Of a stretch of DNA of 64,000 bases, positions 1 to 64,000 are shown piece by piece. The number at the start of each line of letters is the position of its first letter. The stretch's first letter is position 1. Source of the DNA: Polyangiaceae bacterium. GTDB taxonomy: Bacteria > Myxococcota_A > Polyangia > Polyangiales > Polyangiaceae. Both the position numbers and the translations under genes were made by a program. The DNA lies in assembly GCA_009781005.1 (NCBI GenBank), contig WQYX01000015.1, positions 1 through 64,000 of the forward strand, read 5' to 3'. The notes beneath the pieces are model-generated. The model saw nothing but the letters and a program-made list of their open reading frames with translations. It was not told where the DNA came from and did no database searches.

Positions 1-59
1 TATCACCCTTGGCCGGAGAGACGCTTTGCGACCCGTTGACCCGAGGTGGGAGCCCGGTG

Positions 60-195
60 CGGGAAATCCGCTCGCCGGGTTCTGTCCGGGGGGCGGCCCG
101 AAAGGGCCGTCCCTACCGGGACCTACTCTACGTGCGCAGGCACCGCAGGGCCCAACGCAGGCATCGCGGTGCGCAGCAGGCTGGTAAACATGATT
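60..195. repeat. Palindromic repeat remnant
   Basis: This gene-free stretch starts with a hairpin of the form GGGGCGGCC-CGAAA-GGGCCGTCCC near 90-117. It is followed by about 70 nt that match the interior of the longer element at 8690-8888 (shared GTGCGCAGGCACCGCAG and GCAGCAGGCTGG). The end of the similarity abuts the TAA stop of the leftward gene at 196. It looks like a decayed composite of two repeat families. Nothing coding is seen from 1 to 195. Confidence 0.55.
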
Positions 196-672
196 TTATC
201 CGGAAATGAGCGGGATGCGCAGCCGCGGCCGGAAAGATTTTAGAGTTGGAAGGAGCTCCTTCTTTGGATTGAAGCGGAGTGTGACGCGCCCTGTCTCGCT
301 GCCGCGTTCATCGTAGATGCTCGCGTGCAGCACCGTGAGCGACAACGCCGCATCATGGATGAAGAAGTCACGCTGGCCACGCATCCGGCAGGCGCGTCCA
401 TCGTCGGCATCGAAGAAGAGATCGTAGGGGATGCGTTTCTCGTCGAAGAGCTTCCACGTGAGCGTTCCGCGAAGCGCCACACCATTGCCGTCGCCCTCGG
501 CGAGGCCCTCCGCAAAGATGGTTCCATCGACCTTGGCTGTTCGATCGCGCAAGAAGCGCCGCATGCTGCCCACGCCGAGCTGGAGCGAGACACGCATGGT
601 GAGATCCGTGAATGGCTCGCGCAGGAGGTAGAAGCTGCCTTCGAAGCGCTCTGCGATCTCAAAACCGAGCAT
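196..672 (-). CDS. Small beta-rich protein resembling the accessory domain of GMC oxidoreductases
   Basis: The protein is 158 aa, soluble, with no signal peptide. I place the start at the ATG at 672 (MLGFEIAERFEGSFY), because the longer frame upstream has low-complexity codons and overlaps the divergent lipoprotein's leader. Conserved-looking blocks are LRREPFTDLT-like text near residue 20, RRFLRD near 40, LRGTL near 70, IPYDLFFDADDG near 85, RGQRDFF and a C-terminal RFNPKKELL. From memory this pattern (F.E...G...Y; L+GTL; YDF.F.A.DG; GQKD) resembles a domain found beside or fused to bacterial GMC-type cholesterol-oxidase-like enzymes. Here it stands alone with no oxidoreductase nearby. Function is unknown. 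The stop TAA lies at the edge of a repeat element. Confidence 0.55.
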   Translation of the reverse strand: MLGFEIAERFEGSFYLLREPFTDLTMRVSLQLGVGSMRRFLRDRTAKVDGTIFAEGLAEGDGNGVALRGTLTWKLFDEKRIPYDLFFDADDGRACRMRGQRDFFIHDAALSLTVLHASIYDERGSETGRVTLRFNPKKELLPTLKSFRPRLRIPLISG

Positions 673-682
673 CAGTGTTAAC

Positions 683-699
683 TCAACTTGAAAGCGGCG
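683..699. repeat. Solo REP-like end (GCCGCTTTCAAGTTGA)
   Basis: The 17 nt here match, in inverse orientation, the terminal inverted repeat of the palindromic element that interrupts the lipid-kinase gene (20034-20050), with about two differences. It lies just upstream of the leftward gene at 196-672 and would be in its leader. No partner arm was found nearby, so it is called a solo end. Confidence 0.4.
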
Positions 700-857
700 T
701 AGATGGGAATTCGTTTTTGATGCGGCATGGGTTCTCGGTGAGGCGAAACAAAACGTATTTTGTGCGGCATCCGCACACGGAGCGTGCGCGTCGTCACTAT
801 CCACGTCAAGTGGGCCTTGCAGCGGCGCCGCCGCCAATGGAAAGCTGTCGCTCCATC

Positions 858-1772
858 ATGACCGTCAACGCCAAAATTCGTCTCCTCGCAGGTACAAGCT
901 TCTTCGTCCTTCTTGCCGCGTGCGGTGGCGGCAGTGACAATCTTCCTCCGCCGCCACCGCCGCCTCCTCCTCCCGCTGCCGCGGTCGATGCGAGCACAAC
1001 GGCCACGACAACCGAGCCCGTTGAGGCCGCACCTCCTCCGAAGGCACCCGCTGCGCCGGTGACGTTGACGCAGGGAGCGGCAAGCCCCGATCCGACGCCG
1101 CCCACACCGATCGTGAAGATTGCGGCGCCCACGCGTGATCAAGTGATCCCGGCAAACAAAGCCTCAGACTTCGCCGTGAAGCTCGACGTCAAGAATTGGC
1201 AAACGGCCAAGGGGTCGAGTCACGTCCACCTCATTCTCGACAACAAGCCGTACATGGCGATCTACGACACGAAGGCGCCCACCAAATTGTCGGAGCTCGC
1301 GGGCGGCGAATCCATCGCCGACGGCATGCACGTGCTCGTGGCGTTCGCGAGCCGCGCGAATCACGAGTCGGTCAAGTTGAAGGATGCGATCACGACGACG
1401 ACGTTTTGGGTTGGTAAGAAGGGCGACGCGAAAGCCGATCCAACGAAGAAGCCCATGCTCATCTACAGCCGGCCAAAGGGCGAGAACAACGGCGAGATGG
1501 CGAACCACCTCCTCGTCGACTTTCAGCTTTTGAATGCGACGCTCGCCGAAGGAAAAGATCACGTAAAGGTTGTCGTGAGCGGCCCCGGCATCGACAAAGA
1601 TCTCACCGCGAACGTGACGAAGTTCGGCCCGCCGTTCTATCTCGATAACCTCCAGAACGGCGCCTACACCATAAAAACAGAGCTCCTCGACGGCTCTGGC
1701 AAACTCGTCGAGGGTCCGTGGAACTCGACCACGCGCACGTTCAAGATCGACCACGAAGCACCAATGAAATGA
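858..1772 (+). CDS. Lipoprotein with polyproline linker
   Basis: The protein is 304 aa. The start at 858 gives a clean lipoprotein signal (MTVNAKIRLL...LLAACGGG, lipobox LAAC); the longer frame from 612 is rejected because it overlaps the divergent gene. After the Cys come about 10 consecutive prolines and a Pro/Ala/Thr-rich linker to about residue 85. A beta-rich domain with HVHLILDNKPY and GMHVLVAFASR follows, then a second similar domain (LLVDFQLLNATL...). The HVHL..D.KPY text suggests an Ig-like or cupredoxin-like fold, but I cannot name the family. It should be anchored in the outer or inner membrane facing the periplasm. The stop overlaps bioA by 4 nt (ATGA), so the two are probably co-translated despite having no obvious shared pathway. 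Confidence 0.75.
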   Translation: MTVNAKIRLLAGTSFFVLLAACGGGSDNLPPPPPPPPPPAAAVDASTTATTTEPVEAAPPPKAPAAPVTLTQGAASPDPTPPTPIVKIAAPTRDQVIPANKASDFAVKLDVKNWQTAKGSSHVHLILDNKPYMAIYDTKAPTKLSELAGGESIADGMHVLVAFASRANHESVKLKDAITTTTFWVGKKGDAKADPTKKPMLIYSRPKGENNGEMANHLLVDFQLLNATLAEGKDHVKVVVSGPGIDKDLTANVTKFGPPFYLDNLQNGAYTIKTELLDGSGKLVEGPWNSTTRTFKIDHEAPMK

Positions 1773-3058
1773 TCTCGCGCAGTGAGGTGGTGCGCCTCGA
1801 CCGAGCGCACCTCTGGCATCCCTACACGCCCGCCGACACGTGGGAGACCACCGATCCCATCGTGGTGGTGCGCGCCAAGGGCTCCTACCTCTTCGACGCC
1901 AACGGTAGTCGCTATCTCGATGGCAACTCTTCCTGGTGGGTGGCTGCTCTAGGGCACGGCCACCCACGGCTCCTCGCCGCAATGCAAGCGCAGGCATCCG
2001 AGCTCGCTCACTGCGCGCTCGCGGGGATCACGCACGAACCTGCCGTGCTCCTCGCGCAAGATCTGCTCCGCACGGCGCCCGCAGGGCTTTCGCGTGTATT
2101 TTACACGGATGACGGATCGACGGCGATCGATCTCGCCGTGAAGATGTCGGTGCAGTCGTTCAAGAACCGCGGCATGCCGAAGAAGGTTCGCTTCGTTGCG
2201 CTCGAGGGTGCATTCCACGGCGACACCGTCGGCGCGACGAGCCTCGGTGGTGTCGACGTGTTTCGCAAGCCGTACGCCGGCGTGCTCTTCGATTGCGTGC
2301 GCGCCGATTTTCCGGAGGGCAGTTACGCACGCGCATTCGAGATCATCTCGGACATCATCGAACGCGACAGAGACTCGATCGCCGCGGTCGTCGTCGAGTC
2401 GCTCGTGCAGGGCAGCGCCGGCATGCGCTTCTACGATCCCGCCTATCTTCGTGAGCTCCGCGCGCTCACCGAGCGAGCCGGCGTGCTCCTCATCGTCGAC
2501 GAGGTTTTTGCCGGCTACGGCAGGACCGGAACCATGTGGGCATGTGAGCAGGCTGGCATCACACCGGATCTCATGTGCATCGGCAAAGCGATGAGCGCAC
2601 TCATCCCCATGGGCGCCACGCTCGCCACCGAAGCCGTGTTCGACACGTTTCGCGGCAGCAAAGATCGTGCGCTCTGGTACGGCCACACGTTCTGCGGAAA
2701 TCCAATCGGTGCGGCGCTCGCGCGCGAGTTGCTTGCAATCTACAAAGACGAGCGCATCCTCGAGCAAGTGGAACGCAAGGCGAACGTCATCGCGAAGGCG
2801 TTCGCGCGCATCGCAGAAATCCACGGCGTGCGCGGCACGAGACACCTCGGCATGATCGGCGCGGCCGATCTTGGTGGCAGCGACGGCTACTTCGGCGGTC
2901 TTGGTTGGCGCGTGTACGAGGAGGCTCGCCGGCGCGGCGCTTATCTCCGCCCGCTCGGCGACACGGTCTACGTCTGCCCGCCGCTCAACATCGAAGATGC
3001 GGATCTCGAGATGCTACTCAGCATCTTCGAAGAGAGCGTGCGCGCCGCTGCGCCGTAG
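1769..3058 (+). CDS. bioA: Adenosylmethionine-8-amino-7-oxononanoate aminotransferase
   Basis: This PLP-dependent class III aminotransferase of 429 aa converts 7-keto-8-aminopelargonate to 7,8-diaminopelargonate in biotin synthesis, using SAM as amino donor. Diagnostic text includes HLWHPYTPADTW at the N-terminus, GNSSWWVAALGHGHPRL, the PLP-binding region LLIVDEVFAGYGRTGTMWACE, and DLMCIGKAMSA, whose Lys is the expected Schiff-base residue. Length agrees with BioA (about 430 aa). The ATG start overlaps the stop of the upstream lipoprotein gene (ATGA). No other bio gene is in the window, so the pathway is scattered or the remaining genes lie elsewhere. Confidence 0.93.
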   Translation: MISRSEVVRLDRAHLWHPYTPADTWETTDPIVVVRAKGSYLFDANGSRYLDGNSSWWVAALGHGHPRLLAAMQAQASELAHCALAGITHEPAVLLAQDLLRTAPAGLSRVFYTDDGSTAIDLAVKMSVQSFKNRGMPKKVRFVALEGAFHGDTVGATSLGGVDVFRKPYAGVLFDCVRADFPEGSYARAFEIISDIIERDRDSIAAVVVESLVQGSAGMRFYDPAYLRELRALTERAGVLLIVDEVFAGYGRTGTMWACEQAGITPDLMCIGKAMSALIPMGATLATEAVFDTFRGSKDRALWYGHTFCGNPIGAALARELLAIYKDERILEQVERKANVIAKAFARIAEIHGVRGTRHLGMIGAADLGGSDGYFGGLGWRVYEEARRRGAYLRPLGDTVYVCPPLNIEDADLEMLLSIFEESVRAAAP

Positions 3059-3150
3059 GCGCACGTTGACGTGGATTGCCTGAGTGCCTTTGATGGAGCG
3101 CGTGCTGGGGGGCGATGCAGCTTGTCGTGCCCTGCAAGGAGACATGCACG

Positions 3151-4725
3151 ATGCGCTTTGCGTTCGCCCTTGTGGCACTCTCAATGAGTTCCGCGGTCTA
3201 CGCGTGCTCGAACGACAATGTTCTTCCACCCGTTGAAGCCTTTGACACCAGCGAGGACGGCGCTGTTCCCGAGGACGGCGGCAGTGCCGACGGTGTTGTT
3301 CCCGACAGCGGTAGCAGCGCAACGGACATTGCCGATTCCGGCATGTGCACGAGCGGCTCGTTCGTCACGGCGTTCTCGGGTGGAAGTCGAGACCACGACG
3401 ACAGCGTCAACGGTGTCGCCGTTGACGCGGATGAGAACACGTGGATCGTTGGCACCTTCGTCGGCAACGCGCGGTGGGGTGACGTCGAGCTCACCGCCAC
3501 GGACGATGTGCAGACTACAGGTTTCGTCGCCAAGCTCGATGCGGCGGGCAAGATCGTCTTTGCGCGTGCCGTCGGCCAGGCAACGCCAGGCAACCCCTCG
3601 GTTGCGTCGCGCATCCGCGTGGACGCAGCCGGAAACGTTTTTGTCGCGGGCACGTTCGGCGGCACGCTCGACTACGACGACGTGCATCTCACCAAGACCG
3701 GCGCGAGTGCAGCCTTCGTCCTCTGCCTCGACGCCACCGGCAAAGCGCTCTGGGGAGCAGCGTCGGCCAGCACGACGGGCTCCGGCGCCAACGACATCGC
3801 CATCGACGCAAACGGCGACATTTATCTTGTCGGCAGCTACAGCGGGCAGGCGTTCTTCGGTACGTTCGCACTCGATTTTGTCGATAGAGCGCCGGCTCCC
3901 TTCGTTGCGAAATACTCACCCACCAATCATGCGTGGATTTGGGCGCGCGGCTTCGGCGGCACCGAGATCAACAGCGGCGGCATTGCCTACGGCGTGAGCC
4001 TGACGTCCGATGGTCAAAGTGTCTACGCGGTTGGTCAGACCGCGAGCGCGATGGATGTCGATGGCCATCCCTTCCTCGTGTCCGGTGGTGGCTTCTTCTT
4101 GAAGCTCGCAACCCGCGACGGTCACACGATTTGGGCGACCGTCGCCGCTCCTTCGGACACGTCGGAAATTGCATATCCGCACGCTGCAACCACGGATGCG
4201 GCGGGCAACCTTTACGTTGCAGGCGAGTTCAGCGGAACACTCCACTTCGATGCTGCCAAGGACGACGCTGCCGGTAGCAACGATGCAGGAGCGAATGGTG
4301 TAAGCGTTACGGCAGCCGGCGGGAGAAACGTGTTTGTCGTCAAATACGATTTCAACGGCACACCCGTATGGGTCGAGCGCGCTGGCCAGGGCAGCGTGGC
4401 GCGCGGCGATGACGTCGCGTTCGACGGCGCGAACGCGCTCTACGTGTCTGGCTACAAAGAAGGCATCCTCACCTTCGGCGGTATTTCACTCCCGTCGACG
4501 GGAAATGCCTTCGTCGCTCGTTACGACACGTCGGGCCATGCGGTGTGGGCGGCCGGCGACGACAGCAGCGACCTGTCCAGCAACGAAGCGAAGGCGATCT
4601 GGGTTGGTTCCCCCACGAGCGGCGTTGTCATGGGTGGGATTTTCGCCAAGACAACCAGCTTCGGCGCATTGACGCTCACCTCGTCTGGTGAAGACGACGG
4701 ATTCGTGATCCGCGCGTGCAATTAG
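3151..4725 (+). CDS. Lipoprotein with beta-propeller (SBBP-like) repeats
   Basis: The protein is 524 aa. The start at 3151 is set by AAGGAG nine nt upstream, which excludes the in-frame ATG at 3115. The signal peptide ends in SAVYAC, a lipobox-like site, followed by an Asp/Gly/Ser-rich spacer (EDGGSADGVVPDSG). The rest is a run of roughly 60-residue repeats of the form (I/V)D..GN.Y(V)(A/V)G.F.G...F......G..GFV.K.D..G...WA, for example RIRVDAAGNVFVAGTFGG and DIAIDANGDIYLVGSYSG. Such SBBP-type repeats fold as beta-propellers and are common in surface lipoproteins of myxobacteria. The ligand is unknown. It is convergent with the cupredoxin gene, with 9 nt between stops. Confidence 0.8.
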   Translation: MRFAFALVALSMSSAVYACSNDNVLPPVEAFDTSEDGAVPEDGGSADGVVPDSGSSATDIADSGMCTSGSFVTAFSGGSRDHDDSVNGVAVDADENTWIVGTFVGNARWGDVELTATDDVQTTGFVAKLDAAGKIVFARAVGQATPGNPSVASRIRVDAAGNVFVAGTFGGTLDYDDVHLTKTGASAAFVLCLDATGKALWGAASASTTGSGANDIAIDANGDIYLVGSYSGQAFFGTFALDFVDRAPAPFVAKYSPTNHAWIWARGFGGTEINSGGIAYGVSLTSDGQSVYAVGQTASAMDVDGHPFLVSGGGFFLKLATRDGHTIWATVAAPSDTSEIAYPHAATTDAAGNLYVAGEFSGTLHFDAAKDDAAGSNDAGANGVSVTAAGGRNVFVVKYDFNGTPVWVERAGQGSVARGDDVAFDGANALYVSGYKEGILTFGGISLPSTGNAFVARYDTSGHAVWAAGDDSSDLSSNEAKAIWVGSPTSGVVMGGIFAKTTSFGALTLTSSGEDDGFVIRACN

Positions 4726-4734
4726 CGTCAATCG

Positions 4735-5091
4735 CTATTTTGATGACACGACGACCGTACTCTTGAACATCCCCATACCGCACTGGAACGTTAGCGTTCG
4801 CTCCTTGTCTGTGGGGATGACAATCTCGACGGGCTGACCCTTCGGCAAATCCTTTCGGATATTGAGCTCGGGAAAAACTACCGCGGTTGCGCACGTGTCA
4901 TCGGTTGTGCGCGTGAAGACGAGCCTGGCTTCACTCCCCTTCTTCACCGTGATGGAACTTGGTTTGAAACCCTCTTGATCGGCCGTAATCGCAATAGGGG
5001 CAGACTTCGCGCTGCCGGCATCTTCGGCAGTCTTACAGCCAAGCAGCACCGCTAATGCCGTGACTGCAGCGAGGGCAACTCTGGTTCGCAT
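4735..5091 (-). CDS. Cupredoxin-domain lipoprotein
   Basis: The protein is 118 aa with a lipoprotein signal (LAVLLGC) followed by a single cupredoxin-like domain. Key text is FKPSSITVKKG, FTRTTDDTCATAVVFPEL and TLTFQCGMGMFKSTVVV. The Cys of DTCA, the Cys of FQCGMGM and the nearby Met are candidate copper ligands; this resembles the small cupredoxin_1 domains that accompany copper-handling proteins. A strong Shine-Dalgarno (AAGGAG, 8 nt before the ATG) and an AT-rich leader (TTAATTTAAATTA) precede it. It ends 9 nt from the convergent beta-propeller gene. A role in periplasmic copper binding is inferred, not shown. Confidence 0.8.
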   Translation of the reverse strand: MRTRVALAAVTALAVLLGCKTAEDAGSAKSAPIAITADQEGFKPSSITVKKGSEARLVFTRTTDDTCATAVVFPELNIRKDLPKGQPVEIVIPTDKERTLTFQCGMGMFKSTVVVSSK

Positions 5092-5148
5092 AGGTATCTC
5101 CTTAATTTAAATTATTTGCCTAGCGCAGTCAGAGGCAACTGAGAAGAT

Positions 5149-5784
5149 TCAGATATGAGAGCGGTGTCTTCGTCCGCCGCCGTGCTCGGCACCTGTCACG
5201 ACGAGATCCACGAGAGAGGCGACGGTGGCACCTGCGACGACCTCCTTGAAACGCAGCGTGCGCGAGAAGACGGGCGCGAAGATCGCATCGAGAATGAGGT
5301 TCGCGGGCACGTCTTTCGGGAGCTCGCCGCGTGACTTGGCGCGTTCGATGACGCTCAGCCGGCGCGCGAACGACTCCTCCTTGAGTCCCTTGGCAAGGAC
5401 ATCGATCTCGGTCCCGGCTTCGCCGAGCGTGATGAGCCGTGTGATCGCGCCTCCAACGTCGGTGCGGATGAATGCAAGCGCGCGCCGCACGAGTTCCACC
5501 AGATCGCCGCGGAGTGTACCCGTGTCGGGCACCGGCTCGTGATGACCGGCCACCGATCGCAACGCCTCACCAACGAGCTCGCACTTCGTTGGCCATCGTC
5601 GATAGATCGTCGTCTTGTTGACGCCCGCGATGGCCGCGACGTCATCGACGCGCAGAGCTGCGTAGCCGCAGCGTGCGAGTTGGGTCACGACCGCTTCGAG
5701 TACGCTCTGAACGACGCGCGCGCTCCTTCCGCCGTTTCGCACCCCAACTGTCCGGCGATGGGCTCCCAGAGTTAAATCCGACAT
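5149..5784 (-). CDS. TetR-family transcriptional regulator
   Basis: The protein is 211 aa from the ATG at 5784; an upstream in-frame TTG at 5805 would add 7 residues. The N-terminal helix-turn-helix is typical of TetR/AcrR proteins: ALRVDDVAAIAGVNKTTIYRRWPTKCELV. The C-terminal half is helical and would hold the effector pocket and dimer interface (compare TetR_C_11-type domains). It is divergent from emrA/emrB, with two similar dyads between them, so it most likely represses the efflux pair and itself and is released by a pump substrate. The inducer is unknown. Confidence 0.88.
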   Translation of the reverse strand: MSDLTLGAHRRTVGVRNGGRSARVVQSVLEAVVTQLARCGYAALRVDDVAAIAGVNKTTIYRRWPTKCELVGEALRSVAGHHEPVPDTGTLRGDLVELVRRALAFIRTDVGGAITRLITLGEAGTEIDVLAKGLKEESFARRLSVIERAKSRGELPKDVPANLILDAIFAPVFSRTLRFKEVVAGATVASLVDLVVTGAEHGGGRRHRSHI

Positions 5785-5797
5785 GGGGGAAAATAAT

Positions 5798-5814
5798 GGC
5801 AACAATGAGTTGCC
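5798..5814. promoter_or_regulatory. Candidate TetR operator 1
   Basis: GGCAACAATGAGTTGCC is a perfect 6-5-6 inverted repeat. It lies 13 bp upstream of the regulator's ATG, in the divergent promoter region. It is positioned to block transcription of the tetR gene. Confidence 0.6.
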
Positions 5815-5844
5815 TTTTCAAGTATTTCGTTCTAGCTTTCTTAT

Positions 5845-5861
5845 GGCAATGATTTGTTGCG
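5845..5861. promoter_or_regulatory. Candidate TetR operator 2
   Basis: GGCAATGATTTGTTGCG resembles operator 1 (12 of 17 positions) with the same 17-bp layout, and its centre is 47 bp from that of operator 1. It lies just upstream of the emrA Shine-Dalgarno (AGAGGA, 5865-5870). It is positioned to repress emrA/emrB. Confidence 0.5.
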
Positions 5862-5877
5862 TTAAGAGGAACGACCG

Positions 5878-7137
5878 ATGACGATGACGGTCGACAAAGC
5901 CTCCCAAAGTAGGACTCACGTCAAGGGCGTCTCCGGCGAAACCACGGAGCAGACTGGCACCAAGGGCAAAGCCACGGGCAAGGCGCGCAAGATTGCTTTT
6001 GTGGCCGGCGGGATCGGTGTGCTCGGAGTTGCCGGCTACCTCATCATCCATCGGGGTCTCGAAAACACCGACGACGCGCAGATCGATGCCGACGTCGTCG
6101 CCATCGCCCCGCGCACGGCCGGCATGGTCGTGAAGGTGAACTTCATCGACAACGACTTCGTGAAAGAGGGGCAGGTCCTCGCCGAGATCGACGACGAGCC
6201 GGCGAAAGCGCGTCTCGCGCAGGCCGAAGGGAATCTCGCTGCGGCCGTCGCGAACGCCGCAGCGGCCGATGCGGACTCGCGCTTGTCCACCGTTGGGGCG
6301 CACGCGAACAAGTCCGCCGCGAATGCGTCGTGGGGTGCGGCGTCGGCAAGCGCCACGGGTTCGCTCGACCAAGTCCGCGAAGCCCAGGCTCGCGTTTCCG
6401 CAGCGGAAGCCAACCTCGCGCAAGCCGTCATCGATCGCGATCGCGCCGTCAAGCTCGTGGCGTCAGGCTCGGTTTCGCAGGTCGAACTCGATCGCGCAAA
6501 CACCGCGTTCGACACGACCACCGCGCAGCTCGCGCAGGCTCGTGCAAATCTCGGGAACTTACGTGCAGGCGTTGCCGAGGCGTCGAGCCGCGTAGAGGAA
6601 GCATCGGCGAAGGTCAAACAGGCGAACGAGGTCGATGTCTACATTGCGCAGGCCCAAGCACGCGCGAACGCCGCGCACGCGCAGGTCGAGCAACTCAAAG
6701 CCGTGCGCGATCTCGCCGCCCTCGATCTGTCGTACACGAAGATCACGGCGCCGTCGGACGGCGTCGTGTCGAAAAAATCAGTCGTCATCGGTCAGATGCT
6801 GCAGATTGGCTCGCCGATCGTCCAGCTCGTTCCCACGCAGGCGGTCTGGATCACGGCGAACTTCAAAGAAACGCAGGTTGGCGATATGCGCGTTGGACAG
6901 CCGGCAGAGGCGGTCGTCGACGCGTTCTCCGGCGTCACGATACGCGGTGAGGTCGAGAGCTTTTCGGCGGGCACGGGTGCGCGCTTCGCACTTCTTCCGC
7001 CGGACAACGCCACTGGCAACTTCACGAAGGTCGTTCAGCGCGTCCCCGTGCGTATCAAGCTCATCGACGTCCCAAAGTCGATTGCGCTTCGTGCGGGCAT
7101 GAACGTCGACGTGACGGTCAACACCAGGCACCACTGA
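5878..7137 (+). CDS. emrA: HlyD/EmrA-type membrane fusion subunit of a drug efflux pump
   Basis: The protein is 419 aa. Order of parts: a charged cytoplasmic N-terminus, one membrane helix (about residues 40-60, VAGGIGVLGVAGYLIIH), a biotinyl-lipoyl-like half (TDDAQIDADVVAIAPRTAGMV, the EmrA/HlyD signature), a long Ala-rich coiled-coil hairpin (about 95-270), the second lipoyl half (YTKITAPSDGVVSKKSV) and a beta-barrel domain (VWITANFKETQVGDMRVGQ). The start is supported by AGAGGA 7 nt upstream. It bridges the inner-membrane transporter encoded next to an outer-membrane channel that is not in this window. The pump's gene order and the divergent TetR regulator are typical of emrRAB-like units. 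Confidence 0.92.
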   Translation: MTMTVDKASQSRTHVKGVSGETTEQTGTKGKATGKARKIAFVAGGIGVLGVAGYLIIHRGLENTDDAQIDADVVAIAPRTAGMVVKVNFIDNDFVKEGQVLAEIDDEPAKARLAQAEGNLAAAVANAAAADADSRLSTVGAHANKSAANASWGAASASATGSLDQVREAQARVSAAEANLAQAVIDRDRAVKLVASGSVSQVELDRANTAFDTTTAQLAQARANLGNLRAGVAEASSRVEEASAKVKQANEVDVYIAQAQARANAAHAQVEQLKAVRDLAALDLSYTKITAPSDGVVSKKSVVIGQMLQIGSPIVQLVPTQAVWITANFKETQVGDMRVGQPAEAVVDAFSGVTIRGEVESFSAGTGARFALLPPDNATGNFTKVVQRVPVRIKLIDVPKSIALRAGMNVDVTVNTRHH

Positions 7138-7146
7138 GTCGTTCAA

Positions 7147-8694
7147 ATGCCGGAACAAGGCACCAACAAGTGGTTGGTGGCGATCGCGGTCGCCCTCGGC
7201 GCTCTGCTCGAGATCATCGATACGTCGATCGTCAACGTTGCGGTCGCCGATATGCAGGCGGCGCTCGGCGCCACGTTGACCCAGATGACGTGGGTCGTGT
7301 CGAGCTACGCCGTCGCCAACGTCATCATCCTTCCGCTGAGCGCATGGCTCGGGAATCGCTTCGGCAAGAAGAGGTACTTCATCTTCTCGCTCGTGGGATT
7401 CACGTTGTCGTCGGTGCTCTGCGGCGTCTCGACGTCGCTCACCATGCTCACGCTGGCGCGCGTGCTTCAGGGACTCTTTGGCGGCGGCTTGCTCGCAAAA
7501 GCGCAGGCCATCCTCTTCGAGACGTTTCCGCGCGAAGAGCAGGCACTGGCGCAGAGCTTCTTTGGCGCCATCGTGATCGCGGGTCCCGTCATTGGTCCAA
7601 CGCTCGGCGGCTACATCGTCACGAACATCGGATGGCGATGGATCTTCTTCATCAACGTGCCCGTCGGCATCGCCGCGTTGTTCATGTGCATCACGGCGCT
7701 GCCCGCGGACAAGAAGAGAGTCGGGCCCAACGCGCCGGTCGACTGGCTCGCCATCGCTTTGCTCGCCATCGGCATCGGGAGCTTTCAGACCTTCCTCGAA
7801 GAAGGCCACCAAGACGACTGGTTCGAATCGCACTTCATCACGACGATGGCCATCGTCGGCGTGGTCGGCATGGTCCTCTTCGTTTTCCGCGTCCTTGGCG
7901 CGAAAGATCCCGTCGTCGATCTGCGCGTGCTCCGTTATCGCTCGCTCTGGGCGGGCAGCATCTTGTCCGTCGTGGTCGGCATGGCTCTGTATGGCGCGCT
8001 CTTCGCGATTCCGATCTTTGCCGACAACGTCATGAACTACACCTCGCAGCAGACGGGCCTCATCCTCTTACCGGGAGCGATTACGTCGGCCATCATGATG
8101 CCGATGGTTGCAAAGCTGATTCGAAAATTCGATCCGCGCCTCATCCTCGCCATAGGCGCATCGATCCTCGCCTTTGCGGTCACGCTCCTCGCGAAGCTCA
8201 CGCCAACGACGTCGTCTGGGGATCTCTTTTGGCCGCTCGTCATCCGCGCGGGCGGTCAGGTCATGATGTTCCTGCCCCTCAGCATGTCCGCGCTCGGACC
8301 GATCCCGAGAGAGGACGTCGCGGCTTCCACGGCGCTCTTCAATCTCACGCGTCAGTTCGGCGGAAGCATCGGCGTTGCGCTCCTCACGACCATCCTCGAC
8401 AGCCGCCAGATGTTCCACAGATCGGTGCTCGTCGAACATCTGTCGATCACGGATCCGGCCGTCCAAGAGCGCATCGCGACACTCACGGGTGGCTTCGTGA
8501 CCAAGGGCTTCGATCTCGAAACCGCCAAGCGAATGGCACTCGCAGTCTTGGACGGCAGCGTCCAACTTCAAGCCGCCGTCCTCGGCTTCAACGACACGTT
8601 CTGGATCACCGCGGCGCTCATCGTCTTGACACTCCCGTTCGTCTTGCTCCTCGGCAAGCCGCCGAAGGGGGTCAAGATCGAAGCCGGCCACTGA
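7147..8694 (+). CDS. emrB: DHA2-family MFS drug:H+ antiporter
   Basis: The protein is 515 aa with 14 predicted membrane helices, the size of EmrB/QacA transporters. DHA2 motifs are visible: LEIIDTSIVNVAVADMQ in helix 1 (motif D1), WLGNRFGKKRYF (motif A) and ARVLQGLFGG (motif B). The Asp in helix 1 is the usual proton-coupling residue. It is separated from emrA by only 9 nt and should be co-transcribed. Its TGA stop lies inside the left inverted repeat of a 199-bp palindromic element (ACTGAGAGCGTGT). Confidence 0.93.
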   Translation: MPEQGTNKWLVAIAVALGALLEIIDTSIVNVAVADMQAALGATLTQMTWVVSSYAVANVIILPLSAWLGNRFGKKRYFIFSLVGFTLSSVLCGVSTSLTMLTLARVLQGLFGGGLLAKAQAILFETFPREEQALAQSFFGAIVIAGPVIGPTLGGYIVTNIGWRWIFFINVPVGIAALFMCITALPADKKRVGPNAPVDWLAIALLAIGIGSFQTFLEEGHQDDWFESHFITTMAIVGVVGMVLFVFRVLGAKDPVVDLRVLRYRSLWAGSILSVVVGMALYGALFAIPIFADNVMNYTSQQTGLILLPGAITSAIMMPMVAKLIRKFDPRLILAIGASILAFAVTLLAKLTPTTSSGDLFWPLVIRAGGQVMMFLPLSMSALGPIPREDVAASTALFNLTRQFGGSIGVALLTTILDSRQMFHRSVLVEHLSITDPAVQERIATLTGGFVTKGFDLETAKRMALAVLDGSVQLQAAVLGFNDTFWITAALIVLTLPFVLLLGKPPKGVKIEAGH

Positions 8695-8888
8695 GAGCGT
8701 GTAGGGCAGCCGTTGCGAACGAATCGAGGCTAGGGCGGAGCGCGAGGAGCCCGCGCAAGCGTACTATTCGTACGTGCGCAGGCACCGCAGCGCCTACCTG
8801 AGGTCCCGCCGCAGGCGGGCCGACAGCGCCGAAGGCGCCGGCGAAGCCGAATCGATTCGCGCAGCAGGCTGGCGAACACGCTCTGAGT
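8690..8888. repeat. Palindromic element family 1, copy A
   Basis: The element is 199 bp with terminal inverted repeats ACTGAGAGCGTGT (8690-8702) and ACACGCTCTGAGT (8876-8888). The interior is highly structured and nearly the same as the copy at 35656-35852, with long identical runs such as AATCGAGGCTAGGGCGGAGC and GTGCGCAGGCACCGCAGCGCC (one base longer in the full match). The left end contains the emrB stop codon. No protein is encoded. It could be a MITE-like element or a structured RNA or terminator. Confidence 0.75.
8797..8822. repeat. Left arm of a 26-nt perfect inverted repeat (partner 8982-9007)
   Basis: The segment CCTGAGGTCCCGCCG...GGGCCG reads as the exact reverse complement of 8982-9007. 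One arm is inside the family 1 element, the other inside the neighbouring family 2 hairpin. A transcript through the region could fold into a long stem with about 160 nt between the arms. Confidence 0.6.
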
Positions 8889-9045
8889 CAGTTGGAGCCC
8901 CAACCGCGCCATCTCGCTTCGCTCGCTGCGCCGCCTTCCCCTTGTCCGTGCTCGTCAGGCGCGCCTCTGTTTTCGCGTCTTCGGCCCGCCTGCGGCGGGA
9001 CCTCAGGGCGCGCCTTCCTGCGCGCGGCCGGGGAACGGCGTTCGC
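8889..9045. repeat. Palindromic element family 2, copy A (disrupted)
   Basis: The copy begins with a degenerate form of the family 2 start (GTTGGAGCCCCAACCGCG) followed by CTCGCTTCGCTCG. It then has GCCTTCCCCTTGTCCGTGC, which should pair with GCAC-GGAC-GGGGAAGGC in intact copies. Here the right arm is altered (GGCCGGGGAACGGC) and the loop is enlarged by a segment inverted relative to family 1. The whole 8695-9155 interval is repeat sequence; no gene is seen. Confidence 0.5.
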
Positions 9046-9058
9046 TCGATTGCTGCGT

Positions 9059-9086
9059 AGGTTGGGGTGAGCTTGCGAACCCCAAC
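9059..9086. repeat. REP-like hairpin GTTGGGGTGAGC...GAACCCCAAC
   Basis: AGGTTGGGGTGAGCTTGCGAACCCCAAC (28 nt, described in parts) forms a hairpin with GTTGGGG paired to CCCCAAC. A near-identical copy is at 62227-62254. This motif is, from general knowledge, a very widespread intergenic repeat in unrelated bacteria. Confidence 0.65.
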
Positions 9087-9155
9087 TCGTTTCGACTCTG
9101 CGGCCCTTGTGGCCGCCCAATTCGGTGCTTTGCGGTCAAAACGACGAAAGCGGTC

Positions 9156-10037
9156 TCATCGCCCTAAACGGATGAGAACAGAGACGGATGGCCCGAGGAT
9201 GCTCGTGGACGTTTTGTCGTACTGCTGAAAAATCCAGCGCATGCCAGCTCGAAAATCGACCCGACCCACGGCGGCTCCCACTTCCAACCGCGAGTCGAGC
9301 AGGGGATAGCCTTCTCCGAAGACACTTACTCGGGCCATACCGGCAACTGTCAGTTTTGGAATCGGATATGTCCGCACGTCGAGGCCCAATCCGACTGCCG
9401 GTGTCCAATCCTTCCCATGCAGGACATCGGGCCCGGCAAGAGCATGCACTTCGACATATTTCGCGGGAATGATGGCGAGCGCGAGCGACGCGCGCAAAAG
9501 ATCCAACCGGTTAAGAGTTGGGCTGTCGGGCTCGTACAGACGAAGCCACGACACATCCAGTGCTAGGAGTGAGAGATAACCTCTCGCAGATACGTCGAAT
9601 CCGTAGATTCCCTCCGTCATGCCAAGAAAAGCACTCCCCTGCAATTCGCCATATCGGCGCGCGACCACCTCCGTTTCTTCGGATATGGATTCGTCGTCCT
9701 CTTCGTACTCGCCATTCTCCTTAATAATGGGTTCTTCTTTTTCTTTCACACAAGGGAGAAGACTGTCAGGAACCACACCGCGGTCGGCTCGCAGCCACGG
9801 ATCACGAGGGCATCCACCGAATACGATACTTAGGGACGGGAGCAAGGATCCCAGCAGACCTGACAACTCGTCGTCATCGTTGTCGTTCTTGTTCTCGGAG
9901 GAAGAATTCTGCGAAGGACTATGCGATTTCTCGATGCCGTCGAGCACTGGGCCCGATGCTCCCCATGCACCCGACGTATAAGCCGCCACCAAGAGCTGGA
10001 TCAGAGCCATCGGAACCAGCATCGATCGGCGCATCAT
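9156..10037 (-). CDS. Secreted/outer-membrane protein of unknown function
   Basis: The protein is 293 aa, taken from the ATG at 10037 (an adjacent ATG at 10034 is equally possible); GAAGG lies just upstream. A signal peptide is visible ([23 protein letters not shown]). A low-complexity region rich in Ser, Asn, Asp and Glu follows, with an acidic stretch ([18 protein letters not shown]). The C-terminal half is composed of alternating hydrophobic strands ([61 protein letters not shown]) and ends VSVLIRLGR, consistent with an outer-membrane beta-barrel. I do not recognise a family. Base composition is lower in GC than its neighbours. It is divergent from ettA. Confidence 0.7.
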
Positions 10038-10058
10038 CCTTCGGATGAACGTTCGTGC

Positions 10059-10101
10059 GCCGTGGTTGCATCCACGGCTCGAAGCGCGGGACGGAGTCCC
10101 G
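10059..10101. promoter_or_regulatory. Two stacked hairpins upstream of ettA
   Basis: GCCGTGG-TTGCAT-CCACGGC (10059-10078) is followed at once by CGGGAC-GGA-GTCCCG (10087-10101). Both are perfect stems and lie 28-70 nt upstream of the ettA ATG, in the divergent spacer. They could be leader structures of ettA or overlapping promoter elements; no promoter motif is convincing. Confidence 0.4.
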
Positions 10102-10128
10102 GTAAGAATGTTAGCGTGCGTGATTCTC

Positions 10129-11802
<1,674 letters not shown>

Positions 11803-11889
11803 TGTGCGCCGCGACAACCATTCGGAATCCCTCGACTGGCATTTCTTTCGCATCACCATGAGTGTGTAGCGGCATAACGAATTTCGTGA

Positions 11890-12876
11890 ATGGACACGCA
11901 TCACCATTCTTCAGGTCACGAGCTCGCACCGGGGCATTCGCTGAGTCGTGCGACGGATCGACATAGCCATGCTCATGGCCATCTCCACGCACATGCCCAT
12001 GGTGCCAAGACGCGGCGTGCCTTCGCTATCGGCGTTGGATTGAATGTCGCATTCCTCGTGGTGGAGCTCGTGGTTGGCTTATGGGTGGAATCGCTCGCGC
12101 TCATCGCTGACGCTGCCCACAACGTTGGCGATGTGGCGGGCCTCGCGCTCGCATGGGGAGCCGCACATCTCGCTACGCGCAAACCCTCGGTGCGCCGCAC
12201 CTATGGATTGCGCCGGAGCACCATCCTCGCATCGCTTGCCAATGCGGTTTTGGTCTTGGTTGGCGTCGGCGCGGTCGCAGCCGAAGCCATCGGACGTCTC
12301 GGCTCGGCAGCGCCGGTACCTGGCGGAATCATCATGGCGATCGCCGCCGCAGGCGTCATCATCAACGGCGGTTCGGCGTTGCTCTTCGTTGGTGAACGAA
12401 AACGGGATGTGAACGTGCGGGGCGCTTTCATGCATCTCATGGCAGATGCCGCCGTCTCGCTCGGTGTCGTCGTTGCGGGTGGCCTCATCGTCTTGACCGG
12501 CAAGGCATGGATCGATCCCCTCGTCAGCTTGATCGTCTCCGTCGTCATCGTCGTCACGACATGGTCGCTGCTCCGAGAGTCGCTCGATCTGGTTCTCGAC
12601 GCGGTTCCGGAGGGCATCGACCCAGAGCGCGTACGCACGTACCTTTGCGGTCTCGAGGGCGTTTGCGAAGTCCACGATCTGCACATCTGGGCCATGAGCA
12701 CCACCGAAACCGCGCTTACGGCCCATCTCGTCATGAAGGATGGTGCACCCCCTGCATTCCTTCGGGATGCAAGCCGGCACCTCTCCGACGACTTCTCCAT
12801 CTCCCACGTGACACTGCAAGTCGAGCCGCATGACGCTCCCGAGCCGTGCGCGCATGCCCCTGAAGACGTGTTGTAA
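11890..12876 (+). CDS. Cation diffusion facilitator (CzcD-like) metal exporter
   Basis: The protein is 328 aa. It starts with a His-rich cytoplasmic segment (HSHAHGHLHAHAHG) that may bind metal. Six membrane helices follow. Helix 2 carries ALIADAAHNVGDVAGL, the usual metal-site pattern with Asp, His and Asp, and helix 5 carries FMHLMADAAVSLGVVV (H..AD). The C-terminal cytoplasmic domain (about 225-310) contains the family text VHDLHIWAMSTTETALTAHLV. CDF proteins export Zn2+, Co2+ or Cd2+ in exchange for protons as dimers. Metal specificity cannot be read from the sequence with certainty. It converges on the following solute-binding gene with 9 nt between stops. Confidence 0.92.
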   Translation: MDTHHHSSGHELAPGHSLSRATDRHSHAHGHLHAHAHGAKTRRAFAIGVGLNVAFLVVELVVGLWVESLALIADAAHNVGDVAGLALAWGAAHLATRKPSVRRTYGLRRSTILASLANAVLVLVGVGAVAAEAIGRLGSAAPVPGGIIMAIAAAGVIINGGSALLFVGERKRDVNVRGAFMHLMADAAVSLGVVVAGGLIVLTGKAWIDPLVSLIVSVVIVVTTWSLLRESLDLVLDAVPEGIDPERVRTYLCGLEGVCEVHDLHIWAMSTTETALTAHLVMKDGAPPAFLRDASRHLSDDFSISHVTLQVEPHDAPEPCAHAPEDVL

Positions 12877-12885
12877 TTGGTGATG

Positions 12886-14385
12886 TCATGGGAGGGTTGC
12901 AAGCGATAGCCATCGTCCCTCCGCGCTCGGGACAAAGCCCTGCGCGCGAGGGTTCATGACGGCAATCTGGTCTTCATGCCAGAGCGGTAGGATCCATGCT
13001 TGGTCTCGCACGCGGCGCTCGAGTTCGGCGTAGATTTGTTTTCTCATGTCAGGCGAGAGGGTGCGGTCACCGTCGTCGAGCAACCGATCGACTTCGGGAT
13101 CACGGATGCGTGCACGGTTGGCGCCGGCGGGTGGGATGGATGACGAATGCAAGAAGACACGAAGGACATTGGGTTCCGTGAATTCAGGCAACTGCAAAGT
13201 TGCCAGCTCGAAGTCGCCAGCGGAGAGACGCGCGAGCAATGTGCCGAGTTCGAGAGGGACGACGTCGACGTCCACACCCACGTCGGAGAGTTCCTGCGCG
13301 ATCACGCGTGCGATGGTTCCACGCAACCTGTCCGTTGACGTGAGGAGTGTCAGGTGCAGCCGGCCTGCATGCGCCTCGGCAAGCTCCTCGCGGGCTTTGG
13401 CGGGGCTCCAGGGGAGGGGAGGCTCGTCGGTGTGAGCCCAATGGGAGGGAGGTAGCAATGTGGAAGCTACTTGGGCATGCCCCGCGAAAAGCGTGGTTGC
13501 AATGGTATGACGATCGATGGCCATGGCAAGTGCGCGCCTCACGTGAGCGCTGGCAAGCCATCCTTGGTCAGTCCGCGCGAGCATATACGTGAGATTTGCG
13601 CCCGGGCGCCCCACGATGGACACCCCTTGCACCTTTTCGAGTGAGGGGAGAAGCGTGGGAGACAATCCGTTGACGACGAGATCGGCGCGCTGTGCATGCA
13701 TGCGCAATGCACGTGCGTTCTCGTCGTGCACGGTACGAATCACGACTGCATGACGAGGCAGAGGCATCGCGCTTCCCGCGGCCGGAGAGAGCGTGATTTC
13801 ACCCGGTGTGCGCTCTTCCACCGCGAACGGCCCCAAACCATCGAGCGTGCCGTCGGGTCGCGGCGGGCCGGCGGCCTCGTCTTCGCGCAAAATCGGCAGC
13901 TCGAGATCCGTGAGGAGCGTTGCGTGAGGTCTCGCGAGGTGGATGCGCACGGCATGATCGCTTTCCGCCGTCACGCTGCTGATGGCATCGACCACGCGCG
14001 CGTGCCGTGACGCGACCGACGCATCCGCGAACGCGTGCAGAGTCGCGACGACGTCGCGTGAAGTGAACCTGGCGCCGCTGTGGAAGCGAACGTCGTCGCG
14101 CAGCTCGACGCGCAATGTCTCGGGATCCATCCATGTCCAACCGCGCGCGAGGTACGGCATGGGAGCGAGCGTGGTCTCGTCGAGTCGCACGAGACCTGCG
14201 TGCACGAGGCGTGTCGTTCGAAGCGCGACGGCGTCGGTTGCGTAACGCGGATCGAGCGTCTCAGCGTCGGTCACGACGAGCATCTCGATCGGTCGTGCGC
14301 GCTCGCCCCTGCCTGCAATGTCCCGGCTGCATCCCGTGAGTGCCGGCGCCATCGCGAGCAGGACGCCGGCGGCTCTTGCACGCAT
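12886..14385 (-). CDS. Family 5 (peptide/nickel-type) ABC solute-binding lipoprotein
   Basis: The protein is 499 aa. I take the ATG at 14385 because it yields a lipoprotein signal (MRARAAGVLLAMAPALTGC); the longer open frame to 15030 runs through the divergent dacB gene and is rejected. SBP_bac_5 features are clear: ETLDPRYATDAVALRTTRLVHAGL near the start, LRDDVRFHSGARFTSRDVV, VRRALAMAIDRHTI and a C-terminal WILPLWHEDQIAV. The protein would bind oligopeptides or similar ligands in the periplasm. No permease or ATPase genes are adjacent, so it is an orphan subunit or partner of a system elsewhere. It is divergent from dacB with a 39-nt spacer. Confidence 0.88.
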   Translation of the reverse strand: MRARAAGVLLAMAPALTGCSRDIAGRGERARPIEMLVVTDAETLDPRYATDAVALRTTRLVHAGLVRLDETTLAPMPYLARGWTWMDPETLRVELRDDVRFHSGARFTSRDVVATLHAFADASVASRHARVVDAISSVTAESDHAVRIHLARPHATLLTDLELPILREDEAAGPPRPDGTLDGLGPFAVEERTPGEITLSPAAGSAMPLPRHAVVIRTVHDENARALRMHAQRADLVVNGLSPTLLPSLEKVQGVSIVGRPGANLTYMLARTDQGWLASAHVRRALAMAIDRHTIATTLFAGHAQVASTLLPPSHWAHTDEPPLPWSPAKAREELAEAHAGRLHLTLLTSTDRLRGTIARVIAQELSDVGVDVDVVPLELGTLLARLSAGDFELATLQLPEFTEPNVLRVFLHSSSIPPAGANRARIRDPEVDRLLDDGDRTLSPDMRKQIYAELERRVRDQAWILPLWHEDQIAVMNPRAQGFVPSAEGRWLSLATLP

Positions 14386-14424
14386 CGCTTTCGTGACCGG
14401 CGTACGCGCTGTAATAGTCGCACC

Positions 14425-15891
14425 ATGCGACGCCATCGCCTCTTTTTCATTTCGCTCGTCATCGGCGCCGTCATGCTTCCGGAGGTCGGTGCTCGCTCCG
14501 AGGGCTCGCAAAGATCCGCGGTCGCGCCCGCGCGCGCTCCGGAGATTGAGGCAGCCGTGCGTGCTCTCGTGAACGATCGATCGTTCAAGGACGCCCAGGT
14601 CGGTGTGTCGGTGGTCGACGCGGAGACTGGCGCGGTGCTCGCGCAATCCGGTGAGCATCTCGTGCTCAACCCGGCTTCGAACGCGAAGCTTTACACAGCG
14701 GCCGCTGCGCTCGCGATCCTTCACGGGTCTCACAGGTACCAGACCACGCTCAGTGGAACGATCAAAAGCGGCAGCGTCGCCGAGCTCGTTCTTCGCGGGC
14801 ACGGCGATCCTTCGCTTCGTTCGAGCGATCTCTTTGCGATGGCCGAGGAGCTCAAGGCGCATGGCGTTCGCAGAGTGGATTCCATCGTCGTCGACCAGCG
14901 CTTCTTCGACGAGCAGACGACGCCACCCGCCTTCGAGCAGCAGCCGAACGAGTGGGCCGCATTCCGTGCTCCCGTGAGCGCGGTCGCTTTGAACGAGAAC
15001 ACGATCACGCTCACGTTGCGGCCGACGCAAACGGGCTCACCGGCAACGGCATCGTTCGATCCGCCGGGGTTCGTCGACGCGGAGGGCACGGTGAAGACGG
15101 TGGAGTCGGGCGCCGACACGGTCGGTCTCGAGCTCTCGCCTGCGGGCAAGCGCATGAGCGCGAAGATCTCTGGAGCGGTTGCCGTGGACGCGAAATTCGT
15201 CCGCTACACGCGACGCGTCGATGATCCTCAATTGTTCGCCGGCTACGCGCTCAAAGCCGTCCTCCAAGAGATCGGTGTCAACGTCGGATCCGATCCAAAG
15301 CTTGCGACGAGTCCGACGGCGAAGGCCGCGGTCATCGTTCGGCACGAGTCCGAGCCGCTCTCGACGTTGCTCTACGCGCTCGGGAAAAACAGCGACAATT
15401 TCTATGCGGAGATGATCTTCAAGTCCCTTGGTGCCGAGGCCAAGACGCGCCCCGGAAGGAGCCAGGACGCGGCCGACATCGTGACGAAGTGGCTCGAACG
15501 TAACGATCTGTCCGACGCGGGGGTGGTCATCAAGAACGGCTCGGGGCTGTTCGATGCGAACCGCGCGACCGCGAACAGCATGACGAAGCTCCTCGCCTAC
15601 GCATGGCAAGATCCCACCCTCCGCGCCGAGTACGTCGCGCAGCTCTCCATCGGTGGCGTGGATGGCACGTTGCACAAGCGCTTTCGCGAGTACCGCGGCC
15701 GGCGCGCCATCCGCGCGAAAACCGGAACGCTCGACGATGCGATCGCGCTCTCCGGTTACGTGCTCGGCCCGCCGGGTAAATCGCCGCTCGCATTCTCCAT
15801 CATGTTCAACAAAGTTTCCGGGAAAGCTGCTTCCGCGCGCGCCGCCGCCGACAGGCTCGCGACACTGCTCTACGAGCGACAATTCAAGTAG
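14425..15891 (+). CDS. dacB: D-alanyl-D-alanine carboxypeptidase/endopeptidase (PBP4, peptidase S13)
   Basis: The protein is 488 aa with a signal peptide (MRRHRLFFISLVIGAVMLPEVGA). All three penicillin-binding motifs are present: SNAK (SxxK) in LNPASNAKLYTAAA near residue 90, SDN (SxN) in GKNSDNFYAEMIF near 325 and KTG in RAKTGTLDDA near 430. Length and the large insertion between SxxK and SxN match PBP4/DacB. It acts in the periplasm, trimming or cleaving peptidoglycan peptide cross-links. The start ATG lies 39 nt from the divergent solute-binding gene; the leader is very short. Confidence 0.94.
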   Translation: MRRHRLFFISLVIGAVMLPEVGARSEGSQRSAVAPARAPEIEAAVRALVNDRSFKDAQVGVSVVDAETGAVLAQSGEHLVLNPASNAKLYTAAAALAILHGSHRYQTTLSGTIKSGSVAELVLRGHGDPSLRSSDLFAMAEELKAHGVRRVDSIVVDQRFFDEQTTPPAFEQQPNEWAAFRAPVSAVALNENTITLTLRPTQTGSPATASFDPPGFVDAEGTVKTVESGADTVGLELSPAGKRMSAKISGAVAVDAKFVRYTRRVDDPQLFAGYALKAVLQEIGVNVGSDPKLATSPTAKAAVIVRHESEPLSTLLYALGKNSDNFYAEMIFKSLGAEAKTRPGRSQDAADIVTKWLERNDLSDAGVVIKNGSGLFDANRATANSMTKLLAYAWQDPTLRAEYVAQLSIGGVDGTLHKRFREYRGRRAIRAKTGTLDDAIALSGYVLGPPGKSPLAFSIMFNKVSGKAASARAAADRLATLLYERQFK

Positions 15892-15945
15892 CCCCACCTG
15901 CGCGCTCGCTTCGGGGCCCCTTAAATCTGATATCGTGTTGGTGCG

Positions 15946-16173
15946 ATGGATTCCAAACCAGACGATGACGAGTGGGTCTTGCTTCGCGTCTTGCTCGATC
16001 GTGCGCAAGCCATGCTGCTCGCAGAGTTCCTCGACAATCAGCGGATCCCAGTGTCCGTTGAAGGTGCGTATTCTGCCGGCATGCTTCCGGGCGTCGAGGG
16101 GGTGCGTGTGATGGTCCCGGCCGACCGCATCGACGAAGCGCGACTCGCGGCAAAAGCCTTCGACGGCGACTAG
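15946..16173 (+). CDS. DUF2007-type small protein
   Basis: The protein is 75 aa, cytoplasmic. The sequence WVLLRVLLDRAQAMLLAEFL then IPVSVEGAYSAGMLPGVEG and VMVPADRIDEARLAAKAF follows the DUF2007 pattern (putative signal-transducing protein; ferredoxin-like fold with a VEV/V.VP..D...A..L core). It follows dacB by 54 nt and could be in the same transcript. The function of this family is not established. Confidence 0.8.
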   Translation: MDSKPDDDEWVLLRVLLDRAQAMLLAEFLDNQRIPVSVEGAYSAGMLPGVEGVRVMVPADRIDEARLAAKAFDGD

Positions 16174-16215
16174 AACGCGTTCCTCACCTGCTGCGCGACG
16201 GTGATGAAACGCATT

Positions 16216-17403
16216 CTAATAGCTAATGGACTTGCGCATTTTCTCGAGGGCCCGCTCCTGAAGCTGGCGAACGCGCTCGCGCGAAAGTTTGCACTCTGCA
16301 CCGATCTTTTCGAGCGTCAGCTCCTCGTCGTTGTCGAATCCGAAGCGCAAACGAAGGATGCGCGATTCGATCGGCTTGAGCTGTCCGAGCAGCCTCTGCA
16401 CTTCTTTGCTCCGTGTGTGTGAGACGAGTGTCTCGAACGGCGAGAGCATGCTTTCGTCCTCGAGCAAATCGATGAACTTGCGCCCGTCCTCGTCGCCAAC
16501 GGGTTGATCGAGCGAAAGCGGCATCTTCGCCCACGAGTCATTCGTCTCGCGAAATCTGTCTTGCGGAATACCTGTCTCCTTTTCGAGTTCGCCACGCGTG
16601 GGATTGCTCCCTGTGCGCGCGAGGACGGACTGGGTGGCAGACGCCCTGCGGTTGTATGCGTGGAGCATGTGCACCGGGATGCGCACGACGCGACCCTTGT
16701 TCGCGATGGCGCGTGCAATGGCGTGGCGGATCCACCACGATGCGTAGGTGGAGAAGCGATAGCCGCGCGTGCAATCGAAGCGCTCGACGGCCTTCATCAG
16801 GCCAATGTTTCCTTCCTGAATTAAATCGATGAGGGGTAGCCGCCCGTAATTGTACTTCCCTGCAATGGATACGACGAGGCGCAGATTTGCTTTGACGAAC
16901 TTGTCTTTTGATTGCTTGGCCCGCCGCGATGTCTCCCCGATGCGTCCTATGTATCTTTTATATTCTTCGGTTTGAAAGCGCGCCGCTTCACCGAGCCCGC
17001 GCACAGCTTCTTCAGCATGAGCAATCCATGATCGGTCGGCGTCGGCAAGCCGGATGGCTTGGGCAAGGCTCGTACGCGCCGCGCGATATCTGTTCGTTTG
17101 CTCGGTCGTTAGTTTACTTTTCTGTTTCTTATAAATTTTGAAGATCTTCCGAAGCTCCTCGAGCTGTGGAAGATCGAGCGCACTCTCGCTACGAGACAGA
17201 TCTCTTTCGAATGTCTCAATGGCAATCTCGGCGGCCGGAATGAACGCGAGGATCGCACACCAGTGTTGGATTTCGGACTCCGCGACGTCGGTGGCCGCCC
17301 GGAGCTCCTCCTTCGAATCCATGACAGCGTATGCTGCCATCTCGCGCAAATAGCGCTCGGTCGTGGACGTGGTTTTTGGTCTGCTTCGGAGTCTCTGGAT
17401 CAT
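16216..17403 (-). CDS. RNA polymerase sigma factor, sigma-70 (RpoD-like) family
   Basis: The protein is 395 aa. Region 1.2 resembles [14 protein letters not shown] near residue 15. A non-conserved helical segment (about 30-165) follows. The core is: region 2.1-2.2 ([39 protein letters not shown]), regions 2.3-2.4 ([19 protein letters not shown]), region 3 ([12 protein letters not shown]...[12 protein letters not shown]) and region 4.2 ([20 protein letters not shown]). The missing region 1.1 and the size suggest a group 2 or alternative primary-like factor rather than the main RpoD. It probably directs transcription of a growth-phase or developmental regulon; the target promoters are unknown. 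It is divergent from the ABC exporter gene at 17486. Confidence 0.92.
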
Positions 17404-17485
17404 GCGACGTAGATCAGGTCGCTCCCGCCTCAGAAAAGTTGTGCGCGATCTTTCGATCGCCGCCGTTTGGTAATACGGGGGCTCG

Positions 17486-19126
17486 GTGGCTCTGTACCTT
17501 CGAACGTGGCGCGCGGTGCGAGCCAGACCCGATCTCGCGATCGTGTTGGTCGTTGGTTCTTGGATGCAGGCGACCGGTCACGCACTTCTCGCGGCATCCG
17601 CTGGCTTTCTTGCGCAATCGCTCGCTGGGGGACCTGCGCCAGGGGAGCTTCGTACTGTCGCGATGGTCGTGCGCGTTGGTGGCGGCGATGCGCTCCTTGG
17701 CATTGCGGTGGTCGGTGCCGCGGCGGCGTTGCTCAAGTTGATCGGAGGTGTGATCTCCGCGTCGAGCGGAGCGCGGCTCTCTGGTGAACTTGCCGCCGGC
17801 CTTCGTCTCGGGATCCTCCGTGAGATGTTCGCGGGTTCGCGGTGCGATGAGGTTCGCGCGCGCGAACTCGCATCGCTCACGTCGCACGTGCAGGATGTCG
17901 AGCGCGGCGTGGCACTCGGAGTCTTCGCGGAGCTGCGAGCGGTGTTGCAGCTTTTGCCGCTCGTCGTTTTGCTCGTCGTTCTCGCCCCGCGCCTTGCGGC
18001 GAGCGCTCTCGTCGCTCTCTCTGCGTTTGCGGCTCTCGTTCTCGTGACGCGTCGTGCGCTCAAGCGCGCGTTCGTGACGGCGGCGGCCGAGTCCGAGAGT
18101 TTGCTCGGTGTCGCCGATGAGGCCGTGCGCCATGCGGATCTGTGGACGACGTACGGTGCAGAGCGACGCATCGTTTCGCATCTCGAGTCGCTCGGCCGGA
18201 CGATGATCGAAACGGCGGCGCGTTTGCGAGCGCGCTCGGCGCTGCTCTCGGCGGCGAGCGAAGTGCTCGGCGCAGTGGCGCTCGTCCTCGTTCTGTCGCT
18301 CGTCTCGTTGGGCGTCATCGATGGTGGCGCGCGCACGGCGCTCGTTCCTTTCGCGATCGCGTTCTTCATGGCTTACAAGCCGCTTCGCGAGCTCGTGGAG
18401 GCACGCCTCGTTCGAGCGCGTGCCGAGCACGCGCTCACCGCTGCAACGTGCACGACTCTTCGCTCGCGCACGATGCGATCGCGTCCGATCGAAAGCAGTC
18501 CTGCGCGCGTGTGGTCGCCTGAGGCCCTGCGACTCGATGGTGTCGTCACGGCGCATGGCGAGCATGCCCCCGTCTCCCTCACCCTCGCTCACGGATCGAT
18601 CGCCGCCATCTCTGGACCCACGGGAATCGGAAAAACGTCGCTCCTCCGTGCGCTGCTCGGACTCGATGCGTGCCGGGCCGGATCGGTGCACTGGGGAACC
18701 GAAGATCTCACGTGCCGTGGTGTGGGTCCGTCGGCGCGTCCTTTCGCGTGGGTCCCGCAAGACGCGCCGATCCTGGCCGATACGCTCGATGCCAACGTCA
18801 TGCTCGGCGAAAGCGGCGCGTGTTCGGCCGAAGATCTTCTCGCGATGATCGGCGCTCGGGGACTTGCGGCGTCGCTCGGCAACGCGGTGCTCGCTACGTC
18901 GCGCACGATCTCTGGTGGAGAGCGTCAGTGGATTGCCGTGGCGCGTGCTCTTGCCACGAATCTGCCGGTGCTCTTGCTCGATGAGCCCACGAGCTTTCTC
19001 GATCCTGCCTCGCAAGACAAGATGCTCTCGGCGCTCGCAGCTCTGCGTGGCAAGCGCACGATCATTGTCGTCACGCATCGTCCGGAGCCTCTCGCGATCG
19101 CCGATGTCGTCGTGCGCCTCACATGA
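17486..19126 (+). CDS. ABC exporter (membrane plus ATPase domains)
   Basis: The protein is 546 aa from a GTG start at 17486. The N-terminal half (to about residue 310) has about six hydrophobic helices typical of type IV exporters. The C-terminal ATPase domain carries Walker [13 protein letters not shown]-loop region [14 protein letters not shown], signature [15 protein letters not shown], Walker [14 protein letters not shown] and switch His VVTHR. It is a half-transporter that would dimerise. The compact ATPase and the absence of a neighbouring half-transporter resemble CydC/CydD-like or lipid exporters, but substrate cannot be inferred. The stop is 6 nt from the convergent lipid-kinase gene. 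Confidence 0.85.
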
Positions 19127-19132
19127 ATCACG

Positions 19133-20299
19133 TCACATGCTGAGCACGCGGATGACGGGACCCGCTTCGATCTCGATGCGATCTCCGGTGAAGAGCTCGC
19201 CGTCGAGAACGAATGCACCCTTCGGCATGGTCAAGGTTGCTCTCTCTGCGAGCGCGTCGACGTGCGTACCGATGAGAGGTTTGCCTGCGAGCACGCGTGG
19301 CAACTGCGGACCGAGCCGTGATGGGCCGAGCGAGGTTGCAACGATGTGAAAGCGATCGCGCTCCTCGCCTGCGCGATGGAGCAGGTGCAAGTGGAGACCG
19401 AGATCCCGCACGACGCTCGCACAGACGAGGCTCGTTCTGTCGAAAGGCGCACGCACTCCATCGACTTCGACCTGGCAGGGGACGGGCTCGAGGACGCGCC
19501 GCGCGAGCGCACCACCGAAGAGCGATCCGCCAAAGATGCGCATGACGAGGCTCGCCGCGCTCCTGTAGCCGCCCGATCCTTGGTTCGTATAGATCTCGAA
19601 GAAGCGCGCAACGAGCCCCGCGCCGACGATGAAGCCAACGTGTTCGACGCAGGCGGCGTCGCCGTTGTGATTTCGGACGAGGAGCGTTGGACGTGCCGTG
19701 ACTTCGGTGTGACCGGAGACGATCGCGGACAACAATGCATCCGTGTACTTTGCCGCTGCGCCGTCGCCGATCGATAGCAGGCCGCCACCCTCGTAGCCCC
19801 AGTTGCGCGCCACGGTGCTCACGGTGCCGCCGGGGACGAGGGCGATCTTCGGCCACGCGATTTGACCGCTTTCGATTTGATGCGATTTCACCGTTGGCGG
19901 CTGCGGTGCGGTCCTCAAAGCCGCAGCAGGCTGTTCACTTCGCTTCGCTCCGTTGCTCTCACTGTACTTCGTCCACTTCGTGGACTCCGTACAGTTCGAG
20001 TCCGGTCGCCTCTCATGCCGCCTCGAACTCGCGTCAACTTGAAAGCGGTCTTGTCTGTTCGCGAACGCGTTGCGCAGCGCGGTGACGCCCGCCATGTACG
20101 AACCGTCGCCGCCGGCAAGAACCACGGTGTCGCCGGGATCTGCAGCGATCTCGGCTGCTGCCGCTTCGAGGTCCGAAAGACTGCGCGTCTCGAGGAGGCG
20201 CATGCTGTTCGCTCGTGCCACGCGCAGGACGGCCTCGAAGATTGGACTGCCGTTCTGAAGCCGCCGTGCGCGCCGATTGACGATCGCGGTCACGCGCAT
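19133..20299 (-). CDS. Diacylglycerol/lipid kinase family protein carrying an in-frame palindromic insertion
   Basis: The protein is 388 aa from the ATG at 20299 (MRVTAIVNRRARR). The DAGK catalytic core is evident: GDTVVLAGGDGSYMAGVTAL (GGDG loop) and, in normal enzymes directly after, PKIALVPGGTVSTVARNWGY. C-terminal parts such as GDAACVEHVGFIVGAGLVARF and PKGAFVLDGELF also fit. Between ALRNAFANRQD and WPKIALVPGG there are about 62 low-complexity residues (containing KWTKYSESNGAKRSEQ) encoded by a 187-bp palindromic element. Without them the enzyme would have the usual length. The frame stays open through the insertion, so the protein may still be made; whether it is active is unknown. Confidence 0.82.
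   Translation of the reverse strand: MRVTAIVNRRARRLQNGSPIFEAVLRVARANSMRLLETRSLSDLEAAAAEIAADPGDTVVLAGGDGSYMAGVTALRNAFANRQDRFQVDASSRRHERRPDSNCTESTKWTKYSESNGAKRSEQPAAALRTAPQPPTVKSHQIESGQIAWPKIALVPGGTVSTVARNWGYEGGGLLSIGDGAAAKYTDALLSAIVSGHTEVTARPTLLVRNHNGDAACVEHVGFIVGAGLVARFFEIYTNQGSGGYRSAASLVMRIFGGSLFGGALARRVLEPVPCQVEVDGVRAPFDRTSLVCASVVRDLGLHLHLLHRAGEERDRFHIVATSLGPSRLGPQLPRVLAGKPLIGTHVDALAERATLTMPKGAFVLDGELFTGDRIEIEAGPVIRVLSM
19864..20050. repeat. Palindromic element inserted in frame in the lipid-kinase gene
   Basis: The terminal inverted repeats are GACCGCTTTCGATTTGA (19864-19880) and TCAACTTGAAAGCGGTC (20034-20050), matching at 15 of 17 positions. Inside is a hairpin TGTACTTCGTCCAC-TTC-GTGGACTCCGTACA and a core (19902-19936) that matches 24333-24367 at 30 of 35 positions. 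The element is translated on the minus strand as about 62 residues. Confidence 0.8.
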
Positions 20300-20363
20300 C
20301 ACAGCTCGCGTCGGGTAGCACACGATCGTTTTCAGCAGAGAGAAAACCGACTACTTCGTACGC

Positions 20364-21587
20364 ATGAAGTCGCTGGCTTGCGTTGCGTTGGTCGCGGTCG
20401 TGGGGGGCTGCGCGAGTCCGGCGTTGCGCGTTGCCGAGCGCGAGATCGCCTCGGCAAAGGACGAGGCCAGAGCCACGGCACGCGTGCGCGAGAGCCGGCA
20501 ATGCGTCGTCCGCGTGGACGATGCGCTCAGACGAAGAATGAAAGTGCACGACGGTGCCGGCGCAGAAGCGGCGATGCTTCTTCTCGAGAACGGCAAACTT
20601 TCGGAAGGTAAGGCGCGCTCGTATCTTGCGGACGCCGATGATCGATGGCGTGCCGTGGGTGTGCGTATGCTCTACGAAAGTGGCGACGGGCGAGCGCGCC
20701 GCACGGCGCTGATCGATCCGAGTCCGCGCGTGAGAACGAGTGCTGTTCGTGCATCGGTCCGCGCCGCCGATCCCGCCGATCTCGATGTCCTCTTCGAAAC
20801 CGCGCGTGTCGATCCCGAACCGATGCTTCGCACCGATGCGATCGGTGCCGTGAGCGCGATTGCGCGCTCGCGCCGCGGTCGCGCATATGCAGGAGACGTT
20901 GCTCTTCGTTTGCGCGATCTATGGACGGCCGGCGACGATGCACTTCGCGAGAACGTCGCGGTTGCCTGGGCCCTATCGCCTGTCTTCGAACACGGCGGCC
21001 GCGCGGCTCTCGTTGTGCGCATCGCAGAAGGCCGAGGGCCCGGCCCCGTTGCCGCTGCCGGTGTCGTGCTCCGAACGGCAAGCAAAGACGAGGCGCTCGT
21101 TGCCTCGGCGAATGCGCTCGTCGCGCGGACGATCCTCGAGGGATCGGTGCGCGATCGACGGAATGCCATTTTCGTTGCGCGACTCGAAGGCTCTCCGCTC
21201 GATGCCATTCGCAAGGCGAGCACGGATGACGACAACGAAGTTCGCATTACTGCACTTGCACGACTCCTTGATTCTCCGCCGGATCACGATACGGCACGTC
21301 GTGCGCTCGAAATCCTTGCGGGTTATGGCGTGAAAGGAACGGGCAGCGATGCTCGCGCACTCGATCACGCCGCGCGCGCCCGCATGGCCCTTGCTCGAGC
21401 AGGTGATTTGCGCATTCAGGCTTGGATTGAAGAAGATCTCGCGTCACCGTCGCCGGGCAAGCGCGTTGCTGCCGCCTCTGCGCTTGCGGCTCTCGGCCGG
21501 TCTGGGCGCGCCACGCCGCTGCTCGCCGATCCGGATCCGAGCGTTCGCATGCTTGCGGCCTGCACCATGCTGGCCGCGCACCGCTGA
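20364..21587 (+). CDS. HEAT-repeat lipoprotein
   Basis: The protein is 407 aa with a lipobox (VALVAVVGGC) after a short signal. A helical N-terminal part (EREIASAKDEARATARVRE) precedes about eight HEAT/PBS-like helical pairs, for example DPSPRVRTSAVRASVRAADP, DDALRENVAVAWALSP and SPGKRVAAASALAALGRSGR, ending in DPDPSVRMLAACTMLAAHR. It is probably a periplasmic scaffold or binding protein; no enzyme motif is visible. It starts 64 nt from the divergent lipid-kinase gene. The TGA stop is one base before a family 2 element end (CTTAAGTGGCCCC). Confidence 0.8.
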   Translation: MKSLACVALVAVVGGCASPALRVAEREIASAKDEARATARVRESRQCVVRVDDALRRRMKVHDGAGAEAAMLLLENGKLSEGKARSYLADADDRWRAVGVRMLYESGDGRARRTALIDPSPRVRTSAVRASVRAADPADLDVLFETARVDPEPMLRTDAIGAVSAIARSRRGRAYAGDVALRLRDLWTAGDDALRENVAVAWALSPVFEHGGRAALVVRIAEGRGPGPVAAAGVVLRTASKDEALVASANALVARTILEGSVRDRRNAIFVARLEGSPLDAIRKASTDDDNEVRITALARLLDSPPDHDTARRALEILAGYGVKGTGSDARALDHAARARMALARAGDLRIQAWIEEDLASPSPGKRVAAASALAALGRSGRATPLLADPDPSVRMLAACTMLAAHR

Positions 21588-21588
21588 C

Positions 21589-21725
21589 TTAAGTGGCCCC
21601 ATCCGCCATGGCTTCGCCTACGGCTTGCCATGGCCGCCTTCCCCTTGTCACGTGCTCGTCAGGCGCGCCAAAGTGCGCGCCTTCCTGCGCACGGACGGGG
21701 AAGGCTGCACAGACTCTGCACACCA
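21589..21725. repeat. Palindromic element family 2, copy B
   Basis: It starts CTTAAGTGGCCCCATCCG immediately after a stop codon. A local stem CCATGGC...GCCATGG (21606-21633) follows. The main hairpin is GCCTTCCCC (21636-21644) pairing with GGGGAAGGC (21697-21705), with the conserved loop CTCGTCAGGCGCGCC and GCGCGCCTTCCTGCGCACGG between. It lies in a convergent intergenic region. The rest to 21948 shows no gene or clear repeat. Confidence 0.65.
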
Positions 21726-21948
21726 TTCTTCTCTTTCGAATGGCCTAAACGGCGTTCTTCTCAGCGAAACGGCATTGGAACCTTGCTTGAACATCATTCC
21801 TGGGCATCACGAATCAGGCGTTTCATCCTTGCGAGATCGCCCAATTACAGAAGCGCCCTTCGGAAGTGTTTCCTTGTCGGTCCACTCCGTTTGGTCGAGT
21901 AGGGGATAGATAGGTTCATCGTGGTTGTCCTTCGCGAGACCGCAACGT

Positions 21949-23376
21949 CTACAGCTTAATCGATTTCCAGCTCCCTCCGCGGAACTTGAGTGACATCACG
22001 ATGGCGGCGCAAATCGAGTAAACGACGGCTGCCGACCACATGCCTACCAGCCCAAAGCGCATGCCGCCCAACCACGCGAGCGGCACGAGCACGATGAACA
22101 CGAGGCAGAATTGGGCTGCTGCGACGAACTTCGTATTGCCTGCACCAAAGAGCGCTTCGCTCAGAATCATGGCGACGGCGATGATGGGTGTGACAATCCC
22201 CATCATGCGCATGGGTATGACCATGACTTCTCGTACCGCCTCGGAGTGCGAGAAGAAATGCACGAGTTGCGGCGTGAACAAGACGCCTTCCATGAGTCCT
22301 ACGGCTCCGAAAATGACCAGGCCAAGTCGCACGCTCGCCCAGCCGAAACGCGTGGCATCGTTGGGTCTCTTGGCCGCGAGCGATTGTGCAACGAGCGTAG
22401 CGGTTGCCGTTCCGAACGCGAGGCACGCGGTGAATGTGAGCTTCAAGATCTCGACGATGTCCGTCGTTGCGGCTCCGTTGACGGCTTCACGCGCGTCATT
22501 GCCGCTTTCGAGTGCTGCCGCCGCGTCGAGCTGGCCAGCCACTTTCGTGAAGAGCCCGAAGCCAATCATCATGACGATCGTTGCCAAGGCTGCCGGAATC
22601 GAAAGCTTGAGGATATTCCACGTGAGTTTGAGCGAGATATTCGACCAGCGTACCGGGTGAAACTTGCCGCGCTCGCGTGCCGCGTACGCGATCATGATTC
22701 CGAGGCCGATCCACGTAGCGATGAATGCCGCGAAGCCGGCGCCGGGGGCGCCCATGCGTGGGGCTCCGAGGCGCCCGAAGATAAACATCCAGCAAAAGAG
22801 GATATTGAAGACATTCATGATGAGCGCAGCTACGAGATGCACCCATGTCTTCCCTATACCGTCGAAAAATGCCTTCAGTGCCATGGTTGTCGACATGGAT
22901 ACGATGCCGAGCAAACGCCACTTCGAATACGAATATGCAAGCGCGTGAGCTTCGGGCACTTTGAGCATGAGCCCGAGCAACCAATGGATGGTTATCCAAC
23001 CAAAAAGGGACAGCGCAATCCCCGTGAGGAGGCAAAACCACACGGCGTTGGCGAGCACCGCGCCGGCGTCATCATACTTGCGCTCGGCATAGCGGCGCGC
23101 GGTGAAAGCTTGCGTGCCCACGCTGATGGCGCCGAGCGATCCGCCAAAGAGCCACACCATAAGCAGCGACGGGAGGAGGGCTGCTTGCGCGTTCGAGGAC
23201 TCTGGGTGCGGCAGGCGCGCGAAGAAGAGGACGTCGACTTCGTTGACGAAGCTCTGCGAGAGCATCGCAATCACGGTGGGCCAAGCGAGACGCAGGATCG
23301 TCCGGTAGGAGGGCCCTGAGATGAGCTCGAGATCGACGTCGGTTGCCCCATGCCCCTCAGTCATCACGGTCGCCAT
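21949..23376 (-). CDS. MATE-family efflux transporter
   Basis: The protein is 475 aa with 12 predicted membrane helices in two pseudo-repeats. The N-terminal ILRLAWPTVIAMLSQSFVNEVDVLF and the second-half GFGLFTKVAGQL...AFGTATATLVAQSLAA are typical of MATE (NorM/DinF-like) exporters. They expel organic cations or drugs using Na+ or H+ gradients. An unusual Ala/Asn-rich loop (AAAALESGNDAREAVNGAATT) lies between helices 7 and 8. It is monocistronic as far as can be seen; the substrate is not inferable. Confidence 0.9.
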   Translation of the reverse strand: MATVMTEGHGATDVDLELISGPSYRTILRLAWPTVIAMLSQSFVNEVDVLFFARLPHPESSNAQAALLPSLLMVWLFGGSLGAISVGTQAFTARRYAERKYDDAGAVLANAVWFCLLTGIALSLFGWITIHWLLGLMLKVPEAHALAYSYSKWRLLGIVSMSTTMALKAFFDGIGKTWVHLVAALIMNVFNILFCWMFIFGRLGAPRMGAPGAGFAAFIATWIGLGIMIAYAARERGKFHPVRWSNISLKLTWNILKLSIPAALATIVMMIGFGLFTKVAGQLDAAAALESGNDAREAVNGAATTDIVEILKLTFTACLAFGTATATLVAQSLAAKRPNDATRFGWASVRLGLVIFGAVGLMEGVLFTPQLVHFFSHSEAVREVMVIPMRMMGIVTPIIAVAMILSEALFGAGNTKFVAAAQFCLVFIVLVPLAWLGGMRFGLVGMWSAAVVYSICAAIVMSLKFRGGSWKSIKL

Positions 23377-23494
23377 GAAAATGCTTCTCCGTATGCGACG
23401 TGGTGCGCTTTGGCAAGGGCGTGCGTCGACCTCGCCGCACGCGCGCTCACCTGGGAGCTAGAAAAACGACCTCTCTTGGAGTTTAAGGCTCGCC

Positions 23495-24295
23495 ATGCAT
23501 TCCCCAAGGCTGCCCGCGCTCATCGGCGCGTCGCTCTTCGTTACGTTCTTCGGCGCGGGCTGCTTCGTGTGGCAACGCGACTTCGATGCAAAGACCGGGC
23601 AGCTCGAAAAGGAGCTCGACAAAGAGCGAGCCGATCTTGCGCAGGCTCGCGCGGATCTCGAGGCCACGCGCCAGCGGCTCGAAAATGCTCTTCGCGCGAA
23701 CGCGGATTCGAGCAGCGACGTCATGTCGTCCAAAGCGCGCCTGAATGATCTCGTTGGTCGCGTCGACGAAATTCAACACGGTGTCGACGAGCTCAAACGC
23801 GACGTTGGTGCAACGCGCACCGAGCTCTATGCGCGCATCGACGAAATCAAACACACACAAACCGCCGCTCCGCCGCCGGTCGCCATTCCGCAGGACAAAA
23901 CAACACATTTTACGCAACTCAGGGACGCATACAACAGACGCGACTTCGTAACCGTCCGCGCGCTCGGCCCCGAATACATCAACCGCTACCCAACCGACGA
24001 GCACGCGGACGAGGCGCTGTTCATCATGGGCGACTCCGATCTTGCCGATGGCCGTCCGAGCTCGTCGCTCGGCCACATGAATCGGCTGCTCAAGCTATTT
24101 CCGCGCTCGAAATTGCTCAATCGAACGCTCTTCGACATGGGCGAAGCGTATTTGATGTTGCACGATTGCCAGAACGCCAAGATTGCTTTCGAGGCCGTTG
24201 AAAAGCGATTTCCGAAAGAGAAATACGGCATCGACGCGCGGGCGCGCCTTGCACGCATCGCGCAGAATCCCCCCGGCCTTTGCGCCCCCCCATAG
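23495..24295 (+). CDS. CpoB/YbgF-like TPR lipoprotein
   Basis: The protein is 266 aa. The lipobox is TFFGAGC at about residue 23. A long coiled coil (about 30-120: LEKELDKERADLAQARADL and heptads to ARIDEIKH) is followed by a Pro-rich hinge and a TPR domain (LRDAYNRRDFVTVRALGPEYI; ADEALFIMGDSDLADG; NRTLFDMGEAYLMLHD). This order, coiled coil then TPR, is that of CpoB (YbgF), which links Tol-Pal action with peptidoglycan synthesis at division. No tol-pal genes are adjacent. The TAG stop is inside the left inverted repeat of the 24294-24418 element. Confidence 0.8.
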   Translation: MHSPRLPALIGASLFVTFFGAGCFVWQRDFDAKTGQLEKELDKERADLAQARADLEATRQRLENALRANADSSSDVMSSKARLNDLVGRVDEIQHGVDELKRDVGATRTELYARIDEIKHTQTAAPPPVAIPQDKTTHFTQLRDAYNRRDFVTVRALGPEYINRYPTDEHADEALFIMGDSDLADGRPSSSLGHMNRLLKLFPRSKLLNRTLFDMGEAYLMLHDCQNAKIAFEAVEKRFPKEKYGIDARARLARIAQNPPGLCAPP

Positions 24296-24418
24296 CCCGC
24301 TTCCGCTTTGGCGCGATCCCTTCGTTGGGGCCTGCGCTGCGGTCCTCAAAGCCCTACAAGGCTGTTCCGGTCCGCTGCTCGGCCCCGCCTCGGCCTCGCG
24401 CCAAATCGTTTGCGGGCT
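24294..24418. repeat. Palindromic element related to the lipid-kinase insertion
   Basis: The terminal inverted repeats, each 23 nt, are 24294-24316 (AGCCCGC...TTTGGCGCGA) and 24396-24418 (TCGCGCCAAA...GCGGGCT), matching at about 19 of 23 positions. The core at 24333-24367 matches the element at 19864-20050. The left end overlaps the stop codon of the CpoB-like gene. No coding capacity. Confidence 0.75.
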
Positions 24419-24448
24419 GTCGCTTGCTGCGGAGTGACGTTTCCGAAT

Positions 24449-24470
24449 CGTCACCGAGTCTTCACGAAGT
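24449..24470 (+). promoter_or_regulatory. Pho-box-like direct repeat upstream of pstB
   Basis: CGTCACCGAGTC then TTCACGAAGT contains two TCAC units starting at 24451 and 24462, 11 bp apart, the spacing of PhoB half-sites (CTGTCAT-type repeats). It lies about 65-80 nt upstream of the pstB start. This fits control by a PhoR/PhoB-type system but the match to any consensus is partial. Confidence 0.4.
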
Positions 24471-24532
24471 AGCCAAGGCCAGCGCAGATCGTGGGTGGCG
24501 TGGAAACGATCTGCGCACCGCGTTCGATCAAG

Positions 24533-25276
24533 ATGCGGGTCGTCGATCTCACAGTCCGCTACGACGACAAAGAGGCCGTTCGCGGCGTTTCGCTCGACGT
24601 CCACGCAAACGAGATCCTCGCACTCATTGGACCTAGCGGCTGCGGAAAGAGCACGTTTCTTCGCACGCTCAATCGCATGAACGACACGGTCGAGGGCGTG
24701 TGCATCACGGGGCACGTCGAGCTCGACGGCGAGCAAATCTATGCGTCGGACGTCGATCCGGTGCTCGTTCGCCGCCGCGTCGGGATGGTGTTTCAGAAAT
24801 CGAATCCGTTCCCGAAATCGATCTTCGACAACGTCGCTTACGGCTTACGTATTGCGGGATCGAACAAGCGCGCTGCGCTCGCGGAAACGGTCGAACGTGC
24901 GCTCCGTCAAGCCGCGCTCTGGGATGAAGTGAAGGATCGTCTCGAGGAGTCTGGTCTTGCACTTTCCGGGGGCCAGCAGCAGCGCCTATGTATCGCGCGC
25001 GCCCTCGCCGTGGATCCCGAAGTGCTCTTGATGGACGAACCCGCGAGCGCGCTCGATCCCATCGCAACGGCGAAGATCGAGGATCTCGTCCACGATCTCC
25101 GCAAGACGCTCACCATCGTGATCGTCACGCACAACATGCAGCAGGCCGCGCGCGTCTCGCAGCGCACGGCCTTTTTCTACATGGGCCGCCTCGTCGAGGC
25201 GGGCGAAACGTCCGAGCTCTTCACCCGGCCGAAAGAAGCGCAGACGGAAGACTACGTCAACGGCCGATTTGGTTAG
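24533..25276 (+). CDS. pstB: Phosphate ABC transporter ATPase
   Basis: The protein is 247 aa (PstB is usually 250-260). Motifs: Walker [20 protein letters not shown], the PstB-typical [20 protein letters not shown], signature [16 protein letters not shown], Walker [14 protein letters not shown] and a switch His in [13 protein letters not shown]. An upstream GTG at 24491 would add 14 residues, but [16 protein letters not shown] is the expected beginning. It energises Pi import. It is first in the operon pstB-pstS-pstC-pstA, unlike the common SCAB order, with 15 nt to pstS. Confidence 0.95.
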
Positions 25277-25291
25277 TCCTCGGAGTTTTTC

Positions 25292-26212
25292 ATGTTCACC
25301 CCCCTATTTGGTTTTTCGCGTGCGCAGATCGTGTTCGGCGCGGCGTGTCTCTTCGCCGCTGTCGCATGCGACAAGACGCCTCCGCCGTCGACGCGCGCGA
25401 CGGGCGACGCGGCCGAAAAAGCACTCCACGTCGAAGGTCAAACCGTGCGCGCGAGCGGTTCGAGCGCGCTGCAACCGCTCGTCAACGCGGCCAAAGAGAA
25501 ATACGAGGTGCAGAACAAGGGCGCGAGCATCGAGGTGTCCGCGGGTGGCTCGAAGAAGGGCCTTTCCGATGTCGCATCGGGTGCGGTGCATATTGGCAAT
25601 AGCGATATCTTCGCGCCCGCCGATCTCGCCGGAGAGCTCGTCGATCACAAGGTCGCTGTCGTCGGCTTCGCCGCCATGGCCAACAAGGGCCCGTACAATG
25701 AAACGATCGCGGCGCTCTCGCAGGATGATCTCGCCAACGTATTTTCTGGCAAAGTGACGAATTGGAAAGAGCTTGGCGGCGAGCTGCAACCCATCGTCGT
25801 CATCAATCGCGCCGCCGGTTCGGGCACGCGCACCGTTTTTGGCCGCATCGTGCTCGGCGGCGACAAGTTCGTCGAATCCCAAACGGAGGATAACTCCGGC
25901 GCCCTGGTCGCAAAGCTAAAGCAGACCAAAGGCGCCATTAGCTATCTTGCGCTGTCGTTCAAAGACGACGCGCTCCTCACGATTTCGCTCAAAGGTGAGG
26001 GTGGCACGGTCGATCCGACCGCCGAGAATATCACGAGCGGCAGATATCCAATCTGGTCGTACGAGCATATGTACACGAAGGGCGAACCCGACAAGGCAAC
26101 GAAAGCATTTCTCGATTACGTCACTTCGCCACGATTCCAGAATGAAGTGCTGCCAAACGTGAAGGGCTTTATCCCCGTCACAGCAATGAAAGTCTCGCGC
26201 AGTACGGATTAA
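25292..26212 (+). CDS. pstS: Phosphate-binding lipoprotein
   Basis: The protein is 306 aa. The signal ends LFAAVAC (lipobox), so the protein is membrane-anchored in the periplasm. PstS family features are VRASGSSALQPLVNAA, VSAGGSKKGLSDVASGAVHIGNSD, the Pi-binding region INRAAGSGTRTVF and TKAFLDYVTSP near the C-terminus. A GGAG lies 8 nt before the ATG. It captures Pi for PstC/PstA, encoded next. Confidence 0.94.
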   Translation: MFTPLFGFSRAQIVFGAACLFAAVACDKTPPPSTRATGDAAEKALHVEGQTVRASGSSALQPLVNAAKEKYEVQNKGASIEVSAGGSKKGLSDVASGAVHIGNSDIFAPADLAGELVDHKVAVVGFAAMANKGPYNETIAALSQDDLANVFSGKVTNWKELGGELQPIVVINRAAGSGTRTVFGRIVLGGDKFVESQTEDNSGALVAKLKQTKGAISYLALSFKDDALLTISLKGEGGTVDPTAENITSGRYPIWSYEHMYTKGEPDKATKAFLDYVTSPRFQNEVLPNVKGFIPVTAMKVSRSTD

Positions 26213-26230
26213 CAAAAAAGGATGACTCCC

Positions 26231-27241
26231 ATGGCCCCAGGAACTTTCCCTGCATCTTCCGCGGCCCTGCCGCGTGAGCGCATGTTCGTGCGGCGCACGT
26301 CGCGGCCGGGCGAATTCTTTGCCCGTTCTTTCTTCGTGACGTGCGCGGGGCTCGTGGTCGTTGCCACCGCGTTGATCATCGCGTTTTTGGCACGTGCAGG
26401 TCTGCGTGGGTTCGCGGACGTCGGCGTGGAGTCACTCCTCACGGGAAAGATCTGGAAACCGGAGGCCGACACCTTTGGTGGCCTGCCGCTGCTCATGGGC
26501 ACGCTCGTCACCGCGCTTCTTGCGCTCGTGTTCGGGGCGCTGCCGGCGCTCCTTTCGGCCGTGTGGGTGAACGAGCTCGCGCACGAATCGGTGCGTGGCA
26601 TCTCACGGCGCGTGATGGAGCTCGCGGCCGCGGTGCCGAGCGTCGTCTACGGCTGGCTCGCGCTCACGTACCTCGTTCCGCCCGTGACCGATCTCGCGCA
26701 TCGGATCCATGGCGACGGAGCCCGCGTCGGCGGCGAGGGACTGCTTTCGGCGGCATTTCTGCTCGGCGTGATGATCGCGCCGACCGTGCATCTGCTCTCG
26801 CTCGACGCGCTCTCGAAGGTGCCGGCGGATCTGCGCGCGGCAAGTACGGCGCTCGGTGCTTCGCCGCTTCAGACCGCGCTCCGCGTCGTGGTGCCCGGCG
26901 CGTGGCGCGGCGTCATCGTCGCGGTGTTCTTCGGTTTCGCGCGTGCTGCAGGCGAGACCATGGCCGTGCAGATGGTGATCGGCGGCGCGCGCAAGCTCCC
27001 CGACAACCTGTTTTCACCGACGACGACGATCTCGACCCAAATCGTCATGGACATGCAGAACGCGCGTCCGGAGACCACGTCGAGCGACGTGCTCTTTTCG
27101 ATGGCGCTCATCCTGCTCGTCATGTCCACGGGCGTCGTGCTCGTCACGCGCATGCTGACGCGCGCGGGCGCATCGAAGAAGACGCGCCGCATGCGCACTC
27201 CAACGGGCACTGCAAATACTGCCGCGGGGGACGCCTCGTGA
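26231..27241 (+). CDS. pstC: Phosphate ABC transporter permease PstC
   Basis: The protein is 336 aa. Two ATGs (26222 and 26231) are possible; AAGGA at 26218-26222 has correct spacing only for 26231. Six membrane helices are visible, with PstC-type text GGLPLLMGTLVTALLALV, the periplasmic/EAA region DLRAASTALGASPLQTALRVVVPGA and GETMAVQMVIGG. It forms the channel with PstA. The stop overlaps the pstA GTG (GTGA). Confidence 0.93.
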   Translation: MAPGTFPASSAALPRERMFVRRTSRPGEFFARSFFVTCAGLVVVATALIIAFLARAGLRGFADVGVESLLTGKIWKPEADTFGGLPLLMGTLVTALLALVFGALPALLSAVWVNELAHESVRGISRRVMELAAAVPSVVYGWLALTYLVPPVTDLAHRIHGDGARVGGEGLLSAAFLLGVMIAPTVHLLSLDALSKVPADLRAASTALGASPLQTALRVVVPGAWRGVIVAVFFGFARAAGETMAVQMVIGGARKLPDNLFSPTTTISTQIVMDMQNARPETTSSDVLFSMALILLVMSTGVVLVTRMLTRAGASKKTRRMRTPTGTANTAAGDAS

Positions 27242-28362
27242 GCTCCGAGCGACTTCGCGCGGGTCGCCCCGGTCGCACGCTCGAGTCGATCGTCATCCGC
27301 GTCCTTGCCGCCGGATCGTTCGCGCTCGTGCTCACGTACGTCGCCGGCCTCATCTTCCTCGTCGCGCGCGGCAGCGGCAGGATCGCGGGCTTTACCGCGT
27401 TCGCAACTCCGCTCGAAGACGTCCGCGGCGAGTCACTCATGCGCGTGGCCGTTGGTCTCGTGCTCTTTGGCGGCGCGGCGTACGCAGCACGTCGCGCGCT
27501 TTCCGAGATCTTCGACTCTTTCGAGAGTGTGCCGTCGCGCGTGCGCAAGGCGACGGATTGGCTCCTTGCCACTGCCGCCGTCGTCCTCGCATTCACCATG
27601 CGCGATCGCCTCCCGCGTTTCCTCATCACGCTGCCGAGCGAGACCGCGGCAGGCGGAGGCATCGGTCCGGAGATCTGGAACACGCTTTACTTTGCCGTGC
27701 TCAGTACGGCGATCACGCTTCCGATAGGCATCGGTGCCGCCGTGTATCTTGCACGCTTTGCGCCTTCGCGTCGCTTCGTGGGGATCGTGCGGACGGCGCT
27801 CGACACGCTCGCATCGCTGCCGAGCATCGTTTACGGCCTCTTCGGCTTCCTCGTGTTCGTGGTCCAGATGCGCGCGGGCTATTCGCTCTTCGCCGGCGCA
27901 TTCGTGCTCGCTCTTTTGAACCTGCCGCTCGTCGTCGGCATCACGGAAGACAGCCTTCGCGCCGTCCCGCGCGAGCTAGAGGACGCGAGTCTCGCTCTGG
28001 GCGCCACGCCCGTTCAAACCATCGTGCGAGTGTCGCTACCGTATGCGTGGCCGGGTATGCTGAGCGCGCTGGTTCTCAGCATCGGGCGCGTGTTCGCGGA
28101 GAGCGCGCCGCTCATCATGACGGCCGGCACGACGATCTCACGGGCGAACGCGTACTCGCTCAATCCGATGCGCGGCGGAGAAACGCTCGCGGTGCATCTC
28201 TGGTACGTCAATTCCGCGGGCCTGAGCCCTGACAAGGCCGACGTGAGCGCGGGCACCGCCGCCGTGCTCGTGCTCCTCATCCTCTTGACGAACGCCCTCG
28301 CAGCGCGCCTCTCTCGTCTCGGTGGTGCCCAGGGTCCCCGCACACGGCGTGTGCTTAAGTAG
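27238..28362 (+). CDS. pstA: Phosphate ABC transporter permease PstA
   Basis: The protein is 374 aa from the GTG at 27238, which overlaps the pstC stop by 4 nt. It has an extended N-terminal region with two extra helices and a segment before the core (to about residue 140), then the conserved permease: EIWNTLYFAVLSTAITLPIG, LASLPSIVYGLFGFLVFV and LEDASLALGATPVQTIVRVSLP, the EAA-like loop. It ends in VLK-TAG where CTTAAGTAGACCCC is a family 2 repeat end, so the last two codons and the stop are made of repeat sequence. No phoU follows. Confidence 0.93.
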   Translation: MSSERLRAGRPGRTLESIVIRVLAAGSFALVLTYVAGLIFLVARGSGRIAGFTAFATPLEDVRGESLMRVAVGLVLFGGAAYAARRALSEIFDSFESVPSRVRKATDWLLATAAVVLAFTMRDRLPRFLITLPSETAAGGGIGPEIWNTLYFAVLSTAITLPIGIGAAVYLARFAPSRRFVGIVRTALDTLASLPSIVYGLFGFLVFVVQMRAGYSLFAGAFVLALLNLPLVVGITEDSLRAVPRELEDASLALGATPVQTIVRVSLPYAWPGMLSALVLSIGRVFAESAPLIMTAGTTISRANAYSLNPMRGGETLAVHLWYVNSAGLSPDKADVSAGTAAVLVLLILLTNALAARLSRLGGAQGPRTRRVLK

Positions 28363-28376
28363 ACCCCACCGCTGCG
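28355..28376. repeat. Family 2 element end at the pstA stop
   Basis: CTTAAGTAGACCCCACCGC matches the starts at 21589 and 35490 (CTTAAGTGG(A)CCCC, GTTAAGTGGACCCCACCGC). A G-to-A difference turns TGG into the TAG stop of pstA. Only the end, not the hairpin, is present before the next gene. Confidence 0.5.
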
Positions 28377-28422
28377 TTACCGAATCCCTGTGTAGCGCCC
28401 GAGGCTGCGTTACAATGAAGCG

Positions 28423-29031
28423 ATGAGCGTGTGGTCTCCGGTCGTTTTTGCACGCAGCGCGCGGGCAGAGGGGCGGCGTCTCAGCTTAACGGAGTGGGCC
28501 ACGCTCCCAGAGGACGAGCCCGGTGAACTTGTCGACAGCGTCCTCACGGAGGAGGAAATGATCGACCCTGTTCACGGGCTTTGTGCCTCGTGGCTCATCG
28601 CGCTCTTGCGCGCGTGGCTTGGCGGTCGCGGCTTCGTCTTCGACGCCGATATGAAACTCGCCGTTCGAAAGGATCGCGGCCGCAAGGCGGATGCCTGTGT
28701 TTACTTGCCTGGCAGGCCGCCCCCGCCTCGTCGAGGTCTGCTCCGAACGCCACCGGACGTCGTTGTGGAGATTGTGACACCAACCCCTCGGGACGAGCGA
28801 CGCGATCGCGTCGACAAGATGGACGACTACGCCGCGTTTGGAATTACGTATTACTGGCTTGTCGATCCTGCGCTTGGCTCATTCGAGATCTTCGAGCTGA
28901 AAGACGGGCGATACCAGCGCGCGCTCGGTGCCACCTGTGGAGTGATCGCCCATGTGCCGGGCTGTGAGGGGCTTGTGATCGATCTCGACGCTCTTTGGGA
29001 TGAATTGGAACGTCTTGGTCCCGAAGACTGA
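28423..29031 (+). CDS. Uma2-family (DUF820) putative restriction-like endonuclease
   Basis: The protein is 202 aa. The Uma2 core is clear: a substrate-facing N-terminal region with LTEWATLPEDEPGELVDSVL, then KLAVRKDRGRKADACVYLP, PPDVVVEIVTPTPRDERRDRV and KMDDYAAFGITYYWLVDPAL. In this PD-(D/E)XK-fold family the Asp of KADACV and the Glu-x-Val of VVEIVTP are catalytic. Families of this type are abundant in myxobacteria, cyanobacteria and other large genomes; the biological role is not established. It is monocistronic and borders the horizontally acquired block. Confidence 0.87.
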   Translation: MSVWSPVVFARSARAEGRRLSLTEWATLPEDEPGELVDSVLTEEEMIDPVHGLCASWLIALLRAWLGGRGFVFDADMKLAVRKDRGRKADACVYLPGRPPPPRRGLLRTPPDVVVEIVTPTPRDERRDRVDKMDDYAAFGITYYWLVDPALGSFEIFELKDGRYQRALGATCGVIAHVPGCEGLVIDLDALWDELERLGPED

Positions 29032-29085
29032 CGAGGGCATGTCTTCAGACCGAGCTCGCTCGCGCCATTGTGGATTGCGCGTGCG

Positions 29086-29176
29086 CTCCTTTCCCTCCGC
29101 CGCGCCGGGATCCTGATTCGAGCGGGCTGCGCGCGCTTCGTTTGATGGCAGGCTCGGGATTCGTGCGGAGTCGCGC
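29086..29176. pseudogene. Duplicate of the 3' end of the double-kinase gene (left direct repeat)
   Basis: These 91 nt match 32731-32820 with about 7 mismatches and one gap (about 91%), in the same orientation. The right-hand copy is the authentic 3' end of the kinase gene at 32737-35454, including its stop region. Here the stop is lost and the fragment runs directly into a half hairpin of family 2 (29177-29213). It is not expressed as a gene in any obvious way. Confidence 0.75.
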
Positions 29177-29215
29177 CAAGGCGCGCGCCTTCCTGCGCAC
29201 GGACGGGGAAGGCCT
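29177..29215. repeat. Right half of a family 2 hairpin
   Basis: The sequence GCGCGCGCCTTCCTGCGCAC followed by GGACGGGGAAGGC equals the right arm of the family 2 hairpin (as at 21678-21705), but the left arm is missing and is replaced by the kinase-gene fragment. It abuts the end of the hydrolase gene. Confidence 0.6.
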
Positions 29216-29216
29216 T

Positions 29217-30629
29217 TCAGAATGCGGACGATTTTAGGAATTGGCACAAGAAAGTCTCGACCTCCGTACCGAGACCAACGTGTTCGCCTCCAAAGATGGC
29301 GAATTGGTGTTCGATCCCCTGCTTGTAAGGCAAATACTTGGGCTTGTTGATAAAGTGATTGAGGTAGCGGATAGCGTGGTCCCAGTACGGGTGTGCACCA
29401 GTATCAGCCCATTTCGGATCGTCCAGTACCGCTGTCACATTCGAATTTGGCCCAATGGCTTTCATAATTGTGTTGTGAGCTACAACATTGTACGCGCCGC
29501 CGACCATGCGAAGCCTTGGATCCTTTGCGATTGACTTATACCATTGCACAATCTCGCTTGTTTTCGTCTCATTGCAATCGAACAAGTACAATTCCTCAAC
29601 GCTCTTTCTGTTGGCTGCTAACGCCTTCCAGAGTGCAAGGCCACCACGACTGTAACCGCTCAAGCCAAGGCGACCCAACCCAACATTTGCAACGTTTCGG
29701 CAAATAAACTTGCGTGCCCACAAGTTACGAAGGATTTGTTCACAAAGAAGGGGCAAGTCTTTCGTTACTGCTTTGCCAAACTGTCCGCCCGATGGCCATG
29801 GATGGATCATCACCACTGCGCGACCAGACTTTACAAGTGCGTTTTCGAATCCACAGCGAACGTACGCGTATGTTTTTGTTTCTGGCTCGCCCTTGTCATT
29901 ATATCCCTGATATAGGACTACGTGATCGCGTTCGTCTACACTGGCAGAAGGATCGGAATCCTTTTTGGGTGCGCACAAGTAGCGACCCATCGCAGACATG
30001 AGATGTTGTTCGTTCACACGCGTATACTCATAGTTTTCGGGACGAAAGAACGTCAAGCAAGAAACGGCGGCGTTCGAGGACGTGGTGCAACTGTCAGGCA
30101 TGCTCACCAGCCACACGATCGGGGAACCCCCCGTGTAACCTAGAGGCACAAATCGGGCGTTGGGATGACGGTCCCGCTGGTAAACGGTCCAGTAATCGGC
30201 ATAAACTTGCCAGAATGGCTCAATGTCGACGAATTCGGTTCGCAACGTGATCACGGCTGCTCCAATGGGACCTGCGTTGCTCATCCCCGCAAACCCCTTG
30301 ATGACGGCAAGCGGATGGGGTCCGCCGCCGAATGCAGCCATGGGATCGGGATCGATCTGCGTTCCATTCCTTATTGTGTAAGATTGATCCATTCGAAGCA
30401 CCTCCGCGCTCGTGGCGGGAAATATCGGTGTTGCGGGGAAGGACGCCCTAAACACCGCAGTGAGCGTGAGCTTGGTGGTCCCATCTGGAACATCAAAGGC
30501 CCGTTCTCCGGGCTTGATGGGCACCTGAAGAAGGAGAGGGAGCCCATCGGCGGCGAGCTCAATGTCTACACCGGCTTCCGGCAGGAGAGGTGAGTTTGCA
30601 TGAGGCCATTTTACGAGTACCTTGATCAT
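29217..30629 (-). CDS. Alpha/beta-hydrolase-like protein, candidate lipase effector
   Basis: The protein is 470 aa from the ATG at 30629. The first 180 or so residues look like a beta-rich domain (MIKVLVKWPHANSPLLPEAG; FDVPDGTTKLTLTAVF). The C-terminal part has a nucleophile elbow LGLSGYSRGGLALWKAL (G-Y-S-R-G, Ser nucleophile) after an aromatic RAVVMIHPWPSGGQFG strand. Possible acid and His partners are the Asp of LYLFDCNE and the His of GGEHVGLGTEVETF near the C-terminus. There is no signal peptide. It is the last gene of a three-gene leftward operon behind a PAAR protein and a lipoprotein, which suggests a type VI secreted lipase with its immunity protein. Local GC is far below average (25 G+C of 60 at 29521-29580). 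I do not recognise a named family. Confidence 0.75.
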   Translation of the reverse strand: MIKVLVKWPHANSPLLPEAGVDIELAADGLPLLLQVPIKPGERAFDVPDGTTKLTLTAVFRASFPATPIFPATSAEVLRMDQSYTIRNGTQIDPDPMAAFGGGPHPLAVIKGFAGMSNAGPIGAAVITLRTEFVDIEPFWQVYADYWTVYQRDRHPNARFVPLGYTGGSPIVWLVSMPDSCTTSSNAAVSCLTFFRPENYEYTRVNEQHLMSAMGRYLCAPKKDSDPSASVDERDHVVLYQGYNDKGEPETKTYAYVRCGFENALVKSGRAVVMIHPWPSGGQFGKAVTKDLPLLCEQILRNLWARKFICRNVANVGLGRLGLSGYSRGGLALWKALAANRKSVEELYLFDCNETKTSEIVQWYKSIAKDPRLRMVGGAYNVVAHNTIMKAIGPNSNVTAVLDDPKWADTGAHPYWDHAIRYLNHFINKPKYLPYKQGIEHQFAIFGGEHVGLGTEVETFLCQFLKSSAF

Positions 30630-30669
30630 AGCTTTCTCTGTATGAATGCAGACATTGCAGATCTCGCCA

Positions 30670-31464
30670 TTAGTTCGCTGAAGATGAAGTTGAAACCGGA
30701 GGCGCGGGGGTGGTTCGGCGGTACTTCTTGAGCTGCCTACCGCTCCACTTCCATTCCCAAGAATCAAGGGAGCATATTCCCTTGTAGGCCACACGCGCTT
30801 CCTTGAGACCGGGGTCGGAGGCCGCTGCAAAGTATTCCATCGCCACAGGACAGCCTCTGCAATACGTCTCTTCGAAAACGAGAGCATCGTTTCGAATGCG
30901 TGGAACAAAATCAAGAACAGGTATCAGCATTTGGAAATTGTCGGCTGTCCCCGTCGTCTGCTCAAAAACAACGCGAAGAGTGTTCCCTTCGAGCGCATAG
31001 AGGATGGTCTTCGTATACCGGTCATCGTGAGCGGCCACCATCTCTCGACGGCAGCGGAGCAGGGGGGTATCACGACCGGGCAACAGGAGCTCGCGATCGC
31101 ATATGCATTGGTCTTGTTCAGGCCCTCCAGAGGGGCAGCTCTTGTCTCGCGGGAAGCGAGCATGGTGTGCCTCCAGCCAAGTATCAAGGTCGAAAGAAGC
31201 CGTGGCAACCCCGCGGAGCCAGTAGTCTCCAATGGGGGCGCTGTCCGGGCAGTCGCCGTGGATACGCCGCTTGAATATGGCGCGGACTTTGTCTTCCGGC
31301 GGGTAGGCCGATGTCGATGCATCCGCAGCGTCCGGACTCTCTGAGCGCGCATCGGCATCTATCACGTCCGCATCTCGAACTTCGGCATCCTGGTGGGCCG
31401 ACGAATCGCGCGAGTGGCATCCGACCAGCAGGAGAACGAGCGGGGGCAAGAGAACGAGCTTCAT
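30670..31464 (-). CDS. Lipoprotein of the PAAR/hydrolase operon, possible immunity protein
   Basis: The protein is 264 aa. GGAGG 4-5 nt upstream fixes the start at 31464. The signal is MKLVLLPPLVLLLVGC (lipobox LVGC), followed by an acidic Asp/Ser/Ala spacer and a globular domain rich in Cys (GPEQDQCICDRELLL; ETYCRGCPVAMEYF; KGICSLDSWEWKW). The ATG overlaps the PAAR gene stop (ATGA), so it is translationally coupled, and it precedes the hydrolase by 40 nt. Lipoproteins encoded beside type VI lipases commonly act as periplasmic immunity proteins; that role is inferred from position only. Confidence 0.75.
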   Translation of the reverse strand: MKLVLLPPLVLLLVGCHSRDSSAHQDAEVRDADVIDADARSESPDAADASTSAYPPEDKVRAIFKRRIHGDCPDSAPIGDYWLRGVATASFDLDTWLEAHHARFPRDKSCPSGGPEQDQCICDRELLLPGRDTPLLRCRREMVAAHDDRYTKTILYALEGNTLRVVFEQTTGTADNFQMLIPVLDFVPRIRNDALVFEETYCRGCPVAMEYFAAASDPGLKEARVAYKGICSLDSWEWKWSGRQLKKYRRTTPAPPVSTSSSAN

Positions 31465-32075
31465 GTTTCCTCCGACCATTTTCCCCTCGCGGAAGTTGAG
31501 GCAGACTCCCGATCAACGGATAGCTTTCCCAAAAAATCGGTGAGAAATTTGAAGTCTGCGCGAATCATCGCTTGATGAATCGCGTCGATCTCCGCTTTGA
31601 GCCACGTCGTCTTCGGCTCCAATTTGCATGCGATTCTGACGGCTGTTCCACTTCCGTCCGCATGCGCCTGAAAGAGGGACAGTCCCGAATCATCCTCAGA
31701 ATCGACAAATGACCAGGAGTCACGGTTTGCGAGCGCGAGATCTCCCCAGCTCGGCGCATGCCCAACATCGTAGAAGTCAAATCGTGTGGCAATCATCAAC
31801 GTCTGCGGCTTGCCCGACGGAATCTTGACCGGCTGCACCGCGTTTGGTGAGCGCCCGTATCTGAACGTTTTCATCGAGCTGCGTTCGTGTGTACCGTGGC
31901 AGCTTCTCACTGCCAGAGAGCGCCTGACGCAAGGATGCCGAATCGACATCGGACAGGCAACCGGATCCCCCACCCGGGCGATCGGCTTTCTATCGGCGTC
32001 CGTCAACGACTCTCCCGTGAGGACGACCCCACCATGCGAAGTTTTATCTCCTACAACGATAAGTGGGTTTCCCAT
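31461..32075 (-). CDS. PAAR-motif protein, apparently truncated and fused to a C-terminal domain
   Basis: The protein is 204 aa with GAGGG six nt upstream of the ATG. The first 42 residues are a PAAR beginning: MGNPLIVVGDKTSHGGVVLT, then DRKPIARVGDPVACPM. PAAR proteins cap the VgrG spike of the type VI secretion system. The usual second half of the domain is not readable; after VACP the text becomes basic and atypical (RHPCVRRSLAVRSCHG). From MKTFRYGRSPNAVQPVKIPS (about residue 68) a separate-looking domain of about 135 aa follows, with no recognisable motif. Either the PAAR is decayed or an unusual half-PAAR is fused to a cargo/adaptor domain. It is the first gene of the operon. Confidence 0.7.
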   Translation of the reverse strand: MGNPLIVVGDKTSHGGVVLTGESLTDADRKPIARVGDPVACPMSIRHPCVRRSLAVRSCHGTHERSSMKTFRYGRSPNAVQPVKIPSGKPQTLMIATRFDFYDVGHAPSWGDLALANRDSWSFVDSEDDSGLSLFQAHADGSGTAVRIACKLEPKTTWLKAEIDAIHQAMIRADFKFLTDFLGKLSVDRESASTSARGKWSEET

Positions 32076-32242
32076 GATTTGCCCTCACTTCAGATGATGG
32101 CTTGTCATTATAGGCGAGGAACGGCAGTGCGACCAGCGAAGATCTGGGTTCGCCTCAGCGGTCATGGTCCGAACCACCACGACTCCCAGCGAAAGGCTCC
32201 TCGAACAAACCCCCGGCCGCTCACTCACATTCTTGCGCGGTC

Positions 32243-32725
32243 TCACCAAATCGCGAGTGCTGTGTACGAGACGTACCAATCCGTGATGAATTCGCGGAGC
32301 GCGGCGACCCGCGGGTGATCGGCGAATTGCCCAAGCGTGCTGACCGCAATCACGTCGGGAGATCTCAGCTTGGTCTCGTCGCGATGAGCCTTTTCGTCGG
32401 GCATCTCGCCGCTGATGACCATGCCCTTCCCGCGATTGAAGTTGAGGAACTTGAAGGGCCTGCCGAAGTTTGCCCCGCGTCTCCACTGAAGCCACTCCTC
32501 TGAAACTTCGGGCCCCTTTTACCTTCCTCGAGAGACAGGGGATAAGTGATGGGTTGCTTGGGCCGTTCGCGATACTTCAATTCGATGGTGGTGGGACCGT
32601 CTTGATCCGAATTGAAAGCACTCCGAGAGAAAGTTGAGGACATCAAAGACCGTGGACTTGCCACTTCCGTTGGGTCCGAGCAAGACGGTCAAAGGTCGGG
32701 CTGGAAGGTGGCCGGCTGACCATCA
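32243..32725 (-). pseudogene. Broken AAA-type ATPase gene fragment
   Basis: The minus strand reads [20 protein letters not shown] (Walker A) near 32690-32640. The similarity then shifts frame to [20 protein letters not shown] and again to FKFLNFNRGKGMVISGEMPD and FADHPRVAALREFITDWYVS, ending at a stop at 32243. This is the N-terminal part of an SMC-like AAA ATPase (AAA_21/OLD-like, of the kind found in phage-defence modules). It is missing its start, frameshifted at least twice and without Walker B. It is truncated almost exactly at the right direct repeat (32731). It precedes the PAAR operon on the same strand. Confidence 0.7.
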
Positions 32726-32730
32726 GAGGA

Positions 32731-32820
32731 CTCCTTTCACTCGGCGGCGCCGGGATCCTGATTCGTGCGGCTGCGCGAGGTTCGTTTGATGGCAGGCTCG
32801 GGATTCGTGCTGAGTCGCGC
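32731..32820. repeat. Right direct repeat: authentic kinase 3' end
   Basis: This is the counterpart of 29086-29176 and spans the last 27 codons plus stop of the double-kinase gene. The two copies bracket 3.6 kb that includes the PAAR operon and the ATPase fragment. Confidence 0.7.
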
Positions 32821-35454
32821 GAGCATCTTCTTCGCTTCTGGGGAATCGGGATGATTGGCAATCCATTCTTCGAGAGAAGTACGTGCCTCGCGGTGGCGGC
32901 CGGAAGCGTCCAGAGCGCCGGCGAGCAAGATGCGCGGCTCGACGCTGTCGTCACGTGCTGCCCATGCATCGGCGGCGCGGCGCGCTTCGCGCGTTTCGCC
33001 CGCGCGCAACGCGGCAATGCCCCAGGCCTTGAGAGCTCGTGGATCCGTGGCGTGCTCGCGCGCGGCTGCGCGCGCTTCGGTGAGACGATTCTTGGCGTCT
33101 TCCGTCGGTGCGGGACTTTCGTGCGCGGCGGCGCGCACGAGGAGACCGGGATTCGTCTCGGCGGCGGCTGGCGCAGCACGGACGGGCGGCGCGGCGCGCC
33201 TTGCAGCAACGGCTCTTGGCGTCGTCGTCGCAGATTCGCTTGCACTATGCACGGGTGCAGGCGCGGGCACGTCGTCGGCCTCCGTTGACTGTGCGGCCTC
33301 GGTGCTCGGCGCCTGCGCGGACGCTTCGGGCGGAGACTCGGCGTGCAGATCCGGCAGGGATGTGATCGCCGCAGGCTCCGCGCGGTGTGCGAGGAGCGGG
33401 AGTCTGTCTTTCAGACTCAGAATGCCGATCGCGCCGATCGATGCGAGGAGTGCCGCGGACGCGAGAGAGCGTGCGCGCGAGCGACGGCGATCAGGCGCCT
33501 TCACGGCTTTTTCGAGCGCTTCGCGCATCGCCTTGGCGCTGGCGAAGCGCGCGTCCTTCGACTTGGCGAGCGCCTTGAGGACGATCGCCTCGAGCTCGGA
33601 AGGGATGACCGCGTTCGGCGCGCGCTCGCGCGGTCGCTCCGGCTCTTCGCGAAGCTGCTTGCCCATCACGACGACGGCGGATCCTTCGAAGGGACGGCTG
33701 CCGGTCACGAGCTCGTAGAGCACGCAGCCGAGCGCGTAGAGATCGCATCGCGCGTCGACGGTCTCGCCGGCCACTTGCTCGGGCGCCATGTACTCGGGCG
33801 TGCCGAAAACGGCGAAGCCCTTCTGAGGCTTGTCGCCTGCCGCCGTGTTCGTCTCGGCGACCGCCATGGCGACGCCGAAGTCGAGCAGCTTCAGATCTCC
33901 GTCCGTCGTAAGAAAAAGATTCTGTGGCTTGAGATCCCGATGCACGAGCCCGGCACCGTGCGCAGCTTCGAGCGCGCGTGCGGCCTGGATGGCAAGCAGG
34001 CTCGCCGCGCGCCACCCCATGCCCTTGTCGGCATGTCGATCGAGCGTCTCGCCTTCGAGCAACTCCATGGCGAGAAAGACGCGGCCGTCGATGGATTTCC
34101 CGAAGTCGTGGAGGCGTACGAGGTTCGCATGCGAGAGCTTCGCGATGGCGCGCGCCTCGCGGCGAAAGCGCTCCACGGCATCGTGGGCCGCCGCATGTGC
34201 GGACGACAAAACTTTGACCGCGTAGCGCCGCCCGAGCTCGGTGTGCTCGGCCTCGAAGACTTCGCCGCTCGCGCCTTCGCCGATCTTCCTGAGCAGACGG
34301 TACGGCGTGCCGCTGAGTACGCTCGCGTCGGCCTGCATGTGCGCTGCGTGGACTGCCATCACGCCGCTTGCCGGCGCCGTCTCCACGTCGCGATGCAGCT
34401 CGCGCGCTTCTTTGAGGAGCTTCGCGAACTGTGCGCGCGACCGCGCGGGCTCGTGCGACCAGAGCGTCCTCATCAACGCGGAAATGCGCGAACGCGTGCT
34501 GCGTTCACCTCTCTTGCTCGCGGGCGCCTGACCGAGCACGCGCGCGAGATCGGTCGAAGCAACCGAGGCCGACGCATAACGCTCGTCTGGATCATCCGCA
34601 CATAGCTTCTGGATGATCGCGTCGAGCTCGCTCGGGACGCCGCACGTCTTTGCGAGCTCTGGGATCCGAAACTGTCCGGCCGCAACTTCCTCGAGATGCT
34701 TGTGCGCTTCACCCGATAGGAGCCGTTTGCCTGCGCACAGCTCCCAGAGCATGACGCCCATCGCGTAGACGTCGATGCGACCGTCGCCGATTTGCTGGCG
34801 CGCGACTTCGGGCGCGACGTAGCCGGGCTTGGCGAAGACGACGCCCGCAACGGTGTGGCAGCGGCGGTTGTGTCCGCGCGCCGTGCCGAAGTCGATCAGC
34901 TTCACTTCGCCCGCGTGCCCGATCATCACGTTTTGCGGTGACAGATCGCGATGCACGATGCCGAGCGGCGTGCCGTCGGTGCTGGCGCGTTCGTGGACGT
35001 GCGCGAGGGCCTGACCCATCTCGATGGCGATGGCGACGGCTTCGGGCCATCCGATCCGCGCGCCGGTCTGCACGGCGCGCTGACGGAGCTCGGCGAGCGA
35101 TCGACCTTCGACGTACTCGACGACGGTGTATGGCTCGCCGTTTTCATCGGTGGATGCTTCGAGAATCTGCGCGACACCCGGATGATTGAGTTGGGATTGC
35201 ACGCGCGCTTCGTCGAGAAAGCGCGCGAGAAAGGATCCGTCGTGGATGTGATCGCGCCGCACCGTCTTGACGATGATGGGGCGCTCGGCGCCCTCGATGC
35301 CCGTCGTGGCCGCGAGGAAAACGTCGCCCATTCCGCCGCGCGCGAGGAGCTTGAGCAAGAGCAGGCGCCCGAAGACGCGCGGCAGCGGGATCTCGTCATT
35401 CGCCGACGACAGCCCTTTGCTCTCTGCGCTCGCGGCAGCCTTTGCTTCGCTCAT
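32737..35454 (-). CDS. Serine/threonine protein kinase with two tandem kinase domains, membrane anchor and TPR-like tail
   Basis: The protein is 905 aa from the ATG at 35454 (a further in-frame ATG at 35481 adds 9 residues). Kinase 1 (about 27-300): LARGGMGDVFLA, catalytic-loop HRDLSPQN, IDFGTARG, APEVARQQIGDGRIDVYAMG. Kinase 2 (about 375-640): IGEGASGEVFEAEH, AVKVLSS, HRDLKPQN, LLDFGVAM, GTPEYMAPEQVAG. Both keep the Lys, HRD and DFG residues, so both may be active. A membrane helix (SLASAALLASIGAIGILSL), a Pro/Ala/Glu-rich linker and TPR-like helices (ARAAAREHATDPRALKAWGI) follow. It probably signals from the cytoplasmic membrane. The 3' end is duplicated at 29086. Confidence 0.9.
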   Translation of the reverse strand: MSEAKAAASAESKGLSSANDEIPLPRVFGRLLLLKLLARGGMGDVFLAATTGIEGAERPIIVKTVRRDHIHDGSFLARFLDEARVQSQLNHPGVAQILEASTDENGEPYTVVEYVEGRSLAELRQRAVQTGARIGWPEAVAIAIEMGQALAHVHERASTDGTPLGIVHRDLSPQNVMIGHAGEVKLIDFGTARGHNRRCHTVAGVVFAKPGYVAPEVARQQIGDGRIDVYAMGVMLWELCAGKRLLSGEAHKHLEEVAAGQFRIPELAKTCGVPSELDAIIQKLCADDPDERYASASVASTDLARVLGQAPASKRGERSTRSRISALMRTLWSHEPARSRAQFAKLLKEARELHRDVETAPASGVMAVHAAHMQADASVLSGTPYRLLRKIGEGASGEVFEAEHTELGRRYAVKVLSSAHAAAHDAVERFRREARAIAKLSHANLVRLHDFGKSIDGRVFLAMELLEGETLDRHADKGMGWRAASLLAIQAARALEAAHGAGLVHRDLKPQNLFLTTDGDLKLLDFGVAMAVAETNTAAGDKPQKGFAVFGTPEYMAPEQVAGETVDARCDLYALGCVLYELVTGSRPFEGSAVVVMGKQLREEPERPRERAPNAVIPSELEAIVLKALAKSKDARFASAKAMREALEKAVKAPDRRRSRARSLASAALLASIGAIGILSLKDRLPLLAHRAEPAAITSLPDLHAESPPEASAQAPSTEAAQSTEADDVPAPAPVHSASESATTTPRAVAARRAAPPVRAAPAAAETNPGLLVRAAAHESPAPTEDAKNRLTEARAAAREHATDPRALKAWGIAALRAGETREARRAADAWAARDDSVEPRILLAGALDASGRHREARTSLEEWIANHPDSPEAKKMLARLSTNPEPAIKRTSRSRTNQDPGAAE

Positions 35455-35488
35455 GCATGCTGCAATAAAGAGGGCAGCCATGGCGGGC

Positions 35489-35650
35489 CAAGTTAAGTGG
35501 ACCCCACCGCGCTTCTCGCTTCGCTCGCCGCGCGTGCTCCCCTTGGGCTGGTGCTCGTCAGGCGCGCCAAGGCGCGCGCCTTCCTGCGCGCCGCCAGGGG
35601 AGCCCCTCCTTTCGAGGCTGCCGGCGTCATGGTGGATTGCGGGGTCTACA
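35489..35650. repeat. Palindromic element family 2, copy C
   Basis: It runs from AGTTAAGTGGACCCCACCGC to GCGGGGTCTAC (35637-35648), which is the approximate inverse of the start (GTGGACCCC against GGGGTCTAC). The main hairpin is GCTCCCCT (35536-35543) with AGGGGAGC (35596-35603) around the conserved CTCGTCAGGCGCGCC core. Compared with the GCCTTCCCC/GGGGAAGGC arms of copy B, both arms have changed while pairing is kept. It lies between the kinase start and the next repeat. Confidence 0.7.
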
Positions 35651-35655
35651 CGCTC

Positions 35656-35852
35656 TCAGAGCGAGTTCGACAGCCGTCGCGAGCGAATCGAGGCTAGGGC
35701 GGAGCGCGAGGAGCCCGCGTAAACGTGACTCTTCGTACGTGCGCAGGCACCGCAGCGCCCACCTGAGGTCCCGCCGAAGGCGGGCCGACAGCGCCGAAGG
35801 CGCCATCGAAGCGAATCGATTCGCGCAGCAGGCTGGCGAACTCGCTCTCAGA
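35656..35852. repeat. Palindromic element family 1, copy B
   Basis: The terminal inverted repeats are TCAGAGCGAGTTCG (35656-35669) and CGAACTCGCTCTCAGA (35837-35852). The interior is nearly identical to 8703-8875. The right end contains, on the minus strand, the TGA stop of the PIN toxin gene (tcTGAgagcg), just as copy A contains the emrB stop (acTGAgagcg). The 35482-35847 interval is entirely repeat; no gene is seen. Confidence 0.75.
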
Positions 35853-36219
35853 CACCGAGGACACGAACGGTGGGGAATACGGTCTGCAGGCGAAGCAGAT
35901 CCTCCACGTCCGACGTGAACACCGTGCCTCCTCGGCGCGCGGCGGTGGCCATGACGATTGCGTCGATACTCGTCGCCGAAGGAACGGCGGCAAGTGCTTC
36001 CCCCGTCAGTCGGACGAGTGCGTTGTCCGTATGCTCGACGATGACAGATGCCAGGATTTTCTCGCGCAGATCCGTTCGGCCGCGCCACCACTCGACGACG
36101 CACATGCTCGGAACGTAGATAGGTGTCTTGTCGGCAAACGCCGTTTTGAAGACGGCTACCATGCGCTGGCGATTTCGTTCGAGCGCGAGCAGGGCGCCGG
36201 TGTCGAAGGTGAGTGGCAT
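35848..36219 (-). CDS. vapC: PIN-domain toxin (VapC-like)
   Basis: The protein is 123 aa. PIN features: MPLTFDTGALLALERNRQ (first Asp), VPSMCVVEWWRGR (Glu), ATSIDAIVMATAARRGGTVFT (Asp) and TSDVEDLLRL (Asp). PIN toxins are metal-dependent ribonucleases that often cut tRNA or rRNA. The ATG at 36219 overlaps the antitoxin stop by one base (TGATG), typical of vapBC. The stop codon is inside a family 1 palindromic element, so part of the C-terminus (VRVLGV) ends at the insertion boundary. Confidence 0.9.
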   Translation of the reverse strand: MPLTFDTGALLALERNRQRMVAVFKTAFADKTPIYVPSMCVVEWWRGRTDLREKILASVIVEHTDNALVRLTGEALAAVPSATSIDAIVMATAARRGGTVFTSDVEDLLRLQTVFPTVRVLGV

Positions 36220-36509
36220 CACGTTGCTCTGCGGCGCCGTGGTGCCTGGATGACCTTCGGAGTCGCAAGCTCTCTGCGAATTGCCTGCATCTCGCTGTCC
36301 GTAATGCGTTCGCCTTCGAGCATTCGCAGGACTTCTTCTGCGGCTTCCTCGCGCTTGAGCGTGGCCACCATCTCATGGACCACGGCGGAGACATTGCCGC
36401 GGTGAAGCCGTTTGGCGCGCGCCGAAATGATCGCGAGATCATCCGTACTTACCGAGATGCTGATCTTGCGGCTCCCAATGCCGTGTTCTCTCCGCATCCG
36501 TTGCTGCAT
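36219..36509 (-). CDS. vapB: Ribbon-helix-helix antitoxin (VapB-like)
   Basis: The protein is 96 aa. The N-terminal RKISISVSTDDLAIISARAK and GNVSAVVHEMVATLKREEAA give the beta-strand plus two helices of an RHH DNA-binding fold. The C-terminal tail (EMQAIRRELATPKVIQAPRR) would wrap the toxin. It neutralises the downstream PIN toxin and probably represses the operon through the palindrome at its start. An alternative ATG lies four codons in. Confidence 0.85.
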   Translation of the reverse strand: MQQRMRREHGIGSRKISISVSTDDLAIISARAKRLHRGNVSAVVHEMVATLKREEAAEEVLRMLEGERITDSEMQAIRRELATPKVIQAPRRRRAT

Positions 36510-36523
36510 GCTACCACGGTAGC
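36510..36523. promoter_or_regulatory. Candidate antitoxin operator
   Basis: GCTACCACGGTAGC is a perfect 6-2-6 palindrome directly adjoining the antitoxin ATG. A second half-site pair GTAGCTAC is at 36536-36543, and CAATATT (minus strand) between them could be a -10 region. Such an arrangement fits autorepression by the RHH antitoxin with a very short leader. Confidence 0.5.
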
Positions 36524-36717
36524 AAATATTGTCCTGTAGCTACAATCTATGTGGGCCTGAGGGCCGGCGCTCGCGTTGCCCCGAATCGCGGCCCGTCACC
36601 CGGGCGTGGTTCGTGAGAACGTGCGGAGTGCTGCGTAGGACGTAGGTTTCCGCGCGGCACTCTCGCGTAAGCATGCAAAGTATGAACGCATGGGTACGTG
36701 AGTCGCCCCAAATCCTA

Positions 36718-36752
36718 CGAGGACGTCAAGGCACTCTGCCCGGACGTCCTCG
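36718..36752 (-). terminator. Hairpin downstream of the MetX-like gene
   Basis: CGAGGACGTC and GACGTCCTCG form a perfect 10-bp stem with a 15-nt loop, 12 nt past the stop of the leftward gene at 36764. There is no strong U-run, so it is a candidate terminator or mRNA-end stabiliser. The remainder of 36524-36717 shows no gene. Confidence 0.45.
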
Positions 36753-36763
36753 CGCGGTCTCGT

Positions 36764-38050
36764 TTAGGGTATCGAACCCTCCAAGAAGCCCTCCACGATT
36801 GGTCCGTCCTTGGGTGCGTCGCCGCAGGCGTCATCTGACGCCGGCACGGTCTGCGCGGCAACGTGACCGCAATCGCTGTTGGACTCCTCCATGGTTACCA
36901 TTGCTTTGCCAGCGTTAGCGGGAAGCGCGTTGATGCTGGCAGCAAAGTTCCTCGTGGGGATTGGATTCACGACGTGATCCTGAGTTGACACGAAGTATTT
37001 CGACTTGGCCTGTACTGCTGCCGCCGCGGCATCGAGGGACTTGACGTTGAGGGTGGGGGTGGCGCTGACGTCGTGAGCGAGCATGGCTTTGAGCTGCCCG
37101 CGCCAATCATTCCCATCGAAGCCTGAGAATGCAACTTCCGTGTTTGCAAGCCACGTGTCAAAGTCCTCTGTTTTGACGGTATTCACTTGGTTCTGCGGCG
37201 TGGTCAGAACCAGGTTGAGAATATCGATGGCCGCTTTGAATACGGGTTTGCCGGTGTAGTTCCCATCATTGAAGAGTGGATCGTTCTCCAGCGCACGCAG
37301 GTCGGACGTCCAAAGCAGCTTATCTTGGGACGTGAGCTGCGGGTCGCCAACGATTGCCACAATCTTATCCATGAAGTCTGGATAGCTTACGCTCCACTGA
37401 ATGGCCTGCATGCCGCCCATGGAGATGCCGGCAACGGCGTGAATGTGATCGACCTTGAGGATATCCTTGACGAGATGGTACTGTGTGTTGACCATGTCTC
37501 GAATGGTGAACATCGGAAAGTTAGGGCCCTGCTGGCCAGGGGCACCGGTGGACGGGCCCGACGAGACACCGTCACCGAGCGAGTCAACGAGCACGAGACA
37601 GTACTGGCTTATGTCGACGTAATACCCAGTCAGGTCCGCAGTCTTGCCCGAGCTGTCGAACGGGACGAGGGGCACGAGACCTGCCGTGTTTCCGGTGAAA
37701 TACGTGGGCCAAAGGACGATGTTCGACCCGTCCGGAGCAGGCGTGCCGAACATTCGATATCCAAGATGGCAATCTTGAATGACCCCTCCGCCCTCGAGTT
37801 GGCACGTGCCAAGATCGGCTCTTATCAAATTAGGATCGTTAGCAAAAGGGTCCGAGCCGCTGTCGACGGTGCTACTGTCTTTAGAAGCGTCCGTGTTGTT
37901 GATGTTGCCGTCGGGCGTACCGCTGTCGGGTGTATTGCCATTGCCGGAGTCGTCCGAACTCGATGAGCAAGCCGCAGCGCCAGCAACGGCGAGCGTGAAA
38001 AAGGTTGCGAGGATGAAATAAACGGAAGGTGTTTGAATTAGCTTTCGCAT
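36764..38050 (-). CDS. Lipoprotein with a MetX-type alpha/beta-hydrolase domain
   Basis: The protein is 428 aa. The signal peptide and lipobox are VAGAAAC, followed by a Ser/Asp/Asn-rich spacer to about residue 70. The catalytic domain resembles homoserine O-acetyltransferase and relatives: TYFTGNTAGLVPLV, the nucleophile elbow AGISMGGMQAIQWSVSYPDF (Ser in G-x-S-M-G-G-M-Q) and a late Asp/His pair (VSTQDHVVNP; SNSDCGHVAAQ). MetX itself is cytosolic; a secreted lipid-anchored version is probably an esterase or acyltransferase acting outside the cell. The GC content is lower than that of its neighbours. Confidence 0.82.
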   Translation of the reverse strand: MRKLIQTPSVYFILATFFTLAVAGAAACSSSSDDSGNGNTPDSGTPDGNINNTDASKDSSTVDSGSDPFANDPNLIRADLGTCQLEGGGVIQDCHLGYRMFGTPAPDGSNIVLWPTYFTGNTAGLVPLVPFDSSGKTADLTGYYVDISQYCLVLVDSLGDGVSSGPSTGAPGQQGPNFPMFTIRDMVNTQYHLVKDILKVDHIHAVAGISMGGMQAIQWSVSYPDFMDKIVAIVGDPQLTSQDKLLWTSDLRALENDPLFNDGNYTGKPVFKAAIDILNLVLTTPQNQVNTVKTEDFDTWLANTEVAFSGFDGNDWRGQLKAMLAHDVSATPTLNVKSLDAAAAAVQAKSKYFVSTQDHVVNPIPTRNFAASINALPANAGKAMVTMEESNSDCGHVAAQTVPASDDACGDAPKDGPIVEGFLEGSIP

Positions 38051-38102
38051 GCTAAAGCCGCGCTAAGCACACGGCATGCCGGAGGCTGTCACACCCACTC
38101 GC

Positions 38103-38131
38103 CCGTTCAATATCGAGTCAATATCGAGTGA
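38103..38131. repeat. Short tandem repeat in the leader of the MetX-like gene
   Basis: AATATCGAGTC and AATATCGAGTG are 11-bp direct repeats within TTCA...TGAA. They lie 55-80 nt upstream of the leftward gene starting at 38050 and could be regulator half-sites spaced one helical turn apart. Confidence 0.35.
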
Positions 38132-38200
38132 ACGTAGGGGACCGGGTGCCCGCCCGTGGTGGATCTTTCGGTCTGTACCGGACACGCGGATCACGGGTCT

Positions 38201-38899
38201 TCATTCTCTTCGTTCTCTCTCGACTGCGCTCGCGTCGTCGTCGTTGTCCACGCAGGGCAAATAACCACGGTAGCCGCCGGCATCTGCGCGTGCCTCAGTC
38301 AAAGCTTCGTTGAGGCGCGCGGCGAGGTCTGAGTGTTCCTTCAGTGTGGTGAGCGCACAATGAAGTGGCTCGCGCTGTCCCGCGGTGGTGATGACGACAA
38401 GCCGCCCCGTGCCCTCGAGGTGGTCAATCGCGCCGAGTGGGAAGAACTGCTCCCGAAGTCCGTCCGACTCGACGGCGAGGCCCGAGACATCCATCGTGAG
38501 GGTGTACGGGTGCTGGGCCGGCTGCCGGCGGCGTCGAAGGTAACGCCACGGGCGGTCCAGCAGCACGGCGGCGACGATCGCTGGAAGGAAGAAGCTGGCG
38601 AATATGACGCGAATCATCGCCTCTTCGCCGAATTTCCAACCGAGCCACGAGAGGACCCCAGTTACGAGCCAAAGTGAGAGCGCGCCGATCCCCATTGAGA
38701 GCACGACGAGGACGCTCTCGCGGAGACTGCGTGTGCGGGGTCTGAGGATCCAGGTCCGCCTTGCCTCCGCCGCCTCCGGCTCTGCGAGGGCCCGCTTGAA
38801 TTGCGCGAGCTCCGCGGCGTCGCGGGCGTCACCGTCGACGGCGACGAGATCGAGCGCGACGCCGTTCGGAACCGGCCGCTCGGTCCAAGGCAGACTCAT
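38201..38899 (-). CDS. Two-helix membrane protein of unknown function
   Basis: The protein is 232 aa. A cytoplasmic N-terminus (to about 55) precedes two membrane helices (LRESVLVVLSMGIGALSLWL and VIFASFFLPAIVAAVLL) and a basic RPWRYLRRRRQP. A soluble C-terminal domain (YTLTMDVSGLAVESDG; GRLVVITTAGQREPL) reads like a PH-like or YcxB-like beta fold. It starts 7 nt from the stop of the aldo/keto reductase gene and is probably co-transcribed with it. Function not recognised. Confidence 0.7.
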   Translation of the reverse strand: MSLPWTERPVPNGVALDLVAVDGDARDAAELAQFKRALAEPEAAEARRTWILRPRTRSLRESVLVVLSMGIGALSLWLVTGVLSWLGWKFGEEAMIRVIFASFFLPAIVAAVLLDRPWRYLRRRRQPAQHPYTLTMDVSGLAVESDGLREQFFPLGAIDHLEGTGRLVVITTAGQREPLHCALTTLKEHSDLAARLNEALTEARADAGGYRGYLPCVDNDDDASAVERERRE

Positions 38900-38905
38900 G
38901 GGCGC

Positions 38906-39808
38906 TTAGCCTCGTGCTCGAGTGATCTCGGCGAGCTCGCTCTCGGTCAGAGAGATTGTGCGCGCGGCCCAATTCTCTTCGAGATGGGAAAGGGATCCGG
39001 TCCCCGGGATGGGGAGCATGGTCTTCGAGCGGGCGAGCAACCATGCAATGGCAATCTGCGCTTCCGTTGCATGGTGGGTGGCGGCGATGCGCGCGAGGGT
39101 GGGGGATGCAACCTTGTGGGGTCCCGGTATTGCAAGAGGGAAGAATGGTAAAAACGCAATCCCCTCTTTCGCGCAGAAATCGACCATTTCCTCCTGACCC
39201 GCGACGGAGCCAAGGGGAAAGGAGGCGAGACGCTTCTCCCCCGCGGCAACGTTGTAGAGATTTTGGACTGTGACAATAGGAGTTTTTGCGCACGCCTCGC
39301 GAAGGTCGGTCAGCGTGACGTTGCTTAGTCCGATATGACGGATCTTCCCTTCTTTCTTGAGCGCGATCATCCCGTCGAGCGCTTCGTGAAACGTCACGCC
39401 GCCATGGTCCATCCAGCGCAGGTGCGCAATATCGATGCATTCGAGGCCGAGCGTGCGGAGATCTTCCTCGCAGCCGCGGCGAAGCTCGTCGGGCTTGATG
39501 AATGGAGCCCATCCTTTGTCCGGTGTGCGACGTCCGCCGAGTTTCGTCGCAAGCACCAGATCTTTTGGATATGGATAGAGCGTTTCTTTGATGAGACAAT
39601 TCGATACGAGCGGCCCGTAGTACCAAGACGTGTCAATCAAGTCGATGCCGAGCTCGACGACGCGTCGGAGGACCGAGCGCGCGCGTTCGGGATCCTTTGG
39701 CTCGCCCCAGACGCCGGGGCCGGGAAGCTGCATGGCGCCGAAGCCGAGGCGCCGAACTTCGAGATCTCCAATTCGAATCGTGTCAGGGGCATGCGCGAAG
39801 TCGTTCAT
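38906..39808 (-). CDS. Aldo/keto reductase
   Basis: The protein is 300 aa from the ATG at 39808. A (beta/alpha)8 AKR is indicated by LEVRRLGFGAMQLPG, ELGIDLIDTSWYYGP (Asp and Tyr of the tetrad), KDLVLATKLGG (Lys), GKIRHIGLSN and AIAWLLARS...IPGTGSLSHLEEN (NADPH site). In place of the usual catalytic-loop His, the strand reads IDIAHLRWMD, with Arg at the expected position, as in the YdbC-like subgroup. It reduces carbonyl substrates with NADPH; the substrate is unknown. It precedes the two-helix membrane gene by 6 nt. Confidence 0.9.
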   Translation of the reverse strand: MNDFAHAPDTIRIGDLEVRRLGFGAMQLPGPGVWGEPKDPERARSVLRRVVELGIDLIDTSWYYGPLVSNCLIKETLYPYPKDLVLATKLGGRRTPDKGWAPFIKPDELRRGCEEDLRTLGLECIDIAHLRWMDHGGVTFHEALDGMIALKKEGKIRHIGLSNVTLTDLREACAKTPIVTVQNLYNVAAGEKRLASFPLGSVAGQEEMVDFCAKEGIAFLPFFPLAIPGPHKVASPTLARIAATHHATEAQIAIAWLLARSKTMLPIPGTGSLSHLEENWAARTISLTESELAEITRARG

Positions 39809-39927
39809 GGTGCCGGCATCGTGCACCAGCTCGGTTGCCCCTGTCACCTCGAGCACCTCGAGCTGCGCCGCGAGCGGCTCTTTCGCCCAACGGCGACCCC
39901 TGCTAGGAGGCCGCCTCGGAGAAAGCG

Positions 39928-43251
<3,324 letters not shown>

Positions 43252-43313
43252 CCGGCCTTCCCTCTTCCGAGATTGGCCCTGTTTTTGGCACTCCGTTTCG
43301 GATATTTTGGAGC

Positions 43314-43748
43314 ATGTCCCTCCTCGCTGATTTCAAGAAGTTCGCGTTCAAAGGCAATGTGGTCGATCTGGCTGTCGGTGTCGTGATTGGAGGGGCATTC
43401 GGCAAGATCGTTTCCGCGCTGGTGGCGGATGTGGTGATGCCATTCGTTGCGCTCATCCTGCCGGGAGGGGATTGGCGCAGTGCGGGCATCGTGATGCGAC
43501 ATGCGGCGGATCCGAAAGACAATGTCATTCTCAAATATGGTGACTTGCTCGGAGCCGTTCTCGATTTTCTGATTGTTGCATTCGTGCTCTTCATCCTTGT
43601 CTCGAAAATTGTCAAAGCCGCGGAGGGCCGGTTCTCCAATCCCGCTGCACCCGAAGAGCCCACCACGAAGGAATGCCCCTTTTGTTTTGAGAGCATTCCT
43701 AAGAAGGCCACGCGGTGCAAGGCGTGCACGTCGCAGCTTGCAAGCTGA
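43314..43748 (+). CDS. mscL: Large-conductance mechanosensitive channel MscL with C-terminal zinc ribbon
   Basis: The protein is 144 aa. MscL features: MSLLADFKKFAFKGNVVDLA, helix 1 VGVVIGGAFGKIVSALVADV and helix 2 YGDLLGAVLDFLIVAFVLFI. The C-terminus has CPFCFESIPKKATRCKAC, a CxxC-x11-CxxC zinc-ribbon motif not found in E. coli MscL. It opens under membrane tension to relieve hypo-osmotic shock. The start lies 62 nt after carB. It is convergent with the membrane paralogue gene, with 7 nt between stops. Confidence 0.93.
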   Translation: MSLLADFKKFAFKGNVVDLAVGVVIGGAFGKIVSALVADVVMPFVALILPGGDWRSAGIVMRHAADPKDNVILKYGDLLGAVLDFLIVAFVLFILVSKIVKAAEGRFSNPAAPEEPTTKECPFCFESIPKKATRCKACTSQLAS

Positions 43749-43755
43749 AGGCAGG

Positions 43756-44934
43756 TTATCGGCGCAGCGGGCCCTTGGTACGCCCGTCGATGGCATCGAG
43801 GTAGTCGAGCTGGGTGCTCGCGATCTCGAGATTGTCCTCCACGGCAATGCGCAACTTATTGGTTGCAGAGTCGTGCGCCGTTGCGAGCGAGGCGTCGACG
43901 CGAACGCGCGCGTTGGGCTCGCGCGAGTGGCAGAGGACGCGGGCGGCCGCGGTGCGGAGTTCGACGTCAGCGTCGGGATCTTCGAGAACGGTCCATAGAT
44001 CTGCGGCGTCGATCGAGTGACTGCGATAGCCCGCGGAGGTGGAGAGCAACTGCCCAACCGTATCGAGACGCGACAGCCACTCGCGCGGGCTTTCTCCACG
44101 GCGGCGAAGGTTATCGACGCGCACACTGACGTCTTCTTTTTGCGTGCCCATGCCCTGCGCGCGGCTCACAGCGGACATCACCTGCGCCTTGAAGTTGCGC
44201 ATGGCCTCGTCGCTGAGTCCGCGCCATGTGCCGGCTGCTGGGACATCAACGCGAGGCACATTCGGAAAGGTCGTAGAGACCGTCACACTGCCTTTGCTTC
44301 GCTCGACGTCGCGCACGCATGCATAAGGGACGTCGTAAGTCCCGCGCGGCGTGAGGATGCGCAAACCCTCGGGCATCATGACGATGTTCGGCGGTCCGTG
44401 ACCGTACAAAAGCTTAGTCAGCTTGAAGAGGAGCACGCCAAAGGGACCGGTCAAGAACAACCACGCGAGATTAGACCACCCGATTGGGCTTGGCGCCGTG
44501 CGAAAGCCAATGGTTCCGAAGCCGTAGTGGCCGACGCCGAGGGCTTTGCGAATTCGATCGGCATCGGCGTCGTGCTCGACCTCGATTGCGATGGGTTCGT
44601 CGCGACCCTTGAGAGAGAGCGTGAGAAGCACACCGCGGGACGTGCGCGCTGTGGTGGCGCCGACGATCGATTTTGCGCGAATGCGCGTCGAGCGAAGACC
44701 GGCTTTCTTGATGTCCATGAAACCGGGACCGCATGCGATCTCGACGGATCGAGCGCGCCGCTGTCGTAAGGGCAGCATGGGGAGAAAGGCGGCGACGAAG
44801 ACGAGCACCACAGCAAGGATGTTTAGGTCTCTGTTCTGAGTGTTGGCGCCGGCGATGATCAAAGCGAGGAGCACGATGAACGGAAGCAAGCGAGTTAGTT
44901 TCCCGCCTTGGGGATCGAGGAACGCCGCGCGCAT
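43756..44934 (-). CDS. Membrane protein, paralogue 2 of a tandem pair
   Basis: The protein is 392 aa. Two N-terminal helices (LLPFIVLLALIIAGA; LNILAVVLVFVAAFLPML), another hydrophobic segment (WSNLAWLFLTGPFGVLLF) and a soluble part. Shared with paralogue 1: IRAKSIVGATTARTSRGVLL, PYACVRDVERSKG, AAGTWRGLSDEAMRNFKAQV and a C-terminal HEAT-like region LWTVLEDPDADVELRTAAAR. I recognise no family. The ATG overlaps the upstream paralogue's stop by one base (TGATG), so the pair is coupled. Confidence 0.78.
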   Translation of the reverse strand: MRAAFLDPQGGKLTRLLPFIVLLALIIAGANTQNRDLNILAVVLVFVAAFLPMLPLRQRRARSVEIACGPGFMDIKKAGLRSTRIRAKSIVGATTARTSRGVLLTLSLKGRDEPIAIEVEHDADADRIRKALGVGHYGFGTIGFRTAPSPIGWSNLAWLFLTGPFGVLLFKLTKLLYGHGPPNIVMMPEGLRILTPRGTYDVPYACVRDVERSKGSVTVSTTFPNVPRVDVPAAGTWRGLSDEAMRNFKAQVMSAVSRAQGMGTQKEDVSVRVDNLRRRGESPREWLSRLDTVGQLLSTSAGYRSHSIDAADLWTVLEDPDADVELRTAAARVLCHSREPNARVRVDASLATAHDSATNKLRIAVEDNLEIASTQLDYLDAIDGRTKGPLRR

Positions 44935-46202
44935 CAAGCGCTCCTGGGGTGGCACACGTCGATGACTTCGAGCATGACCAGTTCGCTGCTCGTGGGGTCG
45001 TCCTCCATGACAATGCGCAACGGATTGGTTGCCTGCGTATCGTCGCGTACGGCGGCGACCGCGTTGTCGATGCGAACGCGCGCGCCGGGCTCTTGGGAGT
45101 GACGGAGGACGCGGGCGGCCGCGGTGCGGATCTCGATGTCGGCGTCGGGATCTTCGAGGACGGTCCATAGATCTACGGTGTTGATGAATTGGCTGCGGTA
45201 GTCGCCCTCGGAGGAGGAGAGCACCAGTCCAACCGTATCGAGACGTGACAGCCACGCGCGCGGGCTTTGTCCGTTGCGACGAAGGAACTCGAGGCGCGCC
45301 CCAACAACTTCTTTTTTCGGATCCAAACCATTCGCGCGGTCCACGGCAGACATCACTTGCGACTTGAAGTTGCGCATGGACTCGTCGCTGAGGCCGTGCC
45401 ACGTGCCAGCGGCGCGGACGACGACTTGGGGCAGATTCGGCATCGAAGTGAGTACCAATACGCGATCCTTGCCGCGCTCGATGTCGCGCACGCAAGCATA
45501 AGGGATGTCACGTGGTTCGAGCCACGTGGGGATGCGCAATCCCTGGGTACCCATGATGATGGCGTTTTGTTTGAAGTGGGGGCTCACCCACGCAAGGAAG
45601 GAGAGGATGGATACGAAGGGAAAAAAATCGGACTTGTCGATGACACCGAAATTCACCTTCTCGCGGACGATGGCGATGAACCCGACGACGCCGATGAACA
45701 TGCCGATGATGAACACAGCGAGGAAGACAACCAGGTTTTCCTTTATGCCCCGCCCAGTGTTGAAGATAACGAACCCGAAACCGCGATGGTTTATGCCGAG
45801 AGACTGGCGGATTCGATCGGCGTCCGCGTCCCGTTCGACCTCGATCGAGGTCGGTTCGTCGTAACCTAGAAGACCTGAAAGAGAGAACGTGAGAAGCACG
45901 CCGCGGGACGTGCGCGCCGTTGCTGCTCCGACGATTGATTTTGCACGAATGCGCCTCAAGCGAATTCCCGCTTTTTTCACGTCGACAAAGCCTAAGCCAC
46001 ACACGATCTCGACTTGCCTGCTCTGCTGCTGTCGCAACGGCAGAAGGTCGACGATGAAAATCAAGGATATCGCCGTGATGGTGAGCGGGTGCAGGGGTGT
46101 TAAGACAAAGAAGAAAAAGACGACAATCAATGCGAGCAGCGCAACAAACCGAGCAACGCGAACCAACCATCGGCCTTGAGGATCGAGGAACGTCGCGCGC
46201 AT
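44934..46202 (-). CDS. Membrane protein, paralogue 1 of a tandem pair
   Basis: The protein is 422 aa from the ATG at 46202 (a GTG at 46211 is possible). It has an N-terminal hydrophobic pair (VARFVALLALIVVFFFFVL; ITAISLIFIVDLLPL), further helices around residues 160-215 (LVVFLAVFIIGMFIGVVGFI; FFPFVSILSFLAWV), and the same soluble blocks as paralogue 2 (IRAKSIVGAATARTSRGVLL, IPYACVRDIERGKDR, LWTVLEDPDADIEIRTAAAR). The HEAT-like C-terminus suggests protein binding. It is divergent from the FliJ-like gene, with 33 nt between starts. Confidence 0.78.
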   Translation of the reverse strand: MRATFLDPQGRWLVRVARFVALLALIVVFFFFVLTPLHPLTITAISLIFIVDLLPLRQQQSRQVEIVCGLGFVDVKKAGIRLRRIRAKSIVGAATARTSRGVLLTFSLSGLLGYDEPTSIEVERDADADRIRQSLGINHRGFGFVIFNTGRGIKENLVVFLAVFIIGMFIGVVGFIAIVREKVNFGVIDKSDFFPFVSILSFLAWVSPHFKQNAIIMGTQGLRIPTWLEPRDIPYACVRDIERGKDRVLVLTSMPNLPQVVVRAAGTWHGLSDESMRNFKSQVMSAVDRANGLDPKKEVVGARLEFLRRNGQSPRAWLSRLDTVGLVLSSSEGDYRSQFINTVDLWTVLEDPDADIEIRTAAARVLRHSQEPGARVRIDNAVAAVRDDTQATNPLRIVMEDDPTSSELVMLEVIDVCHPRSA

Positions 46203-46235
46203 CGCCGCCACTTACGATAAGGAAGTAGCAGCCTG

Positions 46236-46745
46236 ATGACCACGCCTCCGAAGTATGCGCTCGAGCCTCTGCTCGAGCACCGCGATCGCGCGGTCGACGA
46301 CGCGAAGTCGGAGCTCGGTTCGGCGGTACGCACTTGCGAGAGCGCGGCCGAGGCAAAGGCACGCGCCGAACGCAATCGCATGGAAGCCGAAGAGCGCATG
46401 GCTGCCGTGAGAGCTGCGGAAGCCGCGCGTCTCGCGCAGGGAGGGCAACGCGCCCTCGATCTTGCGCGCGCACGAGACTGGGAGGTAGTCGCGCGTGCGG
46501 AGATGGAGATTCTGAAACGCGCCGTCGAGCAGGCGTCCGCGCACCTCGAACGAGCGCGCGAGAATGCAGCACGCGCTCGCGCGGTGCTCGCGCAGTCGAT
46601 GGCGGAACGGGACGTGGTGGCCAGAGACAAAGACCGATTCGTGAACCGCGTGCGTCGTAACGCCGAGGCCGCCGAAGAAGAAGCGGCTGCAGAAGCGTGG
46701 GGAGGCACAGCGCGCATCCAAGGCGATCAGGCGGTGCGTGGATGA
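46236..46745 (+). CDS. FliJ/YscO-like coiled-coil protein
   Basis: The protein is 169 aa and almost wholly helical. It begins YALEPLLEHRDRAVDDAKSE, the usual start of FliJ/YscO-type stalk proteins, and continues in Ala/Arg/Glu heptads (AAEAKARAERNRMEAEERMA; LERARENAARARAVLAQSMA). Such proteins act with export ATPases, but no flagellar or type III gene is present here, so the assignment is structural only. The stop overlaps the start of the transglycosylase gene (ATGA). Confidence 0.65.
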   Translation: MTTPPKYALEPLLEHRDRAVDDAKSELGSAVRTCESAAEAKARAERNRMEAEERMAAVRAAEAARLAQGGQRALDLARARDWEVVARAEMEILKRAVEQASAHLERARENAARARAVLAQSMAERDVVARDKDRFVNRVRRNAEAAEEEAAAEAWGGTARIQGDQAVRG

Positions 46746-49081
46746 ACGTGCGATCGACGTTGTTACTTTTTCTCGCGTGCGCGATCCCCGGATGTCGTTC
46801 CGGTTCGACCGCGGCTCCACCGAGCGTTAGCGCGCCGGTCAAGGCCGAAGCTGCTGCGGCGGTTTCCGCGGCGTCGCCCATTCCGGCCGTGCACGTGTTG
46901 CTCGATGATCCGCGTCTCGCCAAAGCAAAAGATTTCGATCGCAACAAGGATTGGGCGTCGGCTGCCCGTGCTGTCCACGAAGCGCGCCCGGCGGACCTGT
47001 CCGCGATGGATGCGTGCGCATGGGATTACCTCGAAGGGCGTTACGCACTTGCGAGCGGCGACGGGATCGTTGCCGCGGAGTCCTTCGCGCGCGCTGCCAG
47101 AGACACGTGCCTGCTTTCGTCGTATGCGCACCTTCGCGCGGCGCAATCGCTCTCGCGCTCGGGTCATGCCAACGAGGCGATCGCAGAGGCGCGCCTCGTG
47201 CCGGAGGATTTCGCGAGTCGCGGTGAAGTCGATCTGGTGATCGCCGAATCACTCGCGCAGAAAGGCGACCGAGCTCGGGCCTTGCCTCTTTGGCGCGCGT
47301 GGCTCGCGAAGAACCCGCGCGGCTCGCGCTGGGTCGACACGTCGGTGCGCATTGCCAACGCACAGCTCGACGGAGTCGATGGCAGTGCAGAGGCTCGCGC
47401 GCGCGACGCCTACGATCTTGCGACGAAGGTGGTCGTCGAGGCTCCGAAGCTCGCCGGTCCTTCCGGCGCCGCGGCTGCGCGGAGCCGTGCGGTTCTGTTG
47501 CTCCACGCAACGGATCCGTCCGTGCGCGAAGCGCTCTCGGAGAGCGAGCGTGCGAGGCAAGCGCAAGGCTGGCTCGACGCGAACGAGCCGGCGAAAGCCT
47601 TCGATCTCGCGAGCAGCGTGATTGCCGTCGTGAAAACAGGATCTACGTCGTGCCGTGCTGGGATCACGCGCGCGAACGCCGCGGCGAAGATGAGGAACCC
47701 CAAGGTCGACGCGTGGCCGGAGGCCGTTGCGGCGTGCGAGGGAGATCCGGATCTCGTGACGGCGCTTTTTCAGGGCGCGAAAGCCAAGGCTGGCAAAGAT
47801 CCAAAGCTTTCCATCGACTGGTACGCGCGCGTCGAACGGCTCTTTCCCGCGCATCGCCTCGCCGACGACGCGCGCTACCGCGGTGCGCTGCTCGTCCTTG
47901 CGAGTGACGACGAAGATCACGAGGCGCGCGCCGAGCAGATGCTCCTCACGCTCGAGGATGCGTATCCGGCGGGAGACATGCGCGGTGAAGCATTTTTTCG
48001 CCTCGCGCTAGATAAGATTCAAAAAGGGGATTGGGAAGCGGCCAAGCTCCCGCTCGATCGCGCGTTCGAGATCGCGTTGGAACGCCCGAGTTCGCCGGCA
48101 TCTGCTCGTGCCGCTTACTTTCGGGCGCGCGCCTCCGGGGCAACGGGAAACGTCGAGGATGAGAAGAGGCGTCTCGCGGCGGTGCTTCGAGAGTCCCCAT
48201 TTGTATATTACATGCTCCTGGCGCACGCGCGGCTGGCTTCACTCGACACCGAGCTCGCGACGCGCACGCTCGCGGAGGCAACGCTTCGCGACGCGGGCAC
48301 CGTGTTCCCGTCGCACCCGCTGCCGGTCCTCGCGTCTGCCGGTGTCGTGCGCGCCATACGGCTACTCGAGGTTGGCGAGATCGATGCAGCGAAGCGTGAG
48401 TTCTCTGGGACGGGCGCATTCGCGGAGAACGCCGATCCCGAAGGTGTGTGGGCCATCTCGACCATCTACAACCGTGCGGGGCTGCCGGAGCTCGGCTCCG
48501 CATTTTCGCGTGGAAAGTACACGGATTTCTCCGCGCATTACCCGGAAGGCAAGTGGCGCGTGGCGTGGGAGGCCGCGTACCCGCGCGCGTTCGAGCCGAT
48601 CGTCGCCCGAGCATGTGCGCAAAACTCGCTGCCAACGTCGCTCGCATGGGGGATCATGCGCGAGGAGTCGGGCTTCGTCGCGGATGCGAAGAGCTTCGCG
48701 AACGCGTTCGGACTCATGCAACTCATCGTGCCTACGGCAAAGCGGGTGGCGGAGGGAACGCCGTTGCCGTTCGACGAAGCGTCGCTCAAAAAGCCTGAAG
48801 TGTCGATCGCGCTCGGGACGAAGCTTCTCGCGAAGCTGCGGGCGTCGCACGTGCATCCGGCGCTCGCGATCGGCGCGTACAACGCGGGCTCGGGAGCCGT
48901 GGACCGGTGGGTCGGCGCGCGCGGCGGCGAAGATCTCGACGTCTTCGTGGAGCTCGTGCCGTACGAGGAGACGCGCAACTACATCAAGCGCGTGCTCGCG
49001 AGTCAGGCGGCGTACGCATATCTCTATGATCCGGCCGCGTTGAAAGAAACGCTCGGTCTTTCCTTCAGGGTCCAGCGTTGA
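46742..49081 (+). CDS. Soluble-type lytic transglycosylase lipoprotein (Slt family)
   Basis: The protein is 779 aa. The start overlaps the previous stop and gives a lipoprotein signal (TLLLFLACAIPGC). A long superhelical TPR-like region (about 50-600) precedes the catalytic SLT domain: LAWGIMREESGFVADAKSFA (Glu of REES is catalytic), NAFGLMQLIVPTAKRVA, AIGAYNAGSGAVDRWV and YEETRNYIKRVLASQAAYAY. It cleaves peptidoglycan glycan strands to 1,6-anhydro products in the periplasm. It is co-translated with addB downstream (TTGA overlap), an odd pairing with DNA repair. Confidence 0.92.
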   Translation: MNVRSTLLLFLACAIPGCRSGSTAAPPSVSAPVKAEAAAAVSAASPIPAVHVLLDDPRLAKAKDFDRNKDWASAARAVHEARPADLSAMDACAWDYLEGRYALASGDGIVAAESFARAARDTCLLSSYAHLRAAQSLSRSGHANEAIAEARLVPEDFASRGEVDLVIAESLAQKGDRARALPLWRAWLAKNPRGSRWVDTSVRIANAQLDGVDGSAEARARDAYDLATKVVVEAPKLAGPSGAAAARSRAVLLLHATDPSVREALSESERARQAQGWLDANEPAKAFDLASSVIAVVKTGSTSCRAGITRANAAAKMRNPKVDAWPEAVAACEGDPDLVTALFQGAKAKAGKDPKLSIDWYARVERLFPAHRLADDARYRGALLVLASDDEDHEARAEQMLLTLEDAYPAGDMRGEAFFRLALDKIQKGDWEAAKLPLDRAFEIALERPSSPASARAAYFRARASGATGNVEDEKRRLAAVLRESPFVYYMLLAHARLASLDTELATRTLAEATLRDAGTVFPSHPLPVLASAGVVRAIRLLEVGEIDAAKREFSGTGAFAENADPEGVWAISTIYNRAGLPELGSAFSRGKYTDFSAHYPEGKWRVAWEAAYPRAFEPIVARACAQNSLPTSLAWGIMREESGFVADAKSFANAFGLMQLIVPTAKRVAEGTPLPFDEASLKKPEVSIALGTKLLAKLRASHVHPALAIGAYNAGSGAVDRWVGARGGEDLDVFVELVPYEETRNYIKRVLASQAAYAYLYDPAALKETLGLSFRVQR

Positions 49082-52000
49082 CGAGCGCGCCGGTGGGGTG
49101 CGGAGTGCATGACGGAGAGCTCTTCGTCGTGCCTGGTGAGAGGCACGTCGAGAGACTTGCGCGCGAGGGACATCGAGCCGAGACGCGTGCCGCACTTCGG
49201 TCTCGGCTTGCCGTGGCGCTCTTGCCGAATGTCGCGTTCGCTGATGCGCGCGAGTGCAGACTCGTGCTCGGCATGGCGCTCGACGACGTGGCGCGCAACC
49301 AAAAGGTTGCCCCATCGCGGCAGCTCGATCTCTTTGCGAGCGAGGAAGGTGACGCTGCGCCGGCTGATGCTGCGCTGGCCCACGATGCGCTTGCAGCGGC
49401 GCACGCGCGCGGCGGCGCCTCGTGGACGGGCATGACGTCCGCGCTCGACGACGCGATCACGACGCTGCGTGCGCGTGGAGTTACGGTGGCGATGCTCGAG
49501 CGCGTGGCCGCGCGCAGAAGCGGCGTCATGGCAGAGCGGGCACGTACTCTCGCAACGGCGATGACGGCGCTCGACGCGCATCTCGTGAGCTTCGGCGCGC
49601 ACGATGAGCGGCTCGCCGGAGCCATGCTCGCGCAAATCATTGCAGCGTCGGACGCTCGCGATCTCGTCGGCATCGTCGGCGCCGCGCGTCTTCGTGCGCG
49701 ATGGCTGCTCAAGTGGGAGCCATCGGATCTTCTGTGGTGGCGCGCGCTCGATGACAAGCTTTCCCCCCGCGGCTTTGCGCGTATCGTCCTCCCCGCGTTC
49801 GAGCATCGTCTCGAAGGAACGCGCGAGCCCGATCCGCTCGAGACGTTGACCGAAGACGTCGCCCGCTTGCTCGACGCAGCGCCGGAAAGCGAGACCATCG
49901 TGCCCGTGCTCGGGGATCTGTCGCTCGGTTCGTCGCTCGCACCGGATCTCCGTCGTGTCTCGCTCCTACAGGTCGGGGATGCAGCGGCGCAGGCGCGCGA
50001 GGCCGTCTCGATCATTGACGCTGCGCTGCGAGGTGGTGCGTCGCTCGAGCGCATCGTCGTCGCTCTCCCGGTTACGGATGAGCGAACGCTCGGGCCGCTT
50101 CGTCGCGCGTTCAACGAAGCTTCCATCGCGTCGTTCGACGGTCGAGGAACTTCGCCGTCGCAAGCGCCGATCGTTGCGTGTGCATTTGCCGTCCTCGACG
50201 TCGCCGACACGCTCTTACGCCAGGACGTGGCGCGCCTGCTGCAGTCTGGTTACGTCGATGCGCCACGGCTCGGTCCGCCGGGAGCCGCAGCGCGCGACGT
50301 GGGCCGAGCCCTCGTTCGCATTGCGCACAAACTCGAGACGCGCGCGACCGCTGCCGGTGAGGACTCGCGCTCTCGCCTCGTTCGCACGGTGACGTCGCAC
50401 GGACGGGGCGCATTCGAGCGTGTGAGCGAAGAAGAAGATGCGCTCGACGAAGCGATCTCCACGAGGCTCGCCGAGGTGCTCGAGGCGCCTGCGCAGCACA
50501 AAACGCGGATCGATCGAATCGTCGCCGCGCGCGCCGTGTGGAGCGCGCTCGGACTCGGCGCGCGCGCTGGGCGCGGAGGGCTATCGACCTTCCGCAGCGA
50601 CGACGCGCCGGTCGGCGTGGCACGTGCCGAACGCGATGCGATCGCGCGTGATGCGCGCGCGTGGGATGCGCTGCTCTCGGCGATGGATCTCTACGAGAGG
50701 ATCGCGCATCGGGCAAACGCGCTCGATCAGCTCGTCGATCCGGTGATCTTTCACTCCGAGATAGTAAATTTGCTCGATGCTTCGTCCGCGTCACCGAGCG
50801 CAGGTCGCGCGGGGGCGGTGCGCGTGCTTCGCCTCGAGGACGTCGTGGGCGACGCGCTCGATCTGCTCGTGATCCTCGACGCGAACGATGGTCTCTTGCC
50901 CCGCGACGAACCCCACGACGCGCTCGTCTCGGAGACGTTCATCGCGGCGCTTTCGCCCCTCGTGCCGCGTCGTGCGCGCGAGCTCTCGGCGTTGGCCGCG
51001 GCGGCATCGGACGCTGCACACATCGTCATGATCTCGGTGCGCGAGGATGAGGCGGGGGCGCCGCTCTTGCCTTCGCCGATCGTGACGTCGCTCGTGCGTG
51101 CCGGGCTGCCCGTGGCGAGCGCGCGTAAGGAGTCGGACATCGCGAACGTCACCCGCGATCTCGCGCTGCGCATCCGGCGCGAACGTGAACGCGAAGGCTT
51201 CTTTCTCGATCCGCAGCGGCCTCGGTCGGACGTGGTCGGCGAGCTCGTTGCAACGCCGGAGATGCGTGCCGTGCTCGCCCGCGCGACGGGGGGAGGCACG
51301 CACGCACGCGCTGCGCTCGCCGTCACGTCGCTCGAACGCTTCGCGCGATGTCCGTTCCAAGGTTATGCCCACGCCGTCATCGCTGCGCGCGAAGCGCAAG
51401 TCTACGAGGAGCTGCCGGATGCGCGCGAGGAAGGGACGCTCGTGCACGACGCGCTTGCGGCCGCATTCACCGCCACGCAGGGCGCGTGGCTGCAGCGGCC
51501 TCGTGACTGCGACGCCATCGTCGATGCGGGGCTTCGCGCGACCGACGAGATCCTCGATCGCTGGCAGGGGCACGCACCGCTTCGAGCCGTCGTGCGGCTG
51601 CGCGTGCGCGATTGCGTGCGCGCCGTTCTCGTGGACGCGTTGGCCGACGAGGAGTGGAACTTTGTGCTCGCGGAGAAGTCCTTTGGCGGGCGTGACGACG
51701 GCGGCTGGCCGGCTTTCGTGATCGAAGGGGCGTGTGAGCTCGTCGTCCTGCGCGGAACCATCGACCGTATCGATCGCGCGCGCGGTGGTACGTCGCCGCG
51801 AGTCGTAGACTACAAGCGAAGCAAGAGCACCGTTCGCGAGGCATCGAAGGGACTCGGCGTCACGGCGCTTCAGGTGCCGCTCTATGCGTGCGTTGCTGCG
51901 AAGATGCTCGGTGGCGAGGCCGCGGGAACGTACGTGCCGTTTTTGCCGCGCGACGTTCTCGATGCCGCGATGAACGAGCAGATCGAGACAACGGTGCGCG

Positions 52001-52197
52001 ATCTTGCCATGCGCATGGAGAGTTCCACCCTCTCGTTGATCGAGCATCGCGCGCTCTCGCTCGTGACTCGTGTGCGCTCGGGCGGGCTCGCTCCGATCCC
52101 GGCGGATGAATCTGCATGCCGAGTTTGTGCCGTGAGCGGCGGCTGCCGCAAGCCACGGTTTGCGATGGCGCCTCTCGACGACGACGAGGAGGCGTAA
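49078..52197 (+). CDS. addB: AddB-like subunit of the AddAB helicase-nuclease
   Basis: The protein is 1039 aa from a TTG overlapping the slt stop. The N-terminal and middle parts are an inactivated helicase-like fold, with VLRLEDVVGDALDLLVILDA and NDGLLPRDEPHD as family text. The C-terminal nuclease has GTIDRIDRARGG and PRVVDYKRSKST, giving the D...DYK active site. Cys residues in LERFARCPFQGYA and in ACRVCAVSGGC form the expected four-Cys iron-sulfur staple around the nuclease. With AddA it resects double-strand breaks for recombination. The divergence from model AddB proteins is large. Confidence 0.85.
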   Translation: MTSAPVGCGVHDGELFVVPGERHVERLAREGHRAETRAALRSRLAVALLPNVAFADARECRLVLGMALDDVARNQKVAPSRQLDLFASEEGDAAPADAALAHDALAAAHARGGASWTGMTSALDDAITTLRARGVTVAMLERVAARRSGVMAERARTLATAMTALDAHLVSFGAHDERLAGAMLAQIIAASDARDLVGIVGAARLRARWLLKWEPSDLLWWRALDDKLSPRGFARIVLPAFEHRLEGTREPDPLETLTEDVARLLDAAPESETIVPVLGDLSLGSSLAPDLRRVSLLQVGDAAAQAREAVSIIDAALRGGASLERIVVALPVTDERTLGPLRRAFNEASIASFDGRGTSPSQAPIVACAFAVLDVADTLLRQDVARLLQSGYVDAPRLGPPGAAARDVGRALVRIAHKLETRATAAGEDSRSRLVRTVTSHGRGAFERVSEEEDALDEAISTRLAEVLEAPAQHKTRIDRIVAARAVWSALGLGARAGRGGLSTFRSDDAPVGVARAERDAIARDARAWDALLSAMDLYERIAHRANALDQLVDPVIFHSEIVNLLDASSASPSAGRAGAVRVLRLEDVVGDALDLLVILDANDGLLPRDEPHDALVSETFIAALSPLVPRRARELSALAAAASDAAHIVMISVREDEAGAPLLPSPIVTSLVRAGLPVASARKESDIANVTRDLALRIRREREREGFFLDPQRPRSDVVGELVATPEMRAVLARATGGGTHARAALAVTSLERFARCPFQGYAHAVIAAREAQVYEELPDAREEGTLVHDALAAAFTATQGAWLQRPRDCDAIVDAGLRATDEILDRWQGHAPLRAVVRLRVRDCVRAVLVDALADEEWNFVLAEKSFGGRDDGGWPAFVIEGACELVVLRGTIDRIDRARGGTSPRVVDYKRSKSTVREASKGLGVTALQVPLYACVAAKMLGGEAAGTYVPFLPRDVLDAAMNEQIETTVRDLAMRMESSTLSLIEHRALSLVTRVRSGGLAPIPADESACRVCAVSGGCRKPRFAMAPLDDDEEA

Positions 52198-55100
52198 GTG
52201 TCGCGTCTCTATGCGCCGCCAAGAAACCTCGTGCTCGCGGCGAGTGCAGGAACCGGTAAGACGCACGCGCTCGTGGGCGTCATCGTGCACCTTCTGGTGA
52301 TCGGCCCAGCGTCGAGCAAGACGCGCCCTCGTCCCACGCCGCCCGAGCGCATCGTTGCCACGACCTTTAGCCGTAAAGCATCTGTCGAGATCCGCGCGCG
52401 CGTGTCCGCCGAACTCGAACGCCTGGGCGGAGCGCCCGAGACGTCGCCGTACATGGAGAGCTTGCGCACTCGCCTCGCCGACGAAACGTCGGCGCGCACG
52501 ACCGAGCTCGTCACGACGCGTGCGCGCAAGGCTCTCGCGCATGTCGCGCAGGCACGTTTCGGAACGCTCCACAGTTTCGCGACGAGCATCGTGCAAAGCT
52601 TTGCCGTGGAGCTCGGTCTCGGCCCGGGCTGGACGCTCGCTCCGGAGGCCGACGCTCGCGCGCGAAGCGAAGAGGCTGTCGCGCGCGCCATCGAAATCAA
52701 GCTCGCTTCCAACCTGCATGCCGTGCGCGCCCTTGCCGAGGCTGCAGGCGGCATCGATCGGCTCGTCGCGGAGCTCCGAAGGATCCTCGTGCAGCTCGAA
52801 GAGGATGGTCGCTCGTCGCGTGATCTCGCCATTTCTGGGGCGGACGCGGAAGACATCGAGTCCACGATGCTCGCGTTCGTCGAGCACGCGCGCGCGCTCT
52901 CTCGGCATCCGCGCTTTGCGGGCGTCGCGCGCGAGCTCGCTTCGGCGTGGGACACCCGCGACGAGGAACGTATCGCGCGTGCCGTCATCGCGCTCGCGGC
53001 GATGCCCGCGAGGGTCAAGTCTCCGGAAGTCCAGGCGTTTGGAGAGTTTCGCGGGGGGCTCGCGGGCACGAGCAACGAAGATCGCGGACGGCGCCTGCTC
53101 CGCGCGTACCGGTCGCGTCACGTGTTCTCCGAGTGCGCGCATCTCGTGCGCGACGTGCTTGCCGATGCCGAGACTGCGATCGCAGCCGCGTCGCGCGCGA
53201 AGGCGGCGCTCAGTTTCGGCGAGATCCTTCGGGCCGCGCGCGAGCTCCTGCGCGACCGACCCGATGTGGCAAACGAGATCTCGTCGGGGATCGATGCGCT
53301 GCTCGTCGACGAATTTCAGGACACGTCGCGCGTTCAGCGCGATCTCCTGGAGCTGCTCTGGGCCAAGCCCGCGGCGCGCGCCGCTGGGCACGTTCCGCCG
53401 CTCGCGATGATGAGAGAGAGCGGACTCGTCGTCGTTGGAGATCGTAAACAGTCGATTTACGGTTTTCGTGGCGCCGACGTCGGTGTCTTCGCGGAGCTCG
53501 CAGTGGGTCTCGCCGGCGAGCCGGCGCGCGCCGCTCTCGGCGTTGCCGCGGGGGCGACCTGGCAGCCAGAGGAGCCGCTCGCAGATTTCTGCGCGCTCCG
53601 GCACAACCGGCGGAGCGTGCCCGAAGTGCTCGCGTTCGCGAATGCATTCAGCGCGCTTCGGTTTTGCCCTGCCGAGCCGCAGCCGGAGCTCTTCGAGATC
53701 GACTACGTCCCGTCGACCGAAGATCTGCTCGTGCCGGAGGAGCGCGCGCAGGCCACGGGCCACGCGAAGACGCCGCGCACGACGTGGCTCGAGATCACGC
53801 CGAAGGGGAGCACGTCGAGTCGCCTCGAAGAAGCGCTCGTCATCGCCGAGCGCATTGGTGTGCTCGTTGCGACCAATGCAACTAATCAGTTGCGCGTCGG
53901 GAAAGATGCGCGTGTGCCGGCGTACCGTGACATCGCGGTGCTCGCGACGACGAACGCCATGCTCGACGCGGTTGCGTTCGCTCTTGCGCAGGCCGAGATC
54001 CCGTACGTCGTCGCGGGGCGGAGCTTCTTTCGAACGCGCGAAGTAAGAGACTTGCTCGCGATGCTGTCGCTCGTCCTCGATCCGAGCGATCGGCTGGCAG
54101 CGCTCGAAGTGTTGCGGGGGCCGTGGGCCGGAGTCCACGACGAGACGCTGTTCGGACTCACCTTGCCCGAAGGAGGTCTTGCGAAACCGGAACACTGGAT
54201 TTGCCCGCCTCACCCGGCGCTCGTCCGCGAGGAGGATCGCGAGAACCTCGGCGCCGTTGCCGCGTGTGTCTCCGAGCTCGCGCGGTGCGCCAATCGTCTC
54301 GGTCCGGGCACCATCTTGCGGCACGCCGTCCGTGCGCTCTCGTTCGACGCCGTGCTCTGTGCTCTTGCGCGTGGCGAACAGCGCGTCGCGAACGTGCGCA
54401 AGCTCCTCGCGATCGCCGATCGTCATGAGGATGCGCGTACGTTTCGCAAGTGGCTCGAGGATGCGTCCGTAGAGGAGTTCTCGGAGTCGGAGGCAGCCAC
54501 CTTCTCGGAAGAAGACGACGCGGTTCGGCTGCTGACGGTGCACGCGAGCAAGGGTTTGGATTTTCCGATCGTCTTCGTGCCCGAGATTGCTGCGGCCCTG
54601 CCTCCGGCGAGCAAAGGCGCGGCGCGTGTTGCGATGAGCACGGGCAACGCGCAAAACGTCCTCGCCGTACGAATTGCCGACGACGCCGGGATGATCCTCG
54701 AGCCGCCGTCGTACGCAAAGGCGTATGCGAACGCGCGGCGCCGCGAGCGCGCGGAGCGCCAGCGCCTTGCCTATGTTGCGGTGACGCGCGCGGCCGATGC
54801 GCTGTTTCTCGTAGGCGGGAGCTCGCGTGAAGGAGCGCGCGATCCCGGCGCATCATCGCTCGCGGCGCTGAGAGCTCTTGCCTCTGACGAGCAAGCGGCC
54901 GCCTCGGCATGTCTCTCCGTAGAAAAGGTCAACGTGCCCGCGCCCGTCACAGGCCATCGTGTTGGGCGCGACGATGCGGCGACACTGCACGCGACGAACT
55001 CGGACGCGCGCGCGTCGTCCCCCAGGCCCTTGCCGCCGGCGTGGCGCTCGCTGCCGATCGCGCCGACGGCCCTCGCAGATTTCAACCACTGCAAGCGTCG

Positions 55101-55863
55101 CTTCGAGCTCGTGCACCTGCTCGGACTTCCAGAACACGTGCGAAATTCCCGTCCAGATACGAGCAGTTCCGACGTCGGAACTGTCGACGCTCGCACGCAA
55201 GGGATCCTCGCGCACGCCGTTCTCGAGCGTGTGCCGCGTGACGCCTTTGCGTCGGATGCTGCAGGCGAATTCGTCGGTCTCGCGCTCGCGGCGGAGGGCG
55301 TCCCGGTCGATCACCCGCAGCATGCCGCGATCGCCGGGCGCGTCACGCGTTTCTTGCGCGGAGCATACGCAGCACGAATTGCGAGTGCGGGAGCGGACGT
55401 GCATCGCGAAGTAGCCTTCGTTCTCGACGTGGACGACGCCCAAGGACGAAGGGTGACGTTGCGAGGCAACATGGACCTCGTCGTAAGCTGGCCGGAGGGA
55501 TCGCTCGACGTCATCGACTACAAGAGCGGCCGCAACTTGCCGGTGCTCGAACAGCATACCGAGAGCGAGTCCGACGCCGTGCTCGCACGCTCTGCTGGTT
55601 ACGCATTTCAGCTCGATGTCTACGTGCTCGCAGCGCGCGCCATGTTTCCAAAAGCCTCGAGCCTGCGCGCCGGTCTCGTGTTTCTCGGTGGTGGCGCGGC
55701 AGAGCCGGTGTGGCGCGTCATCCCCGAGGAGGAGACCATCCGTGCGCGGCTCGCGAGCCTCGGCGCCGAACTCGTGCACGCGCGCTGGAGTGGATCGTTC
55801 CCTCGCACTTCGCTCGATCGATGCAAATCGATCTATTGCGGCTTCATCGGCCGCTGTCACTAG
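52198..55863 (+). CDS. addA: AddA-type UvrD/Rep helicase-nuclease
   Basis: The protein is 1221 aa from the GTG that follows the addB stop directly. SF1A motifs: LAASAGTGKTHALVGV (Walker A), VATTFSRKASVEIRARV (Ia), ALLVDEFQDTSRVQRDLLEL (II), VVGDRKQSIYGFRGADVGVF (III), LTVHASKGLDFPIVFVPE (V) and RLAYVAVTRAADALFLVG (VI). The C-terminal nuclease reads NMDLVVSWPEGSLDVIDYKS, with Asp...Asp-Tyr-Lys and then YAFQLDVYVLAARA (QxxxY). It unwinds and degrades broken DNA ends with AddB. The TAG stop falls inside the left arm of a palindromic element. Confidence 0.92.
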   Translation: MSRLYAPPRNLVLAASAGTGKTHALVGVIVHLLVIGPASSKTRPRPTPPERIVATTFSRKASVEIRARVSAELERLGGAPETSPYMESLRTRLADETSARTTELVTTRARKALAHVAQARFGTLHSFATSIVQSFAVELGLGPGWTLAPEADARARSEEAVARAIEIKLASNLHAVRALAEAAGGIDRLVAELRRILVQLEEDGRSSRDLAISGADAEDIESTMLAFVEHARALSRHPRFAGVARELASAWDTRDEERIARAVIALAAMPARVKSPEVQAFGEFRGGLAGTSNEDRGRRLLRAYRSRHVFSECAHLVRDVLADAETAIAAASRAKAALSFGEILRAARELLRDRPDVANEISSGIDALLVDEFQDTSRVQRDLLELLWAKPAARAAGHVPPLAMMRESGLVVVGDRKQSIYGFRGADVGVFAELAVGLAGEPARAALGVAAGATWQPEEPLADFCALRHNRRSVPEVLAFANAFSALRFCPAEPQPELFEIDYVPSTEDLLVPEERAQATGHAKTPRTTWLEITPKGSTSSRLEEALVIAERIGVLVATNATNQLRVGKDARVPAYRDIAVLATTNAMLDAVAFALAQAEIPYVVAGRSFFRTREVRDLLAMLSLVLDPSDRLAALEVLRGPWAGVHDETLFGLTLPEGGLAKPEHWICPPHPALVREEDRENLGAVAACVSELARCANRLGPGTILRHAVRALSFDAVLCALARGEQRVANVRKLLAIADRHEDARTFRKWLEDASVEEFSESEAATFSEEDDAVRLLTVHASKGLDFPIVFVPEIAAALPPASKGAARVAMSTGNAQNVLAVRIADDAGMILEPPSYAKAYANARRRERAERQRLAYVAVTRAADALFLVGGSSREGARDPGASSLAALRALASDEQAAASACLSVEKVNVPAPVTGHRVGRDDAATLHATNSDARASSPRPLPPAWRSLPIAPTALADFNHCKRRFELVHLLGLPEHVRNSRPDTSSSDVGTVDARTQGILAHAVLERVPRDAFASDAAGEFVGLALAAEGVPVDHPQHAAIAGRVTRFLRGAYAARIASAGADVHREVAFVLDVDDAQGRRVTLRGNMDLVVSWPEGSLDVIDYKSGRNLPVLEQHTESESDAVLARSAGYAFQLDVYVLAARAMFPKASSLRAGLVFLGGGAAEPVWRVIPEEETIRARLASLGAELVHARWSGSFPRTSLDRCKSIYCGFIGRCH

Positions 55864-56048
55864 TGCCGTTCGGCAGAAGTTCGGCTGGATTCGCCGAACT
55901 TCTGCGCGATGCGCTGCTTCGCAGCGTCCGAACGGCACTCTCCCTTTCTTGGGGGCTCCGCCCCCCGTCCCCTGAAGCCGCTCCCGCGGCTTCTCCTCGT
56001 GCCGCCCTTTCCGGGCAAGTCCAACAAAACTTCTGCCGGCGGCACTAG
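55860..56048. repeat. Palindromic element family 3 at the addA stop
   Basis: The element is 189 bp. The left arm CTAGTGCCGTTCGGCAGAAGT (55860-55880) and right arm AACTTCTGCCGGCGGCACTAG (56028-56048) are inverted copies with one substitution and one indel. The interior has GGGGGCTCCGCCCCC and GAAGTTCGGC...GCCGAACTTC stems. CTAG is present at both ends and could be a target-site duplication. The addA stop TAG is part of the left arm. Confidence 0.75.
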
Positions 56049-56050
56049 GA

Positions 56051-56125
56051 TATGGGGCGGCCACGGGGGGCCGCCCCTACGAATGTGTTGATGGTTGTAG
56101 GGGCAGGCCCCCGTGCCTGCCCCGC
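56051..56125. repeat. Two GC-rich hairpin repeats
   Basis: GGGGCGGCC-ACGGG-GGGCCGCCCC (56054-56080 region) is followed by GTAGGGGCAGGCCCCCGTGC and CTGCCCC. The first resembles the hairpin at about 90-117. Repeats of this kind are widespread in unrelated bacterial genomes. A short CTTGAAAGCGGTTC at 56137-56150, like the lipid-kinase element's end, reaches the radC stop. The 55864-56146 interval holds no gene. Confidence 0.6.
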
Positions 56126-56146
56126 GCCGCGCGCTTGAAAGCGGTT

Positions 56147-56845
56147 CTACGTGTGTGGCAGCGGAATTGACGCATAACCATCGCGTGTGACGACGATGTG
56201 ATCGAGCAGAGGCAACCCAACGGTTGCAGCGGCCTGCGCCACGTTCTCCGTGAATGCGATGTCTTCCGCGCTTGGTGTGGGATCTCCGCTTGGATGATTG
56301 TGCAGGAGGCAGAAGGCGCTTGCTGCCAACCGCAGGGCATGCCGCAGTGGATCGGATGGCCGTACGGACATGCCGTGCAAGCCGCCTTGCGCGACGCGCC
56401 TTGCTGCGCGAAACCGACTCCGCCCGTCAACGGCGATGAGCCACAGCTCCTCGTGATCGAGCCCGCCGATGCGCCGCGTTCCCCACGCCGCAACGTCGCG
56501 ACTGTCACGTATGTGCGGTCTCGCCGATGTTGGTTCTTCGGCAGCGCGACGACCGAGTTCGAAGGCTGCGACGAGAGCACGCGCTCCGCGGGTCGGAGCA
56601 CGCGTCTTTTCCCTGATGAGTGATGCGATCTCGTCGACCCCAGCGCGCGAGAGGCCTGTCAGACCGCCGAGTGCGTCGAGCAGATCGATGGCCCTCTTGT
56701 ACTCTGCTCCTTTGCGATCGGACGACGGTCGCTGGTTCAGCACGGTTGCAACGAGATCGGCGGCCGAAAGAGATTCGAGATCGAGGAACGGACGCGCGGC
56801 GAGAACGCGTGGATCACGCACGGTGTGGCCCATGGCCTCGCTCAT
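56147..56845 (-). CDS. radC: RadC-type JAB-domain protein
   Basis: The protein is 232 aa. An N-terminal helix-hairpin-helix-like part (LLDALGGLTGLSRAGVDEIA) is followed by the JAMM-like domain: GLDHEELWLIAVDGRSRF, AFCLLHNHPSGDPTPSAEDI (H-x-H...S...D metal site) and LPLLDHIVVTRDGYAS. Despite the name, a DNA-repair role is doubtful in most bacteria; the family is often linked with mobile elements and defence. An ATG four codons in (56833) with AGCGAGG upstream is a possible alternative start. Confidence 0.9.
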   Translation of the reverse strand: MSEAMGHTVRDPRVLAARPFLDLESLSAADLVATVLNQRPSSDRKGAEYKRAIDLLDALGGLTGLSRAGVDEIASLIREKTRAPTRGARALVAAFELGRRAAEEPTSARPHIRDSRDVAAWGTRRIGGLDHEELWLIAVDGRSRFRAARRVAQGGLHGMSVRPSDPLRHALRLAASAFCLLHNHPSGDPTPSAEDIAFTENVAQAAATVGLPLLDHIVVTRDGYASIPLPHT

Positions 56846-56928
56846 CGCAACGTTGGTGCCGTTGCTATTGAGGCTCTATTTCGCGTGAATTCATGTTGGC
56901 GAGCCGTCGCCCGACAACGTTGCGCCTG

Positions 56929-58239
56929 TCATCGACGGCGGCGGCGCGCGATCCACCCGACGAGAGAGAGCAAGACGAAGATGCTGCCGGCGACGTGTGT
57001 GCTGCGCGCATCTTGCTGTCCGACCGAACACCCCGATGAGCCACCGCCGCCACCATTCGGAGGTGATATGCCGATGTCGGTCAACTTGCATGTCGCTGCT
57101 GCGCCTCCTCCGCACACGGCGCACGAACTGCTGATACAACCTTTCACGGCCGTAAAGAGATTCCCTGCTTCCGGGTATTGCTGCAAGCACGACGCCTGGC
57201 CGCTCGAGGTTGTCGCGTTGGCGAAACATGTTTCGAATGCAACCAAATCGGGGTTCGCGTAGAAACTGCTTGCGAGTGGAGCGCACTGCTGATTTCCAGA
57301 CGTGACGATGGTCTCGCACGCATCGCAGGTGCAGTCGGGCAGTGTGTTGAGTTGGGTATTGATGAAATCGAGATTGCCACTCACGCGTCCGCTGATACCT
57401 CCAACCGCGTATCCGCCGATATCAATATTATCCTTGCAGTTGTTGGTGGCGGAGTGGACGCCAACGACACGGTTGTTGAATAGATCCGGGCCGCCGCTGT
57501 CGCCGAAGCAGAAAGCGTGTGTCGAGAAATCGTAGCCAATGAACGTGTTATCCGTATAGGTGACGGCGAGAGGCGTCTCCATGCGTTTCGAGTTCTCGTC
57601 ATTCGAACCCGCGTCGGTACCAGCCTCGGGCAAGGTCGTAGTCCCAAAACCAATTGCCGTCACGGTCGAGCCGAGCGCTAGGCCGTCTTCGCTGCCCGTG
57701 ATGGGGATGGATGGCGTGGTTGAATCCACACCACCAATGCGAAGGACCGCGACGTCGTAGGGCTGCGCGGCGTCTCCGCCAAGCTGGTAACGAGGGTCGG
57801 CGGCGTAGTCGATGACCTGGTACCCAATCGCGTTCGTGTTCGTGCAGTCTTGCCCGCCGTCGGTGCCCGCACGCATGATTGCGCACATTTCGCTGTAGGC
57901 CATGTAGTCCGCGGCCTGTACGACGAACAGTGGTTCAGGGTCAACGCAGTGGGCCGCTGTCAGAACCCACCCGATATGATTGTTGGGGTCGACCTTGATG
58001 ATCGTGCCCGAGCACTTGCCAACCTCGGTGTCCGAGGCATTGATGATCGCCACCACGGCCGTATGGGTGTTGTCGACCGTGCCGTTGATGATCGGAGACG
58101 AGCTCTTGCCAACGTTATTTTCTCCCGACGCATCTGCCGAGTCTGACTTAAGGATATCGCTCGAACCGCACCCCGCGCCGCTGAATATGAGGAGACCTGC
58201 CGTTCCGAGCACGACCTCCCAGATAAGTGACGTTCGCAT
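56929..58239 (-). CDS. Trypsin-like serine protease with MYXO-CTERM anchor (copy 1)
   Basis: The protein is 436 aa; GGAGG nine nt upstream sets the start at 58239. A lipobox-like signal (IFSGAGC) is followed by a spacer and an activation-type site SSSPIINGTVDNTHTAVV. The S1 triad is GWVLTAAHCVD (His), QPYDVAVLRI (Asp) and CFGDSGGPDLFN (Ser). A Cys-rich segment (PDCTCDACETIV; SSSCAVCGGG) precedes the MYXO-CTERM tail: a Gly linker, SGCSVGQQDARS, a helix (IFVLLSLVGWIA) and RRRRR. It would be surface-attached or processed in the envelope. The next gene upstream is a paralogue. Confidence 0.92.
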   Translation of the reverse strand: MRTSLIWEVVLGTAGLLIFSGAGCGSSDILKSDSADASGENNVGKSSSPIINGTVDNTHTAVVAIINASDTEVGKCSGTIIKVDPNNHIGWVLTAAHCVDPEPLFVVQAADYMAYSEMCAIMRAGTDGGQDCTNTNAIGYQVIDYAADPRYQLGGDAAQPYDVAVLRIGGVDSTTPSIPITGSEDGLALGSTVTAIGFGTTTLPEAGTDAGSNDENSKRMETPLAVTYTDNTFIGYDFSTHAFCFGDSGGPDLFNNRVVGVHSATNNCKDNIDIGGYAVGGISGRVSGNLDFINTQLNTLPDCTCDACETIVTSGNQQCAPLASSFYANPDLVAFETCFANATTSSGQASCLQQYPEAGNLFTAVKGCISSSCAVCGGGAAATCKLTDIGISPPNGGGGGSSGCSVGQQDARSTHVAGSIFVLLSLVGWIARRRRR

Positions 58240-58316
58240 GACTAAGATCCTCCGCGTGCCGTCCTCCCCAACAGCACAACAATAGGATATCAAAACTCAG
58301 ACGACTTGCATCCATC

Positions 58317-59765
58317 TTAATTTGTAAATATCGTCTGGCCGCGGCCGTGAGAGCCGTCGCGTCGACGTCGACGGAGCGCGACGAGAGAGAGCAAGACGAA
58401 GATGCTGCCGGCGGCGCGCGTGCTGCGCGCGTCTTGCTGTCCGACTGCGCACCCCCCGCTGGCCGATGGGCTGCTCGGAGACGCCACGCCGAGGTCGCGC
58501 ACGAACTCGGTACCGCTGCACTCGATGTTGCAGTTGTTGATCGCGCACGTGGCAAGAGCCCTGCGTGCGTCGTTCGATTGACACGAGGGATCTTGGTCGT
58601 TGTTGCGCAGGCAAAGATGGCACGTGCCGTCCGCTTGGCAGTCGAGTGCCTGCTGGCAGCAGATGCTCTGCATGCACGATGCGCATGCACCGGCAGGCAA
58701 GGCTTCGCCGCACGCCGGGACGTCCGCGCACGCCGATGTGCCCCCGCACACGTCGGCACACGATCGGTTGCATGGACATTCGCTCGCGGCCACGACGGGG
58801 CCCTCGGCTTGCGGGAATTCTTGCAAGCATGCAGCCTGGCCGCTCGCGGTCGTCGCGCCAGGACACGAATAGAATCCAGCGCAATCGGGGTTCGAGCGGC
58901 AGCGGTTCGTGATGGCAGCGCACTCCTGATTTCCAGACTGGACGATGGCCGAACACGTCTGACAAGTGCGCTCGGGCAGCGGTTTATCGAGTTGGGTTTG
59001 GATGAAGTCGAGATTGCCACTTACGCGTCCGCTGACGCCTGCGCCATTGCAGTCCCCGGCGATGAAGGAGTGGATACCGACGACGCGGTTCTCGCCTCCT
59101 TGGTTGAATAGATCGGGACCCCCGCTATCTCCTTCGCAGATACCGTGTGTCGAGAGATCATAAGCAATCTGCGTGCTGTCGATGTCGCCGACGACGAGCG
59201 GCGCCGACATGCGTTCCGTGTTCGTGTTGGTGCCGGCTTCGAGCAAGGTCGTTCGCCCGAAGCCAATCGCGGTCACGGGCGAGCCGACCTCCAGACCATC
59301 GGAGACGTCCGTAATGGGGATCACCGGTGTGTTCGTATCCACACCGCCAACGCGAACGACCGCGACGTCGTAGGGCTGCCCGGCGTCTCCGCCTAGCTGG
59401 TAACGAGGGTCGGCAGCATAGTCGATAACGTAATAGCGAATTGCACTTGCACTCGAAAAGTCGGTGCTCTGCAGGGCGACCGTTGGTGCGAGCTTGACAC
59501 AGTGGGCGGCCGTTAGAACCCATCCGATATGATTGTCGGGGTCGACCTTGATCATCGTGCCTGAGCACAACCCCGTCTGGTTGCTGGAGGTCGAGATGAT
59601 CGCCACCACGGCCGTGTGGGTGTTGTCGACCGTGCCGTTGATGATCGGAGACGAGCTCCTGCCAATATCGTTTTCGTTCGACGCGTCTACCGAGCTTAAT
59701 TTACTGCACGCCGACGAGGTTGCGAACGCCACAACGAGCGCGAGCGCGAAGAGATGACTGCGCAT
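58317..59765 (-). CDS. Trypsin-like serine protease with MYXO-CTERM anchor (copy 2)
   Basis: The protein is 482 aa; a GGGGG run 8 nt upstream supports the ATG at 59765. Signal MRSHLFALALVVAFATSSAC, then SSSPIINGTVDNTHTAVVAI as in copy 1, triad GWVLTAAHCVK, QPYDVAVVRV, CEGDSGGPDLFN. The Cys-rich region is about 50 residues longer than in copy 1 (DVCGGTSACADVPACG; SCMQSICCQQALDCQ). The tail is SGGCAVGQQDARS plus helix and RRRRR but, unusually, continues DGSHGRGQTIFTN after the Arg cluster, probably by stop-codon drift. The spacer to copy 1 is 77 nt. Confidence 0.92.
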   Translation of the reverse strand: MRSHLFALALVVAFATSSACSKLSSVDASNENDIGRSSSPIINGTVDNTHTAVVAIISTSSNQTGLCSGTMIKVDPDNHIGWVLTAAHCVKLAPTVALQSTDFSSASAIRYYVIDYAADPRYQLGGDAGQPYDVAVVRVGGVDTNTPVIPITDVSDGLEVGSPVTAIGFGRTTLLEAGTNTNTERMSAPLVVGDIDSTQIAYDLSTHGICEGDSGGPDLFNQGGENRVVGIHSFIAGDCNGAGVSGRVSGNLDFIQTQLDKPLPERTCQTCSAIVQSGNQECAAITNRCRSNPDCAGFYSCPGATTASGQAACLQEFPQAEGPVVAASECPCNRSCADVCGGTSACADVPACGEALPAGACASCMQSICCQQALDCQADGTCHLCLRNNDQDPSCQSNDARRALATCAINNCNIECSGTEFVRDLGVASPSSPSASGGCAVGQQDARSTRAAGSIFVLLSLVALRRRRRDGSHGRGQTIFTN

Positions 59766-59911
59766 CAAGTGCCCCCCTTGCCGTTCGCTATTGCAAAGTC
59801 TAATCCGTCCGATTCGTGTCGAGCACCCGAGCTTTGCACGGTACGAGCGCGAGCACGCAAAGCGCTGGAGCAAGATCGTTGCTGCGTCGGTCGCGTTCGT
59901 GTTCGGGATCA

Positions 59912-59960
59912 GAGGGGGCGGCGCAGCGAGCGAAGTGAGCGCGCGGAGGTCCTCTGAAAA
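59912..59960. repeat. Hairpin in the spacer between protease and unknown genes
   Basis: CAGAGG and CCTCTG close an imperfect stem around GCGCAGCGAGCGAAGTGAGC. It lies within the 286-nt spacer 59766-60051, which otherwise shows nothing recognisable beyond divergent promoters. Confidence 0.4.
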
Positions 59961-60051
59961 ATAACCAACGGGTGGATTTGCATGATAAAGAATCACGCAC
60001 TTTGCGGTTCCCCAACCCGTTTCTCACGCACGCGCAGCTATCCGGGATACC

Positions 60052-61473
60052 ATGAATGGCAATGCCCCATTTCAGCGCGACTGCGTCGTTGACAAACCCG
60101 GAATCGTCGGAGCGCGATGGTGGCACACCGCGCTCGCCCATGAAGATGCGAAGATCGCAAGGCGCACGGCGATCCGCACCATCCTCCTTGCGGGCACCGC
60201 AATTGCCGGCGTCGGCGCCGTCACCGTGGCGGTCGTCAAAGCTTCGGAGCCGTCCTTCACCGACGCGCGCAAAAACTCACTCGACATGCAGCGCGATTAT
60301 GGGTGGAACTTCGGCGCCGTTGGCGAGCCTCTCGTCTTCGACGGAACGAAAGAGATGCCCTTCGATCCGAAGACCCTTCCCGATCTCGCCATCGATCTCG
60401 CTCCGGCCCAGGCCAAGCTCCGTCCGTATTACCAACCAACCTTGTTCCAGTCGCTGAATGCCCTACCGACCTCCATCGGCAAGCTTCCAACGGAAGAAAC
60501 CGCTGGATTTCAGCCACTTGCCTCGATACTCAAACCCCTGGCGACGCCGTTGACGGCGCGCGCATACGCCTGCGGGCAGTCGTTCGCCTCGCTGTTCGAA
60601 GGACTGAGGGACGCGGGGGGGTCGGCCATGGATGCGAATGCTGCCGTTGTCGTCGATCTCTCGGGGCCGGAGGCCGTGGCTTTCGCGGCCGGTGCTTGCC
60701 GCGTTTTCGACCCGGTTTTCCTTTTTGACAATTGGCCCCACCCGCGCGGCATCGTTCACTCGCAAGATGCACTCGCGGCCGCGGCCTATTACCAACCGCT
60801 CCTGCGAAACGTCCCTCCGCGAACCACGCCGGCACCTGTGATGTTCGTGCTCGATCGGCGGAGGCTCATGCCATATTCCGATGATGCCACGCAATTCGAC
60901 AATCGCTATGTGGCGAAGCTCCCAACGGCCTCAAATGTTGCCTCTCAGCTTCAAATCAAACACGTGCTTTACGTCGTGCCGGCGCGCAGCAACGCGGACA
61001 GGGAGCTCGACGATCTCAACGAGGACTTTGTCGCGTATGCGGCTGCGGGCATCGACGTGAAGATTCTGTCAATGGATATGTTCGGGGTGACCGTCCCGAA
61101 CCTGAACGCCAACTCGAAAGATGCGGGCGCGAAAGACGCAGGTCGAAACGAAGAGGACGCTCTCGTCGGGGCATCGGGATACTTCTGGTACGGCGGGCAA
61201 CCCGAATCGCACGACTCGTTCTTTCTCGACTATCCGTGGGCCAAGCCCCCGCGCAAAGCCACGATGCGCATCTCTTCGAATCCCGGACTCTCGTACGTGC
61301 CCGCGCCGCGCGCAACGCTCTTCTCGAGCGGCAATCGTTCGCCCGCGCACCCGCGGCCCGCAAACTTCGCCACCGTTCCCATCGTCCTCGCTGCTGGCAC
61401 GGGTGCCATCCTCGGCGCGAAGTTCTCGCGCAGCGGTTCGTGGAATCGCGTTGCCGGAGGTACTGGCGGATGA
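60052..61473 (+). CDS. Unknown membrane-associated protein, first of a coupled pair
   Basis: The protein is 473 aa. After about 35 residues there is a basic-hydrophobic segment ARRTAIRTILLAGTAIAGVG, which could be a signal anchor (Arg-Arg present, though not a full twin-arginine motif). The bulk is globular, with AAVVVDLSGPEAVAFAAGAC, PVMFVLDRRRLMPYSDDATQ, VLYVVPARSNADRELDDL and an Asp/Ala/Lys-rich stretch. A C-terminal hydrophobic segment FATVPIVLAAGTGAILGAKF could be a second helix. I recognise no family. The stop overlaps the next gene (ATGA). Confidence 0.7.
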   Translation: MNGNAPFQRDCVVDKPGIVGARWWHTALAHEDAKIARRTAIRTILLAGTAIAGVGAVTVAVVKASEPSFTDARKNSLDMQRDYGWNFGAVGEPLVFDGTKEMPFDPKTLPDLAIDLAPAQAKLRPYYQPTLFQSLNALPTSIGKLPTEETAGFQPLASILKPLATPLTARAYACGQSFASLFEGLRDAGGSAMDANAAVVVDLSGPEAVAFAAGACRVFDPVFLFDNWPHPRGIVHSQDALAAAAYYQPLLRNVPPRTTPAPVMFVLDRRRLMPYSDDATQFDNRYVAKLPTASNVASQLQIKHVLYVVPARSNADRELDDLNEDFVAYAAAGIDVKILSMDMFGVTVPNLNANSKDAGAKDAGRNEEDALVGASGYFWYGGQPESHDSFFLDYPWAKPPRKATMRISSNPGLSYVPAPRATLFSSGNRSPAHPRPANFATVPIVLAAGTGAILGAKFSRSGSWNRVAGGTGG

Positions 61474-62045
61474 AGCACTCGGTTTTCGCCGTCGAGATCT
61501 GCATGCGCTTCGATCCCAACACCAGGCTCTTCGCGACGCTGCGCGCCCTGCTTGCCGCACATCCTATGGGCGAGAATCTCCAGCAGAAGTGGGAATGGTA
61601 TCGACGCGTTGCCGGAGAGCTCCTCTCCGCTTCGTCCGCATTCGAACGCGGCTGCTGGGATTACTATGACGACGAGGCGCAGGCGCAGGGGGCTTATCGT
61701 GACTATGCCTCCACGGTAGTGACGGAGGACGGTGCGCGCAAAGCGCCTTCCGGGGACGATCCGTATCGCAATGAGCCTCGCTATATGACTTTCACGATGG
61801 CGTTTCTCCTCGTCAACGAGGCGCCTACGGACCGTGCGATTCGGCAGATCTGCAATGTTCCGGAGAGCCGATATTGGCTCCGGGACACGTTCCGCCAATT
61901 CCTTTCGAGCATTGCCAGCGGCATTCTCAACTTCGCAAACGTCAAGAGCGACGTAGCCTACATGATCCCTCGCGACGCAGGCTGGGGCCTGACGCAGCAA
62001 GATCTCATGCAGCCGAACTTTCATTATCTGCGCCCGCTTGTCTAG
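61470..62045 (+). CDS. Unknown cytoplasmic protein, second of a coupled pair
   Basis: The protein is 191 aa, mostly helical and with no signal. GGCGGA lies directly before the ATG, which overlaps the previous stop by 4 nt. Text such as NLQQKWEWYRRVAGELLSAS, FERGCWDYYDDEAQAQGAYR and YMIPRDAGWGLTQQDLMQPN is rich in Trp and Tyr. No family recognised. The tight overlap implies stoichiometric production with the membrane-associated partner. Confidence 0.7.
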   Translation: MKHSVFAVEICMRFDPNTRLFATLRALLAAHPMGENLQQKWEWYRRVAGELLSASSAFERGCWDYYDDEAQAQGAYRDYASTVVTEDGARKAPSGDDPYRNEPRYMTFTMAFLLVNEAPTDRAIRQICNVPESRYWLRDTFRQFLSSIASGILNFANVKSDVAYMIPRDAGWGLTQQDLMQPNFHYLRPLV

Positions 62046-62103
62046 GGTATGTCCCTAAATTCCGGACCGAGGCGGCGAGATCACGTTTTATGTGGAGCCT
62101 CTT

Positions 62104-62200
62104 CGTTGACATTGACGTGGTCGTTTGACGGCGACGGCGACGTGAACGAAAAAAGTCTATTCGTCGCCGTCGCCGTTCACGTCAAACGTCAAAGTCAACG
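62104..62200. repeat. Large hairpin with GTTGAC and GGCGACGGCGACG arms
   Basis: The left arm CGTTGACATTGACG...GGCGACGGCGACG and the right arm CGTCGCCGTCGCC...GTCAAAGTCAACG are inverted copies of about 40 nt with a small internal bulge, around a 19-nt AT-richer loop. It lies in the convergent spacer 62046-62280, which contains no gene. Confidence 0.65.
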
Positions 62201-62226
62201 ATCACGCTATGGATGCAAACATGTAG

Positions 62227-62254
62227 ATAGGTTGGGGTGAGTTTACGAACCCCA
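62227..62254. repeat. REP-like hairpin GTTGGGGTGAGT...GAACCCCAAC
   Basis: Second copy of the motif at 9059-9086, with two transitions in the loop (GTTTAC instead of GCTTGC). The stem GTTGGGG/CCCCAAC is intact. Located 27 nt from the end of the convergent LpoA-like gene. Confidence 0.65.
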
Positions 62255-62280
62255 ACATTCACGAATGGGTGGACATGGGT

Positions 62281-64000
62281 CTACTTTTTGGTTGCAGGAG
62301 GCTTCCACGTGACGAGATGAAGGTCGCGCGGGAGGACGCGATCATTGCCAATCTGCGTTTGGTCCGTAGTCCAGAGTCGCACGCTTGCTTCCTTCAATCC
62401 CCTTTGCACCGTGGCACGGCGTTCATGGATGGTTTTCTCGTCGGTTGTCGCGTCTGCCGGCAAGGATGTGAGCGCGGCGCGCGCAAGTACGCCGGCGTCG
62501 CGACCGATCGCGGTCCAATAGGTGGGGCGAACGCCAAAGCGTTCCATGAATGTGCGAACGTCTTCGTCGCTCGCCTCCTCGGGACGAGTCGCAGTCACGG
62601 GCACGAGTCCTGCCGACGTGCTCAGCACGACGATGTTGCTCGGCACGTCGCGTGGCGGGATGCTCGCTTCGAGCGTCAGCGCAACGGGCATCTCGCGAAA
62701 CTTGCGCGCTGTCTCGGCAAGGATGCGGCGCACGTCGCCGAGCAGATCGCGCGCGCACGTACTCGGCCCCGAGACGAGCCATCCCTCGGTTCCGGATGCG
62801 AGCCATGCGGCAACGGGAAATCGCGTCTTTCCTGCCTCTGCGAGCGCGATGTCGCAACGAACCGGCGGCAATAGAACGATCCCGCTGCCTCTGGCCTCGG
62901 CCGCTTTGCCCGCGCTCTCGTCCTCGGAGGTGTCGGCCAAGAACGCCGTTGTCCGTGCTCCGTGGCTGACGAGCGCCTCTGCCAGCATGACGAGTTCTCG
63001 CTCGACGCGCTCCCCGATCACGAAGGCGGATGTCTTCGGCATGTGCTCGGTGCTCGGCGACGCAAGCAAGAGCACCGCGATGTCGTTCTGTTCGCTCCAT
63101 GCGCTCGCGCGATCTGCGCTCCTGCGATCGAAGCCGCCGATGATGACGCTCGCGCCTTCGCCGGCGAGTTCCTCCATCGCCGTGCGCGTGCTCGCTTCGC
63201 TGTCGCCGTCGTCGCGCGTGATGAGTCGAACGCCGGCAGTGCCGGCAGGACCGCGCGGCAGATCGAGCGCCCAAGAAACGCCGCGCACGACGTCGGCCGC
63301 CTCGTCTCGCAAGTCACGATTTCGTGTCGGAAGAAGGAGGCCCACGGTCTTGCCTGACACGATGGAGATCCCGCGGCGGCTCGATGCGAGCTCGCCGAGC
63401 TCGATCCCGGCATCGCCTCCGGTTTCGATCGCGCTCGCTCCGCTCGCGTCGACCAGCCAGCGTGCGAGCGCTGCATCGTTCGTGTCGACCGCAATGCGAG
63501 CGAGGCGCGCGGCAACGAGTTTCTGCGTTTCGTTGCTGTACCCTGACGACGCTCCGCCCTCGCGCATCGTGCGGTAGGTTTGCTCGAGCACCGCTCGAGG
63601 AAGGACCTCGAGGATCTGTGTAATCTTCACGCGAACGCGATCGCGATCGTCTTCGCCGACGCCGCGCAACCACCCGTCGAGGTACGCGAGCGCTTCGTAG
63701 TCGTCGTCCGACGCGATGGCGCTCAAGGCAATCTCCTCGAGAAAGACTTCACGATCGGCGTCGCCCACGATTCTGCCGACGAGTGGACGGAGGCTGTCCA
63801 GCGCCTCCTTCGATGCATGATGCAAGCGTAGACTTCGCGCCTTGGCCACCGTGGCGAGATCGCGCGTGGTGCCCGGGGGCAGCGTCGCGAGTTTTGCAAG
63901 CACGCCGTCGGCCGCACCGAGCTTCCCTTGGTTGATGAGAGCGAACGCGAGATAGACTCGTGCGAGAGGCGCGGCGCCGTCGTTCGGGAAGCGACGGAGA
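62281..64000 (-). CDS. LpoA-like protein: TPR region plus type I periplasmic-binding fold (5' end outside the window)
   Basis: At least 572 aa; the frame stays open to the window edge, so the true start lies beyond 64000. The N-terminal part visible here is helical and TPR-like (ARVYLAFALINQGKLGAADG; DYEALAYLDGWLRGVG). From about SGKTVGLLLPTRNRDLRDEA a Leu/Ile/Val-binding-type domain follows (GEGASVIIGGFDRRSADRAS; IAVLLLASPSTEHM; ERVERELVMLAEALVSHGAR; RPTYWTAIGRDAGVLARAAL). This order, TPR then PBP type I fold, is that of LpoA, the outer-membrane activator of PBP1A. An orphan branched-chain amino-acid-type receptor is the alternative. Confidence 0.75.
   Translation of the reverse strand, partial: LRRFPNDGAAPLARVYLAFALINQGKLGAADGVLAKLATLPPGTTRDLATVAKARSLRLHHASKEALDSLRPLVGRIVGDADREVFLEEIALSAIASDDDYEALAYLDGWLRGVGEDDRDRVRVKITQILEVLPRAVLEQTYRTMREGGASSGYSNETQKLVAARLARIAVDTNDAALARWLVDASGASAIETGGDAGIELGELASSRRGISIVSGKTVGLLLPTRNRDLRDEAADVVRGVSWALDLPRGPAGTAGVRLITRDDGDSEASTRTAMEELAGEGASVIIGGFDRRSADRASAWSEQNDIAVLLLASPSTEHMPKTSAFVIGERVERELVMLAEALVSHGARTTAFLADTSEDESAGKAAEARGSGIVLLPPVRCDIALAEAGKTRFPVAAWLASGTEGWLVSGPSTCARDLLGDVRRILAETARKFREMPVALTLEASIPPRDVPSNIVVLSTSAGLVPVTATRPEEASDEDVRTFMERFGVRPTYWTAIGRDAGVLARAALTSLPADATTDEKTIHERRATVQRGLKEASVRLWTTDQTQIGNDRVLPRDLHLVTWKPPATKK

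Follow-up and report, generated by a model that had tools for sequence, protein, structure and literature searches.

A palindromic element carried in frame by a kinase gene in a Polyangiaceae genome, and the placement of its copies at stop codons

Introduction

Several families of palindromic repeats are known to lie within bacterial genes or directly beside them. The Rickettsia palindromic elements RPE-1, -4, and -6 are palindromes of ~100–150 bp that occur in frame in unrelated protein genes and are at least partly tolerated there (PMC2229807, PMC10969869). REP/BIME sequences, tagged GTAG or CGTC, are present in many copies as hairpins by gene 3′ ends; their termini give TAG stops, and some lie in ORFs, including those of DNA-repair genes (PMC3733652). 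ERIC, an enterobacterial repeat, is an imperfect palindrome of 127 bp that carries TA at either end; for it, in-frame intragenic copies and stop replacement are known (PMC2759123) and a target-site duplication is listed (PMC2229807). Coxiella QMITE2 is a MITE of 150–190 bp found mostly at gene 3′ ends, where it at times lengthens the C terminus (PMC5896051). In-frame palindromes in ORFs and REPs that supply TAG stops are already published; a literature search for elements that target stop codons found none.

Here, we describe a palindromic element from a Polyangiaceae genome, starting from a copy in a 64,000-nt stretch of contig WQYX01000015.1 (the whole stretch is referred to as the window). 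The element extends coding palindromes, best known from Rickettsia, to a gut myxobacterium with a genome smaller than those of its congeners, and empty sites in a relative allow comparison.

Results

A type A palindromic element of 188 bp lies in a kinase gene at positions 19864–20051 of the window (+ strand; the profile match runs to 20050/51) and is without counterpart in kinase orthologs. Inverted-repeat comparison placed its terminal arms, GACCGCTTTCGATTTGATGCGATTTC and GAACTCGCGTCAACTTGAAAGCGGTC, at 19864–19889 (+) and 20025–20050 (−), respectively; the arms are 26 nt long with 85% complementarity. An earlier note on this DNA had described a 187-bp element with 17-bp inverted ends, and its position was confirmed, but the ends are longer than it supposed. 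The inverted arms, together with the hairpin fold and genome-wide copies described below, bear out that this is a repeated palindromic element. The host gene (19133–20323, − strand) encodes a diacylglycerol-kinase-family protein of 396 aa including the insert, identified from its open frame, ortholog alignment, and a match to Pfam DAGK_cat (3e-07). As the note had read it, the frame is open across the whole element, which contributes about 62 added residues (approximately residues 92–154).

Kinase orthologs from at least nine relatives were aligned over the full protein, and they are without the insert residues; their presence in relatives was an outcome that the note had named as refuting its reading. 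At the insertion site, orthologs from the genus and family carry 0–12 residues, and the window kinase has ~62 more, running from FANRQ through the element-derived residues to IAWPKIAL. In the closest relative, G009, whose kinase is 76% identical to the window kinase (C-terminal part), the connector is FAKNGGAEGALPPIAL. Judged from these alignments, it was only once the lineage had diverged from that of G009 that the element entered the kinase gene. A PDB search with the single kinase sequence returned no matches; a search with the kinase profile matched DAGK structures, where the insertion site falls as a gap with the post-GGDG helix on one side and the strand preceding PGGT on the other. Because the length of the site differs among orthologs and the site coincides with a gap in the matches to DAGK structures, the insert lies in a length-tolerant connector. 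Two earlier suggestions, that the insertion splits the conserved core between GGDG and PGGT and that it is near the nucleotide site, were therefore not upheld. Going by the alpha/beta fold, the insert would point away from the active site. A fold of the kinase alone was unusable (pLDDT 39), its only hint being that residues 92–151 were without secondary structure.

Kinase function is likely to be retained. There is no stop or frameshift in the 396 codons, and 53 of the 54 columns that are invariant in other genomes are kept, so the gene is not visibly decayed. The window kinase branch carries 15 derived changes compared with 4 in G009, and the window genome has a second DAGK-family gene (C91:16070–16819); relaxed constraint on the window kinase is therefore possible. 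The faster branch and the other DAGK-family gene, along with the location of the 62-residue insert in the N-terminal domain, could also be signs of a young pseudogene, in which the insertion left the enzyme inactive and decay has yet to reach the relic open frame. We consider this improbable given the uninterrupted codons and the retained columns, and all other coding copies found are in frame too, which decay would not produce. It is more doubtful by far that the insert is excised from RNA or protein in the manner of an intron or intein, an explanation to which we give almost no weight: the sole point in its favor is that the interrupted enzyme is intact apart from the insert, whereas no Rfam intron was found at the insertion site, the insert sequence is a simple hairpin, and the element family is mostly extragenic. 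The enzyme is probably still made, carrying a disordered loop of ~62 residues.

The same repeat type had also been reported from intergenic DNA at 24294–24418 (+), and this copy proved to be a shorter form with the same ends and a shorter interior (type B, consensus 127 bp). Upstream lies a gene for a YfiO/TPR-type lipoprotein (23495–24295, +; Pfam) whose stop codon is overlapped by the left end of this copy; the TAG stop at 24293–24295 abuts the element, and the ortholog ends at the same residue. From 24297 to 24367, this copy is 79% similar to the kinase-copy sequence. A scan for ends located a solitary right-end remnant of the same family at 684–709 (−).

Alignment separated two main forms with near-identical ends, GACCGCTTTC...GAAAGCGGTC: A is 193 bp including the flanking TA, and B is 127 bp. 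The consensus of each folds into a single hairpin, at −90 kcal/mol for A and −73 kcal/mol for B. Terminal tetranucleotides vary, with TTGA, TAGA, CTGA, and TAGC on the left and TAGA in 28 of 101 on the right. Read in three frames, the element end gives TAG ACC in one and a TGA within ~17 nt in the second; the third (xxx GAC CGC TTT) is open through many copies. Longer hairpins of 260–370 bp with the same GACCGCTTTC ends and other interiors were also present in the window genome (C1:76332, C3:32715, C4:20790, C7:3156, and C12:21515), which suggests that ends and interiors are modular or interchangeable. Sequence at the hairpin tip of the A and B elements (AAAGCC-N3-6-AGGCTGTTC) is hypervariable in the apical loop, and the rest of the element is strongly conserved; there were 33 different loops in 82 window-genome copies and only 8 in 37 copies of G009. 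Hairpin-tip cleavage followed by mutagenic repair is a possible source of this variability.

A search of the window genome (4.77 Mb, 199 contigs) with the kinase copy scored 43 matches, with E values as low as 1e-98; with the copy at 24294–24418 it scored 42. A profile search identified 104 places in 1.264 Mb of the window genome and 81 places in 1.194 Mb of G009, and the same profile gave no matches against reversed sequence. Extrapolation yields about 390 copies in the window genome and about 285 in G009, figures that are estimates because partial copies and some matches to a related family, R2, are counted. These samples, 26% and 28% of the two genomes, plus loci, are the basis of the statistics given here, and genes in them were called by a purpose-made codon-usage caller. 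Many contigs begin or finish inside an element copy (C2, C5, C16, C23, and C28 of the window genome; C5, C54, and C65 of G009); such repeats break assemblies, and the numbers of copies given here may therefore be underestimates.

Of the 12 genus members searched with the 127-bp query, only the window genome (G000) and G009 gave matches, and the element was not found with this query in the other ten. G009 is the metagenome-assembled genome Emb289P4bin44, a member of Polyangiaceae from a termite-gut study; Emb289 refers to the termite Embiratermes neotenicus (PMC7024585). A search of 108 family genomes turned up the interior, at ~80% and with different ends, TAACACCG, in one further genus (G107), where 3 of 12 element ends coincide with the stop of a gene. 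At 4.8 and 4.2 Mb, the window genome and G009, both rich in the element, are smaller than all ten element-free members of the genus (6.6–11.9 Mb); genome shrinkage may be linked to element spread.

Across the two samples, called genes contain seven of the 98 full internal copies, all in frame, and at least eight in-frame coding copies are known in total. Besides the diacylglycerol-kinase-family gene (19864–20051), the hosts encode a LigD-like phosphoesterase/primase-polymerase, with the element between its two domains (Pfam LigD), a LuxE-like protein (Pfam LuxE), a Y-polymerase-like protein (weak matches only), a metallophosphatase (Pfam), an acyl-CoA thioesterase (Pfam 4HBT), and, in G009, an Eco57I/N6-type methylase (Pfam); the eighth is a membrane protein (C2:112420, L023). 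When flanks were compared in six frames with the proteins of the other genome, three elements fell within a single ortholog, and all three were in frame. No out-of-frame coding copy was found in the two genome samples. Both element orientations occur among coding copies. At the termini, the frame in use is GAC CGC TTT, since one of the remaining frames runs into TAG at the edge and the other into TGA ~17 nt further inside. In a count of copies by location and frame over the two samples, of the kind that the earlier note had proposed genome-wide, the coding copies are all in frame; most copies, though, are extragenic, often on stop codons, a pattern that the note had missed.

A gene stop lies 0–2 nt from the element end in 40 of 91 full non-coding copies (22 of 41 in the window genome and 18 of 50 in G009). 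Random intergenic placement predicts 2% (p = 6e-27 for the window genome and 1e-18 for G009). The left end of the element makes the contact in 39 of 45 cases, the junctions seen are TGA|CCGC, TAG|ACCGC, TAA|CCGC, and TGA|GACCGC, and comparatively few gene ends lie 3–30 nt from an element. In a separate class of 10 copies, the gene reads on into the element as far as the TGA near position 17, which gives its protein a tail such as -PLSI; the ortholog ends a few residues earlier (cases 18, 21, 32, 96, and 103). Case 103 (G009 C8:22299 and its window-genome ortholog) has the element at the same gene end in both genomes. G009 reads CGA C there where the window genome has TGA, and it seems that a lost native stop in G009 was replaced by the internal TGA of the element.

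The coincidence with stop codons could in principle reflect truncation, with copies landing within genes and a built-in TAG or TGA ending the protein early, and element ends do hold stops in two of three frames. Protein ends, however, agree within one residue in 17 of the 24 stop-contact genes that have an ortholog in the other genome; stops are therefore mostly native, and we rejected truncation as the source of the coincidence, its probability being very low. A better candidate, though still an unlikely one, is that copies at stops were kept by selection as 3′-end modules, acting as terminators or mRNA stabilizers, rather than placed there by targeted insertion. Long hairpins directly 3′ of genes would suit such a role, and REPs near 3′ ends have been proposed to act on transcripts (PMC3733652). 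The 0–2 nt exactness, the few copies at 3–30 nt, and the left-end bias are hard to obtain from selection alone, and, bar a few shared gene ends, every site whose two flanks were compared proved empty or without a match in the relative. Between target choice and selection, the exact position and the orientation bias seen in these two genomes point toward target choice.

Discussion

We think it very probable that the kinase insert belongs to a MITE- or REP-like palindromic element, mobile but non-autonomous, that has proliferated in two members of a single Polyangiaceae genus, both with small genomes. Its movement would depend on an enzyme that comes from another source or that has since been lost. 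No Y1 (RAYT) transposase was found in G009, and the single Y1 gene of the window genome was rejected as a partner, being IS200-sized and without element ends nearby. In the sampled 2.5 Mb, the shorter spans between facing ends gave no clear case of a transposase-bearing copy. Matching flanks were not in excess over shuffled pairs, and so no target-site duplication was detected. An end that starts with GA would re-form the stop codon on which it lands (T|GA, TA|G), making such an insertion harmless. A copy landing within a gene would survive only if it is read in the open frame, has a frame-keeping length, and falls in a linker or loop; the insert in the kinase would be one such survivor.

A broader reading is that some enzyme inserts several hairpin families with different ends (GACCGC..., GAGCATG..., GAACGCG..., and, in another genus, a related interior with the TAACACCG ends) precisely at stop codons and in a single orientation; they would then make up a class of mobile DNA whose target is the stop codon. 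We put this forward tentatively, as somewhat less than an even prospect. Stop-codon placement would explain how a genome that is 88% coding holds hundreds of copies, and exact, oriented placement at native stops lets the loose remark that REPs "supply TAG" be restated as a hypothesis on target choice that can be tested.

The known systems were compared with these elements by their descriptions rather than by sequence match. Like RPEs, the elements are long palindromes (here, hairpins of 127 or 193 bp) inserted in frame in conserved protein genes. The host, however, is a member of Polyangiaceae, in a different phylum from Rickettsia, and coding copies are a minority, with the stop codon as the main site. 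The likeness to RPEs that the earlier note drew thus holds as a mode of action, given at least eight in-frame coding copies and none out of frame, but not as membership. High copy number, hairpins near gene 3′ ends, stop-supplying termini, and some copies in ORFs are shared with REP/BIME sequences; the units here are far longer, at 127–193 bp and some to 370 bp, carry neither GTAG nor CGTC as a constant tag where the stem begins, and form TGA and TAA junctions besides TAG, with stops that are mostly native by ortholog comparison, and no RAYT was found in the relative G009. ERIC is similar in its 127-bp length, TA ends, in-frame intragenic copies, and stop replacement but differs in its target-site duplication and unrelated hosts. 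QMITE2 is similar in MITE size and position at gene 3′ ends, whereas its 7–11 nt direct repeats are absent here. Terminal inverted repeats, high copy number, and the lack of a coding gene are all as in MITEs, and target-site duplication is a feature that differs. Because the defining features of REP/RAYT systems and of MITEs that form target-site duplications are absent, we describe the element as working like an RPE or REP rather than as being one.

The second hairpin family, R2, is ~110 bp long, with a common core and at least three end types (GAGCATGTTTACCAGC, GAACGCGTTTGCTAAC, and AGTTCCCATCCGGAAA); its loci include about 108–195 (minus) in the window, L082–L100, L216–L255, and loci in G009. 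The 90-nt profile matches to model positions 18–109 were considered as tRNAs, but ARAGORN found none, and they belong to R2. Within one R2 copy, the two arms are far more alike than are arms taken from different copies, and 18 of 30 copies begin immediately after a stop codon. An Rfam group II intron match (46.7 bits) at 48–122 (+) of the window, at the very start of the contig, adjoins an R2-family repeat.
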